This document shows, one piece after another, positions 1 to 64,000 of a stretch of DNA of 64,000 bases. The stretch is from assembly GCF_013394855.1 (NCBI RefSeq), contig NZ_JABMLK010000001.1:2065501-2129500 (forward strand). Direction: 5' to 3'. The notes below the pieces were generated by a model, which saw nothing but the letters and a program-made list of their open reading frames with translations, made no database searches and had not been told where the DNA came from. Origin of the DNA: Limnobaculum xujianqingii. Its GTDB lineage: Bacteria > Pseudomonadota > Gammaproteobacteria > Enterobacterales > Enterobacteriaceae. The translations under genes were made by a program, and so were the position numbers. Each line of letters starts with the position of its first letter. Position 1 is the stretch's first letter.

Positions 1-337
1 TGTAAGCCGTATACCAACCCGGATTTTCCAGCATATTGCGTAAAATTACCGGTGGAGTCAGTACCGCGTTATAACCCATGCCAATATAAGATTTATAGCG
101 TTGGTTTTGTGCTGCGATAGCTTTGAGCTCGGCCAATGCCTGATGTTCAGTCCGGGCATCCCCGGTTGCCGGAGGGTTTGGTAATTGAATATCCGCAGGG
201 ACAATAAACTGCGTTAACTCATCAAGACTTTTTGCTCCGATGATATCCAGCATTTGCTGGCGCTGTTCTGCGGATGGACCAATATGGCGCTCAATAAAAG
301 CTTCACCATACTCAAGCTGTTTAATAGTTCGATTCAT
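1..337 (-). CDS. gcvP: Glycine dehydrogenase (decarboxylating), P protein, N-terminal part
   Basis: Only the first 112 codons are present; the gene runs off the left edge. It encodes the PLP-dependent P protein of the glycine cleavage complex, which decarboxylates glycine and passes the aminomethyl group to lipoyl-GcvH. The N-terminus reads [20 protein letters not shown], followed by the conserved [17 protein letters not shown] segment of the family. The ATG at 337 is preceded by a strong AGGAAGG ribosome site. It is the third gene of gcvT-gcvH-gcvP, separated from gcvH by 128 bp that hold a terminator-like hairpin. Identification is firm; the catalytic lysine lies outside the window. Confidence 0.95.
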
Positions 338-430
338 TGGATAACCTTCCTGAATTTATTCGATAAGGCCGCCATGCCTGATACAGACTGATACCTGTGC
401 AGGAATATGGATAGCGGGAATAAAAGCAAA

Positions 431-460
431 ACGCCCTGTACTTGAGATACAGGGCGTTTT
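431..460. terminator. Hairpin between gcvH and gcvP
   Basis: The arms at 431-440 (acgccctgta) and 448-457 form a perfect 10-bp stem with a 7-nt loop. A T run follows it on the plus strand and an interrupted T run on the minus strand, so it can act in either direction. In the gcv transcript it would lower gcvP expression relative to gcvT and gcvH. Confidence 0.6.
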
Positions 461-465
461 ATCAG

Positions 466-855
466 TTACTCGTCATCCAGCGTTGCGAGGTAACCTGCAG
501 CATCCAGTAAACTATTGAGCTCATTAATATCATTGGCTCTGATTTTAAACAGCCATCCCTCGGCGTATGGCTCACTGTTAACTAATTCTGGTGCATCACT
601 CAGTTGGTCATTAACAGCAATAACTTCACCACTGAGTGGTGCATAAATATCTGAAGCAGCTTTTACCGACTCGGCAACAGCACATTCTTCACCAACAGAG
701 ATTTCATCACCCACTTCCGGGAGTTCAACAAACACCATATCACCCAACAAATGTTGAGCATGGTCAGTAATTCCAACGGTATACACACCCTCTTGCTCCT
801 CACGCACCCATTCGTGAGACGTCGCATATTTCAAATCAGCAGGTACATTACTCAT
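466..855 (-). CDS. gcvH: Glycine cleavage system H protein
   Basis: Lipoyl carrier protein of the glycine cleavage complex, shuttling the aminomethyl intermediate between P and T proteins. It has 129 residues, the usual family length. The lipoylation site is Lys65 in AESVKAASD. An upstream in-frame ATG at 867 exists, but GGAGA lies just before the ATG at 855, and that shorter start matches the conserved [11 protein letters not shown]-terminus, so 855 is preferred. It lies downstream of gcvT by about 70 bp on the same strand and is presumably co-transcribed with it. Confidence 0.97.
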
Positions 856-927
856 GTCGATCTCCATTTTTATGTCTATTTTTAACTGACTCTGTTTAAT
901 TCAGTGATTCAGGATAATTAATCTGAT

Positions 928-2034
928 TTATTCTGTTGGCTCCAACAGCGATTTACCATTACGCACAAATCCGGGTTTAACTACCCGTACCGGCATTTCA
1001 CGATTGCGAATTGGCACAATAGCTATATCACCAATACCCTGTGGAACTCGCGCCAGAGCAATACTGCAACCCAACGTAGGGGAGAAGGTACCGCTGGTGA
1101 TCACACCCTGATGCTCTTTACCCGCCGCATCACAAAACATCACCGGCAGCTCATTACGCAACACACCTTTTTCAGTCATTACCAGGCCAACCAGTTTGTC
1201 AGTGCCCTGTTTACGCAGAACCTCTAATCTTGCACGACCAATAAAGTCACGATCTGCTGGCTCCCAGGCAATAGTCCAACCCATATTGGCGGCTAAAGGA
1301 GAAACCCCTTCATCCATCTCCTGACCATACAGGTTCATTCCCGCTTCCAGACGCAATGTGTCACGGGCCCCTAAACCACAAGGCTTAACGCCTTCAGCCA
1401 TCAGCTTCTGCCACCAGTCATCCAATTGGCTGGCTGGCATCATCAGTTCATAGCCCTCTTCCCCGGTATATCCGGTAGTGGCAATAAACAAATCGCCAGA
1501 CTGAACGCCAAAGAAGGGTTTCATCTGGCTAACCGCCTGACGCTGCTCTTCTGTCAGTAAGGTAGCGACTTTTTGCTTCGCCTCTGGCCCTTGTACCGCA
1601 ATTAATCCCAGATCTTCACGTACATGGATTTCGACGGCAAAGGGCCTGGCATGTTCACTAATCCACGCCAGATCCTTTTCGCGGGTAGAGGAATTCACAA
1701 TCAAGCGGAAAAAATCTTCTGTCAGAAAATAGACAATCAGATCGTCAATCACCCCAGCCGAAGCATTCAGCATTGCGCTGTACAGTGCTTTACCAGGTTG
1801 AGTTAACTTGACGACATCGTTTGCTAACAGATAACGAAGAAATTCACGGGTGTTAACGCCGTGCAAATCCACAATAGTCATATGGGATACATCAAACATA
1901 CCTGCGTGCTGACGTACGGCATTGTGTTCATCGATTTGTGAACCGTAATTCAGTGGCATCATCCAACCATGGAAATCAACCATGCGGGCGCCACAGGCGA
2001 GATGTCTATCGTACAGAGGGGTCTTATTGGTCAT
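928..2034 (-). CDS. gcvT: Aminomethyltransferase (glycine cleavage T protein)
   Basis: The T protein takes the aminomethyl group from GcvH and transfers the methylene to tetrahydrofolate, releasing ammonia. At 368 residues it is close to the enteric length of about 364. Family hallmarks visible are the N-terminal [13 protein letters not shown] region, DVSHM, the YTGEEGYE segment and [18 protein letters not shown], then the C-terminal barrel domain. The ATG at 2034 follows AGAGGA. It is the first gene of gcvTHP. No glycine riboswitch is evident in the leader, in line with enteric operons that use GcvA, Lrp and PurR instead. Confidence 0.97.
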
Positions 2035-2580
2035 TGCGTCCTCTTTAAATACTTCAGGGTAAATCCCGTAATAAATAAATCGGGTGCCAAAAGTGGCATC
2101 TGACTTTATGTGATAATAAGTTAACGTAATTGTTAATAATTATCGCAACATGTGAACAATTGCTATGATGCAGTAGTTTTGATTCATAAACTGCGTTTTT
2201 CTGCACAGAAATCAGTATTGGTTTTATTAAAGTTCGATAGGAATCAGAGGCCGATATTTAACAATGACTTAATTAACAATTAATTAAATCCATATTCGAA
2301 TTAGATAAACTAATGATTAAACAATCAGAAGATTAGAATTTTTCATGCCTGAAGCTTAATTTACTTCTTCGTTTTTTCTGTATGCAACAGAACCCAACGC
2401 ACAGTCGGCCTTATCCCGGCATAAGGCTCAATACTTTCTGCTTTTTAGTATATGATTACGGCTATTAAACGCACCACTTTCAGCCATACATGCGTCATTC
2501 TGTCGCAATGTTGGTGACGGTTTATCAGGGAAGTGTTCGCCTCGTCATAAACGAAAATATGGGAAGTTACAGTACGTTTT
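2035..2580. other. Non-coding spacer upstream of gcvT
   Basis: This 546-bp AT-rich spacer separates the minus-strand gcv operon from a plus-strand gene. It must hold the gcvT promoter and its regulatory sites, but I could not place convincing GcvA, Lrp or PurR boxes by eye. A 7-bp stem (2408-2414 with 2421-2427) is visible without a T tract. No ORF of note. Confidence 0.5.
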
Positions 2581-4110
2581 ATGAAGAAAAAAGCTAAGGT
2601 TAGCAGACCCGCTGCCACTCAACAGTCTCTACAGCAGGCAGTGACAGAATTAATTAATGCCGGAAAAACTGAAGAAGCCTTGAAAAAAATTCAGGTCCGG
2701 CTGATGTTCGCCCCTAAGGACATCTGGTTTTTACAGGAAGCTGCGCGTCTTTACCGTCGTAGTGGAAAACTGGATGAAGCTGAACGCTATTACTTGCGTG
2801 TGTTGGCCGTGGACCCGCACAATCTCGGTTCATTAAACGGCTTAGGTCTTACCTACTATGACCGTGAAGACTTTGCTAATGCCGAAAAATACTATCAGGT
2901 GGCGCTATCCGTACTGCCATCCTATGCAGGCTGCCGCAATAACTACGGCATTATGCTACATAAAATAGACCGCTATCAGGAAGCCGCCGAACAGTATCAG
3001 TTAGCTTTAGAATCCGATCCAAACCATCTGGAAGCACGATTTGGGTTAAGTTCAGTATTGGCCCATATGCAACAGTTAGAACCTGCAGCTGAACATATGC
3101 GCCGCCTTTTAGAACTCTCTCCACAAGATGCCCGAACTCAAAACACCTTAAGCATGGTTTTAATGCAACAAGGAAATTTTGAACAGGGTTGGGAACTCTA
3201 CCGTAGTCGTTACAGCAAAAATAATTACCACCGTTTTGTTAATCTGCCATCAATTAACCGCCCCTATTGGGAAGGTGAGGACCTGACCGGAAAAGCTATT
3301 CTGGTACATCCGGAACAGGGAATGGGAGATGAAATACAATTTTGCCGCTTCGCTACTCGTCTGAAGTAGGAGAAAGGTGCATCCGCAGTTTATCTGATGT
3401 GCCGCCCGGCGCTGTATGCTCTGATGCAATCTCTGCCCAATATCGACGGTGTTATCGTATTAGATAACGACAATCCAGCCACATTGCCGGAGTTTGACGT
3501 TTGGAGTTTGCTGTTAGACTTACCGCGACATTTTGTTAACAGTCAGGACCCTTTTGCCCTGCAACCACCTTATGTCTTTGCTCCCTCTCAAATACCAGAA
3601 CAATGGCGCTTGCCTGCGGAGAATTCCCGTCGTTTACGTGTAGGTTTGGTATGGAAAGGTTCATCTCAGCACGCCAACGATCGCAACCGTTCTTTGGCCA
3701 GTTTATCAGTACTGCATCCATTATGGTCAGTACCTGATATTGAATGGGTCAGTTTGCAGAAGGGAGAAGGCGAAGACGAAGCCATTAATGCACCAGCAGA
3801 GTTTCCTATTCTGGCCTTAGGGCATCAGGTAACCAATTATGAGGATACTACGGCAATTATCGGGCAGTTGGATCTGGTGATTACCGTTGATACTTCCGTT
3901 GCTCATCTTGCCGGAGCCATGAATAAACCATGTTGGGTCATGCTCCCTGCTTTTGCCATTGACTGGCGGTGGATCAAAGGGCAGGAAACCTCACCCTGGT
4001 ATCCAGCTATGCGCCTATTCCGTCACAATGATGAAAAATCGTGGCCTGAAGTGATTGGACGAATTCGCGACGCCTTAGTCCAGTGGCATGATCAACAAAC
4101 TAAGGCCTAA
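2581..4110 (+). pseudogene. TPR-repeat glycosyltransferase-like gene interrupted by an amber codon
   Basis: The reading frame is continuous from 2581 to 4110 except for one in-frame TAG at 3367-3369; it would otherwise encode about 509 residues. The first part has several tetratricopeptide repeats (roughly residues 15-210; for example the LDEAERYYLRVLAVDPHN unit). The second part resembles the GT-B/heptosyltransferase-like domain that follows TPRs in large bacterial proteins, with LVWKGSSQHANDRNRSL and ITVDTSVAHLAGAMNKP. The most economical origin is CAG to TAG, as a glutamine would fit there. Codon use and frame are intact on both sides, so inactivation is recent, suppressed, or a sequence error. 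The natural substrate is unknown. Confidence 0.75.
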
Positions 4111-4136
4111 TCACCCAATATAACGCTGGCAACGCC

Positions 4137-5345
4137 CTATAATGGGCTTGCCAGCCAGTCTGGTAAATCGCGCAATCCCATCGCCTGATGAACCAGATGA
4201 GGTTTTACCCCCGGCAACGTATCTGCCAGTTTAAGTCCGACATCCCGAAACAGTTTTTTCGCCGGATTATCGCCATCAAACAGATCGCGAAAGCCCTGCA
4301 TTGCCGCCAGCATCATTACTGCGCTCTGCTTACGACTGCGTTCATACTTTCGCAAATAGAGATAATTACCTAAATCTTTACCCTGCTTCTGTAAGCGACG
4401 AATCTCTTCTATCAGACAGGCTGCATCCATAAAGCCAAGATTAACGCCCTGCCCGGCCAAAGGATGGATGGTATGTGCCGCATCACCAATCAGTGCCAGT
4501 CGGTGAGCAGCAAAACTGCGCGCATAACGAGCCGTTAAAGGAAATATGGCTCTGTCACTGACTACCTGACAGCGTCCCAGACGATTATCAAATGCAATGC
4601 CAAGTTGATGGTTAAACTGCCGCTCATCCATATGTTTCATTTGTTCGGCTTTTTCTGGCGGTAATGACCAGACAATTGAGCACAAATCTGATTGCCATAG
4701 CGGCAGGAAAGCCAGAATTCCGTCACCATGAAACACCTGACGAGCACAATGTTGATGAGGTTCATCGGTGCGAATAGTTGCCACCAAAGCATGATGACCG
4801 TAATCACGAAATGTCAGAGGAATATCGGCATGTTGGCGCACCCATGAATTAGCGCCATCAGCACCAACAACCAGGCGACCACTCAACATTCGCCCGTCTT
4901 CCAGAGTGATAAAGGCTTCATTTTCGCCTCTGACCACCTGTTTAAGTCGGGCAGGTGCCAGCAAAGTAATATCACCACTGCTATTAGCTTTATCCCACAG
5001 AGCTTTATGAATCACATCATTTTCTATGATATGCCCCAGGTGGGTATAACCGTAATCTTCCGCTTTAAAAGCAATGCGACCAAAGCTGTCCCGATCCCAA
5101 ACGTCCATAGCGGAATAAGGGCTCAGGCGTAAAGCTTCAATACCTTTCCATACGCCGAGATAATCCAGAAAACGTTCACTGGCAGCATTAATCGCAGAAA
5201 CCCTAAGGCTTGGATCGGTAGACAGAGATTCATCAGGCAATTGATTTTCAACAATAGCAATACGCAGGCCGCTACCCTGTAATCCACAGGCCAGAGAGAG
5301 TCCAACCATGCCGCCACCGGCAATAACTACATCATAAGAGTGCAT
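4137..5345 (-). CDS. ubiI: FAD-dependent 2-octaprenylphenol hydroxylase, ubiquinone synthesis
   Basis: Flavoprotein monooxygenase (VisC) that hydroxylates C5 of the ubiquinone ring in the cytoplasmic Ubi complex. It has 402 residues. The FAD-binding GGGMVGLSLACG fingerprint is at residues 10-21, the DG motif is seen in VVGADGANSWVR, and the GD motif in LIGDAAHTIHPLAGQG. The ATG at 5345 follows AGGAC. It lies 11 bp downstream of ubiH in the ygfB-pepP-ubiH-ubiI order of enterics. UbiI, UbiH and UbiF are paralogues; assignment as UbiI rests on position and on the close match to the enteric sequence. Confidence 0.93.
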   Translation of the reverse strand: MHSYDVVIAGGGMVGLSLACGLQGSGLRIAIVENQLPDESLSTDPSLRVSAINAASERFLDYLGVWKGIEALRLSPYSAMDVWDRDSFGRIAFKAEDYGYTHLGHIIENDVIHKALWDKANSSGDITLLAPARLKQVVRGENEAFITLEDGRMLSGRLVVGADGANSWVRQHADIPLTFRDYGHHALVATIRTDEPHQHCARQVFHGDGILAFLPLWQSDLCSIVWSLPPEKAEQMKHMDERQFNHQLGIAFDNRLGRCQVVSDRAIFPLTARYARSFAAHRLALIGDAAHTIHPLAGQGVNLGFMDAACLIEEIRRLQKQGKDLGNYLYLRKYERSRKQSAVMMLAAMQGFRDLFDGDNPAKKLFRDVGLKLADTLPGVKPHLVHQAMGLRDLPDWLASPL

Positions 5346-5356
5346 GAACGATTGTC

Positions 5357-6538
5357 CTATCGTTTAACCCAGCCAAGGGTTCTGTGCGCTAAAGGCAGCC
5401 GGAGTAACTCACAGCTGTCCATGGCCATTAATCCAAGATTTCTTGCCACTATCAGTGGCCCGTAACGATTAGCAAACAGGTGAATCAAGCCGTCCGTCAG
5501 GCCAATGGTTGCCTGCTGATCCGGCTGGCGGCGCTGGCTGTAACGGCGTAAAACGCCATAACTGCCTGGATCTTCCTGCTGTTCAACCGCCTGCGATAAT
5601 GTCTCGGCCAGCGACATCACATCGCGCAGCCCTAAATTAAACCCCTGTCCGGCAATAGGATGCACCGTTTGTGAAGCATTGCCAACCAGAACCAGCCGAT
5701 GGCTGACCGACTGGCGTGCAGTACGTAAACGTAGTGGATAACTGGTCCGCTGCCCTGCCGAAACAATTTCTCCCAATCGCCAGCCAAACACCTGCTGTAG
5801 CTGTTTAACAAAGGTTTGGTCATCCCATGCCATAGCATGCTGTTGTTGAGCCTGTTCCATACACCACACCAGCGACATACGCCCTTTTGACATAGGCAGT
5901 AATGCTACTGGCCCCTGAGGCGTAAAACGCTCAAAGGCTTTTCCCTGATGGGGTAAAGCGGTAGTAACATTCGCAATCAGAGCTATTTGCTGATAATCCT
6001 CTTCACTCCACTCCATACCCAGCGAGGTAGCCACCGAGGAGAAAGAGCCATCTGCCGCCACTAAAAGCGCAGCCGATAAGTTCTGACCATTATCTAATGT
6101 TACCTGAATCCGGGAGATATCACGTTGGGTTTCAACGACTTTAGCCGGGCAGTGCAATGTAATATTTGATGCCTTTTTCAGCAGCGAAAACAGTCGATTA
6201 CCAACATCGTGCAGTTCCACTACCTGGCCTAATGCAGGCAGAGCATAATCATCAGCCCGCAATGTTACCATGCCGCTATGACCACGCTCAGTCACCAGCA
6301 CTGTTTTAATTGCTGTTGCACAATCAGCCAATGTTGACCAAATACCAACGCGAGCCAGTTGCTGACAGGTTCCCTGAGCCAGTGCAATAGCACGAGCGTC
6401 AAACCCCGGGTGCTCCGCATTTTCCGGCAGTACTGCTTCGACTAAATCAATATGAATACGGCCTTTGCTCAGCGTTGACAGCGCTAAAGCCAGCGTTGCT
6501 CCCGCCATGCCTCCGCCAACAATAATCACTGAGTTCAT
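5357..6538 (-). CDS. ubiH: 2-octaprenyl-6-methoxyphenol hydroxylase, ubiquinone synthesis
   Basis: Second FAD-dependent aromatic hydroxylase of the ubiquinone pathway, acting at ring C1. It has 393 residues with the N-terminal dinucleotide-binding motif VGGGMAGATLALAL, the ADGSFSSVA (DG) motif and LVGNASQTVHPIAGQGFNLG. In the last motif Asn replaces the usual Asp of GD, as is common in UbiH. Its ATG at 6538 overlaps the pepP stop by 4 bp (ATGA), which suggests translational coupling. It is followed directly by ubiI. Confidence 0.93.
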   Translation of the reverse strand: MNSVIIVGGGMAGATLALALSTLSKGRIHIDLVEAVLPENAEHPGFDARAIALAQGTCQQLARVGIWSTLADCATAIKTVLVTERGHSGMVTLRADDYALPALGQVVELHDVGNRLFSLLKKASNITLHCPAKVVETQRDISRIQVTLDNGQNLSAALLVAADGSFSSVATSLGMEWSEEDYQQIALIANVTTALPHQGKAFERFTPQGPVALLPMSKGRMSLVWCMEQAQQQHAMAWDDQTFVKQLQQVFGWRLGEIVSAGQRTSYPLRLRTARQSVSHRLVLVGNASQTVHPIAGQGFNLGLRDVMSLAETLSQAVEQQEDPGSYGVLRRYSQRRQPDQQATIGLTDGLIHLFANRYGPLIVARNLGLMAMDSCELLRLPLAHRTLGWVKR

Positions 6539-7854
6539 TGTCGTGCTCCTGCCATTAAAGCTTCAATATCATCCGGATCTTTCACTACGCCTGCCGTCAG
6601 AATTTCACAACCCTGTTTGGTAATCAAAATATTATCTTCAATACGAATACCAATACCGCGGAATCTGGCTGGTACATCCGCATCAGGTGCGATATACAGT
6701 CCGGGTTCTACGGTCAGTATCATTCCCGGAGCCAACAGACGGTCGCGAGTGGAAGAACCGTAGTTACCCACATCATGAACATCCAGTCCCAGCCAGTGAC
6801 TCAGGCCATGCATATAAAAGCGCTGATGAACCTTATCCGCCATCAGTTGTTCCACATCACCTTCCAGTACACCAGCTTCCACCAGCCCTTGTAACATAAT
6901 GCGGATCACTTGTTCATTGGCATCACGAATACTGCGTCCGGCGGTGAGCAACGAAATGGCTTTATATTGAGAAGCTAATACGATGTCATAAATAGTGCGC
7001 TGTGCCGGACTAAATTTACCGTTAATCGGGAAAGTACGAGTGATATCACCAGCATAGCCATAGTATTCGCATCCGGCATCGATCAGTACTAAATCGCCAT
7101 CTTTCAGCGGTGACTCATTTTCCGTATAGTGAAGAATACAACCATTTTCCCCACCGCCAACAATGGTGTTATAAGCTGGATAGCGGGCACCGTGACGGGT
7201 AAACTCATGGTGAATTTCAGCCTCAAGGTGATATTCAAACATGCCGGGACGGCATCGTTCCATTGCTCTGGTATGGGCTTTAGCGGTAATTTCACCCGCT
7301 TTGCGCATGACAACGATTTCTTCTGGTGATTTAAACAGACGCATTTCATGCAGCCACGGACGCCAGTCCGTCATAGTTGCCGGTGCACGTAAGTTCTGGC
7401 GGCTGCCGTTACGTAAAATATCCAGCGCCATAAACACGATGCTATCCGCATAGTCATACTGTCCCTGAGCGTGGTACACCACATCAAGGCCGTTAAACAG
7501 CAAATGAAGCTGTTGATGGATATCGTCATAAGGCAGAGCACGATCGACACCCAGTTTTTGCGGGGCGGCATCCTGCCCCAGGCGACGACCAAACCAGGTT
7601 TCCGCATTTAAATCACGTACCCGATTAAACAACACGCTGTGGCTGTGGGTTTCATCGCTTTTAATTAACACTAACGCCGCTTCAGGCTCATTAAATCCAG
7701 TGAGATACCAGAAATCGCTATTCTGACGGAAAGGATATTCTGAATCAGCACTGCGGGTTCTTTCCGGCGCAGCAAAAATAATCGCCGCGCTCCCGGATGC
7801 CATCTTAGAGAGTAGAGCCTGACGGCGGCGCTGGAATTCAGATAACGTAATCAT
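6535..7854 (-). CDS. pepP: Xaa-Pro aminopeptidase P
   Basis: Mn-dependent peptidase that removes N-terminal residues preceding proline. It has 439 residues. The N-terminal creatinase-like domain is followed by the pita-bread catalytic domain, whose metal ligands lie in LIDAGCEYYGYAGDITRTF (two Asp), HGLSHWLGLDVHDVG (His), LTVEPGLYI (Glu) and RGIGIRIEDN (Glu). All five ligands are present. It overlaps ubiH by 4 bp. In E. coli pepP follows ygfB closely; here a 0.9-kb repeat block separates them, so pepP may need its own promoter. Confidence 0.96.
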   Translation of the reverse strand: MITLSEFQRRRQALLSKMASGSAAIIFAAPERTRSADSEYPFRQNSDFWYLTGFNEPEAALVLIKSDETHSHSVLFNRVRDLNAETWFGRRLGQDAAPQKLGVDRALPYDDIHQQLHLLFNGLDVVYHAQGQYDYADSIVFMALDILRNGSRQNLRAPATMTDWRPWLHEMRLFKSPEEIVVMRKAGEITAKAHTRAMERCRPGMFEYHLEAEIHHEFTRHGARYPAYNTIVGGGENGCILHYTENESPLKDGDLVLIDAGCEYYGYAGDITRTFPINGKFSPAQRTIYDIVLASQYKAISLLTAGRSIRDANEQVIRIMLQGLVEAGVLEGDVEQLMADKVHQRFYMHGLSHWLGLDVHDVGNYGSSTRDRLLAPGMILTVEPGLYIAPDADVPARFRGIGIRIEDNILITKQGCEILTAGVVKDPDDIEALMAGARQ

Positions 7855-7921
7855 AGTTGCTGTCCTTTCGCGTTCGGATTGATGAAAATTTTATGGGACT
7901 GTTGCAAATTGCCACGGAGTC

Positions 7922-7981
7922 CAGCCGAAAGACCGGTTGTACTTTAGATCAGAGAACGTCGGGCTTGACCCTCTGATGAAC
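7922..7981 (+). repeat. R1 element, 5'-truncated copy (R1-1)
   Basis: A partial copy that keeps the inter-hairpin segment with the gtactttag core and the second hairpin, whose arms are CAGAG and CTCTG. The same stem is GGAGGG/CCCTCC in the next two copies. Its first hairpin is lost. It is the first of three R1 units in a row. Confidence 0.7.
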
Positions 7982-8007
7982 TTCTTTTGCTGTTAGCTGT
8001 TTTGGAT

Positions 8008-8108
8008 ATTCCGGCCGTAAAAGCAGTGTTGCTCATATCATCTTTGTGCTCGGCCGGAAGACCGTCTGTACTTTAGTTTGGAGGGCGTCGGGCTTGGCCC
8101 TCCGATTA
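8008..8108 (+). repeat. R1 element, short form (R1-2)
   Basis: This short copy of about 100 bp has hairpin 1, TTCCGGCCG (8009-8017) pairing with CGGCCGGAA (8051-8059), and a compact hairpin 2, GGAGGG (8080-8085) with CCCTCC (8098-8103). It lacks the long inner stem seen in full copies. It is nearly identical to the first two thirds of the next copy, so this pair looks like a recent tandem duplication. Confidence 0.85.
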
Positions 8109-8136
8109 ACATTTCTTACTATTGGCTACTGTGGAT

Positions 8137-8290
8137 ATTCCGGCCGTAAAAGCAGTGTTGCTCATATCATCTTTGTGTTCGGCCGGAAGACCATCTGTAC
8201 TTTAGTTTGGAGGGCGTCGGGCCTAGTCAGCCTAGGGGCGCTCCGGCAGCTAAAGCTGCTACGACCCCAACGGCAGCCTCTCCCTCCGAT
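8137..8290 (+). repeat. R1 element, long form (R1-3)
   Basis: A full-length copy. Hairpin 1 is TTCCGGCCG (8138-8146) with CGGCCGGAA (8180-8188). The outer stem of hairpin 2 is GGAGGG (8209-8214) with CCCTCC (8282-8287). The inner stem is GCAGC-TAAA-GCTGC, where other copies have TTGGC-NNNN-GCCAA. The inner-stem difference is fully compensatory. Confidence 0.85.
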
Positions 8291-8343
8291 TAGCAATGCT
8301 AACTGCCAACCAAACATTTCATTCGGGAATTTAATATTTATAT

Positions 8344-8455
8344 TTTGCCCTTTGCCCTTTGCCCTTTGCCCTTTGCCCTTTGCCCTTTGCCCTTTGCCCT
8401 TTGCCCTTTGCCCTTTGCCCTTTGCCCTTTGCCCTTTGCCCTTTGCCCTTTGCCC
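8344..8455. repeat. Tandem heptamer array, 16 perfect copies of TTTGCCC
   Basis: Sixteen uninterrupted, identical copies of TTTGCCC (112 bp) lie between two dispersed-repeat blocks in the ygfB-pepP spacer. Their perfect identity implies recent expansion or frequent slippage, so copy number probably varies between isolates. Open frames through it are a by-product of the unit length and are not called as genes. Confidence 0.97.
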
Positions 8456-8479
8456 TTCAGGTTAAAGCATCCGAATGTT

Positions 8480-8740
8480 GCCGAAGGAAGACCAGAGGCA
8501 GCACGAACCGCATGGATGCGGTGAGAGGCATAGCGACGCCGGGAGCGGCTCTATGCCGGTGCGTTAAGCCTCTGGGCTGACTGAGGTTGCCGCCGCAACG
8601 CGGCGGTCAACAGTCGGCTGCGTTGGCGCGGGGAGTGCAGAGGGGCGTTCGCCCTAACGCCCCTTTGCTCGACGCAAACACCCTTGCCGAGATAGCCACA
8701 ACACCTAAAGCGGCGAAACTTACACTTGATCAAACATTCA
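8480..8740 (+). repeat. R2 element, copy B
   Basis: A dispersed element of about 250 bp sharing constant segments with 39555-39777. Stems visible: ACCGC (8507-8511) with GCGGT (8518-8522) around loop ATGGAT; GGCATAG (8527-8533) with CTATGCC (8551-8557); a long middle hairpin centred on 8596; and GCAGAGGGGCGTT (8637-8649) with AACGCCCCTTTGC (8656-8668) around loop CGCCCT. The loops match copy A but the arms differ in a paired manner. Confidence 0.8.
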
Positions 8741-8778
8741 AACAACGACTTCTGGAGCCACAAAACGTGCATCAAAAA

Positions 8779-9348
8779 TTAATGCAATGTCGGTTTCCCC
8801 GCTGCCGGAACCCCCGTCCCAACAAACTCGTTATGACACAACATCGCCGCCATTCTCACATATTCATGAATCTCTGCCAGCGAGCGTTCCAGCTCATCCT
8901 GGTCTTCATCTTCTTCATACCTCAACTGAGCAATATTACGCAGATCGTCAATCGCTTCGCCGGTTTCCCCTTTTACTTGCGCCAGCTTAGGCTGCATCAT
9001 GCCTAGTCCCAGCAAGAAATGGTTAACCCAACCTGACAGAGCATCAATACGTTCAAAAACTGAGCTTTCGTCATCGGGTACCATTAGGTCAAAGTCAAAA
9101 CCTTCATCTTCCAGATCTTGTTTGGTCACATCGTATAATTGCGTCACCATATCCTTCAGTGGATAACCAAACGCGATACCTTCATTGGTCAAATCATGGA
9201 CCATCACTGTCCAGCTACTATCATTGCTGCCACCGCACAGTAAGCCACTAATCAGGCCATGCATTTCTGATGCAGTCATCCCGATATGATGTTGTGTCAA
9301 CGTTGTATTCAGTGTTTGATAAGAGGGAAGCGTGTTCTCGGTCATCAT
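8779..9348 (-). CDS. ygfB: YgfB/YecA family protein (UPF0149)
   Basis: A 189-residue acidic alpha-helical protein of the UPF0149 family, with the conserved [22 protein letters not shown] and [22 protein letters not shown] segments. Its molecular role in enterics is not settled. The start could be 9348 or 9345 (two adjacent ATGs); neither has a strong ribosome site. It heads the ygfB-pepP-ubiH-ubiI group on the minus strand and is divergent from zapA. The repeat block begins directly after its stop codon. Confidence 0.93.
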
Positions 9349-9644
9349 GAATGATTCACCACCATAGGTAAGGTCAGATAAGTTAGCGCTATGCTACCAC
9401 CAACCGCAGATCCGATTCCATAAAAGGCATAAATCTTAAGTACTTTCTCCCTGCACTTGTCAGGAGAATATCTATCTTTTAATCATAGTCCGAAGGTACC
9501 GCCCCACACAAAGCGATAGTTTGGTATAATGGCCGTAGTTTGTTAGATTAGTGATATCTGTTTTATTTATTCGTCTCTTAGTTGATTGGGTCCCCCGGGT
9601 TTTCCATACAAAGAGCACAGGTCGAAATTCGGCAGGAAGGTGAC

Positions 9645-9974
9645 ATGTCAGCACAACCGGTAGATTTACAAATTTTCGGCAGATCGTTACGGGTAAACTG
9701 CCCGCCAGAGCAAAAAGAGGCTCTGAATAAGGCCGCAGAAGACTTGAGTCAACGCTTACAGGACTTAAAGGTTCGTACTCGTGTGACTAATACAGAACAG
9801 TTGGTTTTCATTGCTGCGCTGAATATCAGCTATGAGCTGGCTCAGGAAAAAAATAAAACCGATGATTATGCTAAAAATATGGAAGAGCGAATTCGCACGT
9901 TGCAGCATACAATTGAACAAGCTTTAGTCGAACAGAACCTGATATCGAAACGTCAGGGTGCAAAATTTGAATAA
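9645..9974 (+). CDS. zapA: Cell division protein ZapA
   Basis: Cytoplasmic FtsZ-ring stabiliser that bundles FtsZ protofilaments and recruits ZapB. It has 109 residues, exactly the enteric length: an N-terminal globular part ([20 protein letters not shown]) and a C-terminal coiled coil. A longer frame starts at 9582, but the ATG at 9645 has AGGAAGG four bases upstream and gives the conserved N-terminus. It is followed by 6S RNA and ygfA, the classic order. Confidence 0.97.
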
Positions 9975-10079
9975 AACCCATATACTCTTTTATAAATGTT
10001 GTTATAGTTAATGTGTAGTTGGTCAAACAGATTAACTAACCAAGAATCATAGAAAACGTAGTGTACGGTTTCTGAAAAA

Positions 10080-10264
10080 ATTCTCTGAGGTGTGCGTTAT
10101 CGGGCCAGTCCCCTGAGCCGATATTTCAAACCAACAGAATGTGGATTCTTACAATTTGTGTGCATGCCCGGTCCGTCCGGGAAGCCTGATAACTGTAAAT
10201 TCATGTTCACCTTGAACCAAGGGTTCAAGGGTTACAGCCCGGGACGGCACCTCGGAGTCCTCTC
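10080..10264 (+). ncRNA. ssrS: 6S RNA
   Basis: About 185 nt closely matching enteric 6S RNA: the 5' end ttctctgagg, the block gggccagtcccctgagccga, the central-bubble flanks around gaatgtgg and gtccgtccgggaagcc, the ttgaaccaagggttcaaggg hairpin and the closing strand ggcacctcgga. It binds the sigma70 RNA polymerase holoenzyme in stationary phase and serves as a template for product RNAs. Position between zapA and ygfA is diagnostic. Exact ends are estimated by comparison with E. coli. Confidence 0.97.
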
Positions 10265-10299
10265 TTGTATGTTCATTCTTTGATATAAGCCTATCCGGT

Positions 10300-10887
10300 A
10301 TGACCTTTGAGATTTCTGCTCGTCAAATACTCAGAAAAAAAGTCCGCCAACTCCGCAATAGTTTAACGCCTGAACAACAGCACTCGGCCGCTCAGATACT
10401 GTGCCAAAAACTGTGTAACCATCCTAAAATCAAAACGTCTCAGCACATCTCCCTGTTTCTCTCTTTTGATGGCGAAATCGATACCCGGCCATTGATTCTG
10501 GCACTCTGGCAACAAAAGAAATCGCTTTATCTGCCGGTTTTGCACCCTTTTAGTCCTGGTCATCTGCTGTTTTTACACTACACGCCAGAAACTCCAATGG
10601 TTTCACATCCCTTTGGCATTCAGGAACCCCGGCTTAACGTGCAATCGGTTTTACCTGTGTCACAGTTGGATGTAATTATTACACCTCTGGTTGCTTTTGA
10701 TGCACAGGGAAATCGTCTGGGAATGGGTGGTGGCTACTATGACCGAACGTTAAAAAACTGGCGCAATAATGGCTCCTGGCCCATCGGAGTTGCCCATGAT
10801 TGCCAACAGGTTGACGCTTTATCCTGTGAAGACTGGGACATTCCTTTGCCGGAGATTATTACCCCCTCCCGTGACTGGTGTTGGTAA
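10300..10887 (+). CDS. ygfA: 5-formyltetrahydrofolate cyclo-ligase
   Basis: ATP-dependent conversion of 5-formyl-THF to 5,10-methenyl-THF. It has 195 residues, slightly longer at the N-terminus than E. coli YgfA. The family motif is seen in LVAFDAQGNRLGMGGGYYDR near the C-terminus, with the substrate-binding FLSFDGEIDT region upstream. It is about 35 bp downstream of 6S RNA, with which enterics co-transcribe it. The start has no obvious Shine-Dalgarno sequence, consistent with expression from the processed 6S transcript. It ends against a perfect palindrome shared with serA. Confidence 0.93.
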   Translation: MTFEISARQILRKKVRQLRNSLTPEQQHSAAQILCQKLCNHPKIKTSQHISLFLSFDGEIDTRPLILALWQQKKSLYLPVLHPFSPGHLLFLHYTPETPMVSHPFGIQEPRLNVQSVLPVSQLDVIITPLVAFDAQGNRLGMGGGYYDRTLKNWRNNGSWPIGVAHDCQQVDALSCEDWDIPLPEIITPSRDWCW

Positions 10888-10915
10888 AAACTATCACCAG
10901 AAAAATGGCAAAAAT

Positions 10916-10939
10916 AAAGGCGGCTAATTAGCCGCCTTT
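10916..10939. terminator. Bidirectional terminator between ygfA and serA
   Basis: A perfect 24-bp palindrome (aaaggcggctaa and its complement) lies between the convergent ygfA and serA stops. A/T tracts lie on both sides, so it can end transcription from either gene. Confidence 0.85.
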
Positions 10940-10957
10940 ATTTACAATCAATCCCGG

Positions 10958-12190
10958 TTAGAACAACAATCTTGCACGAATAGTGCCCTGAATCGATTTC
11001 ATATGCTCCAGCGCTTCATCTGAACGATCGGTTTCCACATCGATAACCACATAACCGATATCATTATTGGTTTGCAGGAACTGAGCGGCAATGTTAATAC
11101 CCTCTTCTGCAAAGATATGGTTAATCTGATTCAGAACCCCTGGGCGGTTTTCATGAATATGCAGCAAGCGACTGACATTTTCACTCGGTGCCGGCAGGGA
11201 AACTTCCGGGAAGTTAACCGCAGAAAGCGTTGAGCCGTTATCAGAATATTTCGCCAGTTTGCCCGCAACTTCATTACCAATGTTGGCCTGAGCTTCCTGA
11301 GTCGAACCACCAATGTGCGGCGTTATCAACACATTATCAAAAGCGGTTAATGGTGATTCAAACGGATCCTGATTGGTTGCCGGTTCGGTTGGGAACACAT
11401 CCAGAGCGGCACCAGCAATATGATTACTTTCCAGTGCACTACACAACGCCGGAATATCCACGACCGTACCACGTGAAGCATTGATCAGTACGGCACCCGG
11501 CTTCATCAGAGCCAGTTCTTTATGGCCCATCATATTCTTGGTGCTGGCGGTTTCCGGTACGTGTAATGTCACCACATCGCTCATATTTAGCAGGTCAGAT
11601 AAATGACGCACCTGAGTAGCATTTCCCAGCGGCAGCTTGTTTTCAATATCGTAGAACATAACGTTCATACCGATAGATTCCGCCAGAATACCCAGTTGAG
11701 TTCCGATATGGCCGTAACCAATGATTCCCAGATTTTTACCGCGAGCTTCAAAACAACCAACCGCCAGCTTACACCACTCACCGCGGTGAGCTTTGGCGTT
11801 AGCTTCAGGAATACGACGCAGTAACAGTAGAATTTCCCCTAACACCATCTCTGCAACGGAACGAGTATTGGAGAATGGTGCGTTAAACACAGGGATACCA
11901 CGTTTAGCGGCTGCATGCAGATCCACCTGATTGGTACCGATGCAGAAACAACCAATAGCAACCAGCTTTTCTGCTGCTGCCAAAATATCTGCACTTAAAT
12001 GGGTACGGGAACGAATACCGACAAAGTGCGCGTCACGAATCGCTACTTTTAGCTCTTCATCATCCAATGCACCTTTATGATATTCAATGTTGGTATAACC
12101 CGCTGCACGCAGGTTATCAACCGTACTTTGGTGAACACCTTCCACCAGGAGAAACTTAATTCTCTCTTTTTCTAACGATACTTTTACCAT
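10958..12190 (-). CDS. serA: D-3-phosphoglycerate dehydrogenase
   Basis: First committed enzyme of serine synthesis, oxidising 3-phosphoglycerate with NAD. It has 410 residues, as in E. coli. The Rossmann motif is in LGIIGYGHIGTQLG, the catalytic Arg and the dehydrogenase signature are in LINASRGTVVD, and the catalytic His is in LITPHIGGST. The C-terminal ACT domain (RLLHIHENRPGVLNQINHIF) is the serine feedback site. It is monocistronic, flanked by the shared terminator downstream and a 290-bp spacer towards rpiA. Lrp control is expected from the family but was not localised here. Confidence 0.97.
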   Translation of the reverse strand: MVKVSLEKERIKFLLVEGVHQSTVDNLRAAGYTNIEYHKGALDDEELKVAIRDAHFVGIRSRTHLSADILAAAEKLVAIGCFCIGTNQVDLHAAAKRGIPVFNAPFSNTRSVAEMVLGEILLLLRRIPEANAKAHRGEWCKLAVGCFEARGKNLGIIGYGHIGTQLGILAESIGMNVMFYDIENKLPLGNATQVRHLSDLLNMSDVVTLHVPETASTKNMMGHKELALMKPGAVLINASRGTVVDIPALCSALESNHIAGAALDVFPTEPATNQDPFESPLTAFDNVLITPHIGGSTQEAQANIGNEVAGKLAKYSDNGSTLSAVNFPEVSLPAPSENVSRLLHIHENRPGVLNQINHIFAEEGINIAAQFLQTNNDIGYVVIDVETDRSDEALEHMKSIQGTIRARLLF

Positions 12191-12437
12191 CTGCTGAACC
12201 TTGCCCTAGTGATTATTATATAGACCCTGTCTAACCAACATATCAAAAATAGAAGTTACGGCAATACAATCGATTGCTTATATATCAGTAGAAGGCGTAA
12301 GTGAATGTTTTAATTTAGGTGGTTTATTCTGCCGCTAATGGAGAAGAGCAGCGTCTTAACGTTACGAAAATGCTAAGTGTGATATATATCACCAAATTAA
12401 TATTTTTTTAATTATATGTAATAATTTTTGAATATTT

Positions 12438-12471
12438 CCCCGAATTTTATAGGGTTATATAAAATTCGGGG
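12438..12471 (-). terminator. rpiA terminator
   Basis: An 11-bp stem, ccccgaatttt (12438-12448) with its complement (12461-12471), lies immediately downstream of the rpiA stop on the minus strand. It is followed on that strand by an A/T-rich tract. Confidence 0.7.
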
Positions 12472-12481
12472 TGTTACATAA

Positions 12482-13141
12482 TTACGATTCGATAATTTTC
12501 ACACCATCAGCAGTGCCAATCAGTGCCACATCGGCCCCACGATTAGCAAACAACCCTACAGTTACCACTCCGGCGATGTTATTAATCTTATTTTCCATCG
12601 CTACGGCATCCATAATTTTCAGATTGTGCACATCCAAAATGATATTGCCATTATCAGTAACCACACCCTGACGATATTCTGGCATTCCACCCAGTTTGAC
12701 CAGCTCTCTGGCGACATAGGCTCTGGCCATCGGAATCACTTCTACCGGCAGAGGAAAAGCTCCCAGAATATCAACCTGCTTAGAGCTGTCAGCAATACAG
12801 ATAAATTTGCGAGAAATCGCTGCAATAATCTTTTCTCTGGTTAGCGCTGCGCCACCACCCTTAATCATTTGCATGTGACCATTAATCTCATCGGCACCAT
12901 CAACATAGATGTCCAGAGAATCTACTTCGTTACAATCAAAAATCTGAATTCCCAACTTCTTCAGTTTGGCTGTTGAGTCATTGGAGCTGGAAACGGCCCC
13001 TTCGATTTGGTCTTTTATTGAACCTAACGCATCAATAAAATGCGCAGCAGTTGAGCCAGTTCCAACGCCTACAATGGTTCCCGGACGCACATATTTCAGT
13101 GCCGCACAGCCTACTGCTTTTTTCAGTTCATCTTGAGTCAT
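12482..13141 (-). CDS. rpiA: Ribose-5-phosphate isomerase A
   Basis: Interconverts ribose-5-phosphate and ribulose-5-phosphate in the non-oxidative pentose phosphate pathway. It has 219 residues, the same as E. coli. Motifs: [14 protein letters not shown] (substrate phosphate site), VDGADEIN with the catalytic Asp pair, and [15 protein letters not shown] with the catalytic Lys and Glu. It is divergent from argP across a 149-bp spacer, as in E. coli. Confidence 0.97.
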
Positions 13142-13290
13142 GGTGAAATCTACCTACGCTGTCAAAAATGTGATTATTATAGATTAACCCACGAGGCGAA
13201 ACAGTTAAACCTGTCAGAAACATACGATAATCTAAAAAGTATGGCATAGTGATAGAGAGACGGTCTGATTAAAACGGAGAATACTTAGGA

Positions 13291-14184
13291 ATGAAACGCC
13301 CAGATTATCGCGTACTTCAGGCGCTGGATGCGGTTATCCGTGAGCGCGGTTTTGAACGTGCAGCACAAAAGTTATGTATTACACAATCAGCCGTATCTCA
13401 ACGCATTAAACAGCTTGAATACCTGTATGGTCAGCCGTTGCTGATCCGTACCGTTCCGCCGCGCCCTACTGAACAAGGGCAAAAACTGCTGGCACTGTTG
13501 CATCAGGTAGAATTACTGGAAGATGAATGGCTAAGCGATGAAGGCAGTGCTGACTCTCCGTTACAGCTATCTCTCGCCGTTAACGCCGACAGTCTGGCAA
13601 CCTGGCTATTACCGGCACTCAAACCGGTATTGTCTGACTCTCCCATTCGCTTAAACCTACAGGTTGAAGATGAAACCCGAACTCAGGAACGGTTACGTTT
13701 AGGAGAAGTAGTTGGAGCAGTAAGTATTCAGCCTCAGGCGCTACCGCGCTGTTTGGTGGATCAGCTAGGGGCACTGGACTATATCTTCGTAGCATCACCT
13801 GACTTTGCTGAACGCTATTTTCCGAACGGAGTGACTCGCTCCGCACTGCTTAAAGCGCCTGCGGTGGCGTTTGACCATCTGGATGATATGCATCAGGCAT
13901 TCTTACAGCAGAACTTTGACCTGCCGCCGGGCAGCGTACCCTGCCATATTGTTAGCTCTTCAGAAGCCTTTGTGCAGTTGGCAAAACAGGGAACCACTTG
14001 TTGTATGATCCCACACCTGCAAATTGAGCGGGAGCTGGCTAACGGTGAATTAATGGATTTGACACCGGGACTCTGTCAGCGCCGGATGCTTTACTGGCAT
14101 CGTTTCTCGCCAGAAAGCAAGATTATGCGGGGAGTCACTGACGCCCTGTTAAGTTACGGGCGTCAGGTATTAAGACAAATCTGA
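13291..14184 (+). CDS. argP: LysR-type regulator ArgP (IciA)
   Basis: Transcription factor that senses arginine and lysine and activates argO, encoded just downstream. It has 297 residues, the enteric length. The N-terminal winged helix-turn-helix reads [20 protein letters not shown]; the rest is a periplasmic-binding-protein-like effector domain. AACGGAGA precedes the ATG at a usable distance. The argP-yggE-argO neighbourhood is conserved, which supports the assignment over other LysR members. Confidence 0.95.
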
Positions 14185-14245
14185 TACGCGATTAACGTTG
14201 AATATCAAATACTACGTCAACCTGATCGTTAAAGCTGATGCTCTG

Positions 14246-14908
14246 CTACTGGTATGTTTGATCAATACCGCTGGCAGAGACAGCATCAGATTTATAAGCA
14301 CGCATCATCGGCACTGGCATTGGGTTAGCAGCGCGATAGCGAATGCTAAATACCGGTCCCAGCTTAACGCCAAAGTCTTTTGCTAACTCTTCTGCCTGCA
14401 CTTTAGCATTCTCAACGGCTTTTTTACGCACTTCATTACGATAGGTATCGTCTTTAGCTACGCCTAGCGTGACATCACGGATCTCATTCAGGCCTGCACT
14501 TAATGCGCCATCTAACAAGGTGTTCAACTTATCCAACTGACGAACGGTTACTTTCACCTGACGAACCGCAGCATAGTCTTTTACCACTTTGCTACTATCA
14601 TTACTGTTTGGATAGTTGTACTCCAACCGGGTCTGGATATTAGCCGCATCAATATCAGCTTTGGCAATGCCATTTTTCTCCAGAAACTCCATATACTTAG
14701 CAACACGTTCATCGTTTTGCTTTTTCGCTACCGCAGCATCCTTATCAGATACTTTTACCTCGATCAGTAAAGTTGCCATATCCGGCTGAACTTCAATGGT
14801 TCCGGTACCTGAAGTTACAATATGTGGACCATCGGGCAACTCTGCAGCCTGCATCGTCATTGGTAACATGGCAACCACAGCTGCCATCGCCAGCGCTTTT
14901 AATTTCAT
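14246..14908 (-). CDS. yggE: SIMPL-domain periplasmic protein YggE
   Basis: DUF541/SIMPL family, periplasmic or envelope-associated, linked to oxidative-stress tolerance in E. coli. It has 220 residues including a signal peptide of about 22 residues (MKLKALAMAAVVAMLPMTMQA). The longer frame to 15001 is rejected because GAGGAGAG lies right before the ATG at 14908 and the signal peptide begins there. It sits between argP and argO, on the same strand as argO. The exact activity is unknown. Confidence 0.93.
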   Translation of the reverse strand: MKLKALAMAAVVAMLPMTMQAAELPDGPHIVTSGTGTIEVQPDMATLLIEVKVSDKDAAVAKKQNDERVAKYMEFLEKNGIAKADIDAANIQTRLEYNYPNSNDSSKVVKDYAAVRQVKVTVRQLDKLNTLLDGALSAGLNEIRDVTLGVAKDDTYRNEVRKKAVENAKVQAEELAKDFGVKLGPVFSIRYRAANPMPVPMMRAYKSDAVSASGIDQTYQ

Positions 14909-15050
14909 GAACTCTCCTCGGAAAGAATATCCTGATGGCGCGAAGTCTGTGCCATCAATGCATAACCGAACCAATGATAGAATTATCCGGAACAATGGCA
15001 ACAGAATTTACAACATCCTGACGTTCCGTTTACCCAAGATGAATATTAAC

Positions 15051-15677
15051 TCAGGCAAACAATCCTGAAAGCGCATGCCTGGCCAGTTGTATAGCGATCA
15101 CCCACATTACTGTGCCAACCACCAGATTGATGCCACGCTGAGCCTGACTCTTTTGCAGCCAGGGAGCCATCCAGGCCGCCAGCAGTGCCAGTGAAAAGAA
15201 CCAAATAATTGAGGCTGTTACTGCACCAATGACAAACCACAATCTTAAATCACCAAACTGCTCACCCAGACTGCCTAATACCACTACAGTATCCAGATAA
15301 ACGTGTGGATTTAGCCAGGTGACTGCCAAAACAGTGGCGATAATTCGATAACGTGTATGCAGGGTCTGGTTATCCATACTGAAGGTATCAGGATCGGATT
15401 TGAATGCCTCACGAAACGCCCCCCATCCGTACCAGAGTAAAAACACTACCCCAGCCCAGGTGACCAGTTGCAACAACAGAGGCGACTGGGCCAGGAGCGC
15501 CCCACCACCAAACACGCCCAGAGAAATTAAAATGGCATCACTAATGGCGCAAAGTGCTGCCACCATCACCGGATATTGACGGCGAATCCCTTGAGACAGC
15601 ACAAAAGCATTCTGCGGCCCAATAGGCAAAATCATCGCCATCCCTAAAATAATTCCCTGAAAATAGGCTACCAGCAC
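15051..15677 (-). CDS. argO: Arginine exporter (LysE family)
   Basis: Inner-membrane exporter of arginine and the toxic analogue canavanine, activated by ArgP. It has 208 residues with about six hydrophobic segments; the signature [19 protein letters not shown] is at residues 12-30. The start is GTG at 15677, supported by GAGGAA six bases upstream. E. coli has mscS between argO and fbaA; here only a terminator lies between them. Confidence 0.95.
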
Positions 15678-15810
15678 GTTATTCCTCGCTTTAACTCTTC
15701 ACAGATTTCATCGGGCGATAGACTAGCGGGTGATGATGAGAATGAGAAATGGATAATTCTTATTACCCATTAGGTGCAGCTAATGATCAATTAGGGGGCT
15801 TAATACCATA

Positions 15811-15841
15811 AAAAAACACCGGCTGTTACCAACCGGTGTTT
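15811..15841 (-). terminator. fbaA terminator
   Basis: Stem aaacaccgg / ccggtgttt with a short loop, about 25 bp past the fbaA stop. The plus-strand A run at 15811-15816 is a T run on the minus strand. Confidence 0.85.
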
Positions 15842-15865
15842 ATCAACTAATTAAAGCAATAACGA

Positions 15866-16942
15866 TTACAGTACGTTTTCGCAGTTCAGTTCTTTGAATG
15901 CTTTTTCTAAACGAGCAATCATGGTTACCTGACCAGCACGTAACCATGCACGTGGGTCATAGTATTTTTTGTTTGGTTTATCTGCGCCTTCCGGGTTACC
16001 CAGTTGGCCTTGCAGGTAGCCTTCATTTTTCTTGTAGTATTCCAGAATACCTTCCCAGGTTGCCCATTGGGTATCGGTATCGATATTCATTTTTACTACG
16101 CCATAACCAACAGCTTCTTTAATTTCTGCTGCTGTTGAACCAGAACCGCCGTGGAATACGAAATCCAGGCTGTTGTGTGGCAGGTTATGTTTCTTAGAAA
16201 CATATTCCTGAGAGTTATGCAGAATTTTTGGCGTCAGCTGTACGTTACCTGGCTTATAAACACCGTGAACGTTACCAAATGAAGCAGCAATAGTGAAACG
16301 TGGGCTGATAGCGTTTAGCTTCTCGTAAGCGTAATCCACATCTTCTGGCTGAGTATACAGCGCAGAGTTATCCAGATGACTGTTATCAACGCCATCTTCT
16401 TCACCACCGGTACAACCCAGTTCGATCTCCAGCGTCATACCAATCTTGGACATACGCTTCAGATACTTACTACAAATCTCAATGTTTTCTTCCAGAGACT
16501 CTTCTGACAAGTCGATCATATGAGAAGAGAACAGAGGTTTGCCGGTTTCTGCAAAATGTTTTTCACCCGCATCTAACAGGCCATCTAACCACGGCAGTAA
16601 TTTCTTAGCGCAATGGTCAGTATGCAGAATTACCGGAACACCATAATGTTCAGCAACCAAATGCACATGTTTAGCACCGGAAATGGAACCAACGATAGCA
16701 TTGCCCTGACCTTCCAGTTTCATACCTTTACCGGCCATGAACTGAGCGCCGCCGTTAGAAAACTGAACAATGACCGGAGCACGAACTTTTGCAGCTGCTT
16801 CAATAACCGCGTTGATAGAATCAGTACCTACGCAGTTAACTGCAGGTAATGCGAAATTATTCTCTTTAGCAATTTTGAATACTTTCTGAACATCATCACC
16901 AGTGATAACACCCGGTTTTACGAAATCAAAAATTTTAGACAT
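15866..16942 (-). CDS. fbaA: Class II fructose-bisphosphate aldolase
   Basis: Zn-dependent aldolase of glycolysis and gluconeogenesis. It has 358 residues. Metal and substrate motifs are visible: LHTDHCAKK (Zn His), ELGCTGGEEDG, FGNVHGVYKPGN (Zn His) and FHGGSGSTAAEI (Zn His). The frame extends to 16963, but MSKIFDFVKPG at 16942 is the conserved start and has AGGA upstream. It is downstream of pgk by 97 bp on the same strand. Confidence 0.97.
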   Translation of the reverse strand: MSKIFDFVKPGVITGDDVQKVFKIAKENNFALPAVNCVGTDSINAVIEAAAKVRAPVIVQFSNGGAQFMAGKGMKLEGQGNAIVGSISGAKHVHLVAEHYGVPVILHTDHCAKKLLPWLDGLLDAGEKHFAETGKPLFSSHMIDLSEESLEENIEICSKYLKRMSKIGMTLEIELGCTGGEEDGVDNSHLDNSALYTQPEDVDYAYEKLNAISPRFTIAASFGNVHGVYKPGNVQLTPKILHNSQEYVSKKHNLPHNSLDFVFHGGSGSTAAEIKEAVGYGVVKMNIDTDTQWATWEGILEYYKKNEGYLQGQLGNPEGADKPNKKYYDPRAWLRAGQVTMIARLEKAFKELNCENVL

Positions 16943-17039
16943 GCTACTCGTCCTATTTTTCATTGGTTATTGATGGATAAAATAATTTTACCCTATAAAT
17001 AATAGAAGAAACGGGAGGCAAGCCTCCCGTCTTATCGAA

Positions 17040-18203
17040 TTAACCCTTTGCACGCTCTTCTAACATCACAACTGCCGGCAGTTTTTTACCTTCAACAAAC
17101 TCAAGGAAAGCACCGCCACCGGTTGAGATATAAGAAATTTTATCTGCGATACCAAACAGATCGATCGCAGCCAACGTATCACCACCACCTGCGATAGAGA
17201 ATGCATCACTCTCAGCAATAGCCTGAGCAACGATTTCAGTTCCTTTACGGAAGTTAGGGAACTCAAATACGCCTACCGGGCCATTCCACAGGATAGTTTT
17301 TGCTTTTCTCAGGATTGCAGCCAGCTCTTCAGCCGATGCATCACCTAAGTCCAGAACTTGTTCATCATCTTTAATGTCAGCAACAGATTTCATCGTTGCT
17401 GGCGCAGTTTCAGAAAACTCAGTTGCCACACGCACATCAGTAGGAACCGGAATATGGCAAGTTTCCATCAGTTTTTTCGCTTCAGGAATCAGATCGGCTT
17501 CATACAGCGATTTGCCCACATTGTGGCCTTGAGCCGCGATAAAGGTATTTGCGATACCACCGCCAACAACCAGTTGGTCAGCAATCTTAGACAGAGAACC
17601 TAATACGGTCAGTTTGGTTGATACTTTAGAACCACCAACAATTGCTACCATTGGACGAGCCGGGTTACCCAGCGCTTTACCTAATGCTTCCAGTTCATCA
17701 GAAAGCAGCGGACCAGCACAAGCAACCGGTGCATATTTTGCAACACCATGAGTTGACGCCTGAGCGCGGTGAGCGGTACCAAAAGCATCCATTACAAACA
17801 CATCACACAGTGCAGCATATTTCTTAGATAACGTTTCTTCGTCTTTCTTTTCGCCTTTATTGAAGCGAACGTTTTCCAGAACCACTAACTCGCCTTGTGC
17901 AACATCAACACCATCCAGATAATCTTTCGCCAGACGAACCGGAGATTTGATGGCATTTTTCAGATAATTCACAACCGGTAACAGAGAAAATTCTTCGTTA
18001 TATTCACCTTCAGTTGGACGACCCAGGTGAGAAGTTACCATAACGCGAGCGCCTTGTTTTAAGGCTAATTCGATAGTTGGCAGAGATGCGCGGATACGGG
18101 CATCAGAGGTTACTTTGCCATCTTTTACTGGTACGTTGAGATCTGCACGGATAAGTACACGTTTACCCGCTAAATCCAGATCGCTCATCTTAATTACAGT
18201 CAT
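17040..18203 (-). CDS. pgk: Phosphoglycerate kinase
   Basis: Transfers phosphate from 1,3-bisphosphoglycerate to ADP in glycolysis. It has 387 residues, identical in length to E. coli. Motifs: [34 protein letters not shown], and the C-terminal ATP-site segments [14 protein letters not shown] and [12 protein letters not shown]. The open frame runs on to 18335, but AGAGGA precedes the ATG at 18203 and [20 protein letters not shown] is the conserved N-terminus. Normally epd lies upstream; here the upstream 585 bp hold no epd but do contain a good Cra site. Confidence 0.97.
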
Positions 18204-18581
18204 TGTGAATCCTCTTGTTAATTCTCTCAAAGTTACCTGAGCCCGGCACGCTTTGCCGATACTCATATATTCCGATGGTTGATGCTTTTCGGCAGTGTCC
18301 GGCTCTATCCCACCAAAGATTGCTACTTTTAACAAAAATCACTTATCACACAGGACATTCGCGGTAAACAAAACACGCGCACCTGTCCTATATATCAAAA
18401 TATTTAACATACCGGACAAATCGTTGCAGCAAATGATAACACGAAAAGTATAGTTGAGATTAACCCGTCTATTCTAATCATAACAGCGCTGCCTGTCTGT
18501 GATACCGCTATCGGTTCGATAGCCTTAAACTACGGGCATTGTTCCAATATTACCGTTATTCTATACCTGAAACCACAAAAA

Positions 18582-18596
18582 CTGAAACGCTTCAGC
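18582..18596 (-). promoter_or_regulatory. Cra (FruR) operator upstream of pgk
   Basis: On the minus strand the site reads GCTGAAGCGTTTCAG, a near-perfect match to the Cra consensus (GCTGAAWCGWTTCA). A TAGAAT -10-like hexamer lies just downstream. Repression of the pgk-fbaA transcript by Cra, relieved by fructose-1-phosphate, is the expected role, as known for epd-pgk in E. coli. Confidence 0.65.
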
Positions 18597-18729
18597 ATGT
18601 GTTTACAGATTACGAAAATCCTGCCGGAATTACTACTGGTTATATGCGGTTAAACTAAAAAAGTTCGGTTTTGTGATTAGATATATATTCTGAGATGCAA
18701 AGCCTCACGGCTGATGTTGATGCAATTAA

Positions 18730-18757
18730 AAAGCCCTGATATCGCTATCAGGGCTTT
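18730..18757 (-). terminator. tktA terminator
   Basis: Perfect 12-bp stem aaagccctgata / tatcagggcttt with a tcgc loop, located about 30 bp beyond the tktA stop. An A/T-rich tract follows on the minus strand. Confidence 0.85.
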
Positions 18758-18788
18758 GAACTCAATTAAATACCAGGAGTATTTAAAA

Positions 18789-20783
18789 TTATTTCAACAA
18801 CTCACGGGCATTCGCCACCACGTTATCAACCGTAAAACCAAACTCGGCAAACAGTTGTTCTGCCGGAGCGGATTCGCCGAAGCTGCGCATGCCAACAATA
18901 CGACCGTTCAGACCAGTGTACTTGAACCAGAAGTCTGCAATACCCGCTTCCACAGCCACACGTGCACTTACGCCTGATGGCAGCACCGATTCACGGTAAC
19001 CCGCATCCTGACGGTCAAACACTTCAGTACATGGCATGGAAACGACACGAACTTTACGGCCTTCTGCCGACAGTTTGTCTGCCGCATCCACCGCCAGACT
19101 CACTTCCGAACCGGTGGCAATCAGAATTAACTCAGGTGTACCGGCACAGTCTTTCAGTACATAACCACCACGGGCTACGTTAGCCAGTTGCTCTGCGCTA
19201 CGTGGCTGTTGGGTCAGGTTCTGACGGGAAAAAATCAGGGCGCTTGGGCCATCCAGACGCTCAATGGCTGCTTTCCACGCAATCGCTGATTCAACCTGGT
19301 CACACGGACGCCAGGTGCTCATATTTGGCGTCAGGCGCAGGCTGGCCATCTGCTCTACCGGCTGGTGAGTCGGGCCATCTTCACCCAGACCAATCGAGTC
19401 ATGGGTATACACAAATACGCTGCGGATTTTCATCAGCGCTGCCATACGTACCGCGTTACGGGCATATTCCATAAACATCAGGAAGGTGGCACCGTAAGGC
19501 ACAAAACCACCGTGCAGGGCGATACCGTTCATCATCGCCGACATACCAAACTCGCGTACGCCGTAATGAATGTAGTTGCCCGCCAGGTCATCCACAATCG
19601 ACTTCGAACCGGACCACATGGTCAGGTTGCTTGGTGCCAGGTCAGCTGAGCCGCCCAGGAACTCAGGCAGCACTTTACCAAAGGCTTCCAGCGCATTTTG
19701 TGACGCCTTACGGCTGGCGATATTGGCCGGATTAGCCTGTAAATTCTCGATAAACTTCTGTGATTCTGCCTGCCACTGAGCCGGTAACTGACCGCTCACG
19801 CGACGGGTGAACTCGGCAGCCAGTTCAGGATGAGCTGCCCGATAGGCGGCAAACTGCTTGTCCCACGCTGCTTCCGCCGTCTGACCGGCAGATTTGGCAT
19901 CCCAGGCGCTGTAAATTTCCTGAGGAATAACAAATGGCTCGTATTTCCAGCCCAGCGCTTCACGGGTGGCGGCCACTTCGGCATCACCTAATGGTGCGCC
20001 ATGGCTGTCGTGAGTTCCGGCTTTATTGGGTGAACCAAAACCGATGATGGTTTTGCACATCAGCAATGAAGGCTTACCGGTCTCTTTCTGAGCCTGCTCT
20101 ACCGCTTTACGAATGGCCTCTGCATCATGACCATCGATGCCACGAATTACATGCCAGCCATAAGCTTCAAAACGCATGGCCGTATCATCAGTGAACCAGC
20201 CTTCAACGTGGCCGTCAATGGAGATACCGTTGTCATCATAGAAGGCAATCAGTTTACCCAGTTTCAGGGTACCGGCCAGTGAACAGGCTTCGTGAGAAAC
20301 CCCTTCCATCATGCAGCCGTCACCCATAAAGGTATAAGTGTGGTGGTCAACAATGTCGTGACCCGGGCGGTTAAACTGGGCAGCCAGCGTGCGCTCGGCA
20401 ATCGCCATACCCACCGCATTACAGATACCCTGACCCAGCGGGCCGGTAGTGGTTTCCACGCCCGGCGCATAGCCATATTCCGGGTGACCCGGGGTACGGG
20501 AATGTAACTGACGGAACTGTTTTAAATCATCGATAGTCAGATCATAACCGCTCAGGTGCAGCAGGCTATAAATCAGCATGGAGCCATGACCGTTAGACAG
20601 CACAAAGCGATCGCGGTTAGCCCACTGAGGATTGGTTGGATTGTGTTTTAGGAAACCGCGCCACAGAACTTCCGCGATATCGGCCATGCCCATCGGGGCT
20701 CCGGGATGGCCAGATTTGGCCTTTTGTACGGCGTCCATACTGAGGGCGCGAATAGCGTTAGCGAGTTCTTTATGAGAAGGCAT
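18789..20783 (-). CDS. tktA: Transketolase
   Basis: Thiamine-diphosphate enzyme moving two-carbon units in the pentose phosphate pathway. It has 664 residues. Visible motifs: the N-terminal [20 protein letters not shown], the ThDP/Mg site [18 protein letters not shown] (GDG...), the pyrimidine-domain [19 protein letters not shown] and the C-terminal regulatory-like domain. The ATG at 20783, with GGAG seven bases upstream, gives the conserved [15 protein letters not shown] start; the frame to 20795 is not used. Position next to loiP identifies it as tktA rather than tktB. Confidence 0.96.
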
Positions 20784-21034
20784 TATTAACTCCATTTTAG
20801 GCTTAGGATTCGAGGTTCAGATCCAGAATAGGAAAAACGCTCTTATCTTCTCAAGTCAGCGCTAAAACGGCAACCCCGATTGACGATACAAATAGTTGCA
20901 ATTAAAGGTGGGTTTTTGTGTCACAGATCTTTTCATTTCCTCATGACACACTCTTTTATTATTGATATTATCGTCCAACTGGATAGGACCAGTCTTGAAG
21001 GCTAATAATCATATAATCACAGGAAGATAGTTTT

Positions 21035-21781
21035 ATGAAAATGCGTTCTACTTTAATCGCTGTAACCTTAGCATCGGCTACCATGTTAGCAGGCTGCCAG
21101 AGCGGTAGTTTTGGTGATACCCTTCTGTCTGCTGTAACCGTTAGTGATGCAGAAGTTAAAGCGCTGTCAGATCAATCTTGTAAAGAAATGGATCAGACTA
21201 ACAAAGTTGCAGGCAAGAGCAGCAAGTACACCAAACGTCTGAACAACATCTCCAAGAAGTTAGGCACCAACATCAATGGTCAACCTCTGAACTACAAAGT
21301 TTACTTAACTGATGACATCAACGCATGGGCAATGGCTAACGGCTGTATCCGTGTGTATAGCGGTCTGATGGATAAGATGACTGACGATGAAGTAATCGGC
21401 GTTCTGGGCCACGAAATTGGTCACGTTGATTTAGGCCACACTAAGAAAGCATTCCAGGTTGCTTATGCAGCTCAGTTCGCTACCCAGGCAGCACTTCAGT
21501 ACGGCGGCAAAACTGCAGCAGTTCTGAACGACGCTCAGGTTCTGGATTTCGCTAACGCACTGATCAACGCTCAGTTCTCTCAGTCTCAAGAATCAGAAGC
21601 TGATACCTTCTCTTACGACCTGCTGAAGCAGAAGAAACTGAAAACAGCTGCTCTGGCAACTGCGTTTGACAAACTAGCTCAGTTAGACGGTGGCGCAAGT
21701 GCTGGTATGATGAGCTCTCACCCAGGTTCTAAAGACCGTGCTGAAGCAATCAGAGCTCGTATCGCTGCTGATGGTAAATAA
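21035..21781 (+). CDS. loiP: M48-family metalloprotease lipoprotein LoiP (YggG)
   Basis: Outer-membrane-associated zinc protease of the HtpX/Oma1-like M48 family, linked in E. coli to low-osmolarity stress and Era interaction. It has 248 residues. A lipoprotein signal ends in the lipobox LAGC (Cys20). The zinc site is VLGHEIGHVDLGH (HEXXH), with the third ligand Glu in SQESEADTFSYD. AGGAAG lies upstream of the ATG. It is divergent from tktA and ends at a strong terminator. Confidence 0.95.
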   Translation: MKMRSTLIAVTLASATMLAGCQSGSFGDTLLSAVTVSDAEVKALSDQSCKEMDQTNKVAGKSSKYTKRLNNISKKLGTNINGQPLNYKVYLTDDINAWAMANGCIRVYSGLMDKMTDDEVIGVLGHEIGHVDLGHTKKAFQVAYAAQFATQAALQYGGKTAAVLNDAQVLDFANALINAQFSQSQESEADTFSYDLLKQKKLKTAALATAFDKLAQLDGGASAGMMSSHPGSKDRAEAIRARIAADGK

Positions 21782-21816
21782 TATATTTATGCGATAACAC
21801 GCTTATCTATGTATCT

Positions 21817-21848
21817 AAAACCGAGGTCATGGCCTCGGTTTTTTTATT
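21817..21848 (+). terminator. loiP terminator
   Basis: Stem aaaaccgagg / cctcggtttt with a 6-nt loop and a run of Ts, 36 bp after the loiP stop. The remaining 250 bp up to the next gene show nothing I can assign. Confidence 0.9.
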
Positions 21849-22104
21849 GCCAGAAAAACTCCCCTCCTCCGAACATTTGGCACGAAATCATTAACACTCA
21901 AATATTCAGTGACGTACAGTGGTCAGATTATCGGGAAAAATAGAGATAATCTTTTCATTTATCAGGATTATTTCTTTGCCAGAGTGATGATTGTCAACTA
22001 TCTTTTATATCAATGCCGCACTTGTGCGGGGTGTCCCGTTTCATCACTTATTCAGGTTGTAGTATTGAATGAATCATCAATAAAATTCACCAAGGAGTCG
22101 TCTT

Positions 22105-22671
22105 ATGAGTCAAGTGAAACACGTAGCCGTTTTGGTTGGTAGCCTGCGTAAAGAGTCAATCAACAGAAAAATTGCCCTGGCATTGGCTAAATTAGCTCCC
22201 TCTTCAATTAAGCTGGATATCGTGGAAATTGGCGATTTACCTCTCTATAGCGAAGATATTGATGTCACTCCAGCACCTGCCGCTTACACTACATTCCGTA
22301 ATCAAATCAAAGCTGCTGATGCCGTATTATTTGTCACCCCTGAATACAATCGCTCTGTGCCAGCAGCATTAAAAAACGCACTGGATGTAGGTTCTCGTCC
22401 TTACGGTCAAAGTGCCTGGTCAGGAAAACCTGGGGCTGTTGTTAGCGCATCACCGGGTGCCATTGGCGGTTTTGGTGCCAACCACCATCTGCGTCAATCA
22501 CTGGTATTCCTGAATATTCCATGTATGCAGCAGCCGGAAGCCTATATCAGTAACGCCGGGGCTATTTTTGAAGAGAGTGGTGAGCTAACTGAAAGAACCA
22601 AAGCCTTCCTGCAAAGCTTTGTTGATGCTTATGCTGATTGGGTTCTATTTCAGACTCGCCCACAAAAATAG
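22105..22671 (+). CDS. NAD(P)H-dependent FMN reductase
   Basis: Flavodoxin-fold oxidoreductase of the ChrR/YieF/SsuE-like PF03358 family, reducing FMN, quinones or chromate in the cytoplasm. It has 188 residues. The FMN phosphate loop is GSLRKESINRKIA (residues 11-23) and the isoalloxazine-contact motif is TPEYNRSVPAALKNALD. AAGGAG lies seven bases before the ATG. It is not part of the E. coli loiP-speB spacing, so it is lineage-specific at this spot. The physiological substrate cannot be told from sequence. Confidence 0.88.
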   Translation: MSQVKHVAVLVGSLRKESINRKIALALAKLAPSSIKLDIVEIGDLPLYSEDIDVTPAPAAYTTFRNQIKAADAVLFVTPEYNRSVPAALKNALDVGSRPYGQSAWSGKPGAVVSASPGAIGGFGANHHLRQSLVFLNIPCMQQPEAYISNAGAIFEESGELTERTKAFLQSFVDAYADWVLFQTRPQK

Positions 22672-22697
22672 GCTATTGAGATAAATCCATTAATACG

Positions 22698-22725
22698 AAA
22701 ACGGCTGATAAATATCGGCCGTTTT
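22698..22725 (+). terminator. Terminator after the FMN reductase gene
   Basis: Arms aaaacggc (22698-22705) and gccgtttt (22718-22725) lie 26 bp after the stop codon. An R1 element begins about 40 bp further on. Confidence 0.7.
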
Positions 22726-22762
22726 AATGTGATGGCCAACCAGATAAATTGGCCTCAATAAA

Positions 22763-22920
22763 TATTCCGACCGTAAAAACACAGTGCTTATATCTGCATC
22801 GAGAACGGTCGGTAAACCATCTGTACTCAGCTATGGTGCGCGTTGGGCCTGGCCGGGTTAGGGGCACTTCGTTGGCTTACGCCAAGTCGCCCCCAACACC
22901 CGTCCCTCCCAACGATTGGC
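22763..22920 (+). repeat. R1 element, long form (R1-4)
   Basis: Full copy between two terminators and between convergent genes. Hairpin 1 is CCGACCG (22767-22773) with CGGTCGG (22806-22812). Outer stem 2 is CGTTGGG (22841-22847) with CCCAACG (22908-22914). Inner stem is TTGGC (22872-22876), loop TTAC, GCCAA (22881-22885). It shares an extra 5' flank (aaattggcctcaat) with copy R1-6. Confidence 0.9.
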
Positions 22921-22963
22921 TATCTTAAGGTATTAAACTGAACTGGCAGACTTTGTCATTAAT

Positions 22964-22995
22964 AAAAAACGGCTGATAATTGTCAGCCGTTTTTT
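22964..22995. terminator. speB terminator
   Basis: A 13-bp stem, aaaaaacggctga with its complement, carries A and T runs on the two sides, so it can work in both directions. It lies about 35 bp beyond the speB stop. Confidence 0.9.
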
Positions 22996-23029
22996 ATTAT
23001 CCTTATATTCGGATTAAATTACTTTTTCG

Positions 23030-23947
23030 TTACTTTTTCGCTGCCTGCATATACAGCATATCCAGAGCAACTGTCGCGGCTGCCAGCGCGGTCATCTCTG
23101 CGTGATCGTAAGAAGGAGCTACTTCCACTACATCCATTCCCACGATATCCAGCGATTGTAATCCACGCAGAATTTTTAGTGCACGGTCAGACGTTAATCC
23201 ACCACACACTGGCGTACCGGTACCCGGAGCAAAAGCAGGATCCAGACAGTCAATATCAAACGTCAGATAAACCGGCATGTCTCCTACAATCTTTTTAATC
23301 TGAGCAACAACATCATCTACTGTGCGATCGTTTACCTGAGCGGCATCCAATACGGTGAAACCGTTGTCAGTATCATGCTCAGTACGGATACCAATTTGTA
23401 CTGAACGTGTAGGATCAATCAAACCTTCATTTGGCGCATGATAAAACATGGTGCCATGATCAAACTTACTGCCGTTAGAGTAAGTATCGGTATGAGCATC
23501 AAAATGAACCAAAGCCATTTTGCCAAAATGTTTAGCGTGAGCTCTTAATAAAGGCAGCGTCACAAAGTGGTCACCACCAAAAGTCAGACAGCGCTTACCG
23601 GCAGCCAGTAAACGTTCGGTGTGAGCCTGAAGCTGTTCACTCATGTCCTGAGCGTCACCAAAATTAAAAACCACATCACCGCAATCAACAACCTTCAATT
23701 TGCTTTGCAGTTTGAATGTCCATGGCCAACGACAGGATTCCCAGGCCAGATTAGTCGATACCTGACGAATGGCCGCTGGTCCATGACGAGCGCCTGAACG
23801 ACCAGAGGTTGCCATATCGAAAGGAACACCGGTGATAACCCAATCAGCATCACTCTCATACGGTTGGAAATTGAGTGGTAAACGTAAAAAACCAAAAGCA
23901 TTGGAGACCAGTGAATTATCAGGCTTATTGCCAAGCGTGCTATTCAT
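23030..23947 (-). CDS. speB: Agmatinase
   Basis: Hydrolyses agmatine to putrescine and urea in polyamine synthesis. It has 305 residues. The binuclear Mn ligands are all present: GGDHFVTLP (His), [11 protein letters not shown] (Asp, His, Asp) and [19 protein letters not shown] (two Asp). A TTG start at 23959 is possible, but GAGGAA six bases before the ATG at 23947 and the conserved STLG N-terminus favour 23947. It is normally next to speA; here yhgN on the opposite strand separates them. A terminator-like hairpin sits in its leader. Confidence 0.96.
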
Positions 23948-24032
23948 TGTATTCCTCAAAAAGTCTGCGTTATCTTTCCGTTATCCCATGCTATCGGCAA
24001 TGAGTCATAAATGGAAATCAACTAAGTCGCGA

Positions 24033-24080
24033 AAAAAAATCCCTCCTCGTCAGAATGGAGCGCCCGACGAGAAAGGGATT
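24033..24080 (-). terminator. Terminator-like hairpin in the speB leader
   Basis: On the minus strand, gaatccc...ctcgtc pairs with gacgag...gggatt, followed directly by eight Ts. It lies about 85 nt upstream of the speB ATG, between yhgN and speB. It has the form of an intrinsic terminator, so it could be an attenuator or the end of a short RNA. The rest of the 322-bp spacer holds no gene I can see. Confidence 0.55.
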
Positions 24081-24270
24081 CAGAGAATTCTTCAATTGTG
24101 CTGGGGTAAATTATGGAGTGTATTCCCCCCATCTTCAAGAAAAATCCCGAGCCTCATCGATTATCGTTAGCGGGACTTTTCAGACTCACAAGCAGTTACA
24201 GAATTGACTAATCTTTCAGTCTGTTAAAGTTAGTATATAGTTAAACTAAATGCACTAACCGGATTTATAT

Positions 24271-24867
24271 ATGGCAGAAATGACATCGGCAATAATTCTA
24301 CTTTTTCTTATCCTGGATCCGCTGGGAAACCTGCCGATATTTATGTCGATCCTTAAACATATCGATCCGAAACGCCGCCGCATTATTGTTATCAGAGAGA
24401 TGCTGATTGCGTTGGTGCTGATGATGGTTTTTCTGTTTACCGGTGAGAAAATTCTGGAAGTATTAAATCTGCGTACCGAGACAGTGTCTATTTCTGGCGG
24501 GATTATTCTGTTTCTGATTGCCATCAGAATGATTTTTCCATCCTCTGAGAATGGTAGTACTTCTGGTTTACCGGCAGGAGAAGAGCCTTTTTTGGTGCCA
24601 ATGGCTATTCCATTAGTGGCCGGACCTTCTATTCTGGCGTCATTAATGATGCTATCACATCAATACCCCAACAAAATGGGCTATCTGGCCATTGCGCTGT
24701 TTATCGCCTGGGCGCTTTCTGCCATGATATTGATGATGTCCGACTTGTTTTTACGTCTGCTGGGCGAGAAAGGCGTTAATGCACTGGAACGTTTGATGGG
24801 ATTAATACTGGTGATGATCTCAACCCAAATGTTTCTGGATGGGATTCGAAGCTATTTATCGCACTAG
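24271..24867 (+). CDS. yhgN: MarC/YhgN-family inner membrane protein
   Basis: Six-TM integral membrane protein of UPF0056, 198 residues. It matches YhgN specifically: LDPLGNLPIFMSILKHIDPK near the N-terminus, VSISGGIILFLIAIRMIFPS, and GEKGVNALERLMGLILVM near the C-terminus. The family's function is unestablished; early links to antibiotic resistance (MarC) were not confirmed. In E. coli yhgN is far from this region. Here it lies on the plus strand inside the speA-speB pair, so speB cannot simply be read through from speA without antisense transcription of yhgN. Confidence 0.9.
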   Translation: MAEMTSAIILLFLILDPLGNLPIFMSILKHIDPKRRRIIVIREMLIALVLMMVFLFTGEKILEVLNLRTETVSISGGIILFLIAIRMIFPSSENGSTSGLPAGEEPFLVPMAIPLVAGPSILASLMMLSHQYPNKMGYLAIALFIAWALSAMILMMSDLFLRLLGEKGVNALERLMGLILVMISTQMFLDGIRSYLSH

Positions 24868-24915
24868 AGAGCAGAAATAAAGCAGGCGATCGTTGACCAC
24901 CTGCTCCTCAATTAA

Positions 24916-26814
24916 TTACTCATCTTCAAGATAAGTATAACCATACAGCCCGGCTTCAAACTCTTCCAGGAACTGCTCTTCAAGCTCAGGGCTTAAATTG
25001 GCGCTCTTGATTTGTTCGCGATAGCGAGTCATCAGGGTTTCCGGATTAAGCTGAACATACTCCAGCATTTCCGCAACCGTATTGCCCTCTTCAGACTGTT
25101 CAACTTCAACGCTGCCATCGTTAAAGACGAACACATCAACTGATGCGGTATCACCAAACAGGTTATGCATATTACCCAGAATTTCCTGATAGGCGCCAAC
25201 CATAAAGAAGCCTAACAGCGGAGGGTTCTCCGGATCGTAAGGCGGCATTGGCATAGTGGTTGCCATACCGTCACCGTCGATATAGTGGTCAATAGCCCCA
25301 TCAGAATCACAGGTGATATCCAGTAATACTACCCGGCGCTCAGGATCTTTATCTAACCCGCTCAGTGGCAATACTGGAAACAGCTGGTCGATACCCCATG
25401 CGTCTGGCATTGACTGGAACAGCGAGAAGTTAACATAAAGTTTATCCGCCATACGCTCATCCAGCTCATCAATGATGGGAAGATGGGCACGATTGCTTGG
25501 TTCAAGCTGTAGCTGAATATGATGACAAATGGTCAGATAAAGCTGCTCGGCATAAGCGCGGTCGGTTAAATCCAGCATGCCGTGTGCATATTGAGTATGC
25601 ACATCATTCAAATCCAGCTGGCTATCGTGCAACCACTCCCGCAGTGAGCGACGATTTTCTGGCTCTTGCATCTCCAGCCAGGTGTCCCACAGGCTACATA
25701 AAGCACGGGGAGCATCTTCATTAGGTGGTTGCGGCACTTCAAATTCATTGCGCTCCACACCAATCACGTTAGATACCAAAACCGTATGGTGCGCCGTTAC
25801 TGCACGTCCGGATTCTGTAATCACCGTTGGGTGCGGTAAACCATGTTCATTACAGGCTTCACCGATTCCCCAGATAACGTTATTCGCATATTCGTTCAGG
25901 CCATAGTTCACTGAACAATCAGACTGAGAGCGTGTACCTTCATAATCCACGCCTAAACCGCCACCAACGTCGAAGCATTGAATATTGACACCCAGTTTAT
26001 GCAGTTCTACGTAGAAACGGGCTGATTCACGTACGCCAGTGGCAATATCACGAATATTAGATAGCTGAGATCCCAGATGGAAGTGCAGCAGTTGCAGGCT
26101 GTCCAAACGCCCGGCATCACGCAACGTATCGACCAGTGTCAGTACCTGAGAAGCTGATAAACCAAATTTAGACTTATCACCACCGCTGGCCTGCCATTTA
26201 CCAGAACCCTGAGAAGCCAGACGAGCGCGAACGCCAAGGCGAGGAATGACATCCAGACGTTTGGCCTCTTCCAGAACCACCTTTATCTCAGACATTTTTT
26301 CAATGACCAGATAAACTTTATGCCCGAGTTTTTCCCCGGTTAACGCCAGACGAATATATTCACGATCTTTATAACCGTTGCAGACGATCACTGAGCGGGT
26401 AAACCCTGCATGACCTAATACCGCCATTAATTCAGCTTTGGAACCGGCTTCCAGTCCCAAAGGTTCACCGGAATTAACCAGTGACTCAATTACCCGACGC
26501 TGTTGATTAACTTTAATCGGATAAACTAAAAAATAGTTGCCTTCATAACCAAACGACTCACGTGCACGTTTAAACGCAGCATTAATAGAACGCAAACGAT
26601 GCTGAAGTATTTGTGGAAAACAAAACAACGATGGCAGGCGCTGCCCCTGTGCTTGCATTCCCTGAACTAACGTTGCCAGATCCACGCGTGCATCAGGTAA
26701 GTCAGGATCCGGACAGACAGTAATATGGCCAAATTCATTCACACCATAATAACCACCACCCCAGTGAGCGACATTATAAGTACGCATCATTTTGCTTGCG
26801 GAACCGTTTGTCAT
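24916..26814 (-). CDS. speA: Biosynthetic arginine decarboxylase
   Basis: PLP-dependent fold III decarboxylase giving agmatine for putrescine synthesis. It has 632 residues; E. coli's protein has 658 and a longer N-terminus. The PLP lysine lies in [18 protein letters not shown]. Other hallmarks are [49 protein letters not shown] and [20 protein letters not shown]. It converges on yhgN. With agmatinase 1 kb downstream, it completes the two-step agmatine route. Confidence 0.97.
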
Positions 26815-26829
26815 AACAACATAAGCCTC

Positions 26830-26946
26830 TTAGAGCCCGGAACGGAAACAAACCGATCTGAGCAACTCAACAGTAAAAACTACCCGATTAGTTCGTATTT
26901 CACCATGCAGCACTGGAGGGTAACTACCCGGACCATACGACCGCAT
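26830..26946 (-). CDS. Possible 38-codon upstream ORF of speA
   Basis: A short frame starting MRSYGPGSYPPVLHGEIR and ending SVCFRSGL stops 15 bp before the speA ATG. It has no clear ribosome site. E. coli also has a small ORF (yqgB) ahead of speA, but the sequence is not obviously the same. It could be a leader peptide, or chance. I give it as a candidate only. Confidence 0.3.
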   Translation of the reverse strand: MRSYGPGSYPPVLHGEIRTNRVVFTVELLRSVCFRSGL

Positions 26947-27541
26947 AAGAATAGACGATAATATTGCTATTTCATATTGTTAATGAAGCAATCTGACAGC
27001 AAAAAACAAAATTTTTGTTTATAAATATGTCCGGAGGATAGTTAGATACCCTACCATTAAAAATCATTTACAAATCAATTAATAAAGAAGATAACTTCAA
27101 TTTAGAATACGGTGATTATTGTCCAGCTATATAACCAGATCAAAAGCCTGATTATCTACGGTAAAAAAGCAATTTTTTCAGAACTAAATGATAATTAAAC
27201 AGTTAATAATTTTATCCACGCTCCCCCACCGGTTATTTATATTTCAACTCGGTATATCGGTACTTTGTATGTGCTAAATCACCGTCAAAACCGCCTTCTA
27301 TTTCCAGTTATAAAAAAAATGTAATTCAGAACAATAGGTTGAATATTTTCAGATAAAAAACAACTGGCAATATTGTAGTAAATCTTTAGAATAGCCATCC
27401 AGAAGTTAATCCGTCTATACCGATTAACTAACGTATTCATAAACTCCTTAATCTGCGCATGCGTTGTCTCACGCCCAACGATCTCCCCAATAAGGGATAA
27501 CGCCGCTTTGCAGTTAAACCGTCTTAGAGGTAAGAGAAGAA
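26947..27541. other. Divergent regulatory spacer speA-metK
   Basis: An AT-rich spacer of about 600 bp between the divergent speA and metK genes. It must hold both promoters. One metK promoter candidate with a Met-box-like operator is listed separately. The small yqgC/yqgD-type frames of E. coli are not apparent. Confidence 0.5.
27364..27416 (+). promoter_or_regulatory. Candidate metK promoter with MetJ-box-like sites
   Basis: CTGGCA at 27364-27369 and TAGAAT at 27387-27392 are separated by 17 bp, a good sigma70 arrangement. Two adjacent 8-mers at 27401-27416, AGAAGTTA and ATCCGTCT, match the MetJ consensus AGACGTCT at 5 and 6 of 8 positions and lie at the expected start of transcription. metK is MetJ-repressed in E. 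coli. The match is weak by itself. Confidence 0.4.
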
Positions 27542-28696
27542 ATGGCCCAACACCTGTTTACTTCCGAATCCGTATCCGAAGGGCATCCTGACAAAATTGC
27601 CGACCAAATTTCTGACGCGGTGCTTGATGCAATTCTTGAGCAAGATCCTAAAGCGCGCGTAGCCTGTGAAACCTATATTAAGACCGGTATGGTTTTAGTC
27701 GGCGGTGAAATCACAACTTCCGCCTGGGTGGATATTGAAGAACTCACTCGTCGTACCGTATGTGACATTGGTTACACACACTCAGATATGGGATTTGATG
27801 CTAATTCTTGTGCGGTATTAAGCGCTATTGGCAAACAATCACGTGATATCAATCAAGGTGTTGACCGCAGCGACCCGTTAGAACAAGGTGCTGGCGATCA
27901 GGGCATCATGTTTGGTTATGCAACTAACGAAACCGAAGTTTTAATGCCTGCACCAATTACTTATGCTCACCGCTTAATGGAGCGTCAGGCAGAAGTACGT
28001 AAAAATGGTACCCTGCCTTGGCTACGTCCGGATGCTAAAAGCCAGGTCACCTTTATGTATGACAATGGCAAAATCAGCGGTATTGATGCGGTAGTATTAT
28101 CAACTCAACACTCTGACCATATCGGCCAAAAAGATCTGCAGGAAGCGGTAATGGAACACATCATTAAACCGGTTCTACCTGCTGAATGGTTATCAGCTAA
28201 TACCAAATACTTTATTAACCCAACCGGCCGCTTCGTCATTGGTGGACCAATGGGTGACTGTGGATTAACCGGTCGTAAAATTATCGTTGATACCTACGGC
28301 GGTGCAGCTCGTCACGGCGGCGGGGCATTCTCCGGCAAAGATCCTTCTAAAGTTGACCGTTCTGCAGCCTATGCTGCACGCTACGTGGCTAAAAATATCG
28401 TGGCTGCTGGCCTGGCGGAGCGCTGCGAAATTCAAGTTTCTTACGCTATTGGTGTTGCTGAGCCAACCTCAATTATGCTGGAAACCTTCGGCACCGAAAA
28501 AATTCCACACGACCGTTTAATTCAATTGGTTCGCGAGTTCTTCGACCTGCGTCCTTATGGATTAATTAAAATGCTGGATTTGATCAGACCTATTTATCAG
28601 CAAACCGCAGCTTACGGTCATTTTGGTCGTGAACATTTCCCATGGGAAAAAACAGACAAAGCGGCAATGCTGCGCGAAGCTGCCGGACTTAAATAA
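27542..28696 (+). CDS. metK: S-adenosylmethionine synthetase
   Basis: Forms S-adenosylmethionine from methionine and ATP; essential methyl-donor enzyme. It has 384 residues, the same as E. coli. Signatures: [20 protein letters not shown] at the N-terminus, [12 protein letters not shown], the P-loop-like [16 protein letters not shown], and the K+ and Mg2+ site residues within these. AGAGGTAAGAGAAG upstream supplies the ribosome site. It is followed by a strong terminator, then sprT. Confidence 0.98.
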
Positions 28697-28723
28697 TTCC
28701 AGACAGGCATCGTAGCTAATTTT

Positions 28724-28760
28724 AACGGCGTGATGGCATCAGCCTCACGCCGTTTTTTAT
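28724..28760 (+). terminator. metK terminator
   Basis: Stem aacggcgtga (28724-28733) with tcacgccgtt (28745-28754), followed by a T run, 27 bp after the metK stop. Confidence 0.92.
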
Positions 28761-28795
28761 TGCTCATTTTATGGCACCTCGTTATGCTAGCGCTC

Positions 28796-29299
28796 ATGAC
28801 CACACTTCGCCTTCCCATCGCTACTCAGCAAGCCGTTATGCGTTGCTTACGCCATTATCTGGCACTGGCTAATCGCCATTTAGAAACTGAGTATTCAGAA
28901 CCCAAAGTCACCTATCGCCAGCGTGGAACAACCGCTGGAACGGCCCATCTTACCCACTGGGAAATCCGACTTAATGCAGTGTTGCTGGTAGAAAATGGTC
29001 AACAGTTTATTGATGATGTGGTTCCCCATGAGCTGGCTCATTTACTGGTTTATCGTCAATTTGGCCGTGTATCCCCGCATGGTGCCGAATGGCAATGGAT
29101 GATGGAAAAAGTTCTGGGAGTTAGCGCAACCCGAACACACTGTTTTGATGTGATGTCGGTACAGGGGAAAACTTTTACCTATATCTGTAATTGCCAAACG
29201 CATCAGTTAACCGTACGCCGCCACAACAAAATCCTGCGTAAAGAGAGTGAGTATCGTTGTAAGCACTGCGGCAATCTGTTGAAACCAGCTGAAACCTAA
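28796..29299 (+). CDS. sprT: SprT-family zinc metalloprotein
   Basis: Cytoplasmic SprT-like protein, a bacterial relative of the SPRTN/Wss1 DNA-protein crosslink proteases; the E. coli function is poorly defined. It has 167 residues. The active-site motif is [16 protein letters not shown] (HEXXH type), and C-terminal Cys pairs in YICNCQ and [10 protein letters not shown] form a zinc ribbon. The frame is open from 28730, but that part would run through the metK terminator. [15 protein letters not shown] at 28796 is the homologous start, although its ribosome site is weak. endA, normally next, is absent. Confidence 0.9.
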
Positions 29300-29499
29300 A
29301 CTATTTGCATGTCAGGCCTACTTAACTTTTCCTGCTTTTAGTGATGATAAAAACAACGCAGGGTTGAACAGTCTGTTCTACAATATTAAGCTTATCCGGC
29401 TCAGTTAACATATTTACGACTTCTTTGGCCATTTAGCCGGAAAAGAATACCCTTGAATGCCTGTTAATTCAGGAAAATACCGGAAAACAAAATATAACT

Positions 29500-30231
29500 A
29501 TGCGTATTCCCCGCATCTATCATCCCCATTCTCTTGCTATCGCTAATGATATCGCCCTGAGCGACGATGCAGCGAATCATGTTGGTCGCGTACTGCGTAT
29601 GCAGCCGAACCATCAGCTAACGCTATTTGATGGTAGCAATCATGTTTTTGATGCTGTGATTACTCGGGTTGATAAAAAGCAGGTACTGGTCAATATCGTT
29701 GACCAGCGGGAAGAGAACCTTGAGTCACCGCTTAATTTTCATCTCGGTCAGGTGATTTCTCGCGGAGAGAAGATGGAGTTTACTATCCAGAAATCTATCG
29801 AGTTGGGTGTGAATGTGATTACCCCACTGATTTCAGAACGCTGCGGCGTAAAACTGGATAAAGAGAGACTGGAAAAGAAAGTTCAACAGTGGCAAAAAAT
29901 TGCCACCGCTGCCTGCGAACAGTGTGGACGTAACCGAATTCCCGAAGTTCGTCCGGTAATGAACCTCGAAGAATGGTGTTCAGAATCTGATGGCGGAATT
30001 AAATTGAATCTACACCCAAGAGCCAGCCAGAGCATTAATACGCTCACTATGCCGGTACAAAACATCCGTCTGTTAATTGGTCCTGAAGGAGGATTATCCC
30101 AGGACGAGATCGATATGACAGCGAATTACGATTTTACAGATATTCTACTCGGCCCCCGGATTCTGCGTACAGAAACCGCGGCGCTTACCGCGATTGCTGC
30201 ACTACAGGTACGCTTCGGCGATCTGGGATAA
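29500..30231 (+). CDS. rsmE: 16S rRNA m3U1498 methyltransferase
   Basis: SPOUT-family methyltransferase that methylates N3 of U1498 in 16S rRNA. It has 243 residues, identical in length to E. coli RsmE. An N-terminal PUA-like domain ([20 protein letters not shown]) precedes the trefoil-knot domain with [16 protein letters not shown] and [17 protein letters not shown]. It is 10 bp upstream of gshB and probably co-transcribed with it. Confidence 0.97.
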
Positions 30232-30241
30232 GGAGAAAAAG

Positions 30242-31189
30242 ATGATCAAACTCGGCATCGTGATGGACCCGATTACGTCCATCAACATTAAGAAAGACTC
30301 CAGCTTTGCTATGCTGCAAGAAGCTCAAAAACGCGGCTGGGAATTGCACTATATGGAAATGAACGATCTTTATCTACAGACCGGAGAGGCTCGCGCCCGT
30401 ACGCGTACGCTAACGGTTCAGTATGATAAGGAGCACTGGTTCGATTTCCATCAGGAGCAAGAGATCCCACTGCACGATCTTGATGTTATTTTGATGCGTA
30501 AAGATCCTCCATTTGATACTGAATATATCTACGCAACCTATATTCTGGAACGTGCAGAAGCAAAAGGCACGCTGATCGTCAACAAGCCTCAAAGCCTGCG
30601 CGACTGCAACGAAAAACTGTTTACCGCCTGGTTCCCTGAGCTAACGCCGTCTACGCTGGTTTCCCGCAGTGCAGAGCATATCCGCCGTTTCTATGCAGAG
30701 CATGGTGACATTATCCTTAAACCATTGGATGGCATGGGTGGTTCCTCTATTTTCCGCGTTAAACCAAACGACCCTAATCTGTCGGTAATCATTGAAACCT
30801 TGACTGAATTAGGCACCCGTTACTGTATGGCACAAAACTTTGTGCCACAGATTTCGGATGGTGATAAGCGCGTTCTGGTCGTGGATGGCGAGCCGGTTCC
30901 TTATTGCCTGGCACGTATTCCAAAGCAGGGAGAAACTCGTGGCAATCTGGCGGCTGGAGGACGCGGTGAAGCGCATCCTTTAAGCGAAAGTGATTGGAAA
31001 ATCGCCCGTAGCGTAGCACCAATCCTGAAAGAAAAAGGATTAGTATTTGTTGGCCTGGATATCATTGGCGACAAGCTGACGGAGATTAATGTCACCAGCC
31101 CAACCTGTATCCGTGAAATTGAAGCTGCTTTCCCGGATGTTTCTATCACAGGTATGTTAATGGATGCCATTGAGCGCCGCATTAAGTAA
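30242..31189 (+). CDS. gshB: Glutathione synthetase
   Basis: ATP-grasp ligase joining gamma-glutamylcysteine and glycine, the last step of glutathione synthesis. It has 315 residues. Motifs: IVMDPITSINIKKDSSFAML at the N-terminus, LKPLDGMGGSSIFRV (ATP-grasp loop), and EINVTSPTCIREI near the C-terminus. AAGGAG precedes the ATG at 30242; the open frame upstream to 30194 lies inside rsmE and is not used. A strong terminator follows. Confidence 0.97.
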   Translation: MIKLGIVMDPITSINIKKDSSFAMLQEAQKRGWELHYMEMNDLYLQTGEARARTRTLTVQYDKEHWFDFHQEQEIPLHDLDVILMRKDPPFDTEYIYATYILERAEAKGTLIVNKPQSLRDCNEKLFTAWFPELTPSTLVSRSAEHIRRFYAEHGDIILKPLDGMGGSSIFRVKPNDPNLSVIIETLTELGTRYCMAQNFVPQISDGDKRVLVVDGEPVPYCLARIPKQGETRGNLAAGGRGEAHPLSESDWKIARSVAPILKEKGLVFVGLDIIGDKLTEINVTSPTCIREIEAAFPDVSITGMLMDAIERRIK

Positions 31190-31226
31190 GCTGCTAAGCT
31201 CAAACAATAAGTCTGTTTAACTAAAA

Positions 31227-31269
31227 TGACTCTGTCACCTGTAATTTAAGGGACAGAGTCAATTTTTTT
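31227..31269 (+). terminator. gshB terminator
   Basis: Arms tgactctgtc (31227-31236) and gacagagtca (31252-31261) followed by a run of seven Ts. It separates rsmE-gshB from yqgE-yqgF. Confidence 0.9.
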
Positions 31270-31378
31270 ACTACCAATAGTTTTCACGCTAAGCATCGGT
31301 GAGCTAAATTTGCTATAATAATCAATGGGTGACAAGCACCTACACATCACATTTCCATTCAGCCAACGGTTTAATACC

Positions 31379-31942
31379 ATGAACTTACAACACCATTTTC
31401 TTATTGCGATGCCTACCCTGGAAGATCCCTGCTTTAGCCATTCGGTTGTGTACATTTGCGAACACAATCAGAATGGCACGATGGGATTGGTTATTAACAA
31501 ACCTCTCGGAGAGCTAACCGTCGAAGAAGTACTCGCGAAGCTGGATATCTACCCCACGCCAAAGGTATCCAATATTCATTTAAACAATCCAGTATTGGAT
31601 GGCGGACCGCTGGCTGACGATCGGGGATTTATTTTGCATACCCCTCGCCAGAAATTTTCATCCAGTATCCAGATCAATGAACATGTTATGATCACCTCAT
31701 CGAAAGATGTATTAGAAACCCTGGGTACCGCCTCTCAGCCATCCGAAGCACTGGTTGCTTTAGGTTATGCCGGGTGGGATGCAGGTCAATTAGAACGGGA
31801 ACTGCTGGAAAACAGCTGGTTGACCGTTGAGGCAGATACCAACATTCTATTTCACGTTCCGGTCAATCAACGCTGGCAAACAGCCGCGAGGAAGTTGGGT
31901 GTGAACATCCATACTATTGCAACACAAGTAGGTCACGCATAA
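31379..31942 (+). CDS. yqgE: YqgE/AlgH family protein (DUF179)
   Basis: A 187-residue cytoplasmic protein of UPF0301, the same length as E. coli YqgE. Conserved segments are [40 protein letters not shown] and [15 protein letters not shown]. In Pseudomonas the homologue AlgH affects alginate expression; the biochemical role is unknown. The ATG at 31379 is chosen by homology over 31325. Its stop codon abuts the ruvX start directly, so the two are translated as a pair. Confidence 0.94.
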
Positions 31943-32365
31943 ATGTCTAACCGTACTGTATTAGGATTTGATTTTGGCACCAAGAGCATCGGTGCAGCTA
32001 TCGGCCAGGAAGTTACCGGTACTGCTCGCCCTCTTGCTTCATTTAAGGCCAGGGATGGCAGCCCCGACTGGCAACAAATCGAAAAATTGCTGAAAGAATG
32101 GCAACCTGATTTAGTGGTGGTTGGGCTTCCATTGAATATGGATGGAACTGAGCAACCAGTTACTGCTCAGGCAAAAAAGTTTGCCAATCGCCTACACGGT
32201 AGATTTGGAGTGCAAATCCAATTACACGATGAACGTCTAAGTACGGTAGAAGCTAAAGCTGACTTGTTTTCCCGTGGCGGTTTTCGCGCACTGGACAAAG
32301 GCAGCGTAGACGCTGCCTCTGCGGTAATCATTCTGGAAAGTTGGTTTGAACAACAGCTCGGTTAA
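31943..32365 (+). CDS. yqgF: Putative pre-16S rRNA nuclease / Holliday junction resolvase-like YqgF
   Basis: RNase H-fold protein (RuvX/YqgF), implicated in 5' processing of 16S rRNA. It has 140 residues. The N-terminal acidic motif is [16 protein letters not shown], followed by [14 protein letters not shown] and DERLSTVEA with the catalytic acidic residues, and [12 protein letters not shown] at the end. It begins at the base after the yqgE stop. It converges on the next gene, with one base between stop codons. Confidence 0.95.
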
Positions 32366-32366
32366 T

Positions 32367-32900
32367 CTAGTGCAGCAGATTATCCAACGTACTACCCCAG
32401 TTAATACTCATTTTAATATTACAGGCTTGATTTGCCGCATAGTAAACGGTATATCCCTGCCGGTTTGATACGCCTTTATATTCCGGAATATCCCCACATC
32501 CGGTAATCACATAATCGGTATTTGGCAATGGAATAGAGTTACCGGTTCCCAGCAGAGCGAAATACTTGCCATACTCTCCCTGACCTACTTTCTGCACCAA
32601 TACATAATCGTTCGCATTCAGTTGAGTTTTACTGACAATTTTTGCCGCACGTCCAGTAGAGTCAGTAACGCCAAACAGTGGCTTGTGAAATGCAGGGTCA
32701 GTCTCAGTATCTTTAGTTACTACCAGATAGAACGGCGTATCAGCCATTGGTTGATTGGTTTTTGGCTCTAACAAACCCACAGTAATCTCAAATGTGCCTT
32801 CGGAACCGTAAGTTGGTAACGTATTTTTATAATACCAATAGCCACCACCACCAATGATTGCCAGTAAAACAACCACTAAAAGCCATTTAAATGCGTTCAA
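32367..32900 (-). CDS. Unrecognised membrane-anchored periplasmic protein
   Basis: I do not recognise this 177-residue protein. One hydrophobic helix near the N-terminus (about residues 5-22, rich in V, L, I and G) is followed by an aromatic stretch and a soluble domain of about 150 residues that would face the periplasm. It contains two cysteines (in ITGCGDIP and NQACNIKM) that could form a disulfide. The middle region (LLEPKTNQPMADTPFYLVV) recalls Ig-like surface domains, but this is only an impression. It stands between convergent yqgF and the pilT-like gene, on the strand of the latter. The gene is clearly coding: good length, plausible start, clean frame. Confidence 0.75.
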   Translation of the reverse strand: MNAFKWLLVVVLLAIIGGGGYWYYKNTLPTYGSEGTFEITVGLLEPKTNQPMADTPFYLVVTKDTETDPAFHKPLFGVTDSTGRAAKIVSKTQLNANDYVLVQKVGQGEYGKYFALLGTGNSIPLPNTDYVITGCGDIPEYKGVSNRQGYTVYYAANQACNIKMSINWGSTLDNLLH

Positions 32901-33003
32901 GATTTACGTTTCCTTTCTGTTTATATTACAAGTCGTTAGGAAAATGGCAGTTCACCATACTTAGGAAGAATAGAAAAGAAGTTTAGCGAAACCTTTACGT
33001 TTA

Positions 33004-33996
33004 CTACCCCATAATCAACCCGTTCGATAATAAGCGGCTTCTACATTGCTCCATGGTTTGCATTCCATTAACCGCTCCGGTTTGTAACAGTGTTAATAGC
33101 TGGTGGTGTTTACCTTCCCGAATCATATTGCTCACTGCAGGAGTATTCACCAGCACTTCATAAGCAGCGATACGTCCACCTTTACTACAGGGTAAAAGCT
33201 GCTGACAAACTACTGCCTGTAAACTGTTTGCCAATTGAGTACTAACAAAACGTTTCTCTTCAGCCGGGAACACATCAATAATGCGTTCAATTGATTGCAC
33301 TGCAGAACGGGTATGCAAGGTGGCAAATACCAGATGCCCGGTCTCCGCTGCGGTTAATGCCATATGGATAGTTTCCACATCCCTCAACTCCCCCAGCAAG
33401 ATAATATCCGGGTCCTGTCGCAATGCCGCACGTAACCCCTGAGAGAAGCTTTCCACATGCCTGCCGACCTCACGCTGCTGAATCAGGCAACGATGACTGT
33501 GATGTATAAACTCGATGGGATCTTCCAGCGTAATAATGTGGCGAGCTGACTGCTGATTAATCATGCTTATCAGAGCAGCCAGCGTGGTCGATTTCCCACT
33601 CCCGGTCGCTCCGGCAACGATAACCAAGCCATCAAGGCAACTGCTCATGGCTATCAACGAATCAGGAATCCCTAACAACTCTGGCGGAGGTATATCATTT
33701 CGAATAAAGCGAAAAGCGGCAGATATGCCATCGCTCTGCTGAAAAAGATTCACCCGAAGACGTATGTCTTCAATCGTTAAGGCAAAATCTAACTGCCCCT
33801 GTTGCTGAAATGTCACTCGTTGTTCACTGGCTAAGAGCGCTAACAGTTGTTCTGACAGCCATTCTGGCGGTAGTAAACTTTCGCCAAAGTAGTGTAAATC
33901 CCCGTTCACGCGCAATACTGGCAAATGCCCGGCAGAAAGGTGCAGATCGGACCCATTTTGCTTTACACTATCAGTTATTAATTGGCATACATTCAT
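33004..33996 (-). CDS. yggR: PilT-like twitching ATPase YggR
   Basis: Type II/IV secretion-type hexameric ATPase, 330 residues. Walker A is VIVAGATGSGKSTTLAA, the Asp box and His box are in HIITLEDPIEFIHHSH and RAALRQDPDIILLGELRD, and HLVFATLHT follows. The longer frame to 34098 overlaps yggS on the other strand; GGGAG seven bases before the ATG at 33996 marks the true start. No pilus genes are nearby, as in E. coli, so its partner machinery is elsewhere or lost. Confidence 0.93.
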   Translation of the reverse strand: MNVCQLITDSVKQNGSDLHLSAGHLPVLRVNGDLHYFGESLLPPEWLSEQLLALLASEQRVTFQQQGQLDFALTIEDIRLRVNLFQQSDGISAAFRFIRNDIPPPELLGIPDSLIAMSSCLDGLVIVAGATGSGKSTTLAALISMINQQSARHIITLEDPIEFIHHSHRCLIQQREVGRHVESFSQGLRAALRQDPDIILLGELRDVETIHMALTAAETGHLVFATLHTRSAVQSIERIIDVFPAEEKRFVSTQLANSLQAVVCQQLLPCSKGGRIAAYEVLVNTPAVSNMIREGKHHQLLTLLQTGAVNGMQTMEQCRSRLLSNGLIMG

Positions 33997-34018
33997 AGCA
34001 GACTCCCTGAATAGACTT

Positions 34019-34723
34019 ATGACAACTATCCAACAGAATCTAGAAGCAGTCAGGCACCGTATCGCTGAAGCAGCGCAACAATGCGGCCGTTCTCCCAAAG
34101 AAGTTCAGTTACTTGCAGTGAGTAAAACAAAACCTGTGGAGGCGATTCAGGAAGCGATTGATGCAGGTCAGCGCCTGTTTGGCGAAAACTATGTGCAGGA
34201 AGGCGTCGATAAAATTCAGCACTTTAACAGCACAGCTGAATCAGAGCAGTTGGAATGGCATTTTATTGGCCCACTGCAATCGAACAAGAGCCGACTGGTT
34301 GCTGAGCACTTCCACTGGATGCATACTCTGGACAGAGAGAAGATTGCCAGACGTTTAAGTGAACAGCGGCCAGCAGCTATGCCGCCGCTAAATGTACTTA
34401 TTCAGATTAATATCAGTGATGAACAGAGTAAATCCGGTATTAAACTTGAGGAGTTGTCAGAGCTGGCGGCCCAAATTCACAATCTGCCTCACCTGACACT
34501 GCGTGGACTAATGACCATCCCAGCGCCGGAAAACGATCCTGCCCGTCAACTTATCGTATTTCAAAAAATGACACAGGCGTTTAACCAGCTTAAAACTGCC
34601 TATCCACAAATTGATACCCTCTCTATGGGAATGACTGACGACATGGATAATGCTATTCGCGCAGGCAGTACCATGGTGCGCATTGGTACTGCTATATTTG
34701 GTGCACGTGACTATACCTTGTAA
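34019..34723 (+). CDS. yggS: PLP homeostasis protein YggS
   Basis: PLP-binding TIM-barrel protein of the COG0325/PLPBP family, buffering pyridoxal phosphate and affecting amino acid pools. It has 234 residues. The PLP lysine is in LLAVSKTKPVEAI; other motifs are FGENYVQE, WHFIGPLQSNKSRLV and LSMGMTDDMDNAIRAGSTMVRIG with the phosphate-binding loop. It starts the yggS-proC-yggT-yggU run, divergent from yggR. Confidence 0.96.
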   Translation: MTTIQQNLEAVRHRIAEAAQQCGRSPKEVQLLAVSKTKPVEAIQEAIDAGQRLFGENYVQEGVDKIQHFNSTAESEQLEWHFIGPLQSNKSRLVAEHFHWMHTLDREKIARRLSEQRPAAMPPLNVLIQINISDEQSKSGIKLEELSELAAQIHNLPHLTLRGLMTIPAPENDPARQLIVFQKMTQAFNQLKTAYPQIDTLSMGMTDDMDNAIRAGSTMVRIGTAIFGARDYTL

Positions 34724-34787
34724 TTCATCAGGTAATCCGAGCTACTCCCGATTATCTGAGCTTTAAACTGACAAAGTGAGACTTATC

Positions 34788-35606
34788 ATGCAACACCGTA
34801 AAATTGCGTTTATTGGTGCCGGTAATATGGCAAAAGCGATTATTGCCGGATTAGTCAGCGACGGTTATCCGGCGGATTTGATTACCGCAACTTCCCCATC
34901 AATGAAACAGGATGGCCCGCTGCATAGCCAATATGGCATTCGTTGTAGTAATGATAACGTTGAAAGCGCTCGTCAGGCCGATGTGGTGCTACTGGCAGTT
35001 AAACCACAGATGATGGCTGACGTTTGTGCTCCTTTACATCAGCAGGTGGACCTCAGCAAAAAATTAATTTTGTCCATCGCTGCCGGAGTAAGTGTCACTC
35101 GTTTTTCCCAGCTGCTGGGGCCTGTTGACCTTATTCGCATTATGCCCAATACCCCATCATTGATTGGTTTAGGAATGAGCGGCCTGTACGCACCACCACA
35201 GGTTAACGCTCAGGATAGAGAATTTACCGCTCAGTTGATGCAATCTGTCGGAAAAATCTGTTGGGTGAATGAGGAAAGTGGGATAAATAGTGTCATCGCT
35301 GCTGCCGGTAGCGCTCCGGCCTATTTCTTCCTGTTTATGGAAGCGATGCAAAATGAGTCTGAACGCCTTGGATTTGAACCAGAAACTGCACGTTTACTGG
35401 TGCAACAGGCTGCTTTAGGTGCCGCACAAATGGTGGTAAATAACCCACAGTTAGATATCGCGACTCTTCGCCAGCAGGTCACTTCAAAGGGCGGTACTAC
35501 TGCTGAGGCACTGCGCGTTTTTAATGAACATGGTTTGAGCGAAACTGTAGCTTCAGCTATGCAGGCCGCCATTAAACGTGCCGATGAAATGGAAAAATCA
35601 CTTTAA
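34788..35606 (+). CDS. proC: Pyrroline-5-carboxylate reductase
   Basis: Last enzyme of proline synthesis, using NADPH. It has 272 residues. The Rossmann motif is IAFIGAGNMAKAIIAGL (residues 6-22), the signature DIATLRQQVTSKGGTTAEAL is near the C-terminus, and IMPNTPSLIGLGMSG is conserved. The ATG at 34788 fits homology better than the in-frame GTG at 34776. It lies 64 bp after yggS and is followed by a terminator. Confidence 0.96.
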   Translation: MQHRKIAFIGAGNMAKAIIAGLVSDGYPADLITATSPSMKQDGPLHSQYGIRCSNDNVESARQADVVLLAVKPQMMADVCAPLHQQVDLSKKLILSIAAGVSVTRFSQLLGPVDLIRIMPNTPSLIGLGMSGLYAPPQVNAQDREFTAQLMQSVGKICWVNEESGINSVIAAAGSAPAYFFLFMEAMQNESERLGFEPETARLLVQQAALGAAQMVVNNPQLDIATLRQQVTSKGGTTAEALRVFNEHGLSETVASAMQAAIKRADEMEKSL

Positions 35607-35617
35607 AATGATAATCC

Positions 35618-35649
35618 GGCAATGAATTAGCGGGTTCATTGCCATTTTT
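35618..35649 (+). terminator. proC terminator
   Basis: Arms ggcaatgaa (35618-35626) and ttcattgcc (35635-35643) followed by ATTTTT, 12 bp after the proC stop. Confidence 0.85.
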
Positions 35650-35761
35650 CCTTGATTTACTATATGCTAATCCCCAAATATACGGGTGTCGTTATAGCAT
35701 AATACCGTTTCTCAGATTTCAGTCTGGCTAAGCCAGGGCAGACAATAACCAAGGGTTAACC

Positions 35762-36307
35762 ATGCAATTTTTATCTTTTCTTATTGTAACCGTGCTCGAT
35801 CTTTACGTATCGGTGCTACTGCTACGGGTATGGATGCAATGGGCAAGAGCCGATTTCTACAATCCATTCTCACAGTTTGTGGTGAAAATCACCCAGCCGA
35901 TAATTGGACCATTACGCCGTGTCATCCCGTCGATTGGTCCTATCGATACTGCTTCACTACTGGTTGCCTACATCCTTATTCTGTTGAAGTATGTTGTTGG
36001 GCTGTGGCTGATTAATCAGGTGCTATTATTCTTCCCGGTTTACCTCCCACTCTCGCTACTGGAACTGCTGACTGCTGCCGGTAAGCTGGTATTCTGGGTT
36101 ATTATTATCCGTGCGTTGATGAGCTGGATTAGCCAGGGACGCAATCCGGTAGATCAATTGCTTATCCAGCTAACTGAACCACTATTGTCTCCAATTCGTC
36201 GCTTACTGCCCTCAATGGGAGGAATCGACCTGTCGCCAATGGTGTTGATCCTGATCCTTTATGCGTTGAATTACCTGAAAGCAGATGTTCTGGCTCTGAT
36301 TCTGTAA
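35762..36307 (+). CDS. yggT: YggT family integral membrane protein
   Basis: A 181-residue inner-membrane protein made of two related halves, each with hydrophobic helices and an intervening amphipathic segment ([18 protein letters not shown] and [18 protein letters not shown]). Members influence osmotic tolerance in some bacteria, and a plant homologue helps cytochrome b6f maturation; the enteric role is unknown. Its TAA overlaps the yggU ATG by one base, suggesting coupling. Confidence 0.93.
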
Positions 36308-36603
36308 TGAGCGCTGTAGAACAACAGTCTGATGCGATTATCCTTCGGCTATATATTCAGCCGAAGGCCAGCCGCGATCAAATTGTTGGTCTGCATGGAG
36401 AAGAGTTAAAAGTCGCGATTACCGCCCCGCCGGTTGACGGTCAGGCGAACGCCCATTTGGTTAAGTTTCTGGCTAAACAGTTTCGCGTTGCCAAAGGTAT
36501 GGTAACGATTGAAAAAGGGGAACTGGGGCGTCATAAGCAGGTAAGAATCGATAATCCACAGCAGGTTCCTGCTGAAATAAAACTCCTGTTACCGGATGCC
36601 TGA
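36307..36603 (+). CDS. yggU: YggU family protein (DUF167)
   Basis: A small 98-residue cytoplasmic protein of UPF0235. The conserved core is [19 protein letters not shown] and [20 protein letters not shown], with a C-terminal GRHKQVRI segment. Its function is unknown. It overlaps yggT by one base. A terminator stem starts before its stop codon. Confidence 0.93.
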
Positions 36604-36620
36604 TAACTCAGGCATCCTTT
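36594..36620 (+). terminator. yggU terminator overlapping its stop
   Basis: Arms ggatgcctga (36594-36603) and tcaggcatcc (36608-36617), loop taac, then TTTAAT. The upstream arm contains the yggU TGA. Confidence 0.8.
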
Positions 36621-36643
36621 AATATTTCTCTACTGTCTATCAA

Positions 36644-37462
36644 TTAAAATAAATTTTCTGTTTTCAGCAAATCGCACTGATAGTCTTGTATATCTCCGGT
36701 ATGCCCTGCATTCAGGCCAAAAATATCCAGCCGATTTGCCAACAATAAATACATTGGCCTATCGTTATAGCCAGTGTAAGCCACCAGCGCCAGACCATAT
36801 TTCTCCATATTATCCGCTGCATCCGATACTTCCGTTGCCAGCCGCTGGAACGGATTGATTTCACGTAACTGAGATTCGGTCAATGTACGGGCAATATAGT
36901 GGTGACCATTGATACCATAAGGAACCGATGACCATTTCTCGCTGAAGTTTTCTATCTGGCTTCCCAACTGCGCCTGTATTTCTGGCTTAACGCAGGCAAT
37001 ATGAATGTGCAATTGCTCCTGGCTACGCCCATAGGCTGAATTAACCGCTAATGACACCATTTCCCGGGAAATAGGTTTACCCGCCTGTTGAGCCAGATAG
37101 TGGCGAGCTACCCATGCCTGATAGAGGTAATCGGTAGAATCTGGCTGCTGTAATACCTTGCTCTCAATACCATCAATTTTCGCCGTAGGGATTAGCAGAA
37201 AATGCAAAGGCCCGTTACGATCTTTAAATATGACGTATCCTCGTTTGGCATCCGGCGTCAAAATCACGTTAATACAGGGAGAAGCTGTTGATGCGCTTAA
37301 TTGCTGATGAGGAACACATTGCTCACTAACGATCTTCCATAATTCATTTGAGTGACTACGTACCCAGCCCCACCAGATAGCTAAAATTACCAGCGATACA
37401 ATGATAATCGCGACCAGCCACTTCAGTAATTTAGGCAATCGTTTTTTTCGTTTCATTCTCAT
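36644..37462 (-). CDS. cdh: CDP-diacylglycerol diphosphatase
   Basis: Membrane-anchored hydrolase cleaving CDP-diacylglycerol to CMP and phosphatidate. About 272 residues from the chosen start. One N-terminal membrane helix (roughly residues 13-32) is followed by a HIT-fold periplasmic domain: CINVILTPDAKRGYVIFKD, SLAVNSAYGRSQEQLHIHIA with the H-x-H motif, and YCDLL-type C-terminal residues (DIQDYQCDLL). The open frame continues to 37507; the ATG at 37462 fits the E. coli start before the helix, but a GGAGAG lies further upstream, so the start is uncertain. In E. coli cdh is elsewhere on the chromosome. Confidence 0.88.
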   Translation of the reverse strand: MRMKRKKRLPKLLKWLVAIIIVSLVILAIWWGWVRSHSNELWKIVSEQCVPHQQLSASTASPCINVILTPDAKRGYVIFKDRNGPLHFLLIPTAKIDGIESKVLQQPDSTDYLYQAWVARHYLAQQAGKPISREMVSLAVNSAYGRSQEQLHIHIACVKPEIQAQLGSQIENFSEKWSSVPYGINGHHYIARTLTESQLREINPFQRLATEVSDAADNMEKYGLALVAYTGYNDRPMYLLLANRLDIFGLNAGHTGDIQDYQCDLLKTENLF

Positions 37463-37763
37463 CTTCGGAGTGTTAATTGATAGTCTCTCCTGGCAATTAT
37501 AACACACATGTAACAGTTGGTTTTAATTCAATAAATTATGTTTCTGATTAATAAATGAATAAAACCTATTGATAATATTAAATAAAAAACAAATTACCCT
37601 TCATTCAGTGGTCAAAAAACACTCCCCCTTACCATTTTCGCTCATTCACTTACTTCAGTTTGAGTTATGCTATGCGGCTATGAAATATTGAAAAATGAAA
37701 CACTATTCTATCGCAGGTATACCCTGCCCTGATTAAAACTCGAAATAACAGGTGGACTCCACA
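37463..37763. other. AT-rich spacer between cdh and rdgB
   Basis: About 300 bp, very AT-rich in 37500-37620, between divergent cdh and rdgB. It should carry both promoters. I see no RNA gene, repeat or ORF in it. Confidence 0.5.
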
Positions 37764-38357
37764 ATGCAGAAACTGGTGCTTGCAACCGGTAACCCCGGTA
37801 AAGTGCGTGAGCTGGCAAATCTTCTGGCTGATTTTGGCTTTGAAGTGATTGCTCAAACCGATCTCGGTGTCGATTCGGCTGAAGAAACCGGATTAACCTT
37901 TATTGAGAATGCCATTATTAAAGCACGTCATGCCGCGCAGGTTACCGGTTTGCCCGCCATTGCTGATGATTCAGGTATTGCCGTTGATGTTCTGGGCGGT
38001 GCACCCGGTATCTATTCAGCCCGCTATGCCGGCGTTGATGCCAGCGATCAGGCTAACCTGAATAAGCTGCTGGAAACACTGAAAGATGTTCCAAAGGAGC
38101 AACGTCAGGCACAATTCCACTGTGTGCTGGTTTATATGCGTCATGCCAACGATCCTATCCCATTAGTTTTTCATGCCAGTTGGCCGGGTGAAGTGCTGTT
38201 TAGCCCAGCCGGTGAAGGTGGCTTTGGTTACGATCCTATTTTCTATCTTCCGGAATTAGGCTGTACCGCCGCTGAGTTGAGCAGAGAACATAAAAGTAAG
38301 ATTTCTCACCGCGGTCAGGCATTGACCATGCTGTTGGATGCCTTGCGTAATGCTTAA
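37764..38357 (+). CDS. rdgB: dITP/XTP pyrophosphatase
   Basis: House-cleaning enzyme that hydrolyses non-canonical purine nucleotides (dITP, XTP), preventing their incorporation in DNA. It has 197 residues, as in E. coli. Motifs: [16 protein letters not shown] (nucleotide loop), [39 protein letters not shown] and [13 protein letters not shown]. The ATG at 37764 is chosen over a GTG at 37752. Its 3' end overlaps hemW by 8 bp. Confidence 0.96.
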
Positions 38358-39480
38358 TCCCCCGCCGCTGAGCCTCTATATTCATATTCCCTGGTGTGTG
38401 CAGAAGTGCCCTTACTGCGATTTCAACTCACACGCCTTGAAGGGCGATATTCCCGATATGGATTATGTGGAGCATTTGCTTATCGATCTGGATAACGATT
38501 TACCTCTCACCGGTGGCAGGCCTGTCAGTACAATATTTATTGGCGGTGGAACTCCCAGCCTGCTGGGTGCAGAAGCCATGCAGAGACTGTTAGATGGGGT
38601 GCGTAGTCGGTTAACGCTGGAGGATAACGCTGAAATTACCATGGAAGCCAATCCGGGAACGGTAGAGGCCGACCGATTTAGAGCCTATCAGCAGGCCGGA
38701 GTAAATCGCATCTCTATTGGCGTTCAGAGCTTTAGTCAGCCAAAGCTGGAGCGACTGGGGCGGATACACGGTCCGGAAGAGGCAAAGCGTGCGGCACATC
38801 TGGCACAAGGCCTTGGGTTACGCAGCTTCAATCTGGATTTAATGCACGGTTTGCCGGATCAATCACTGGAAGAGGCGTTGGATGACCTGCGGCAGGCCAT
38901 TGAGTTAGACCCTCCTCATCTATCCTGGTATCAACTCACCATTGAGCCAAATACATTATTTGGTTCACGCCCTCCGGTACTGCCGGACGACGACGCGCTG
39001 TGGGATATCTATCAGCGCGGTCATGAATTACTTAGTGCTGCCGGTTATCAGCAGTATGAAACCTCAGCTTACGCCAAACCCGGTTATCAGTGTCAGCACA
39101 ACCTGAACTACTGGCGTTTTGGTGACTATCTGGGTATTGGCTGCGGAGCGCACGGTAAACTGAGTTTTAGCGACGGGCGAATTATACGCACGGTAAAAAC
39201 CCGCCATCCCCGTGGTTATATGAACGGTAAGTATCTGGATAAGCAGTACAACGTTGAAGCCGATGAACGACCTTTTGAGTTCTTTATGAACCGATTTCGC
39301 CTGCTGGAAGCTGCGCCAAGAGCTGATTTCAGCCGTCTTACCGGGTTGAATGAGAGCGTTATTCGGCAGAATCTTGATAGTGCATTGAAGATGGGGTACC
39401 TGACGGAAACCAGTGAGTACTGGCAGGTTACTGAGAAAGGGAAATTATTCCTGAATTCTTTACTCGAATTATTTTTGTAG
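38350..39480 (+). CDS. hemW: Heme chaperone HemW (radical SAM)
   Basis: Radical-SAM protein formerly annotated as anaerobic coproporphyrinogen oxidase-like; HemW binds haem and inserts it into respiratory enzymes. It has 376 residues. The [4Fe-4S] motif is [10 protein letters not shown] (CX3CX2C), then [23 protein letters not shown] and [10 protein letters not shown]. It overlaps rdgB by 8 bp, so translation is probably coupled. The start 38350 was preferred over 38338 by homology. Confidence 0.94.
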
Positions 39481-39554
39481 TTCGCCCTTACTCTTTTCCC
39501 TTGACCTTCTCTTTTGACCTGATAGAGCACTGGAATTCAGCCGACAACTGAATG

Positions 39555-39777
39555 AGGGTAGCACGGCTGGCATGGATGCCAGCCGAGGCGCAGCGACGTC
39601 GGGAGCGGCTCTGCGCCGGTGCGTAAGCCCGAATGAAGGCGGAGGGAAGTCGCCTAAGCGACCTGGATTCGTGTGCGAAGGCGCGGGAGTGCAGAGGGAA
39701 TTCGCCCTAATTCCCTCTGCTCGGCTGCCAGCACCTCAGTCAAACAAAACACTGAAGGTTTAGCAGACGAAACTTAC
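39555..39777 (+). repeat. R2 element, copy A
   Basis: Lies between the convergent hemW and yggN ends and fills most of that 326-bp spacer. Stems: GGCTGGC (39565-39571) with GCCAGCC (39578-39584) around loop ATGGAT; GGCGCAG (39587-39593) with CTGCGCC (39611-39617); a middle hairpin closed by CGAAT/ATTCG; and GCAGAGGGAATT (39691-39702) with AATTCCCTCTGC (39709-39720) around loop CGCCCT. Constant parts match copy B at 8480-8740. Confidence 0.85.
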
Positions 39778-39806
39778 CCTGAGCTACATTTATACTGACA
39801 GGATAA

Positions 39807-40532
39807 TTATTGCGGTAATACCTTCAGTAAATTGGCCCGCTGCTGTTCCAGCACCGTAACCTTACCACATGCTTCTTGACCAAACTGGTTGAAGTCTTTT
39901 TCCTGCTTCTTCCATTCGTCTTTAATTTGCTGCTGTAAGCCACCCAGGCTGCCTAATACTGCCTGTAAAGGATTGCCTGACTTACCGGCTTTAGCCACTT
40001 GCTGGATACCCAGTTCGTTAATGCTGTCCTGTAACACACCACCCAGAGTATTTTGCATAATCACCTGACCATTAGCTTCAACTTGTGAAACGGCCTGATG
40101 GTGAAAAGCTAAACCTCCCGGACGAGGCTCCAGTACTTTTTCCATCTCTTTAGTCAGTTCTGAACTCAGAGTGACTAAACGTTTACGCACATTACTCTCG
40201 GTACCCAATTGTTTAACAATCACGTTATCCAGTGCACTCTGAGCGATCTTCAGGCGTGAACGAACACCGTCGTTAATATAAGGCAAATCGGTACGCAAAT
40301 TAGTTTGATAGCTCACCGCCTGAGCGCGAGCCGCATCAGAAAGAGTTAATACTTTACCATTACGGGTCACATCACCATTCTTACCAATTACCAGCTCACC
40401 GCTGGCACCAGCAACTTTAACCGTATCCTGGTTAATAAAAATATCATCCTGTGGTTTTACATTACATTCATAAGCCGCTTGCGCCTGCCAGGCCATCAAC
40501 AGCAAAAGGGCCGCGCCGGTTTTTCGTAACAT
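39807..40532 (-). CDS. yggN: YggN family protein (DUF2884)
   Basis: Exported protein of 241 residues with a cleavable signal peptide (first 19 residues, ending AQAA). Conserved segments: ECNVKPQDDIFINQDTVKV, RSRLKIAQSALDNVIV and a C-terminal QQIKDEWKKQEKDFNQFG, predicted helical. The function is unknown. Position ahead of yggL-trmB-mutY matches E. coli. ansB, next to it in E. coli, is missing. Confidence 0.92.
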   Translation of the reverse strand: MLRKTGAALLLLMAWQAQAAYECNVKPQDDIFINQDTVKVAGASGELVIGKNGDVTRNGKVLTLSDAARAQAVSYQTNLRTDLPYINDGVRSRLKIAQSALDNVIVKQLGTESNVRKRLVTLSSELTKEMEKVLEPRPGGLAFHHQAVSQVEANGQVIMQNTLGGVLQDSINELGIQQVAKAGKSGNPLQAVLGSLGGLQQQIKDEWKKQEKDFNQFGQEACGKVTVLEQQRANLLKVLPQ

Positions 40533-40704
40533 AATTATTCCTCAATGGTTAATGCGAAATCGTACTTTTGTAGGTTCAACCAGACTATAGACATCAGAGT
40601 CCGTCAGGTGTTCATCAAATCGGGGGGATTAACTGAAAAATAGCAGAATTAGTCAAAGCTGTTCAGCGCCATGGATAATCAACCTTACCCAAAACTGAAA
40701 ACTA

Positions 40705-40728
40705 TCAGGGGGAAATTCTTCCCCCTGA
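40705..40728 (-). terminator. yggL terminator
   Basis: Arms tcagggggaa (40705-40714) and ttccccctga (40719-40728), loop attc, directly after the yggL stop. An interrupted T tract follows on the minus strand. Confidence 0.8.
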
Positions 40729-40736
40729 CTTAACCA

Positions 40737-41069
40737 TTACTCTTCGTAATAGTTAATATCCATCAGCTCACTGGCTTTTACATCCAGCATGCCTTTGTCT
40801 TCCAGCCAGTTAGTCACGATACCACGGTGTTCTTCGGTGCATTTACCGATCTTTTGCAGGCATACCAGACCATCCCACTTCAGATAGCCGCCGCCCTCAA
40901 AGGAGAGGTCGTGGGCTTCAAACACTTCGTTGATAAAGTTATCAATTGTTGCGTCGATCTTCTCAACTGCGGTTCCTTCAGGAAATGCCCAGCTAATTAA
41001 AAATCCGATTTCCTGAAACTCATCGATACGCATTTTTTTACGTAAACGACGACTACGTTGATGTGCCAT
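40737..41069 (-). CDS. yggL: YggL family protein (DUF469)
   Basis: A small 110-residue cytoplasmic protein beginning [20 protein letters not shown], with the basic N-terminus and acidic remainder typical of the family. Homologues have been reported to associate with ribosomes; a role in 50S biogenesis is plausible. Its ATG shares one base with the trmB stop (TAATG), which indicates coupling. Confidence 0.93.
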   Translation of the reverse strand: MAHQRSRRLRKKMRIDEFQEIGFLISWAFPEGTAVEKIDATIDNFINEVFEAHDLSFEGGGYLKWDGLVCLQKIGKCTEEHRGIVTNWLEDKGMLDVKASELMDINYYEE

Positions 41070-41788
41070 TATTCACTCCTCTCAAACATCAAATCCCATA
41101 CACCATGCCCTAAACGATGGCCACGTAACTCAAACTTAGTTAACGGGCGAGAATCAGGACGTGGCACATAAGTACCATCAACCGACAGATTACGATATGC
41201 CGGAATCGCGTTCATCACTTCTAACATATGCTCTGCATAATTTTCCCAGTCGGTGGCCATATGAAACACACCACCCACCTTTAATTTTTTCAGTATCGCC
41301 ATAGCAAACGGCGTCTGGAGAATTCGGCGCTTATGATGGCGCGCTTTATGCCACGGATCGGGGAAGAACAGCTGAACCATATCCAGAGAAGCGTCAGGAA
41401 TCATCTTATCCAGCACTTCGACCGCATCATGGCACATTACCCGCAGGTTCCCTACTCCGGCTTCATGAGCCGAAGACAGACAGGCACCGACACCCGGACT
41501 ATGAACTTCAATCCCCAGAAAATCTTGCTGCGGGTTATCCTGCGCCATTTTGACCAGCGACATCCCCATACCAAAGCCGATTTCCAGAGTGACCGGTGCT
41601 TCACGACCAAACACTTCTGACAGGTTTAGAGGTTCTGGTTGAAACTCTACCCCCATTATTGGCCAGTAGTTATCCAGCGCGTATTGCTGGCCTTTTGTCA
41701 GCCGCCCCTGACGGCGAACAAAGCTACGAATGCGGCGCATCGCGCGGCCGTCTTCATTAAATTCAGGGGAAATGACATCGTTAATCAT
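41069..41788 (-). CDS. trmB: tRNA (guanine-N7-)-methyltransferase
   Basis: Methylates N7 of G46 in tRNA variable loops with S-adenosylmethionine. It has 239 residues. SAM motif I is [16 protein letters not shown]; further motifs are [15 protein letters not shown] and [17 protein letters not shown] (catalytic region). It is divergent from mutY across 216 bp and coupled to yggL. Confidence 0.96.
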
Positions 41789-42004
41789 AAAAAATTCTGT
41801 TTATACCGGCCGCTGTTAATTGTTAATGATGAAGATAAAATTTTCAGGCTGGCATCATACCCTATATTGCCTTAATCCTTAAACAATCCGCGACAATCCA
41901 TCCGGGTTATTCTGCATGATTATCTCAGGTTAAGGTTTACTCTGGCTGATGTCTGTGCTGGAATCACGCCATCTGTTTTATTCTCCGAGAAATGTCACAT
42001 TTAT

Positions 42005-43060
42005 ATGATGCAAGCAAAGCCATTTGCACAGGCCGTTTTGAGCTGGTACCAAAAATTTGGTCGTAAGACCCTACCCTGGCAAATTGAAAAAACGCCCTAT
42101 CATGTCTGGCTTTCTGAAGTCATGCTGCAACAAACGCAGGTCACTACTGTAATCCCTTATTTTCAGCGTTTTATTGCTCAATTCCCCGATATTAACTCAC
42201 TGGCGGCAGCGCCAACGGATGAAGTATTACACCTCTGGACGGGCCTTGGTTATTACGCCAGAGCGCGTAATCTGCATAAAGCAGCAAAAACTATTGCCTC
42301 ACAGCATCAAGGTATCTTCCCGACAGATTTTGATACCGTACACGACCTGCCGGGCATTGGCCGTTCTACCGCCGGAGCCATACTCTCCCTCTCTCTTAAC
42401 CAGCACTATCCGATTCTTGATGGCAATGTAAAACGGGTAATCGCCCGTTGCTATGCCATAGAAGGCTGGCCGGGTAAGAAAGAAGTGGAAAAACGGCTTT
42501 GGGATATCAGTACTGAAGTCACACCAGCAGAGGGTGTAGCTCAATTCAATCAGGCCATGATGGACCTCGGTGCGCTGGTTTGTACCCGCTCTCGCCCTAA
42601 ATGCGAACTGTGCCCGCTCAATTCAGGCTGTATTGCCTATGCCAATCAAAGCTGGGCAGACTATCCGGGGAAAAAACCAAAACAAAAAATACCGGAGAAA
42701 AACGCATGGTTCCTGTTACTTAAGAACAATGATAAAGTCTGGCTGGAACAACGACCGGATGTCGGGCTCTGGGGAGGACTTTACTGCTTCCCTCAGTTTA
42801 GCGATTGGACTTCGCTGACCCACTGGCTGGAACAGCGGGGAATGTCTGCCAACGATTTAAAACAGCAGACGGCTTTCCGCCATACCTTCAGCCATTTCCA
42901 TCTGGATATTACGCCGATGTTGCTTAATATGGTGCCCGGTCAGCGCTGTCAGGAAGAGAGTCAGGGTATGTGGTACAACCTGACTCAACCGCCATCCGTC
43001 GGGCTGGCAACGCCAGTTGAACGATTACTTAATCAGCTTAAAAATGAACACGAGGATTAG
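42005..43060 (+). CDS. mutY: Adenine DNA glycosylase
   Basis: Removes adenine mispaired with 8-oxoguanine. It has 351 residues. The catalytic Glu is in [11 protein letters not shown], the helix-hairpin-helix and catalytic Asp in [16 protein letters not shown] and ILDGNVKRV, and the [4Fe-4S] cluster in [17 protein letters not shown] (CX6CX2CX5C). A C-terminal NUDIX-like domain ([20 protein letters not shown]) reads 8-oxoG. Start 42005 or 42008. yggX follows after one base, then mltC. Confidence 0.97.
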
Positions 43061-43061
43061 C

Positions 43062-43334
43062 ATGAGCAGAACCATTTTCTGTACTTACCTGCAAAAAGAA
43101 GCCGAAGGGCAAGACTTCCAGCTTTATCCTGGTGAATTAGGCAAACGGATTTTTAACGAGATTTCAAAAGAAGCATGGGCACTATGGATGAGCAAACAAA
43201 CCATGCTTATCAATGAAAAGAAATTGAATATGATGGACCCGGAGCACCGTAAATTACTGGAACAAGAAATGGTGAATTTCCTGTTTGAAGGTAAAGATGT
43301 CCACATCGATGGTTACACACCACCAAGTCAATAA
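43062..43334 (+). CDS. yggX: Fe(2+)-trafficking protein
   Basis: A 90-residue protein involved in iron homeostasis and protection of Fe-S clusters from oxidants. It begins [20 protein letters not shown] with the conserved Cys7 and ends [15 protein letters not shown] lies just upstream of the ATG at 43062; the in-frame extension to 43017 lies inside mutY. The mutY-yggX pairing is conserved, linking oxidative DNA repair with iron control. Confidence 0.96.
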
Positions 43335-43364
43335 TCTTTGTTTTGAATAATGCGCCATTAAAAA

Positions 43365-44456
43365 ATGATCATTAATTTAAAAAGAATCTGCGCGCTACTG
43401 CTGATAGCGCCTTTGCTGGTCTCGTGTGGGGGCGGCAGTAAGAAAAAACCACAGGATGACGACAGATATATTAAAGACACCAATGCGTTCGATATTCTGA
43501 TGGGCCAGTTTGCCCATAACGTCGAAAACATCTGGGGAATGCATGAAGTCCTGATCGCCGGTCCTAAAGATTATGTGAAATATACCGATCAATATCGTAC
43601 CCGTAGCCATATTAACTTTGATGCCGGTGTTATCACCGTGGAAACTCTGGCCACAGAGAGCCCTGAAAACAATCTGCGTCAGGCTATTGTGACCACCTTG
43701 CTAATGGGTGAAGATCCACAAACCACCGATCTCTATTCGGACGCTAACGATATTCAAATCAGTAAAGAACCGTTCCTGTATGGTCAGGTGCTGGATCAGG
43801 ATGGTAATACCATTCGCTGGCAATGGCGCGCCACACATTTTGCTGACTATATTATCCAGACTAAGCTGAAGAAGCGTTCCTCCGGGCTGCGGGTAATCTG
43901 GTCGGTGGATATTCCGCTGGTAGCTAACCACCTGGATAAGCGGGCCCATAAATACCTGCCGTTGGTGCGTAAAGCCGCCCGTAAATATAATGTTGAAGAG
44001 TCGCTGATTCTGGCAATTATGCAAACCGAGTCCAGCTTTAACCCTTACGCCGTCAGCCGTTCTGATGCACTGGGGCTGATGCAAGTAATGCAGCACACTG
44101 CTGGTCGTGATGTATTTAAAATGCAGGGTAAATCAGGACAACCAAGCCGTAACTTCCTGTTCGATCCGGAAAGCAATATTGATACCGGCACGGCTTACCT
44201 GTCGATTCTGCAAAACAGCTATCTGGGTGGAATTACTAACCCTACATCGCGCCGATATGCGGTTATTACTGCCTATAACGGTGGTGCAGGTAGCGTATTG
44301 CGCGTGTTCTCCAGCGACCGCAATAAAGCGCCGGATGTGATTAACCGTATGTCACCAGGTGATGTGTATGAAACACTGACCACCAAGCATCCATCGGCTG
44401 AGTCACGTAATTATCTGAATAAAGTGAATACGGCACAGAAGAATTATCGGAGATAA
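43365..44456 (+). CDS. mltC: Membrane-bound lytic murein transglycosylase C
   Basis: Outer-membrane lipoprotein that cleaves peptidoglycan glycan strands with 1,6-anhydro product. It has 363 residues. A lipoprotein signal ends in LLVSC (lipobox Cys21). The SLT catalytic domain carries the Glu in [16 protein letters not shown], followed by ALGLMQVM and [17 protein letters not shown]. It follows yggX by 30 bp. Confidence 0.96.
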
Positions 44457-44520
44457 TCCATTCATGTCGCTGTCAGTTAAGGCTGTCAGCGGCATAAATT
44501 AAACAATAAGGAATCCTGTT

Positions 44521-44661
44521 ATGGGTGGTATCAGCTTACCGCAGATTATCGGCATCGTTGTCGCCGTTGCTATCGTTATCTTCTGGCAAAAACGTCAGCG
44601 TGAGAAAATGGCTGCACAACAACGTGAATTAGACAATAAGCAGCAAAATAACCAAGAGTGA
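44521..44661 (+). CDS. Small single-TM protein downstream of mltC
   Basis: A 46-residue frame beginning MGGISLPQIIGIVVAVAIVI and ending NKQQNNQE, preceded by AAGGAA at good distance. It has one N-terminal membrane helix and a charged cytoplasmic-type tail (KRQREKMAAQQRELDNKQQ). The MGGIS start recalls TatA/TatE, but the conserved FG hinge and amphipathic helix are missing. Probably co-transcribed with mltC. I do not recognise a family. Confidence 0.65.
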   Translation: MGGISLPQIIGIVVAVAIVIFWQKRQREKMAAQQRELDNKQQNNQE

Positions 44662-44712
44662 TCTCAGATTTCTTAGTCTACTGATAAACCTAATAAATCA
44701 GCATCAAGAGAT

Positions 44713-44869
44713 ATTCCGGCCGTAAATGCATAGTGCTTATATTTCTTTTGTGCGCGGCCGGAAAACAATTTGTACTTGGTATTGGAGTGCGTTGGGCCTA
44801 GCCGGGTTAGGGGCGCTTCGTTGGCTGACGCCAAGTCGACCCCAACACCCGTCTCTCCCAACGATTAGC
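44713..44869 (+). repeat. R1 element, long form (R1-5)
   Basis: Hairpin 1 is TTCCGGCCG (44714-44722) with CGGCCGGAA (44755-44763). Outer stem 2 is CGTTGGG (44790-44796) with CCCAACG (44857-44863); nested inside are CGGGT/ACCCG, GGGG/CCCC and TTGGC-TGAC-GCCAA. It lies downstream of the mltC unit and upstream of a terminator, so it would be part of that transcript's 3' UTR. Confidence 0.9.
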
Positions 44870-44897
44870 TTTTTTAAGGCACAAAACAGGACCAGAT

Positions 44898-44931
44898 AAA
44901 ACCGGCAAATAATCGATATTGCCGGTTTTTT
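44898..44931 (+). terminator. Terminator after R1-5
   Basis: Arms aaaaccggcaa (44898-44908) and ttgccggtttt (44919-44929), followed by more Ts. It ends the mutY-yggX-mltC transcript beyond the repeat. Confidence 0.85.
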
Positions 44932-45060
44932 AATGGGTTTACATCACCGTAGGCAAACCTGTAAAAACTGATATTATTCTGTTTTAGTTTTCAATCACTC
45001 AACCATTAAATCGTGACGCAAAAAGACACTCCGTCACCGCAGTATTAAAGGAATATACTG

Positions 45061-45786
45061 ATGAATGTGGAATTGGATGTTAATGGCCTTAGCTATATCG
45101 CCACATTTCCGGATAAGGATATACGGGATCTTCATCTGCCTTTATTGCGGATGTTGACTGAATTCCAACGACGTAAAAAACAGCGTCTGATTGTCTTTCT
45201 TGCTGCGCCTCCCGGCGTTGGTAAATCAACCCTGACCAGCTTTTGGCAAATCCTGTCGCGTCAGGATATGGATCTAAAAGATCTGCAAGGGCTGCCAATG
45301 GACGGTTTTCACCGTTATAACAGCTATCTGGATGAGCATAATCTTCGCGCTCGTAAAGGCGCACCCGAAACCTTCGATTTAGGCCTGCTGAAAGACTATA
45401 TCGCGACACTACAGCAACCGGACGCACGTTGGCCTGCTTATGACCGTAATCTTCACGATCCGGTGCATAACGCTATTGAGGTCACATCTCCTATTCTGGT
45501 CATTGAAGGCAACTGGTTATTGCTGAAAGAACCAGGTTGGCAGGAGCTGGTAGCCCTGTGCGATTACAGTATTTTTATTGGCAGCCCAATAGAAAACCTG
45601 AAGCAGCGTCTGATTGAGCGAAAAATGAAAGGCGGATTAAGCTATCAGGATGCAGAAAACTTCTTTGAAAATTCAGATGCGCTTAACGTCCAACGCGTAT
45701 TAAACAATAGTCAGCGAGCGGATATGACGCTGATGCTGCTACCTGATGGCTCCTATAGTACCGTTGATATCAATATTCTTGATTGA
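45061..45786 (+). CDS. yggC: P-loop nucleoside/sugar kinase-like protein YggC
   Basis: A 241-residue P-loop kinase of the phosphoribulokinase/pantothenate kinase-like group; the substrate is unknown. Walker A is LAAPPGVGKSTLT (around residues 47-59). Other conserved parts are LPMDGFHRYNSYLDEHNLR, KGAPETFDL, YDRNLHDPV and VIEGNWLLL. It matches E. coli YggC along its length. There it lies near epd-tktA; here it has moved next to mltC. AAGGAA precedes the start. Confidence 0.85.
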   Translation: MNVELDVNGLSYIATFPDKDIRDLHLPLLRMLTEFQRRKKQRLIVFLAAPPGVGKSTLTSFWQILSRQDMDLKDLQGLPMDGFHRYNSYLDEHNLRARKGAPETFDLGLLKDYIATLQQPDARWPAYDRNLHDPVHNAIEVTSPILVIEGNWLLLKEPGWQELVALCDYSIFIGSPIENLKQRLIERKMKGGLSYQDAENFFENSDALNVQRVLNNSQRADMTLMLLPDGSYSTVDINILD

Positions 45787-46065
45787 TGCTAATCTGGCAT
45801 AGCAAATCATGAAGTCGTTGCTTCAGAGATATAAAAAATACAGTAACGAGTTGCGGAACTATTCCTGCTGACAGGTACATATTGCACCGTTTTAAAGTGC
45901 TTATCTTATCAAGTCATATGTTTTACAGATCGTTATTACCAACGAACTATATCCTCTGCCGGTAAAAGCCAGACACGGCCAGTACTTTGACAGGGATACC
46001 TGATTTTTGCTCAAATACTGAAACGTTTTTTCATTCTTATATGTTGGTTACCGGAGCAACCGCTA

Positions 46066-47484
46066 ATGTCCCGTCCACTATTATTAAAACTATTATGCCT
46101 TTTGTCTGGCTTGATGATACCTGCCACCAGCTTCGCGGCAGATATTGATGGTTCAACACTGAGTCTGGGATGGGGTATTCCATTTGTTGGTATTCTGTTG
46201 TCGATTGCACTCTGCCCATTGATCATCCCCACTATCTGGCATCATCATTTTGGCAAAATCACCGCCTTATGGTCGGTACTGTTTCTGGTTCCGTTTGCCA
46301 TCACGTTTGGCATGAGCACCAGTATCGGATTAGTCGCCCATGCCATTCTGGCAGAATATATCCCTTTTATTATCTTGCTGTTTGCCCTGTTTACCGTGTC
46401 TGGCGGCATTTTAGTTAAAGGTAATCTGCACGGTTCACCTAAATTAAATACCGCCCTGCTGGCCATTGGTGCGATTCTTGCCTCACTGATGGGAACCACC
46501 GGAGCGGCAATGCTGCTGATTCGTCCTCTGATCAGAGCAAACGATAATCGTAAGCACCGGGTGCATGTGATTATTTTCTTCATCTTCCTGGTGGCTAATA
46601 TCGGTGGTGGTCTTACACCGCTGGGAGATCCTCCACTGTTTATTGGTTTTCTGAAAGGCGTCGACTTTTTCTGGACCGCTAAACATATGCTGCTACCGGT
46701 TTTAATCAGTACTCTGGTATTGCTGACGCTGTTCTATTTGGTGGATAGCTACTATTACAAACGTGAAGATGAGATTCTGCCGAACGATCCAACCCCCGAC
46801 TCTAAATTACGCCTGTACGGTAAATTTAATTTTATTCTGCTATTGGCGGTAGTTGGCAGCGTTTTACTCTCCGGCTTCTGGAAGTCTGGCGTGGAGTTCA
46901 GCGTACTGGGTGTACATATGGAATTACAGAATATCACTCGTGACATTCTGCTACTGGTGATCGCTGCTCTGTCGATGATGTTAACCGCCAAACAGGTTCG
47001 CTCAGCCAATCAGTTTAGCTGGGAACCCATTCTGGAAGTAGGTAAGCTGTTTGCCGGTATCTTTATTACTATCGGCCCGGTATTAGCTATCCTGCGGGCA
47101 GGACAGGATGGTCATATGGCCGGACTGGTTGCCATGGTTTCTGACTCGGAAGGTGCGCCAATCAACGCCATGTATTTCTGGCTGTCCGGAGCACTGTCCG
47201 GATTTCTGGATAACGCCCCAACCTATCTGGTGTTCTTTAATCTGGCTGCCGGTGATGCCGCAACGCTGATGGGTCCACTACAGCAAACGCTGCTGGCCAT
47301 CTCGATGGGTTCAGTATTTATGGGTGCACTGACCTATATTGGTAATGCGCCAAACTTTATGGTGAAGAGTATTGCCACTCAAAGTGGTATCGCGATGCCA
47401 AGCTTCTTCGGTTATATGAAGTGGTCGTTCGGTATTCTGATACCGCTGTTCCTGATACTGACGGTGATATTCTTTCTGATCTAA
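46066..47484 (+). CDS. Putative sodium:proton antiporter (CitMHS/NhaD-like membrane protein)
   Basis: A 472-residue polytopic inner-membrane protein with about 11-12 hydrophobic segments. The N-terminus looks like a cleavable signal or first helix ending in SFAADIDG. Conserved features of the ion transporter superfamily are seen: NIGGGLTPLGDPPLFIGFLK and the second-half counterpart SGFLDNAPTYLVFFN, plus YIGNAPNFMVKSIA. Proteins of this type are annotated as Na+/H+ antiporters or citrate transporters; the substrate is not certain here. GGAG precedes the ATG. It ends at a long perfect stem. Confidence 0.8.
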   Translation: MSRPLLLKLLCLLSGLMIPATSFAADIDGSTLSLGWGIPFVGILLSIALCPLIIPTIWHHHFGKITALWSVLFLVPFAITFGMSTSIGLVAHAILAEYIPFIILLFALFTVSGGILVKGNLHGSPKLNTALLAIGAILASLMGTTGAAMLLIRPLIRANDNRKHRVHVIIFFIFLVANIGGGLTPLGDPPLFIGFLKGVDFFWTAKHMLLPVLISTLVLLTLFYLVDSYYYKREDEILPNDPTPDSKLRLYGKFNFILLLAVVGSVLLSGFWKSGVEFSVLGVHMELQNITRDILLLVIAALSMMLTAKQVRSANQFSWEPILEVGKLFAGIFITIGPVLAILRAGQDGHMAGLVAMVSDSEGAPINAMYFWLSGALSGFLDNAPTYLVFFNLAAGDAATLMGPLQQTLLAISMGSVFMGALTYIGNAPNFMVKSIATQSGIAMPSFFGYMKWSFGILIPLFLILTVIFFLI

Positions 47485-47491
47485 AGATACC

Positions 47492-47537
47492 GTTACCAAT
47501 AAAAAATGCCGCTTATGCGGCATTTTTTATTGGTAAC
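47492..47537. terminator. Long-stem bidirectional terminator
   Basis: A perfect 21-bp inverted repeat (47492-47512 with 47517-47537, loop ttat) just after the antiporter stop. Internal A and T hexamers flank a GC core, which suits termination from both sides. Confidence 0.9.
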
Positions 47538-47576
47538 AAAGTCTGAAAGTTCGGTTTTATGTTTTAAAATAGTCAA

Positions 47577-47729
47577 TTGTCGGGAGGGGCTTCCGTTGGG
47601 GTCGACTTGGCGCAAGCCAACGAAGCGCCCCTAGGGAGACCAGGCCCGACATGCACCAAAGTCAAGTACAGGCGGTCTTCCGGTCGAGCATCAAGCCAAT
47701 ATAAGCACTTTAGATTTTACGACCGGAAT
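47577..47729 (-). repeat. R1 element, long form, inverted (R1-6)
   Basis: Minus-strand orientation. Outer stem is TGTCGGG/CCCGACA (47578-47584 with 47645-47651), where other copies have CGTTGGG/CCCAACG. Hairpin 1 is CCGGTCG/CGACCGG (47680-47686 with 47720-47726), a third variant of that stem. The inner TTGGC-TTGC-GCCAA is kept. It lies between convergent genes. Confidence 0.9.
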
Positions 47730-47778
47730 ATTCATTGAGGCCAATTTATCTAATTTGCCATAATGCAAATGAAACTAC

Positions 47779-48369
47779 TTATATCCCCATTGCCGACATC
47801 GACATAACAATAATCCCAAACAGAATACCAAACGCAATCAGCGCGCCGATCAGGTTTGTTCCGCCTTTAGCTTTCAGCGCCGGAATGATTTCTGATTTTT
47901 GAGCGACAGCCAGCGTTTCAGCAATTTTCTTATCCATATGCTGTTTATACAGACGGTTAGCTAAAACACCAGCCCCTACTCCCATTCCGATACTGATAAC
48001 GTTGGTAATCACCTCGGATATGCCCAGCATTGACTGAATACCGGTCAACAGGAAACCAAGCCCCAGATAAATCGCGGCATACAGATACATTTTGCGGTAG
48101 ATGAACCAGAATACGCCGATAAAAAACGCCGCCCAGTTCCAGCTTTTAGGAATGTCACGACCATGGGGAAAGAAGGAGTAGTATTTGCTACCAACAAATA
48201 CTTTTGAATATTCCTCTGCTTCAGGCGTAGAGGAAATATCATCGATAGGAAAACTATCGGTAACCGCAGCAGAAACTGCATAAGGATTGACGGATGCCGA
48301 TTCATCACAAACAACGCACTCACCGTTGTCGTTGACCGACATATTCCCACACTTTTGACACTTCTCCAT
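47779..48369 (-). CDS. DUF2628 membrane protein with N-terminal zinc ribbon
   Basis: A 196-residue protein. An N-terminal CQKCGN and CVVCDE pair forms a zinc-ribbon-like element, then a linker, then a DUF2628 region: FFPHGRDIPKSWNWAAFFIG followed by FWFIYRKMYLYAAIYLGLG and further hydrophobic segments, about four membrane helices in all. DUF2628 proteins are small inner-membrane proteins of unknown role. GGGAAG precedes the ATG. It is monocistronic and on the strand of marC, which starts upstream. Confidence 0.8.
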   Translation of the reverse strand: MEKCQKCGNMSVNDNGECVVCDESASVNPYAVSAAVTDSFPIDDISSTPEAEEYSKVFVGSKYYSFFPHGRDIPKSWNWAAFFIGVFWFIYRKMYLYAAIYLGLGFLLTGIQSMLGISEVITNVISIGMGVGAGVLANRLYKQHMDKKIAETLAVAQKSEIIPALKAKGGTNLIGALIAFGILFGIIVMSMSAMGI

Positions 48370-48533
48370 GACATCTTCCCGTATTTATCTGAGGTCTGTT
48401 TTGTCGTTCCGATCGACAAATATGATTAAAGTGAGCCTATAGTATCGTTCATGAAACGGGCTTTCAACACGCCTTTCACCTGATAAATAAATTGATTACT
48501 CATGTAACCAATTTATTCTTTGGATTGAATCGA

Positions 48534-49214
48534 TTATGCACCCGGGTAGGTTTTAATTAGTTCAAAGACGCCATTAATCATAAACTGAACGCCCATACAT
48601 ACCAGCAGAAAACCCATAACCCGGGAGATGGCTTCAATACCGCTTTTACCTACGCCTTTCATAATTAAATCAGAACTACGTAAGCAGCCCCACAACACCA
48701 GTGATAATACCACCGCCGTTAACACCACCGCGGTATAAACCATCCATTCACTGTAGTTTCCTACCTGATGCCAGGTTGAAGCCGCAGAGATAACCATAGC
48801 AATGGTACCCGGCCCGGCAGTACTCGGCATGGCAATAGGCACAAAGGCAATACTTTGAGTGGTGGGCTTCAATACCTTTGTCTCTTCGCCCTCGCTCTTC
48901 TCTGGCTTAGGCGGATGCACAGGAGGAAACAACATTCTGAAACCGATGTAAGCCACAATTAATCCACCGGCAATACGCAAACCAGGAATTGAGATGCCAA
49001 ACAGGCGCATCACCAGTTCACCGCAGAAAAACGAGATAACCAGAATCAGAAACACATAAAATGAGGCCATCATTGCCTGATTATGACGCTCTTCACGGCT
49101 CATATCACCGCTCAGGCTGAGAAACAGAGCCACCGAAGTTAAGGGGTTGGTCAATGGGATCAGTAACACCAAACCAAGGCCAATCAAGTGCATAATTTGC
49201 AGTACATCATTCAT
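48534..49214 (-). CDS. marC: MarC family inner membrane protein
   Basis: UPF0056 membrane protein, 226 residues, six predicted helices. It matches MarC more closely than YhgN: IGLGLVLLIPLTNPLTSVAL, ISIPGLRIAGGLIVAYIGFR, FVPIAMPSTAGPGTIAMVIS and GIEAISRVMGFLLVCMGVQF. It is the second UPF0056 gene in the window (yhgN at 24271). The function is unknown; the marRAB genes are not adjacent. A perfect inverted repeat lies about 120 bp upstream. Confidence 0.88.
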   Translation of the reverse strand: MNDVLQIMHLIGLGLVLLIPLTNPLTSVALFLSLSGDMSREERHNQAMMASFYVFLILVISFFCGELVMRLFGISIPGLRIAGGLIVAYIGFRMLFPPVHPPKPEKSEGEETKVLKPTTQSIAFVPIAMPSTAGPGTIAMVISAASTWHQVGNYSEWMVYTAVVLTAVVLSLVLWGCLRSSDLIMKGVGKSGIEAISRVMGFLLVCMGVQFMINGVFELIKTYPGA

Positions 49215-49332
49215 ACTTTAGGGAGTTCCATCTTGTATCGCGCAGGCCAAATGCCTGTGATGTTTCATTACCATTAGATTAGCGGATATTGAAGCAACAT
49301 CAATTTGCTAATCAGACATTCATCATTATCAA

Positions 49333-49351
49333 TGATAACGCATAGTTATCA
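49333..49351 (-). promoter_or_regulatory. Perfect inverted repeat upstream of marC
   Basis: TGATAAC (49333-49339), a 5-bp spacer, GTTATCA (49345-49351). It has the shape of a dimeric regulator's operator, about 120 bp from the marC ATG. A partial Fur-like character (tcattatcaatgataac) is noted. The regulator is not identified. The remainder of this 345-bp spacer shows only the tRNA promoter. Confidence 0.45.
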
Positions 49352-49519
49352 TTTCAATCGCGCAGTATACAGACTAATAATGGATTTTTATTAGCAACCC
49401 GAGCCTGAAGCATGATTTATTCCGCTACTCTGCTGGTCTGAAAATCATTAAGTTAACGGCGAAACTGGTGGAAAAAAAACCAGTTAGCTTAGTTTTATAG
49501 CCTTACTGGTTTAAAGTAT

Positions 49520-49548
49520 TTGACCTTCGGCACGTAATCCGGTTTAAT
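49520..49548 (+). promoter_or_regulatory. tRNA-Phe promoter
   Basis: TTGACC (49520-49525), exactly 17 bp, TTTAAT (49543-49548), followed by a C/G-rich discriminator just before the tRNA. This is the usual form of a stringently controlled stable-RNA promoter. Confidence 0.8.
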
Positions 49549-49559
49549 GTCGCTCCACT

Positions 49560-49635
49560 GCCCGGATAGCTCAGTCGGTAGAGCAGGGGATTGAAAATCC
49601 CCGTGTCCTTGGTTCGATTCCGAGTCCGGGCACCA
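49560..49635 (+). tRNA. pheV: tRNA-Phe (anticodon GAA)
   Basis: 76 nt with encoded CCA. The acceptor arms GCCCGGA and TCCGGGC pair, the D arm has AGCTCAGTCGGTAGAGC, the anticodon stem GGGGA/TCCCC surrounds TTGAAAA with GAA at 49593-49595, and the T arm has GGTTCGATTCC. E. coli pheV lies in the same neighbourhood beyond mltC and is a known island integration site. The symbol is assigned by that position. Confidence 0.98.
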
Positions 49636-49644
49636 TAATTTAAG

Positions 49645-49667
49645 AACCCGCCTTTTGGCGGGTTTTT
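49645..49667 (+). terminator. tRNA-Phe terminator
   Basis: Arms aacccgcc (49645-49652) and ggcgggtt (49657-49664) with a T4 loop and a T tract, 9 bp after the tRNA. Confidence 0.93.
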
Positions 49668-49694
49668 GCTTTTTGGGATTTTATCAACCGTTCT

Positions 49695-49937
49695 TTATAC
49701 ACCACACCCTGTTTTTTTCCGTACAGCAATATCACTCAAACTCAACACACTTTCCCCACTCTCCTCTCCGGCAAGCACCAAATTTCTTAACTCACCCACC
49801 CGAGCTTCTTTTTGCTCCAACAAACGAAGTGCCGAGCACACTACTTCATTAACCGAGCTATAACGCCCATCAGCAATCATCCGTTTCACAAAGTCGTCAA
49901 GCCTGTCATCAATATCAACGCTGATAGTTCTTAACAT
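49695..49937 (-). CDS. Orphan ParD-like antitoxin (ribbon-helix-helix)
   Basis: An 80-residue protein with an N-terminal ribbon-helix-helix (RTISVDIDDRLDDFVKRMI, then GRYSSVNEVVCSALRLLEQK), the profile of type II ParD/CopG-like antitoxins. AAGGA lies six bases before the ATG at 49937. Its toxin partner parE should follow directly, but the stop lies only about 60 bp from the tRNA-Phe end and no toxin frame is present. The last residues (RKKTGCGV) depart from the usual antitoxin C-terminus, so the 3' end may have been cut and fused at the tRNA-side junction. Confidence 0.75.
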   Translation of the reverse strand: MLRTISVDIDDRLDDFVKRMIADGRYSSVNEVVCSALRLLEQKEARVGELRNLVLAGEESGESVLSLSDIAVRKKTGCGV

Positions 49938-50035
49938 ATACATTCCTTGCGTTACCCATTAACTACTATCACCTGATCTCAGCTTATTTTAATATTGATA
50001 GAAAAGCAGCCGTTCGCACACAGGAAACTCTAAAA

Positions 50036-50506
50036 ATGTACTGGCAAGAAAAAATCCACTACCTCAAACAACAGTACCCTGCCCCGCAATTTAATGACCC
50101 CTTCTGGCGGGGAAAAAATGTTATCGCGACGATCATCGATACCTTCTTCAGTTTCTCTCAAGAAGATATCTATTCAAATAAACTTGATGCTGCGAAAATC
50201 AAGAACAGAGAGCTGATAAAAACCTGTTCGGTAAAAACACTCTATCAGGAAGAAATGGACAAACTGCCAGAGAATACGAACTTTTGGCTGTTATTAATGA
50301 ACCCACCTATGGGTGCAGAATGCCAGATTTACGACTGCCAAAAAAACGCACTAAGAGAACTGTTATATCTCTCTTCCGGAGTGCCTGAACCACAATTTTA
50401 TATCATTGATAAAAAATACCGATGGTTAGTCTTTTTTGACGTTAACCGGCAGCAGGATATTGCAGCCATCTATAAAAGTCCTTTACAGTCAAAGATATGG
50501 GACTGA
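50036..50506 (+). CDS. Unrecognised 156-residue protein, immunity-like
   Basis: Soluble, no signal peptide, rich in aromatic residues (NTNFWLLLMNPPMGAECQIY, EPQFYIIDKKYRWLVFFDV). Its size, AT-rich coding sequence and position in an accessory block resemble the immunity proteins of polymorphic toxin or CDI systems, but I cannot assign a family and no toxin is adjacent. An unknown cytoplasmic protein is the safest call. AGGAAA upstream gives a fair ribosome site. Confidence 0.6.
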   Translation: MYWQEKIHYLKQQYPAPQFNDPFWRGKNVIATIIDTFFSFSQEDIYSNKLDAAKIKNRELIKTCSVKTLYQEEMDKLPENTNFWLLLMNPPMGAECQIYDCQKNALRELLYLSSGVPEPQFYIIDKKYRWLVFFDVNRQQDIAAIYKSPLQSKIWD

Positions 50507-50600
50507 ACAGCCTGACTATTCCTATCTATTTTTTCTTCTTCTGTTGCCATACTTTCTTGCTATATTAATCCCAACCCCATGCTGAACAGGAAATCAGTAT

Positions 50601-51296
50601 ATGAGTAGCTCTAAAAAGTTACATGTGCAGGATGTCAAAGATCTACTACCTTTTATGACGCCGTTCCCATCCGCTGAACAGGTTTTCGCCGGTGATATTA
50701 AAACCCACCGCCGCCATCTGTTACCGCTGTTAACTCTCGACCTTGCCGCTATCAATCCTGAATGGTCTGGTAAAATTCATTTTATTAGCCCAAAAGAGCC
50801 TTATGAAGGCATGATTGGCGGCAGAACCACCGAATATCATGACTATTACAATCGGGAGAACTGGTTGGCATTTCGTCTGGAAAACGATCGCTATACCTTT
50901 CTTGGTGATTTCCGCTATTTCTATCTGGAAGGACGTGAAGACAGCGATCTTGCGGAATACTATGAAGATGGTGAACAGGGCCTTGAAAAGGCAAAAGCGT
51001 TCTATCTGCAACACGGCATGCTTAACCCCTGGGACCAGACGGATAATCCTCAGGCCTGGGTTGATGATATTGGCTCTGAGCCAGGCGTTGGAAACTGGTG
51101 TGATGGCTTCCCGCTGGAGTATGAACCAGGAAGCGACGGATATGATAACGCTTATCCATTAACTCAGGATGGTCGACGCTTTCATCTGATTGGTTGGGTA
51201 ACCTCTTACTCCTATTGCGATACCGGAGCCGATGCCATTTTGCTATTTTACGACCCGGTTGAGAAGATTGCCCTGTTTACCTTTGACTGGACATAA
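50601..51296 (+). CDS. Unrecognised 231-residue cytoplasmic protein
   Basis: Acidic, soluble, no signal peptide or membrane segment. It contains repeated aromatic/acidic patches (YFYLEGREDSDLAEYYEDG, FPLEYEPGSDGYDNAYPL) and ends LLFYDPVEKIALFTFDWT. I cannot assign a family. It follows the previous unknown gene by 94 bp on the same strand and ends at a bidirectional terminator shared with the autotransporter. It may be another immunity-type or effector-binding protein, which is inference from context only. AGGAAA lies upstream of the ATG. Confidence 0.6.
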   Translation: MSSSKKLHVQDVKDLLPFMTPFPSAEQVFAGDIKTHRRHLLPLLTLDLAAINPEWSGKIHFISPKEPYEGMIGGRTTEYHDYYNRENWLAFRLENDRYTFLGDFRYFYLEGREDSDLAEYYEDGEQGLEKAKAFYLQHGMLNPWDQTDNPQAWVDDIGSEPGVGNWCDGFPLEYEPGSDGYDNAYPLTQDGRRFHLIGWVTSYSYCDTGADAILLFYDPVEKIALFTFDWT

Positions 51297-51339
51297 CAGG
51301 TTTAGAAAATAGCTCTGCTTTCTGATTCACATCATGCAA

Positions 51340-51365
51340 AAAGGCCACCCTCGCCGGTGGCCTTT
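51340..51365. terminator. Bidirectional terminator
   Basis: Arms aaaggccacc (51340-51349) and ggtggccttt (51356-51365) with A and T tracts, between convergent 50601-51296 and the autotransporter gene. Confidence 0.88.
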
Positions 51366-51387
51366 AATTTCAATCAATAAACGACTA

Positions 51388-53901
51388 TCAGAAGTTAATT
51401 CTGAATCCGATATTCGCCTTCATTGGTGACTCAATATCGCGACCCTTCACGTAATCCACTTCAGCATAAACGGATGTATGATTGTTTACCGCCAGATTCA
51501 CCCCTACACCGTACTTACCCGCAGTACCGGAGTAATCATTGGTGAACTTATGGATCTCGTTGATATACACATCGTTATCAGAGATAAACTCATGCTCTGC
51601 AGCCACTTTAATGTATGGGCTCAAAATAACCTTATCGTTTAAGGCAAACTCTGCACCAAACGAAACGCCGACTTCCCCTAACAGAGATTTCTGATCGTCA
51701 ATTTTAGCTTTCATACCGTTATTAAAGCGGAATGACTTCCCTTCAATGGTCAGATAGCTCACACGACCGTAAGGCTCAGCAAACAGACCATATGGCGAGT
51801 TAGCAAACTGATGCTTGTAACCCATTTCTAACGCAGCACCCAAACCGTTTTGCTTGTAGTCAGCACTGGCCTGTGAGCCATTGGTGGTTTTCACCCGCAG
51901 TTCATTATCAAAATGAGAGTACTTCACCAATCCATCAATATAGACGTTATTCTCTGTTACATAGGTGGCATAGATACCGGCTGTATAAGCATTAATATCA
52001 CTGTTACCACCGCGAGCGTGCTTCACACGGTTATCCGACATAGAGGCACTTAAACCAATCATCAGCTTATCATTGCCAATATCAAATGCCTTATCGCCCC
52101 CCAGCTCCATACCGCTACGGTAAAGCTTATAGGCTGAATTTTCAGGACCATTCACCCGCAGGCTACTATTCAGAACACGACCCCATGCGTTAGCACCTTC
52201 ACTATTGTTACGCGTGATATCACCGCGACGCAGGCGTAAGTTATCCAACTCTTCGTTGAAAATAAACTGAGTTGCAGAAGCCATGCTCAACACACCATCG
52301 GTTGATGGGCTGGTTTTAGGGCGGTCGGTACCAGGCTCTGGATCTGGTGTTGGTATTGGGTCCGGCGTTTCACCCGGCTCTGGATCTGGTGTTGGTTCTG
52401 GATCAGGTGTTGGCTCCGGCTCTGGTTCGACTATTGCAGAATTTTGCTGTGTCAGGAACCAGGTATAACGATCGCCACTTTGTGCTGATTTCAGATCGTA
52501 AACATAGGCACCAATATCAACACCATTGCCATCGTTTAACAAAAACTGTCCGCTTTCACCTTTACCAACATAAATCAGCGCTAAATTATCCTGACTGGTT
52601 GGTTCATTCCCGCTGTCCTGAATTGCCACATTAAACGTACCCGTAGCTTGTTTAATATCCAGCAAGTCACCACTCAGTGTTGATACATCACTGTTCATCG
52701 CGATGATACCCGTACCGTCTGAATTCATTTCATCAACGTACAGGTGTTTAAACGCCCCTACCGGTGAAAAAGCAAAGGTTGAACCACTGTTAATATTGAT
52801 TTGATGAATATAGGAATCATCATAGTGTGGCGTTTTGATACCCGCTTGCTCATTCTCTTCCATGGCATAACGGTTACAGGTATCAGTACAGTCACCTAAA
52901 TAGTTAAAAACCGAACCATTATTTAATGACAAAGAAGTATTGGTTAAACGCAGCCCACCGTGGCGCTCACTGTATATACCGGAAGTCACCACAGAATTAT
53001 CTAAATTAACCTGAAACTCGTCCCGATCAAGATCGCCTTCAGTCTGGTATTGTCCGGCATGGGTCAGTAAGTTTTTAAACTCCCCGCTGCTGTTGGTTAA
53101 ATTGATGGCAAAAGCATTATTACGGTCTGTCCAGCCACTCGATTCGCCAAGCTCAATACCCGCCAATGTTTCTGCTTTTAGCGTACTACCAACAATATTC
53201 AGGTTAGCGGTTAAATCATGCTGACTATAATAAAGCCAGTCATTATGCGACCTAAAATTAAATATGCTACCTAAGCGCGTTGACAGATATTGCTGATCGA
53301 TAGCGCCATCATTATCGGATATATGCTGCTTATTATTGATAATGGTCGAGTCAACAATCGAATAGAGATCGATACTATTAGCCGCAACGGCTTCCTGACC
53401 ATAAGGTGTAAAAAGAAAAACGGAATGCGCATCTACATTAACGTTAGAGTTAACCAGAGAAATCAGCTCACCATTTTGGCCACTGGTATTGTTCAAATTG
53501 TATTCAAAAGAAAATAGCGTATTGATCTTCCCGGTAATATCAACATCCCATGAATTCAGCGTAACACCGCCCGTAGCGGGATTTCCGTATGAATCACCGT
53601 AAACATAAATCAGCTCATTGTAGCTGCTTTCATCTTCATACCATTCCGAATTGACGTTCTCATCTCGGAGAGTCAGGTTATTAACAATAAAACGTTTATC
53701 AGAATCAGAGTAATTTTCAATCCAATAGTAATTATTAATAAAAATTGAATGTCCGGTGAAATCTAAAACATTATCGGTTTGAGTATCAAAGGTGCAGCCA
53801 TAGCTATTACAATAATCATCAGGTTCAGCTGCAAATACGCTACCAGAAAGAGGGAGGCTTAAAAGTGTACTAAAAGCAATATAATGGCGAAATTTAATCA
53901 T
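51388..53901 (-). CDS. Type Va autotransporter (adhesin-like)
   Basis: An 837-residue surface protein. Signal peptide about 24 residues (MIKFRHYIAF...SVFA), then a passenger of roughly 460 residues rich in N, S, D and T with beta-helix-like character. A Pro-Asp-Glu-Thr linker follows (about residues 490-535, repeats of PDPEP). The C-terminal AT-1 beta-barrel of about 300 residues begins near MASATQFIFNEELDNLRLRR and ends in the outer-membrane signature IGFRINF. No protease triad motif stands out, so adhesion is more likely than proteolysis. AAGGAG lies seven bases before the ATG. It is monocistronic, next to the microcin locus but on the opposite strand. Confidence 0.88.
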   Translation of the reverse strand: MIKFRHYIAFSTLLSLPLSGSVFAAEPDDYCNSYGCTFDTQTDNVLDFTGHSIFINNYYWIENYSDSDKRFIVNNLTLRDENVNSEWYEDESSYNELIYVYGDSYGNPATGGVTLNSWDVDITGKINTLFSFEYNLNNTSGQNGELISLVNSNVNVDAHSVFLFTPYGQEAVAANSIDLYSIVDSTIINNKQHISDNDGAIDQQYLSTRLGSIFNFRSHNDWLYYSQHDLTANLNIVGSTLKAETLAGIELGESSGWTDRNNAFAINLTNSSGEFKNLLTHAGQYQTEGDLDRDEFQVNLDNSVVTSGIYSERHGGLRLTNTSLSLNNGSVFNYLGDCTDTCNRYAMEENEQAGIKTPHYDDSYIHQININSGSTFAFSPVGAFKHLYVDEMNSDGTGIIAMNSDVSTLSGDLLDIKQATGTFNVAIQDSGNEPTSQDNLALIYVGKGESGQFLLNDGNGVDIGAYVYDLKSAQSGDRYTWFLTQQNSAIVEPEPEPTPDPEPTPDPEPGETPDPIPTPDPEPGTDRPKTSPSTDGVLSMASATQFIFNEELDNLRLRRGDITRNNSEGANAWGRVLNSSLRVNGPENSAYKLYRSGMELGGDKAFDIGNDKLMIGLSASMSDNRVKHARGGNSDINAYTAGIYATYVTENNVYIDGLVKYSHFDNELRVKTTNGSQASADYKQNGLGAALEMGYKHQFANSPYGLFAEPYGRVSYLTIEGKSFRFNNGMKAKIDDQKSLLGEVGVSFGAEFALNDKVILSPYIKVAAEHEFISDNDVYINEIHKFTNDYSGTAGKYGVGVNLAVNNHTSVYAEVDYVKGRDIESPMKANIGFRINF

Positions 53902-54859
53902 AATAACTCCTTGAAATTATACTAATTCCCTAATACTAATTAAGCTTTTGTAAAGATGATTTCATTGAATATTATATTATGATAACCAATCAAAAGCGTG
54001 TCATCATTAAAAATCAATCTTGTTGGAGATATTAAATTACAAATATTAAAATAGCAACACATTTGCGTCATTCAATTAATTCAATTGAGTTGAATTAATA
54101 ATTTTTATTATAAAATTCAAATAAATAAAATGATAACAAAGAGGTTATTTAAAAATATTAAATTACAATCAGGTTTATGTGGTTATAGATAGAATACATA
54201 CTCACAGTTAATTGATTTAATAAAAATAATTAATATAAAGTTAATTATTGGTTAATAAAATAACTATCAGTAAAAATAATAATCCCTAATTATTACTCAT
54301 GTAATCATTGCACAAATAGATATCAAGTGAATTAGCCAGCGTATTTATCTGTTTCGTACTTTTTCAGTCCGACTATTTATGCAGTGCATATACACTTTTT
54401 GTTCAAAAAACGAGCTTAGAGCGCAATTTGTTCGCTGTAATAAAATAAAATAATTTTACTCCACAACCACATTTGTTTCGTCTTAACATAAATGATTTAA
54501 TAAAAAAAACAGAAATTAATTGGAAACAAAAAATAATAAACTACTGTTTAAAATCAGTAATATAAAAATAATTAAGAAATAAAAAACAAAACTTAAAAAT
54601 AAACAAAAAAACGAACAGAAAAAACAAAACAATAAAAAACAACACAATTAATATAGAAAAAACACCAATAAAAACAATAAGTAATGCAGGAAAAATAAAA
54701 CAACACCATTGAGCAAGTTAATTGACAACCATTACCTTAGCCATTAGCATCATTTTTGATAAGTATATTCCTATATATATTCAGATGAATTCTAAATATA
54801 AGCTACTTATCAATTATCATTAGATATTTATATATCGCTTTTAAATAAGGATTTTTACA
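53902..54859. other. Extremely AT-rich spacer between autotransporter and microcin gene
   Basis: 958 bp with very low GC, far below the flanks; 54490-54715 is almost only A with some C on the plus strand. No solid ORF. It must contain promoters for both flanking genes and has the composition of an H-NS-silenced region. A hydrophobic minus-strand frame at 54541-54717 is discussed in the findings. Confidence 0.7.
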
Positions 54860-55096
54860 ATGCGTGAATTACATAGCCATGAAGTAGAAGAAGTATCTGA
54901 CGCTGGTTTTATTACTGATGCAGGTGCCGCTTTAGGTACTGGTATTGGCGCTATCGTTGATGCAGCAACCAAAGGCAACACTGCTACTGCTGCTGGTACC
55001 AAATTAGGTGCAGGTATCGGCCAAGTTGTTGAAGCTAGCGTTAGCGTAATCGGCGGCTTCCTGAAGAATCTTGGCAGCCTGTTCGGCCGTAAGTAA
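54860..55096 (+). CDS. Class II microcin-like precursor peptide
   Basis: A 78-residue peptide beginning MRELHSHEVEEVSDAG, which matches the microcin V-type double-glycine leader pattern (MRxL...E[LV]xxVS) followed by D-A-G instead of the usual G-G/G-A. The mature part of about 62 residues is rich in G and A (FITDAGAALGTGIGAIVDAA and GAGIGQVVEASVSVIGG) and ends in an amphipathic basic tail KNLGSLFGRK, features of pore-forming bacteriocins. There is no cysteine, so no disulfide. AAGG precedes the ATG. A terminator follows, then the exporter genes. Bacteriocin function is inference from leader, composition and neighbours. Confidence 0.8.
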   Translation: MRELHSHEVEEVSDAGFITDAGAALGTGIGAIVDAATKGNTATAAGTKLGAGIGQVVEASVSVIGGFLKNLGSLFGRK

Positions 55097-55121
55097 TCGT
55101 TATTCTTCAATAAATAATAAT

Positions 55122-55152
55122 GAGAGGCACGACGCCTCTCATTTTTAATTTT
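55122..55152 (+). terminator. Terminator after the microcin gene
   Basis: Arms gagaggc (55122-55128) and gcctctc (55134-55140) followed by ATTTTTAATTTTT. It would make the peptide mRNA abundant relative to the exporter transcript. Confidence 0.85.
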
Positions 55153-55209
55153 TGTACCTTTCGCTCTAACTCACCGTGATGTCTAAATCGGCAATCAGGA
55201 TATGCAGGC

Positions 55210-56503
55210 ATGGAAAAGCGTCGTTTATTTCGCCAGGAAGCGATAGAACACCAAAAAGCTAAGTGGACAGGTACTGCGTTACTGGTTACTGGCTATCCCG
55301 CATGGATTATTGCCTGCGCCTCCACATTTTTTATTATCGTTTTGGTTATATCGTTAACCTTTGGTAACTATACCCGTCGCATAAACGTTAATGGTGAAAT
55401 AGTCACTCAGCCTCGGGCTATTAACATTTTTGCTCCGCAACAAGGTTTTATTTCAAAGCTGTTGGTTGATGCAGGCGTTGAAGTAACCAAAGGTACCGCA
55501 CTCTATCAGTTGGACGTTAGCCGTATTGCTCGCTCTGGTAATGTCACAATTCACACCACTGAAGCAATTGAAAAACAGCTTGTTCATGTTGAAGGGATTA
55601 TCACCAAGCTGGAAAAAAATAAGCAGGCAACGCAAGAAAATATAAAACAACAGATCGCTCAATCAGAGGCTGCTAATAAGAAATCTCAATTCCTGGTCAA
55701 TAATGCCGCTAAGGGTGTAGAAGAAATGCGCCAAAGCATGAAAAACTATGAGGAATACCAACGGCAGGGTCTGGTGAATAAAGAGCAGTTTAACAACCAG
55801 CGTTACCTCTATTACCAGCAGCAGAGTTCCTATCAGGCACTGAATACACAAATTATTCAGGAAAATCTGAAGATCGGCAATCTGCAAAGTGAACTGACCA
55901 CCAGCGCTGCCGATTTTGATAATCAGATTGCTCAATACCAGTATCAACTCAATGAACTACAGCGTCAGCTAACTGAAGCTGATGCTGCCGGAATGTTAAT
56001 TATCAATGCTCCCAGCGATGGCAAAATAGAGTCACTGAGCGTCACTGAAGGACAAATGGTTAATCCGGGCGATAGTCTGGCGCAGTTAATTCCAACCAGT
56101 ATCAACGCCTACTATCTGGTACTTTGGCTGCCAAACAACAGCCTGCCTTATGTATCACCTGGCGATCGCATCAATATTCGTTATGATGCCTTCCCCTATC
56201 AAAAGTTTGGTCATGTTTCCGGGAACCGTTCAAACCGTTTCGGCGGTACCGGCATCTATTCAGGAGATGTCCACCTACAGCAGTGCACCGCGTGCCACAG
56301 ACGGCGGAACAGCTCAGTCTTACTATTAAGTCATTGTCGCACTGGATAGCCACCACTTTATGTTAGCCAACAAAGAGCTGCGCCTAACCAGCGGTATGAG
56401 AGCACAAACCACCCTGTTTCTGGAGAAACGCCCCCTGTATCAATGGATGCTTTCACCTTTTTACGACATCAAAAAGAGCATAACGGGGCCCGTAAATGGA
56501 TAA
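55210..56503 (+). pseudogene. CvaA/HlyD-like membrane fusion protein, disrupted
   Basis: Periplasmic adaptor for a type I bacteriocin exporter. The intact part has an N-terminal membrane helix (about residues 34-57), a lipoyl/barrel half (NVNGEIVTQPRAINIFAPQQ), a long coiled coil, and DAAGMLIINAPSDGKIESLS. After KFGHVSG (near 56221) an extra G in a GGG run shifts the frame; the first frame ends at 56349. The correct C-terminal frame resumes (TVQTVSAVPAS, then [19 protein letters not shown]) and ends at 56503, overlapping the exporter ATG, but carries a second lesion, TAA at 56327. Two independent lesions argue for real decay rather than one sequencing error. Confidence 0.85.
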
Positions 56504-58610
56504 GGCAGCCTTCACCCATCTGTTAGAAAGCCTGAATTTTAGCATGCGCAAAAAAGTACCTCAGATACTGCAAACCGAAGCCGCAGAATGCGGACTCGCC
56601 TGTCTGGCGATGATCTGCCGCCATTATGGTATGAACGTCGACCTGTTCAATTTACGTCGCCGCTTTGGTATTTCATCTCACGGTGCCACTTTGGGCGTGG
56701 TCATCAATACCGCTTCTGAGATCAATCTGAAAAGCCGGGCGTTAACGCTGGACCTTAATGAAGTTAACCAGCTCAAAACCCCCTGCATTCTTCACTGGGA
56801 TTTAAACCACTTCGTGGTTTTGGTGGCGGTGAAACGCAATAAGTTTGTTCTACACGACCCGGCGTTTGGCCGGCGGGTTGTCAGTGAACAAGAGATGTCA
56901 CAACACTTCACCGGCGTGGCATTAGAACTTTGGCCGGGAAACGAATTTTTACCTTATAACCAAACCAGTCGTTTAAGCCTGTGGAGCATGATGAGCCATA
57001 TCGAGGGTCTGAAAGGATTCCTGATTAAGGTATTTGCTCTGTCTATTGTTATTGAAGCAGTTAACTTACTGATACCCGTAGGGACTCAGTTAGTAATGGA
57101 CCATGTCATTCTGGCAGAGGATCACGATCTGCTTGGGTTGATCTGTCTGGGGTTACTGTTCTTTATTCTGTTCCGCACCTTTGTTGGTATGCTGCGTTCC
57201 TGGACGTCACTGGTGATGGAAGCGCTGGTTGGCGTACAGTGGAAAGCTGGTCTGTTCGACCATTTAATGAAGCTTCCTCTCGCTTACTTTGAAAAACGTA
57301 AACTGGGTGATATTCAATCTCGCTTTAGTTCGCTGGATACCATCCGCACTACGCTAACCCATAATTTAGTCAGTAGCATTATCGACAGCCTGATGGCCAT
57401 TGGTGTGTTTATTATGATGCTGCTATACGGCGGCTGGCTGGTGTGGGTAGTGCTGGGTTTTACCGTGTTATATATGGTCCTGCGCCTTTCCACCTATCAA
57501 TACTACCGACAGGCATCAGAAGAGCAAATCATCAAAGGTGCAAAAGCTAACTCCCACTTTATGGAGACGCTGTATGGCATCAGTACCCTGAAAGCGCTGG
57601 GACTAACCTCCACCCGCGGGCAATACTGGCTCAATCTGAATATCGATACCACCAATGCCAATATCCGTCTGACCAAGTTGGATATGGTATTTGGCGGCAT
57701 GAATACGCTGCTGGGTATGGTAGATCAAGTGGTTATTCTGTGGCTGGGCGCATCCATGGTGATTGACGGACATATGACATTGGGAATGTTCGTAGCATTT
57801 AACGCTTATCGTGGTCAGTTCTCAGAACGCTCAGCCAATCTGATTAATCTGGCGCTGGAGTTGAAAATGCTATCGCTGCACAGCGAGCGACTTACCGATA
57901 TCGTCTTCTCTGAGCCAGAGGTCACTCAGCCTAATAATATGGTATTTCCTGAGAATCAACCGCTGGGCTTTGAAGTTCGCAATGTGGAATTTCGTTATGA
58001 CAATCTGTCGGCCCCTATTTTTTCTAATCTGAATTTGAAAATAGAACCAGGGGAGAACGTCGCGATTATTGGTCCATCGGGCATTGGTAAAACCACCCTG
58101 ATGAAAGTGATGGCGGGCTTGTTGTCACCCACACAGGGGGAAGTGCTTGCCAACGATATTGATATTAACAAAGTCGGAGTTAACAATTACCGCAGATATA
58201 TCGCCTGTGTATTACAGGATGACAAGCTTTTTGCTGGTTCCATCGCCGATAATATCTCCAGTTTTGAAGCTCAGAAAGATAACGACTGGGTAATTGAATG
58301 TGCCAAATACTGCAATATTCATGAAGAGATCATGCGTATGCCGATGGGATACGAAACGCTGATTACTGAGTTAGGCGGCAGCCTGTCCGGCGGACAGAAA
58401 CAGCGCCTGCTGATCGCGCGCGCATTGTATCGTCGACCAAGTTTGCTGTTTCTTGATGAAGCCACCAGCCATCTGGATACCGCCAATGAAGCACATATTA
58501 ATGCGGCGATTTCGGCGCTTAAAGTCACCAGAATCTTTATTGCCCATCGTCTTTCAACTATTGAAAGCGCCGATCGGGTGATTGATCTGGATCCTGTCGT
58601 CGAGTCCTGA
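56496..58610 (+). CDS. Bacteriocin ABC exporter with C39 peptidase domain (CvaB-like)
   Basis: A 704-residue peptidase-containing ATP-binding transporter that cleaves double-glycine leaders and exports the peptide. The C39 domain has catalytic Cys32 ([14 protein letters not shown]), His105 ([10 protein letters not shown]) and Asp121 (LHDPAFGRR), all intact. About six membrane helices span residues 170-430. In the nucleotide-binding domain Walker A is GPSGIGKT (526-533), the signature LSGGQ is near 630, and Walker B LLFLDE is near 650. Its ATG overlaps the adaptor's stop by 8 bp. Best match in type is CvaB of microcin V. The outer-membrane partner TolC is encoded elsewhere. Confidence 0.92.
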
Positions 58611-58640
58611 CCAAATTGACAACCCTATTCCGATTATTAC

Positions 58641-58670
58641 AACGGCCTAAATATTCGAGGCCGTTTTTTA
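58641..58670 (+). terminator. Terminator of the exporter operon
   Basis: Arms aacggcct (58641-58648) and aggccgtt (58658-58665) followed by a T run, 30 bp after the exporter stop. Confidence 0.88.
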
Positions 58671-58770
58671 TCCCTTCCGGAGCCAGAATGTTTACTGTCA
58701 TAAAGCTGTTGTATAATCTGCTTCAATAATAGCCATCTATATCGACTACATGGACAGAGAATAACTTTAT

Positions 58771-59550
58771 ATGTCTGCACTATCAGGGAAGAACATAAAA
58801 GAACTCATTGAATTTTCGCCATTGTTATTCACAGCACTGTTCTCAATTTCTGTTGGCCACACCCAACCCTCACCAATACTTATTCATACCAATATTCCCG
58901 ATTGCCGTAATACCGATTCTCAAGAAAACTGCGTTATTGCTTACTTTAAGGATTTCGCCGTTACTGATAAAAACAGCAGCCATACATATCGGATCCTGAT
59001 AAGTAGAGATAGCCAACAACGCTATATTGTTCAGGATTTCTATAGCCAAACCCACCATGCCTACACGGAACCTTTTGTGATCAAAGACCCACAGGATCTC
59101 AACAAAACTCTGGATGATTACACAATGGTTAATATTAGTATTGATGGCCGCTACATTGGATGGTATCCCGATGGACAAAAAGAGTTCGAGTTTCTGTATG
59201 CTAACGGTGTACCTGTTGGTACCTGGTCTGGCTGGCATGAAAATGGGAACCTCTTATTTCAAGAAGTAAAAAGCGGCGATCTCACCGGCACTGAGCTCTG
59301 GTGGTATAAAGATAGCCTTCCTCGTTCTGAAAAACGCTATCAGCGAGGTAAAGAGTTAGCGACTGAAATCTGGTGGTACGAAAATGGTCAAAAACAGTCT
59401 GAAGGTAATTACATTAATGACCACCGTAAACACGGCTCATGGAAATATTGGTACCAGAATGGGCAGCTCAAAGAAGAAAGCCTGTATGATCAGGGTCAAT
59501 TGCTGGGTACCAGTAAAAAATGGGATGAAAACGGCAACCCTATACCATAG
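58771..59550 (+). CDS. MORN/YwqK-like repeat protein
   Basis: A 259-residue protein with a hydrophobic stretch near the N-terminus (about residues 15-30, a possible signal or anchor). It then has a unique region and at least four MORN/YwqK-type repeats in the C-terminal half (GRYIGWYPDGQKEFEF, VGTWSGWHENGNLLFQE, TEIWWYENGQKQSEGNY, HGSWKYWYQNGQLKEES). YwqK-family proteins are annotated as antitoxin-like, but the repeat is a general fold. It lies 160 bp after the microcin exporter and beyond its terminator, so it has its own promoter. A link to the microcin is possible, not shown. Confidence 0.75.
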   Translation: MSALSGKNIKELIEFSPLLFTALFSISVGHTQPSPILIHTNIPDCRNTDSQENCVIAYFKDFAVTDKNSSHTYRILISRDSQQRYIVQDFYSQTHHAYTEPFVIKDPQDLNKTLDDYTMVNISIDGRYIGWYPDGQKEFEFLYANGVPVGTWSGWHENGNLLFQEVKSGDLTGTELWWYKDSLPRSEKRYQRGKELATEIWWYENGQKQSEGNYINDHRKHGSWKYWYQNGQLKEESLYDQGQLLGTSKKWDENGNPIP

Positions 59551-59621
59551 TCTGGCGAATTACCCATAGAGGGCCCTATAACGGCCTCCCAGTCAGGAAA
59601 CCGTTACCACATCTGAAACTA

Positions 59622-59798
59622 TCACTTCTCAAGCTGGTTAAGCACGCTGAACAAGGCCGCCATCTTTTCATGCAAAATAAACTGTAATGATTCCTTCACT
59701 GCGACCTGTTCAATATGAATGATCGCACTGGCAAGGGCCATACACTGTTCCGCCAGCTCCAGCGGATCGTTTGGGCGGATATCAGTAACATCAAACAT
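59622..59798 (-). CDS. Small unrecognised protein (58 residues)
   Basis: Begins MFDVTDIRPNDPLELAEQC and continues as a predicted helix (ALASAIIHIEQVAVKESLQF, MAALFSVLNQLEK). G-rich GTGGGGG lies upstream of the ATG at 59798; a GTG start at 59813 is also possible. Its size and composition are like small phage or plasmid accessory proteins. I cannot name a family. It is isolated, with hairpins and no gene upstream. Confidence 0.55.
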   Translation of the reverse strand: MFDVTDIRPNDPLELAEQCMALASAIIHIEQVAVKESLQFILHEKMAALFSVLNQLEK

Positions 59799-60276
59799 GA
59801 TGATAACCCCCACTTTTCAGGCAACTGGCTGAAAAAGAGGATCGTTTATTAGATCCGGATCTGAAACTGGATCGAGGGTAATGTATAAATTCAGGGTGAG
59901 TTTGGGTATGCTTCTCAATAGCCATGATGTTAGTACCTCTAACGTTGTGGTCAGAAACCCCGTATGTGTTGCATCACTGCGGGGTTTCGCTATTTTAAAC
60001 CGACCGCTTTTATCAGCAGACAGTCACCGTACGGTATATATGCACAGTTAAAGGGTCAATGCCCAATTACTGGAATTCACCAGAGAATTAAAACTTTCCA
60101 CGCTGTACCGCAAAAATTTGAAAATTGGGGTGGGGTTTGCAAGGATTTATCAACAGCTGACTACTACTTATAAATATTATACCGCCTACCCTAAATCCTC
60201 CTCTCCAATACATAATTTCTGGCATAAGCTATAAACTAAGCGTAAAGTATATGGCATATGCCAATCAGGAGCCTCT
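59799..60276. other. Gene-poor stretch with one strong hairpin
   Basis: 478 bp without a convincing gene. It contains a 9-bp stem gaaaccccg (59954-59962) / cggggtttc (59980-59988) followed by ctatttt, which could end a plus-strand transcript or lie in the leader of the small minus-strand gene. Confidence 0.5.
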
Positions 60277-60585
60277 ATGTCGAGACCAAAAATCCCCCGT
60301 AAAATCTGCGGCCAGCCCGCTAACAGCTGCTTTAAACCTAACGGTATTCCGATGCGTTTGCTGGATGAAGTACAACTCTATGACGACGAATTTGAAGCAC
60401 TGCGTTTGGTTGACTATCTCGGCATGCAGCAACAAGAAGCAGCGATACAAATGGGAGTTTCCCGACAAACCCTGGCAAACGTACTCAAAGCCGGACGATT
60501 TAAAGTGGTGGAGTGTCTGAGTCAGGGCAAAGCGCTACTGATGAACCGAAAAATTGAAGATGAAAAAATAGAGAAGGAAAACTAA
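60277..60585 (+). CDS. DUF134 family DNA-binding protein
   Basis: A 102-residue member of UPF0251/DUF134. The N-terminal MSRPKIPRKICGQP and the phrase FEALRLVDYLGMQQQEAAIQ followed by GVSRQTLANVLKAGRFKVVE give a sigma-like helix-turn-helix. Two early Cys (Cys11 and Cys20) may bind metal, as in the family's metal-linked members. AGGAGCC lies upstream. It is followed after 2 bp by a NifX-type gene, a recurrent pairing that suggests the first regulates or serves the second. Confidence 0.85.
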   Translation: MSRPKIPRKICGQPANSCFKPNGIPMRLLDEVQLYDDEFEALRLVDYLGMQQQEAAIQMGVSRQTLANVLKAGRFKVVECLSQGKALLMNRKIEDEKIEKEN

Positions 60586-60587
60586 CC

Positions 60588-61055
60588 ATGATAACTGCCG
60601 TACCCATTAGCCACGATCGCATTGCCGGACACTTTACCAAAGCAGACAGCTTTATCTTTATCAACGGAGAAGGTCGTGTGGTATGCCACCATATAAACCC
60701 TGCTCGCGAATCGGGCTGCGCCGGTAAAAAAGCTTTATTAAATCTGCTTGGCAAACAAAAAACAGAACGCGTCATCACCCGCAACATAGGTGAACGCATG
60801 CTAGGCAAACTGCTGGATCGTAATCTGGCAGTATTTCAAATCGACCATAGCCAGTTAGATACACAAATACTGGGCGCCTCTGAAAACCTTCCCCTAACCG
60901 CCCTGACCGACTCATCACAGGGCCGCCGCTCTGTAAACTATGAAACCAAAAAAGAGTCCGGCGGATGTGGCTGCCACCATGACGAAGAACATGAAACCGG
61001 CGAGAAAACAGAAGGCTGCCACCAACACGGCGGCAAACGCTGCTGCCAGCATTAG
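60588..61055 (+). CDS. NifX/NifB-like dinitrogenase cofactor-type protein with Cys/His tail
   Basis: A 155-residue protein of the PF02579 fold, which binds iron-sulfur or iron-molybdenum clusters. The core is AVPISHDRIAGHFTKADSF, CAGKKALLNLL and ERVITRNIGERMLGKLL. The C-terminal 35 residues are rich in Cys and His (GGCGCHHDEEHE, EGCHQHGGKRCCQH), likely metal ligands. No nitrogenase genes are present, so a general metal-cluster or metal-sensing role is more probable. Co-transcribed with the DUF134 gene (2-bp gap). Confidence 0.85.
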   Translation: MITAVPISHDRIAGHFTKADSFIFINGEGRVVCHHINPARESGCAGKKALLNLLGKQKTERVITRNIGERMLGKLLDRNLAVFQIDHSQLDTQILGASENLPLTALTDSSQGRRSVNYETKKESGGCGCHHDEEHETGEKTEGCHQHGGKRCCQH

Positions 61056-61110
61056 TTTTTAGCTAGCAGATAGAACACAGTTCTATATCTCTTCTAAGTT
61101 AATGCTAAAG

Positions 61111-61267
61111 CCAATCGTTGGGAGGGACGGGCGTGGGGGTCGACTTGGCGTAAGCCAACGAAGTGCCCGTAGCCCGGCCAGGCCCAACGCGCACCACAGC
61201 TAAGTACAGGTTGTTTTCCGGCCGGGCACAATACCAATCTAAGCACTATGCCATTACGGCCGGAATA
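61111..61267 (-). repeat. R1 element, long form, inverted (R1-7)
   Basis: Minus-strand orientation between the NifX-type gene and the amidohydrolase end. Outer stem CGTTGGG (61116-61122) / CCCAACG (61183-61189); hairpin 1 CCGGCCG (61218-61224) / CGGCCGG (61257-61263); inner TTGGC-TTAC-GCCAA. The intermediate stem is CGGGC/GCCCG here versus CGGGT/ACCCG in R1-5. Confidence 0.9.
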
Positions 61268-61302
61268 TACACTAACACCAAATTACCCCTGTACTACCTC
61301 AC

Positions 61303-63171
61303 TCAAAACGCAAAACAAGAACACCCCAACGCCCCCCAAAACGCCCCTTCATCCGATACCGGAATCGATGAGCCTCGGGCAATATTGTGTTGATGCTGAT
61401 GCACCTGACAAGGCCCACAGCAATGATGCACCTGAGCAAACATTCCCGCTTTACTGGCGGCTGGCGGAGCAGGACGATAATGGCCCGGAACCAGTGAAAC
61501 CGGAGACCAGTCCGGCAGAATCGGTAGCGCCGGTGGCGATAACGGAGCAAAAGTACTGGTGGCATAAACAATTTTGCCGTCTACCACTGTCATGACTGAT
61601 TCAATACCTTTAATCTCTTCTTCTGCCACACTGAAGTAATCTTTAGATAACACCGCCAAATCAGCTAACTGCCCGGCCTTTATCTGCCCTTTCTTACCCT
61701 GATCGCTGGAAAACCATGAACTACCGGCGGTCCAAAGCTCTAATGCAGTATCGCGCGATAACTTATTATCGCTGCTGTACATCTCCATACCACCAACGGT
61801 ACGACCAGAAACCAACCAGTAAAGCGCAGTCCACGGGTTATAGCTGGCAACCCGAGTCGCATCGGTACCTAAACCTACTGGTACACCGGCGGCCAGCATT
61901 TTGGCTACCGGTGGAGTATGTTCTAACGCCTCTCTACCATAGCGTTCAGCGAAATACTCTCCCTGAAACGCCATACGATGCTGCACCGCAATACCGCCAC
62001 CTAATGCTTTTACCCGATCGATATTTCTCTCACTGATAGTTTCAGCATGATCAAAGAACCAGTGTAATCCGTTAAACGGAACTTCCCGGTTAACCTTCTC
62101 AAACACATCCAGCATGCGGCTGATTGATTCATCATAAGTCGCGTGTAAGCGGAACGGCCAGCGATTATCTACCAAATGATGAACTACACGCTCCAGTTCA
62201 TCTTCCATACCCGGTGGTAAATCAGGGCGTGGCTGTAGAAAATCTTCAAAGTCAGCAGCAGAAAACACCAGCATCTCACCGGCACCGTTATGGCGATAGA
62301 AATCACTACCGCTTCCCGGTTTAAGCATATCTGTCCATTTTTCAAAATCATCCAGCTCCTGTTTAGGCCGCTGAGTGAACAGGTTATAAGCAATACGTAC
62401 CGTCAGTTGGTTCTCTTTCTCCAACTGCTCGATAATTTGGTAATCTTCCGGATAGTTCTGAAAACCACCTCCGGCATCAATGGCGCTGGTCAAACCAAGG
62501 CGATTAAGTTCACGCATAAACTGACGGGTGGAGTTAATTTGCGCTTCCAGCGGCAATTTTGGTCCTTTCGCCAGTGTGGCATAAAGAATTGTTGCATTAG
62601 GACGCGCAATCAACATACCGGTCGGATTGCCTTTATCATCACGCTGAATTTCACCGCCGGGAGGGTTTGGCGTATCTTTGGTATACCCTACTACCTGTAG
62701 CGCCGCACGGTTTAGCAATGCGCGATCGTAGAGATGCAAAACAAAAACCGGCGTATCCGGAGCGGCTTCATTCAGCTCTTCCAGCGTAGGCATCCGGCGT
62801 TCGGCAAACTGAAACTCAGACCAACCGCCAACCACCCGTACCCACTGAGGCGATGGCGTTCTGGCAGCCTGATCTTTTAACATTCTTAGCGCATCAGCCA
62901 GTGAAGGTACCCCTTCCCAGCGTAATTCAAGATTGTAATTCAAACCGCCGCGAATCAAATGAAGGTGGGAATCGTTTAAACCCGGGATCACCGTATGGCC
63001 TTTCAGGTCCACTACTGATGTGCCCTCACCGGCATAACGCATCACTTCTGCGTCACTACCTACGGCAAGAAACTTACCCGCTTTAATCGCAACAGCGCTG
63101 GCAAGAGGTTGAGTGCGGTCAACGGTATGAAACTTACCGTTGGTTAAAATTAGTGATGCATGTTCAGACAT
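61303..63171 (-). CDS. Amidohydrolase (YtcJ-like, PF07969)
   Basis: A 622-residue member of the amidohydrolase superfamily, probably cytoplasmic. Metal-site motifs: VIPGLNDSHLHLIRGGLNY (H-x-H), GLTSAIDAGGG, the FDHAETISERNIDRV (His) region and VPVGLGTDATRVASYNPW (Asp). The C-terminal 45 residues carry an unusual HHCCGPCQVHQHQHN cluster. GGGAG precedes the ATG. It starts 21 bp after the next minus-strand gene upstream and forms a likely operon with it and the hydrolase. The substrate is unknown; YtcJ-like enzymes act on amides or formamides. Confidence 0.82.
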   Translation of the reverse strand: MSEHASLILTNGKFHTVDRTQPLASAVAIKAGKFLAVGSDAEVMRYAGEGTSVVDLKGHTVIPGLNDSHLHLIRGGLNYNLELRWEGVPSLADALRMLKDQAARTPSPQWVRVVGGWSEFQFAERRMPTLEELNEAAPDTPVFVLHLYDRALLNRAALQVVGYTKDTPNPPGGEIQRDDKGNPTGMLIARPNATILYATLAKGPKLPLEAQINSTRQFMRELNRLGLTSAIDAGGGFQNYPEDYQIIEQLEKENQLTVRIAYNLFTQRPKQELDDFEKWTDMLKPGSGSDFYRHNGAGEMLVFSAADFEDFLQPRPDLPPGMEDELERVVHHLVDNRWPFRLHATYDESISRMLDVFEKVNREVPFNGLHWFFDHAETISERNIDRVKALGGGIAVQHRMAFQGEYFAERYGREALEHTPPVAKMLAAGVPVGLGTDATRVASYNPWTALYWLVSGRTVGGMEMYSSDNKLSRDTALELWTAGSSWFSSDQGKKGQIKAGQLADLAVLSKDYFSVAEEEIKGIESVMTVVDGKIVYATSTFAPLSPPALPILPDWSPVSLVPGHYRPAPPAASKAGMFAQVHHCCGPCQVHQHQHNIARGSSIPVSDEGAFWGALGCSCFAF

Positions 63172-63192
63172 AATAATCTCCCTTAATTACTC

Positions 63193-63741
63193 TTATCGGG
63201 CTTTTAGCCATCGAGCAAATATTCGTGTCATCATCGGCATCCAGAAATAGACCATTAATCCGGCGACGGTGGCATCATTCAGAAAGTGACCCGGCAAGGT
63301 CCCTTTCAGTTGAGGAAATAGAAATCCCCATATCAAAGGAACAACCAGAGTTGACGGGAAAATAACCGCAATAGAAATAATGAATTGTTTCCATTGTGCA
63401 GGTTTACTTACCCCTGCCTGAGGCGGTGTAAACCAGAATTCAGCGCCTGGCCGAACTTCTAACACATCATCTCCGGCCAGAATCGGCTTTATATCGACTA
63501 CTAACTGTTTCCGCTCGGCCGACTGCGTCCAGCGGTACAGGTTATCCAGTGAATTAAAGCGGATTAATACCGTGTAGGTTTCGTCATCACCGGATGGACG
63601 TATGACGTTAACCCCCATATGACCTTCGAAATGCTGGGCAACAGGTATAATTCGCTGTAACCATTGCTCATAGTCAGATCGGTGAATAGTGTGAATTTTG
63701 TGGGTAATCACCAGCGTTGCTGGCTCAGAATTCGCCATCAT
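63193..63741 (-). CDS. Antibiotic biosynthesis monooxygenase-domain membrane protein
   Basis: A 182-residue protein. The N-terminal ABM fold (VITHKIHTIHRSDYEQWLQR, GHMGVNVIRPSGDDETYTVL, FNSLDNLYRWTQSAERKQLV) spans roughly residues 1-100. Two hydrophobic segments follow (ISIAVIFPSTLVVPLIWGFL and VAGLMVYFWMPMMTRIF), so it is membrane-bound. This ABM-plus-two-TM arrangement is a known but uncharacterised architecture. It lies 50 bp downstream of the hydrolase gene and 21 bp upstream of the amidohydrolase. Confidence 0.8.
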   Translation of the reverse strand: MMANSEPATLVITHKIHTIHRSDYEQWLQRIIPVAQHFEGHMGVNVIRPSGDDETYTVLIRFNSLDNLYRWTQSAERKQLVVDIKPILAGDDVLEVRPGAEFWFTPPQAGVSKPAQWKQFIISIAVIFPSTLVVPLIWGFLFPQLKGTLPGHFLNDATVAGLMVYFWMPMMTRIFARWLKAR

Positions 63742-63791
63742 AAAGAGATTTCCCTAAGAGAAGGGATGGCGCAAAGCGCCATCCGGGTGCA

Positions 63792-64000
63792 TCACTTAGT
63801 GCGAGGCGCGGCTTTGTGTACCAGCGTATAAGCGTAGTCTACGCCCATACCATAAGCACCACTGTGCTCACGAACCAAATCCATCACCGCGTCATAAGTC
63901 TCTTTACGAGCCCAGTCACGCTGGTACTCCAGCAGGACTTGCTGCCAGGTCACCGGCACGGCACCGGCCTGAACCATGCGATCAATCGCACGTTCATGGG
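63792..64000 (-). CDS. Isochorismatase-family hydrolase (YcaC-like), C-terminal part
   Basis: Only the last 68 codons are in the window; the gene runs off the right edge. The sequence HERAIDRMVQAGAVPVTWQQ and WARKETYDAVMDLVREHSG matches the C-terminus of YcaC-type cysteine hydrolases of the isochorismatase superfamily. The catalytic residues lie outside the window. It is the first visible gene of the minus-strand set followed by the ABM protein and the amidohydrolase. Confidence 0.75.
   Translation of the reverse strand, partial: HERAIDRMVQAGAVPVTWQQVLLEYQRDWARKETYDAVMDLVREHSGAYGMGVDYAYTLVHKAAPRTK

Follow-up and report, generated by a model that had tools for sequence, protein, structure and literature searches.

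A repeat at positions 22763 to 22920 of a 64,000-nt stretch of the Limnobaculum xujianqingii genome (the window) contains two hairpins and recurs elsewhere in the same stretch. This raises the questions of what kind of element the repeat is, how it was dispersed, and whether its fold is maintained. The initial annotation had listed seven copies that share one architecture (hairpin 1, a constant joint, and a nested hairpin 2) and had not recognised the family. The stems that it named are indeed present in the sequence. A profile of the full element recovered all seven sites, and the common architecture was found in five of them, the other two being fragments. The five long profile matches (22728-22963, 44675-44892, 47763-47529, 61285-61106, and 8121-8304) had scores of 262 to 142 bits. 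The span that had been proposed for the copy at 22763 lies inside the real unit and is too narrow, as the unit extends from about 22726 to 22965, between hairpins at 22698-22725 and 22966-22993. These duplicated hairpins on either side were used to fix its boundaries (Table 1). A comparison of the repeat, here called R1, with Rfam yielded no family at the gathering score; the window gave 6S RNA and tRNA only, and the weak Rfam hits around the copy at 22763 were far below the cut-offs.

Table 1. Positions of R1 copies, their parts and neighbours in the window, and of related features elsewhere
Feature	Position	Strand	Remarks
R1 MITE, full, about 240 bp	22726..22965	+	nhmmer with full-element profile, 262 bits (match 22728-22963)
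Duplicated target stem-loop, left copy, AAAACGGCTGATAAATATCGGCCGTTTT	22698..22725	.	Terminator-like; single copy in G001 and G002
Duplicated target stem-loop, right copy, AAAACGGCTGATAATTGTCAGCCGTTTT	22966..22993	.	Terminator-like
Hairpin 1	22767..22812	+	CCGACCG 22767-22773 with CGGTCGG 22806-22812; covariation in helix 1
Hairpin 2, nested outer, intermediate, and inner stems	22841..22914	+	Covariation, helices 2-5
Hairpin 2 outer stem, 22763 copy	22841-22847 with 22908-22914		CGTTGGG with CCCAACG
ORF, 188 aa, 5′ of the element and pointing at it	22105..22671	+	NCBIfam: no match
Agmatinase gene, convergent on the R1 element	23030..23959	-	
R1 copy	44674..44912	+	Match covers model positions 2-219
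R1 copy, full length	47526..47768	-	Hairpin AAATGCCGCTTATGCGGCATTT abuts the 3′ end
R1 copy, degraded at both ends	61083..61302	-	Model positions 21-200
R1 copy without ends	8102..8325	+	Model positions 24-206
R1 fragment: hairpin 1, joint, shortened hairpin 2	7981..8108	+	Profile match 8002-8099, 68 bits
R1 fragment, weak match	7886..7990	+	Profile match 7906-7970, 14.5 bits
Short hairpin-2 element	L080 about 960-1100; L081 about 975-1110		Next to hairpins
IS200/IS605-type Y1 (PF01797) transposase loci, this genome	C1:2842015-2842377; C1:2706901-2707260		

Other repeats were seen near the R1 copies of the window. A tandem direct repeat of 129 bp at 7924-8181 is made of two partial R1 copies, and a tandem array of the 7-bp unit TTTGCCC (8344-8460) adjoins this cluster. 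A second structured repeat is present at 8497-8569 and 39557-39637; by eye, its two copies show paired differences, and they match the Rfam family TwoAYGGAY with 30.3 and 38.2 bits, under the gathering score of 43.

R1 as first delimited is the interior of an element of about 243 bp with inverted terminal repeats, and the name is used for the whole element from here on. The ends are CAGACTGCTGACAAA on the left and CAGATTGATGACAAA on the right; when 30 genomic copies were flipped to one strand, conservation ran past the hairpins from the former to the complement of the latter. With up to two mismatches, the end motif had 147 matches in the genome, compared with 25 for the reversed pattern. The inverted pair of ends was 243 bp apart in six of nine fetched loci, L050, L057, and L060 being different. 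A full-length set was assembled from 151 profile hits, of which 65 had both ends and flanks and 61 were unique (46 from this genome, 12 from congeners, and 3 from named contigs). Fifty-three of these 61 copies have a length of 240-245 bp, and R1 is therefore too short for a transposase gene.

The covariance model revealed at least 150 R1 matches in this genome (G000, 4.76 Mb), since all 150 scored candidates matched, and 132, 106, and 136 matches among 150 scored candidates each in three congeners. Locus L040 of one congener, G001, is the same DNA as a Limnobaculum allomyrinae contig, in which 54 of 63 windows of 50 nt had exact matches and the other nine lie outside the part fetched; this agrees with Limnobaculum as the host genus. 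All four genomes of the genus thus had matches, while none was found in 246 genomes outside the genus, in a search that scored at most 11 candidates per genome and could miss relatives. The same was true for blastn with 294 genomes outside the genus, with at most two candidates scored for each among the matches listed, so that relatives could be missed here as well. Neither plasmids nor E. coli genomes matched the full element, and phages gave a single 27-nt match (E 0.2). R1 is carried by Leminorella contigs, including Leminorella grimontii.

The locus in the window was informative about how R1 arrived. Between the ORF of 188 aa and the agmatinase gene, the sister species G001 and G002 have one hairpin, AAAACGGCTGATAAATATCAGCCGTTTT, and represent the empty site, whereas the same hairpin occurs twice, around R1, in this genome and in G003. 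The whole stem-loop is thus duplicated in the DNA. The R1 of G003 is inverted relative to the window copy and shares 70.7% identity with it, to be compared with a background identity between R1 copies with a median of 71.5% and a 95th percentile of 81.8% (500 random pairs). Unlike R1 elements therefore occupy one hairpin in two species. Most simply, this hairpin was hit twice by independent insertions; conversion plus inversion is another possibility. Comparison of flanks uncovered four further loci with R1 in two species, the locus assignments resting on short flanks. At L023/L243 and L044/L231 the elements are at background identity (74%), and at L041/L008 they are 88% identical and have opposite orientations, which suggests that one hairpin was used repeatedly at each of these three loci. 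At L259/L211 the elements are 91.6% identical and probably represent one insertion in two species.

The duplication was quantified for all full-length copies. Thirteen of the 61 copies had a flank duplication score of 12 or more. The same held for 4 of 3660 mismatched flank pairs used as control, and the pair L001/L256, which is one locus in two species, accounts for two of the four. At a score of at least 10 the numbers were 18 of 61 and 32 of 3660, respectively. No duplication was found at this score in the remaining 43 of 61 copies, which we assume to be old. The duplication at L049 (AATTAACGAATTACATTCGTTAATT) is perfect, and a search for its empty site found no match for the flank in the other three genomes. 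Hairpins next to the ends were counted as well: 34 of the 61 copies are abutted at one or both ends by a hairpin whose stem scores 8 or more, compared with 1.9% of shuffles, and for a score of at least 6 the values are 50 of 61 and 16.2%. Judged by eye from their stem and T tract, the flanking hairpins look like terminators. Of the 122 flanks, 42 have a stem of 6 or more at offset 0; the foot of the hairpin is A..T in 39 of these 42, compared with 45 of 136 in shuffles. Shuffles were the only control, and because ordinary terminators favour A and T at these positions, the A:T foot at R1 flanks may partly reflect such terminators rather than the choice of a transposase.

The neighbourhood of R1 was analysed at 30 loci with long flanks, using uncurated ORFs of at least 90 codons as neighbouring genes. 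The neighbours are convergent at 18 loci, in tandem at 11, and divergent at one, so that one or both neighbours are directed towards R1 at 29 of the 30 loci. Most of the 30 copies lie some tens of bases 3′ of a stop codon. The prevalence of convergent genes, between which bidirectional terminators are common, would fit the alternative that the flanking hairpins are not target duplications and instead represent two terminators that existed before. However, the two hairpins agree in the loop as well as in the stem, such agreement was seen in only 4 of the 3660 mismatched flank pairs, and there is one hairpin in G001 and G002. We regard pre-existing terminators as an extremely improbable explanation.

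The ends of R1 were then found on larger elements. Scans of viral contigs yielded 61 loci with the left end and 29 with the right end, and in 7 of these 90 loci two ends lay in inverted orientation no more than 4 kb apart. Two of the seven are insertion sequences of about 1.6 kb, L141 with an intact ORF of 479 aa and L131 with a broken one. L141 is an insertion sequence (IS) of 1596 bp with the ends of R1, and its 479-aa protein belongs to the IS1182 family (NF033551, 494 bits at a cut-off of 270; also DUF772 and DDE_Tnp_1_6). A further locus, L142, is a YPAL element into which an IS110-family gene has been inserted; the parts to either side of this gene share 86-88% identity with RU-2. The loci L106 and L118 represent relatives with lengths of 140 and 138 bp. 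The end pairs of L084 and L098 seem fortuitous on visual inspection. The interrupted YPAL element of L142, a viral contig, spans positions 369-1904.

L141 had been chosen by its ends, and a fairer test was offered by 14 plasmid relatives that were found by their protein, 13 of them picked from 45 records at E ≤1e-100 plus one distant member. A de novo search for inverted repeats revealed R1-type ends in 12 of the 14. A Gram-positive member, L186, has a close version of the R1 ends, and the distant ISCfr1 copy L188 has other ends. For L131 the ends were set by the motif, and the de novo search gave none. Even the difference between the left and the right end of R1 recurs in several of the IS copies (L141, L175, L176, and L182). 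Taken together, the left and right ends of the L141 subgroup of IS1182 elements are those of R1, with a close version in Alkalihalophilus. The copies fetched for the subgroup came from plasmids of Providencia, Salmonella, Klebsiella, Salinivibrio, Vibrio, Rhizobium, Sphingobium, and Alkalihalophilus. The elements of the subgroup are 1.5-1.6 kb long and include a transposase gene, in contrast to R1.

The insertion sites of the IS copies resemble those of R1. All 15 copies examined (13 from plasmids, L141, and L131) have a hairpin within 2 nt of both ends, with an A:T foot as at R1, and 12 of them, like 13 to 18 of the 61 R1 copies, lie within a duplicated whole stem-loop, i.e., between two equal or nearly equal stem-loops. 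The flanking hairpins are identical in 10 of the 15; in addition, L183 has an exact duplication of 25 nt, and the hairpins of L131 are one base apart. The exceptions are L178, with the same stem and an inverted loop, and L175 and L187, where the two hairpins are unlike, a pattern expected after recombination between IS copies. Three YPAL-type elements also lie between like hairpins, which are identical in two cases and include a mismatch in the third. In these 18 IS and YPAL-type elements the foot is A..T in 35 of the 36 hairpins. The length of the duplication tracks the hairpin, from 15 bp in L141 to 25 bp in L183, and the 28 bp of L177 include bases beside the hairpin.

These results lead us to conclude, with good confidence, that R1 is a non-autonomous MITE of about 243 bp that was probably moved in trans by a transposase of the IS1182 subgroup, and that it is a sister of YPAL. 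Two scans of the four genomes of the genus, one of them without a positive control, detected no IS1182 transposase, and the partner is therefore deduced from other organisms. The IS1182 gene of the relative G026 (L067) had been a candidate and was rejected due to its different ends.

The initial annotation had proposed, in addition to an RNA motif, that the hairpins are recognised as single-stranded DNA, as in RAYT/REP mobilisation, and had suggested a search of the genome for RAYT genes. Two Y1 (PF01797) loci are indeed present, and together with the strong hairpins of R1 they would be compatible with a REP-like element that is moved as single-stranded DNA by a hairpin-recognising RAYT/IS200-type transposase. 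Yet neither locus looks like a RAYT. The protein of the intact one is an IS200 transposase (138 bits) and reached 22.5 bits with REP_Tyr_transpos, far under the cut-off of 80, and the other has an internal stop and, by eye, adjoins a TnpB-like ORF; RAYT/IS200 was thus rejected as the mover of R1. R1 also has the terminal inverted repeats that it shares with the DDE-type IS1182 elements, and it duplicates long targets comprising whole hairpins. HUH elements are not known to generate such target duplications, and mobilisation of the REP/RAYT type is very improbable. REP sequences are palindromes of 20-40 bp that carry a GTAG or CGTC tag, and the R1 unit comprises 243 bp with inverted repeats.

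YPAL, reportedly the subject of a study by De Gregorio in 2006, is among the known systems closest to R1. The left end of YPAL/RU-2 is identical to that of R1 and of the IS elements at 15 of 15 positions, and its right end agrees with the right end of the IS elements at 11 of 15. Insertion at dyads with target duplication is common to R1 and YPAL, and the YPAL in L142 sits between two copies of ACTCACTGAGTGAGT. In contrast, YPAL/RU-2 has a length of 167-168 bp, whereas R1 has 243 bp and a two-hairpin interior of its own. A blastn comparison of RU-2 with R1 loci aligned the ends alone in L010 and nothing in L001. As length and internal sequence are unlike those of YPAL, R1 represents a sister family and is not a YPAL. 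YPAL is discussed by Delihas (PMC2229807, PMC2759123); passages of the former describe internal inverted repeats, intergenic locations, and target duplications (3-26 bp) that coincide with or adjoin dyads, and name no transposase (PMC2229807).

A shorter element on plasmids of Yersinia frederiksenii and Serratia proteamaculans (L080/L081) shares hairpin 2 with R1, 68 nt being 81-85% identical to the window copy at 8008-8300. It has about 140 bp and lacks hairpin 1, whereas R1 has both hairpins; by eye, the ends of L080 resemble those of R1. The element may be one of the repeats Kristensenii39 or Aldovae3 of PMC2847712, for which the pertinent passages give lengths of 142 and 154 bp (PMC2847712).

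In ISfinder, the duplications of IS1182 elements range from 0 to 60 bp. Most DDE transposases make fixed, short duplications. Within the family, targeting of hairpins has precedents. Furi 2016, citing Siguier, states in a passage on the family that some IS1182 members target palindromes (PMC4923244). According to passages of PMC4923244 and PMC5678879, IS1272/TnSha1, IS1182-family elements of staphylococci, target hairpins in both orientations, several of which are terminators. The outcome differs from that at R1, as the hairpin is deleted by IS1272/TnSha1 and duplicated around R1: the relevant parts of the two papers describe removal of all or part of the target hairpin by IS1272 with no duplication left (PMC5678879) and, by Furi and colleagues, hairpin-targeted deletion by TnSha1 (PMC4923244). 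That a member of the same family deletes the hairpin is a point against our explanation (PMC5678879, PMC4923244, in the passages cited). Duplication of the whole hairpin appears in the corresponding section by Wan and colleagues solely as the drawing of a possible pathway b (PMC5678879).

A mechanism can be proposed that would account for the duplications. An IS1182 transposase supplied in trans, and now absent from the sampled genus, would have moved R1, as the shared ends suggest. The transposase would recognise an extruded pair of hairpins by its shape, with an A:T pair at the foot, and the 3′ ends of the element would be joined to the two 5′ feet of the cruciform, a structure that we infer from geometry and anatomy alone. 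The points of attack at the feet of a cruciform would be neighbours in space at any stem length. Gap filling would then duplicate the whole stem-loop, and the length of the duplication would equal that of the hairpin. After insertion, the folded interior might stay paired, perhaps as an RNA hairpin in a 3′-UTR, which is a guess by analogy with YPAL.

The fold of the R1 core was analysed with an alignment of 50 cores, 49 of them distinct. RNAalifold predicted 27 pairs, with changes on both sides in 14, and the structure was extended by hand to a final 30 pairs. The initial annotation had claimed repeated paired changes in the stems, and with the 49 distinct copies four of five measures were above chance. 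Changes on both sides were observed in 17 of the 30 pairs (11.1 ± 1.5 in shuffles), 150 cells were changed on both sides (46.5 ± 6.3 in shuffles), and the covariation score was 0.281 (0.114 in shuffles). Standard pairs filled 94.1% of the cells, compared with 84.3% in shuffles and 28.7-56.2% with slid partners, the percentage being inflated by derivation of the structure from the same sequences. The fifth measure, the number of further pair types in the stems, was 27 and not above the shuffles (27.6). At the weakest position, 102-152, 41 of the 48 countable sequences do not pair. The variants of the outer stem of hairpin 2 that had been noted before were recovered as two registers, CGTTGGG/CCCAACG or GGAGGG/CCCTCC. 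Distinct R1 subtypes have stems in common.

The duplicated hairpins also offer a clock for changes after insertion. Sixteen copies were chosen, i.e., the 18 with a duplication score of at least 10 minus L008, L217, and L259 plus L042 (8.5), and their duplications differ at 40 of 386 positions. Under the assumption that 80% of stem changes break a pair, 19.9 broken pairs were expected in helices 1, 4, and 5, and 3 of 240 were observed (P 1.8e-6). Inclusion of helix 3 gave 11 of 352 versus 29.2 expected, and all helices gave 28 of 464 versus 38.5 (P 0.04), with helix 2 counted in one register only. The test would be conservative if the duplications are selected, and it is biased in the opposite way because the copies were found through their cores. 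Singletons were mildly depleted in stems: the 60 stem columns contained 15, of which 9 still allow pairing, and the 96 unpaired columns contained 38; as a test for selection this is suggestive only. Hairpin 2 does not differ between L259 and L211 by eye. The stems thus look preserved after insertion, although bias is possible. The earlier claim of selection on a folded form is supported by the covariation and by the number of broken pairs, which is lower than decay of the flanking duplications predicts, again with possible ascertainment bias.

What the fold is kept for can be read in two other ways. The structure might be kept only in source elements, where it would aid transposition or replication, while inserted copies drift and the covariation mirrors source subfamilies. 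The stems common to distinct subtypes and the only mild depletion of singletons fit this explanation, the few broken pairs after insertion (with the ascertainment bias mentioned) and the unchanged hairpin 2 of L259/L211 do not, and we give it somewhat less than an even chance. Alternatively, R1 might primarily be a functional RNA family, an attenuator or a 3′-UTR stabiliser, with dispersal as a by-product. Covariation, the rarity of broken pairs in helices 1, 4, and 5, and the location of most copies soon after a stop codon point in this direction; in contrast, the dispersal of R1 has the anatomy of a transposon and Rfam contains no match at the gathering score, which leaves this alternative possible and slightly more doubtful than the previous one.

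mRNA protection has reportedly been described for YPAL. When both flanking hairpins are included, the RNA of R1 is predicted to fold far better than shuffles (z -7.4), in part because the duplicated palindromes contribute. An RNA role of R1, perhaps in mRNA protection as in YPAL, is plausible by analogy; a passage of PMC2229807 mentions that YPAL might influence RNA stability.

In summary, the ends and the targets tie YPAL, R1, and the shorter relatives to one subgroup of IS1182. A literature search found no paper that links YPAL to IS1182 or describes R1, and to judge from this search, a MITE family that connects YPAL with IS1182 and duplicates entire hairpins has not been described before, R1 being its first known member. 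The duplication of a whole stem-loop, elsewhere only drawn as a possibility (in the part of PMC5678879 cited above), is observed here many times, together with an A:T foot and an empty site, and the exact cases have lengths of 15 to 25 bp and more. A more far-reaching proposal, that a DDE transposase chooses its target by shape with the hairpin setting the length of the duplication, that R1 and YPAL, driven by it, have spread into terminators as safe sites, which they duplicate and do not destroy, and that the interior of R1 is kept as 3′-UTR RNA, is tentative, and we lean slightly against it as a whole. The repeated duplications make it possible to ask experimentally whether a DDE transposase reads a cruciform. 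As many targets are terminator-like and each neighbour is left with one, an insertion would be nearly harmless, so that copies would accumulate 3′ of genes. If the flanking hairpins act as terminators, this might explain how the high copy number of more than 100 is tolerated, because both neighbouring genes would retain one.
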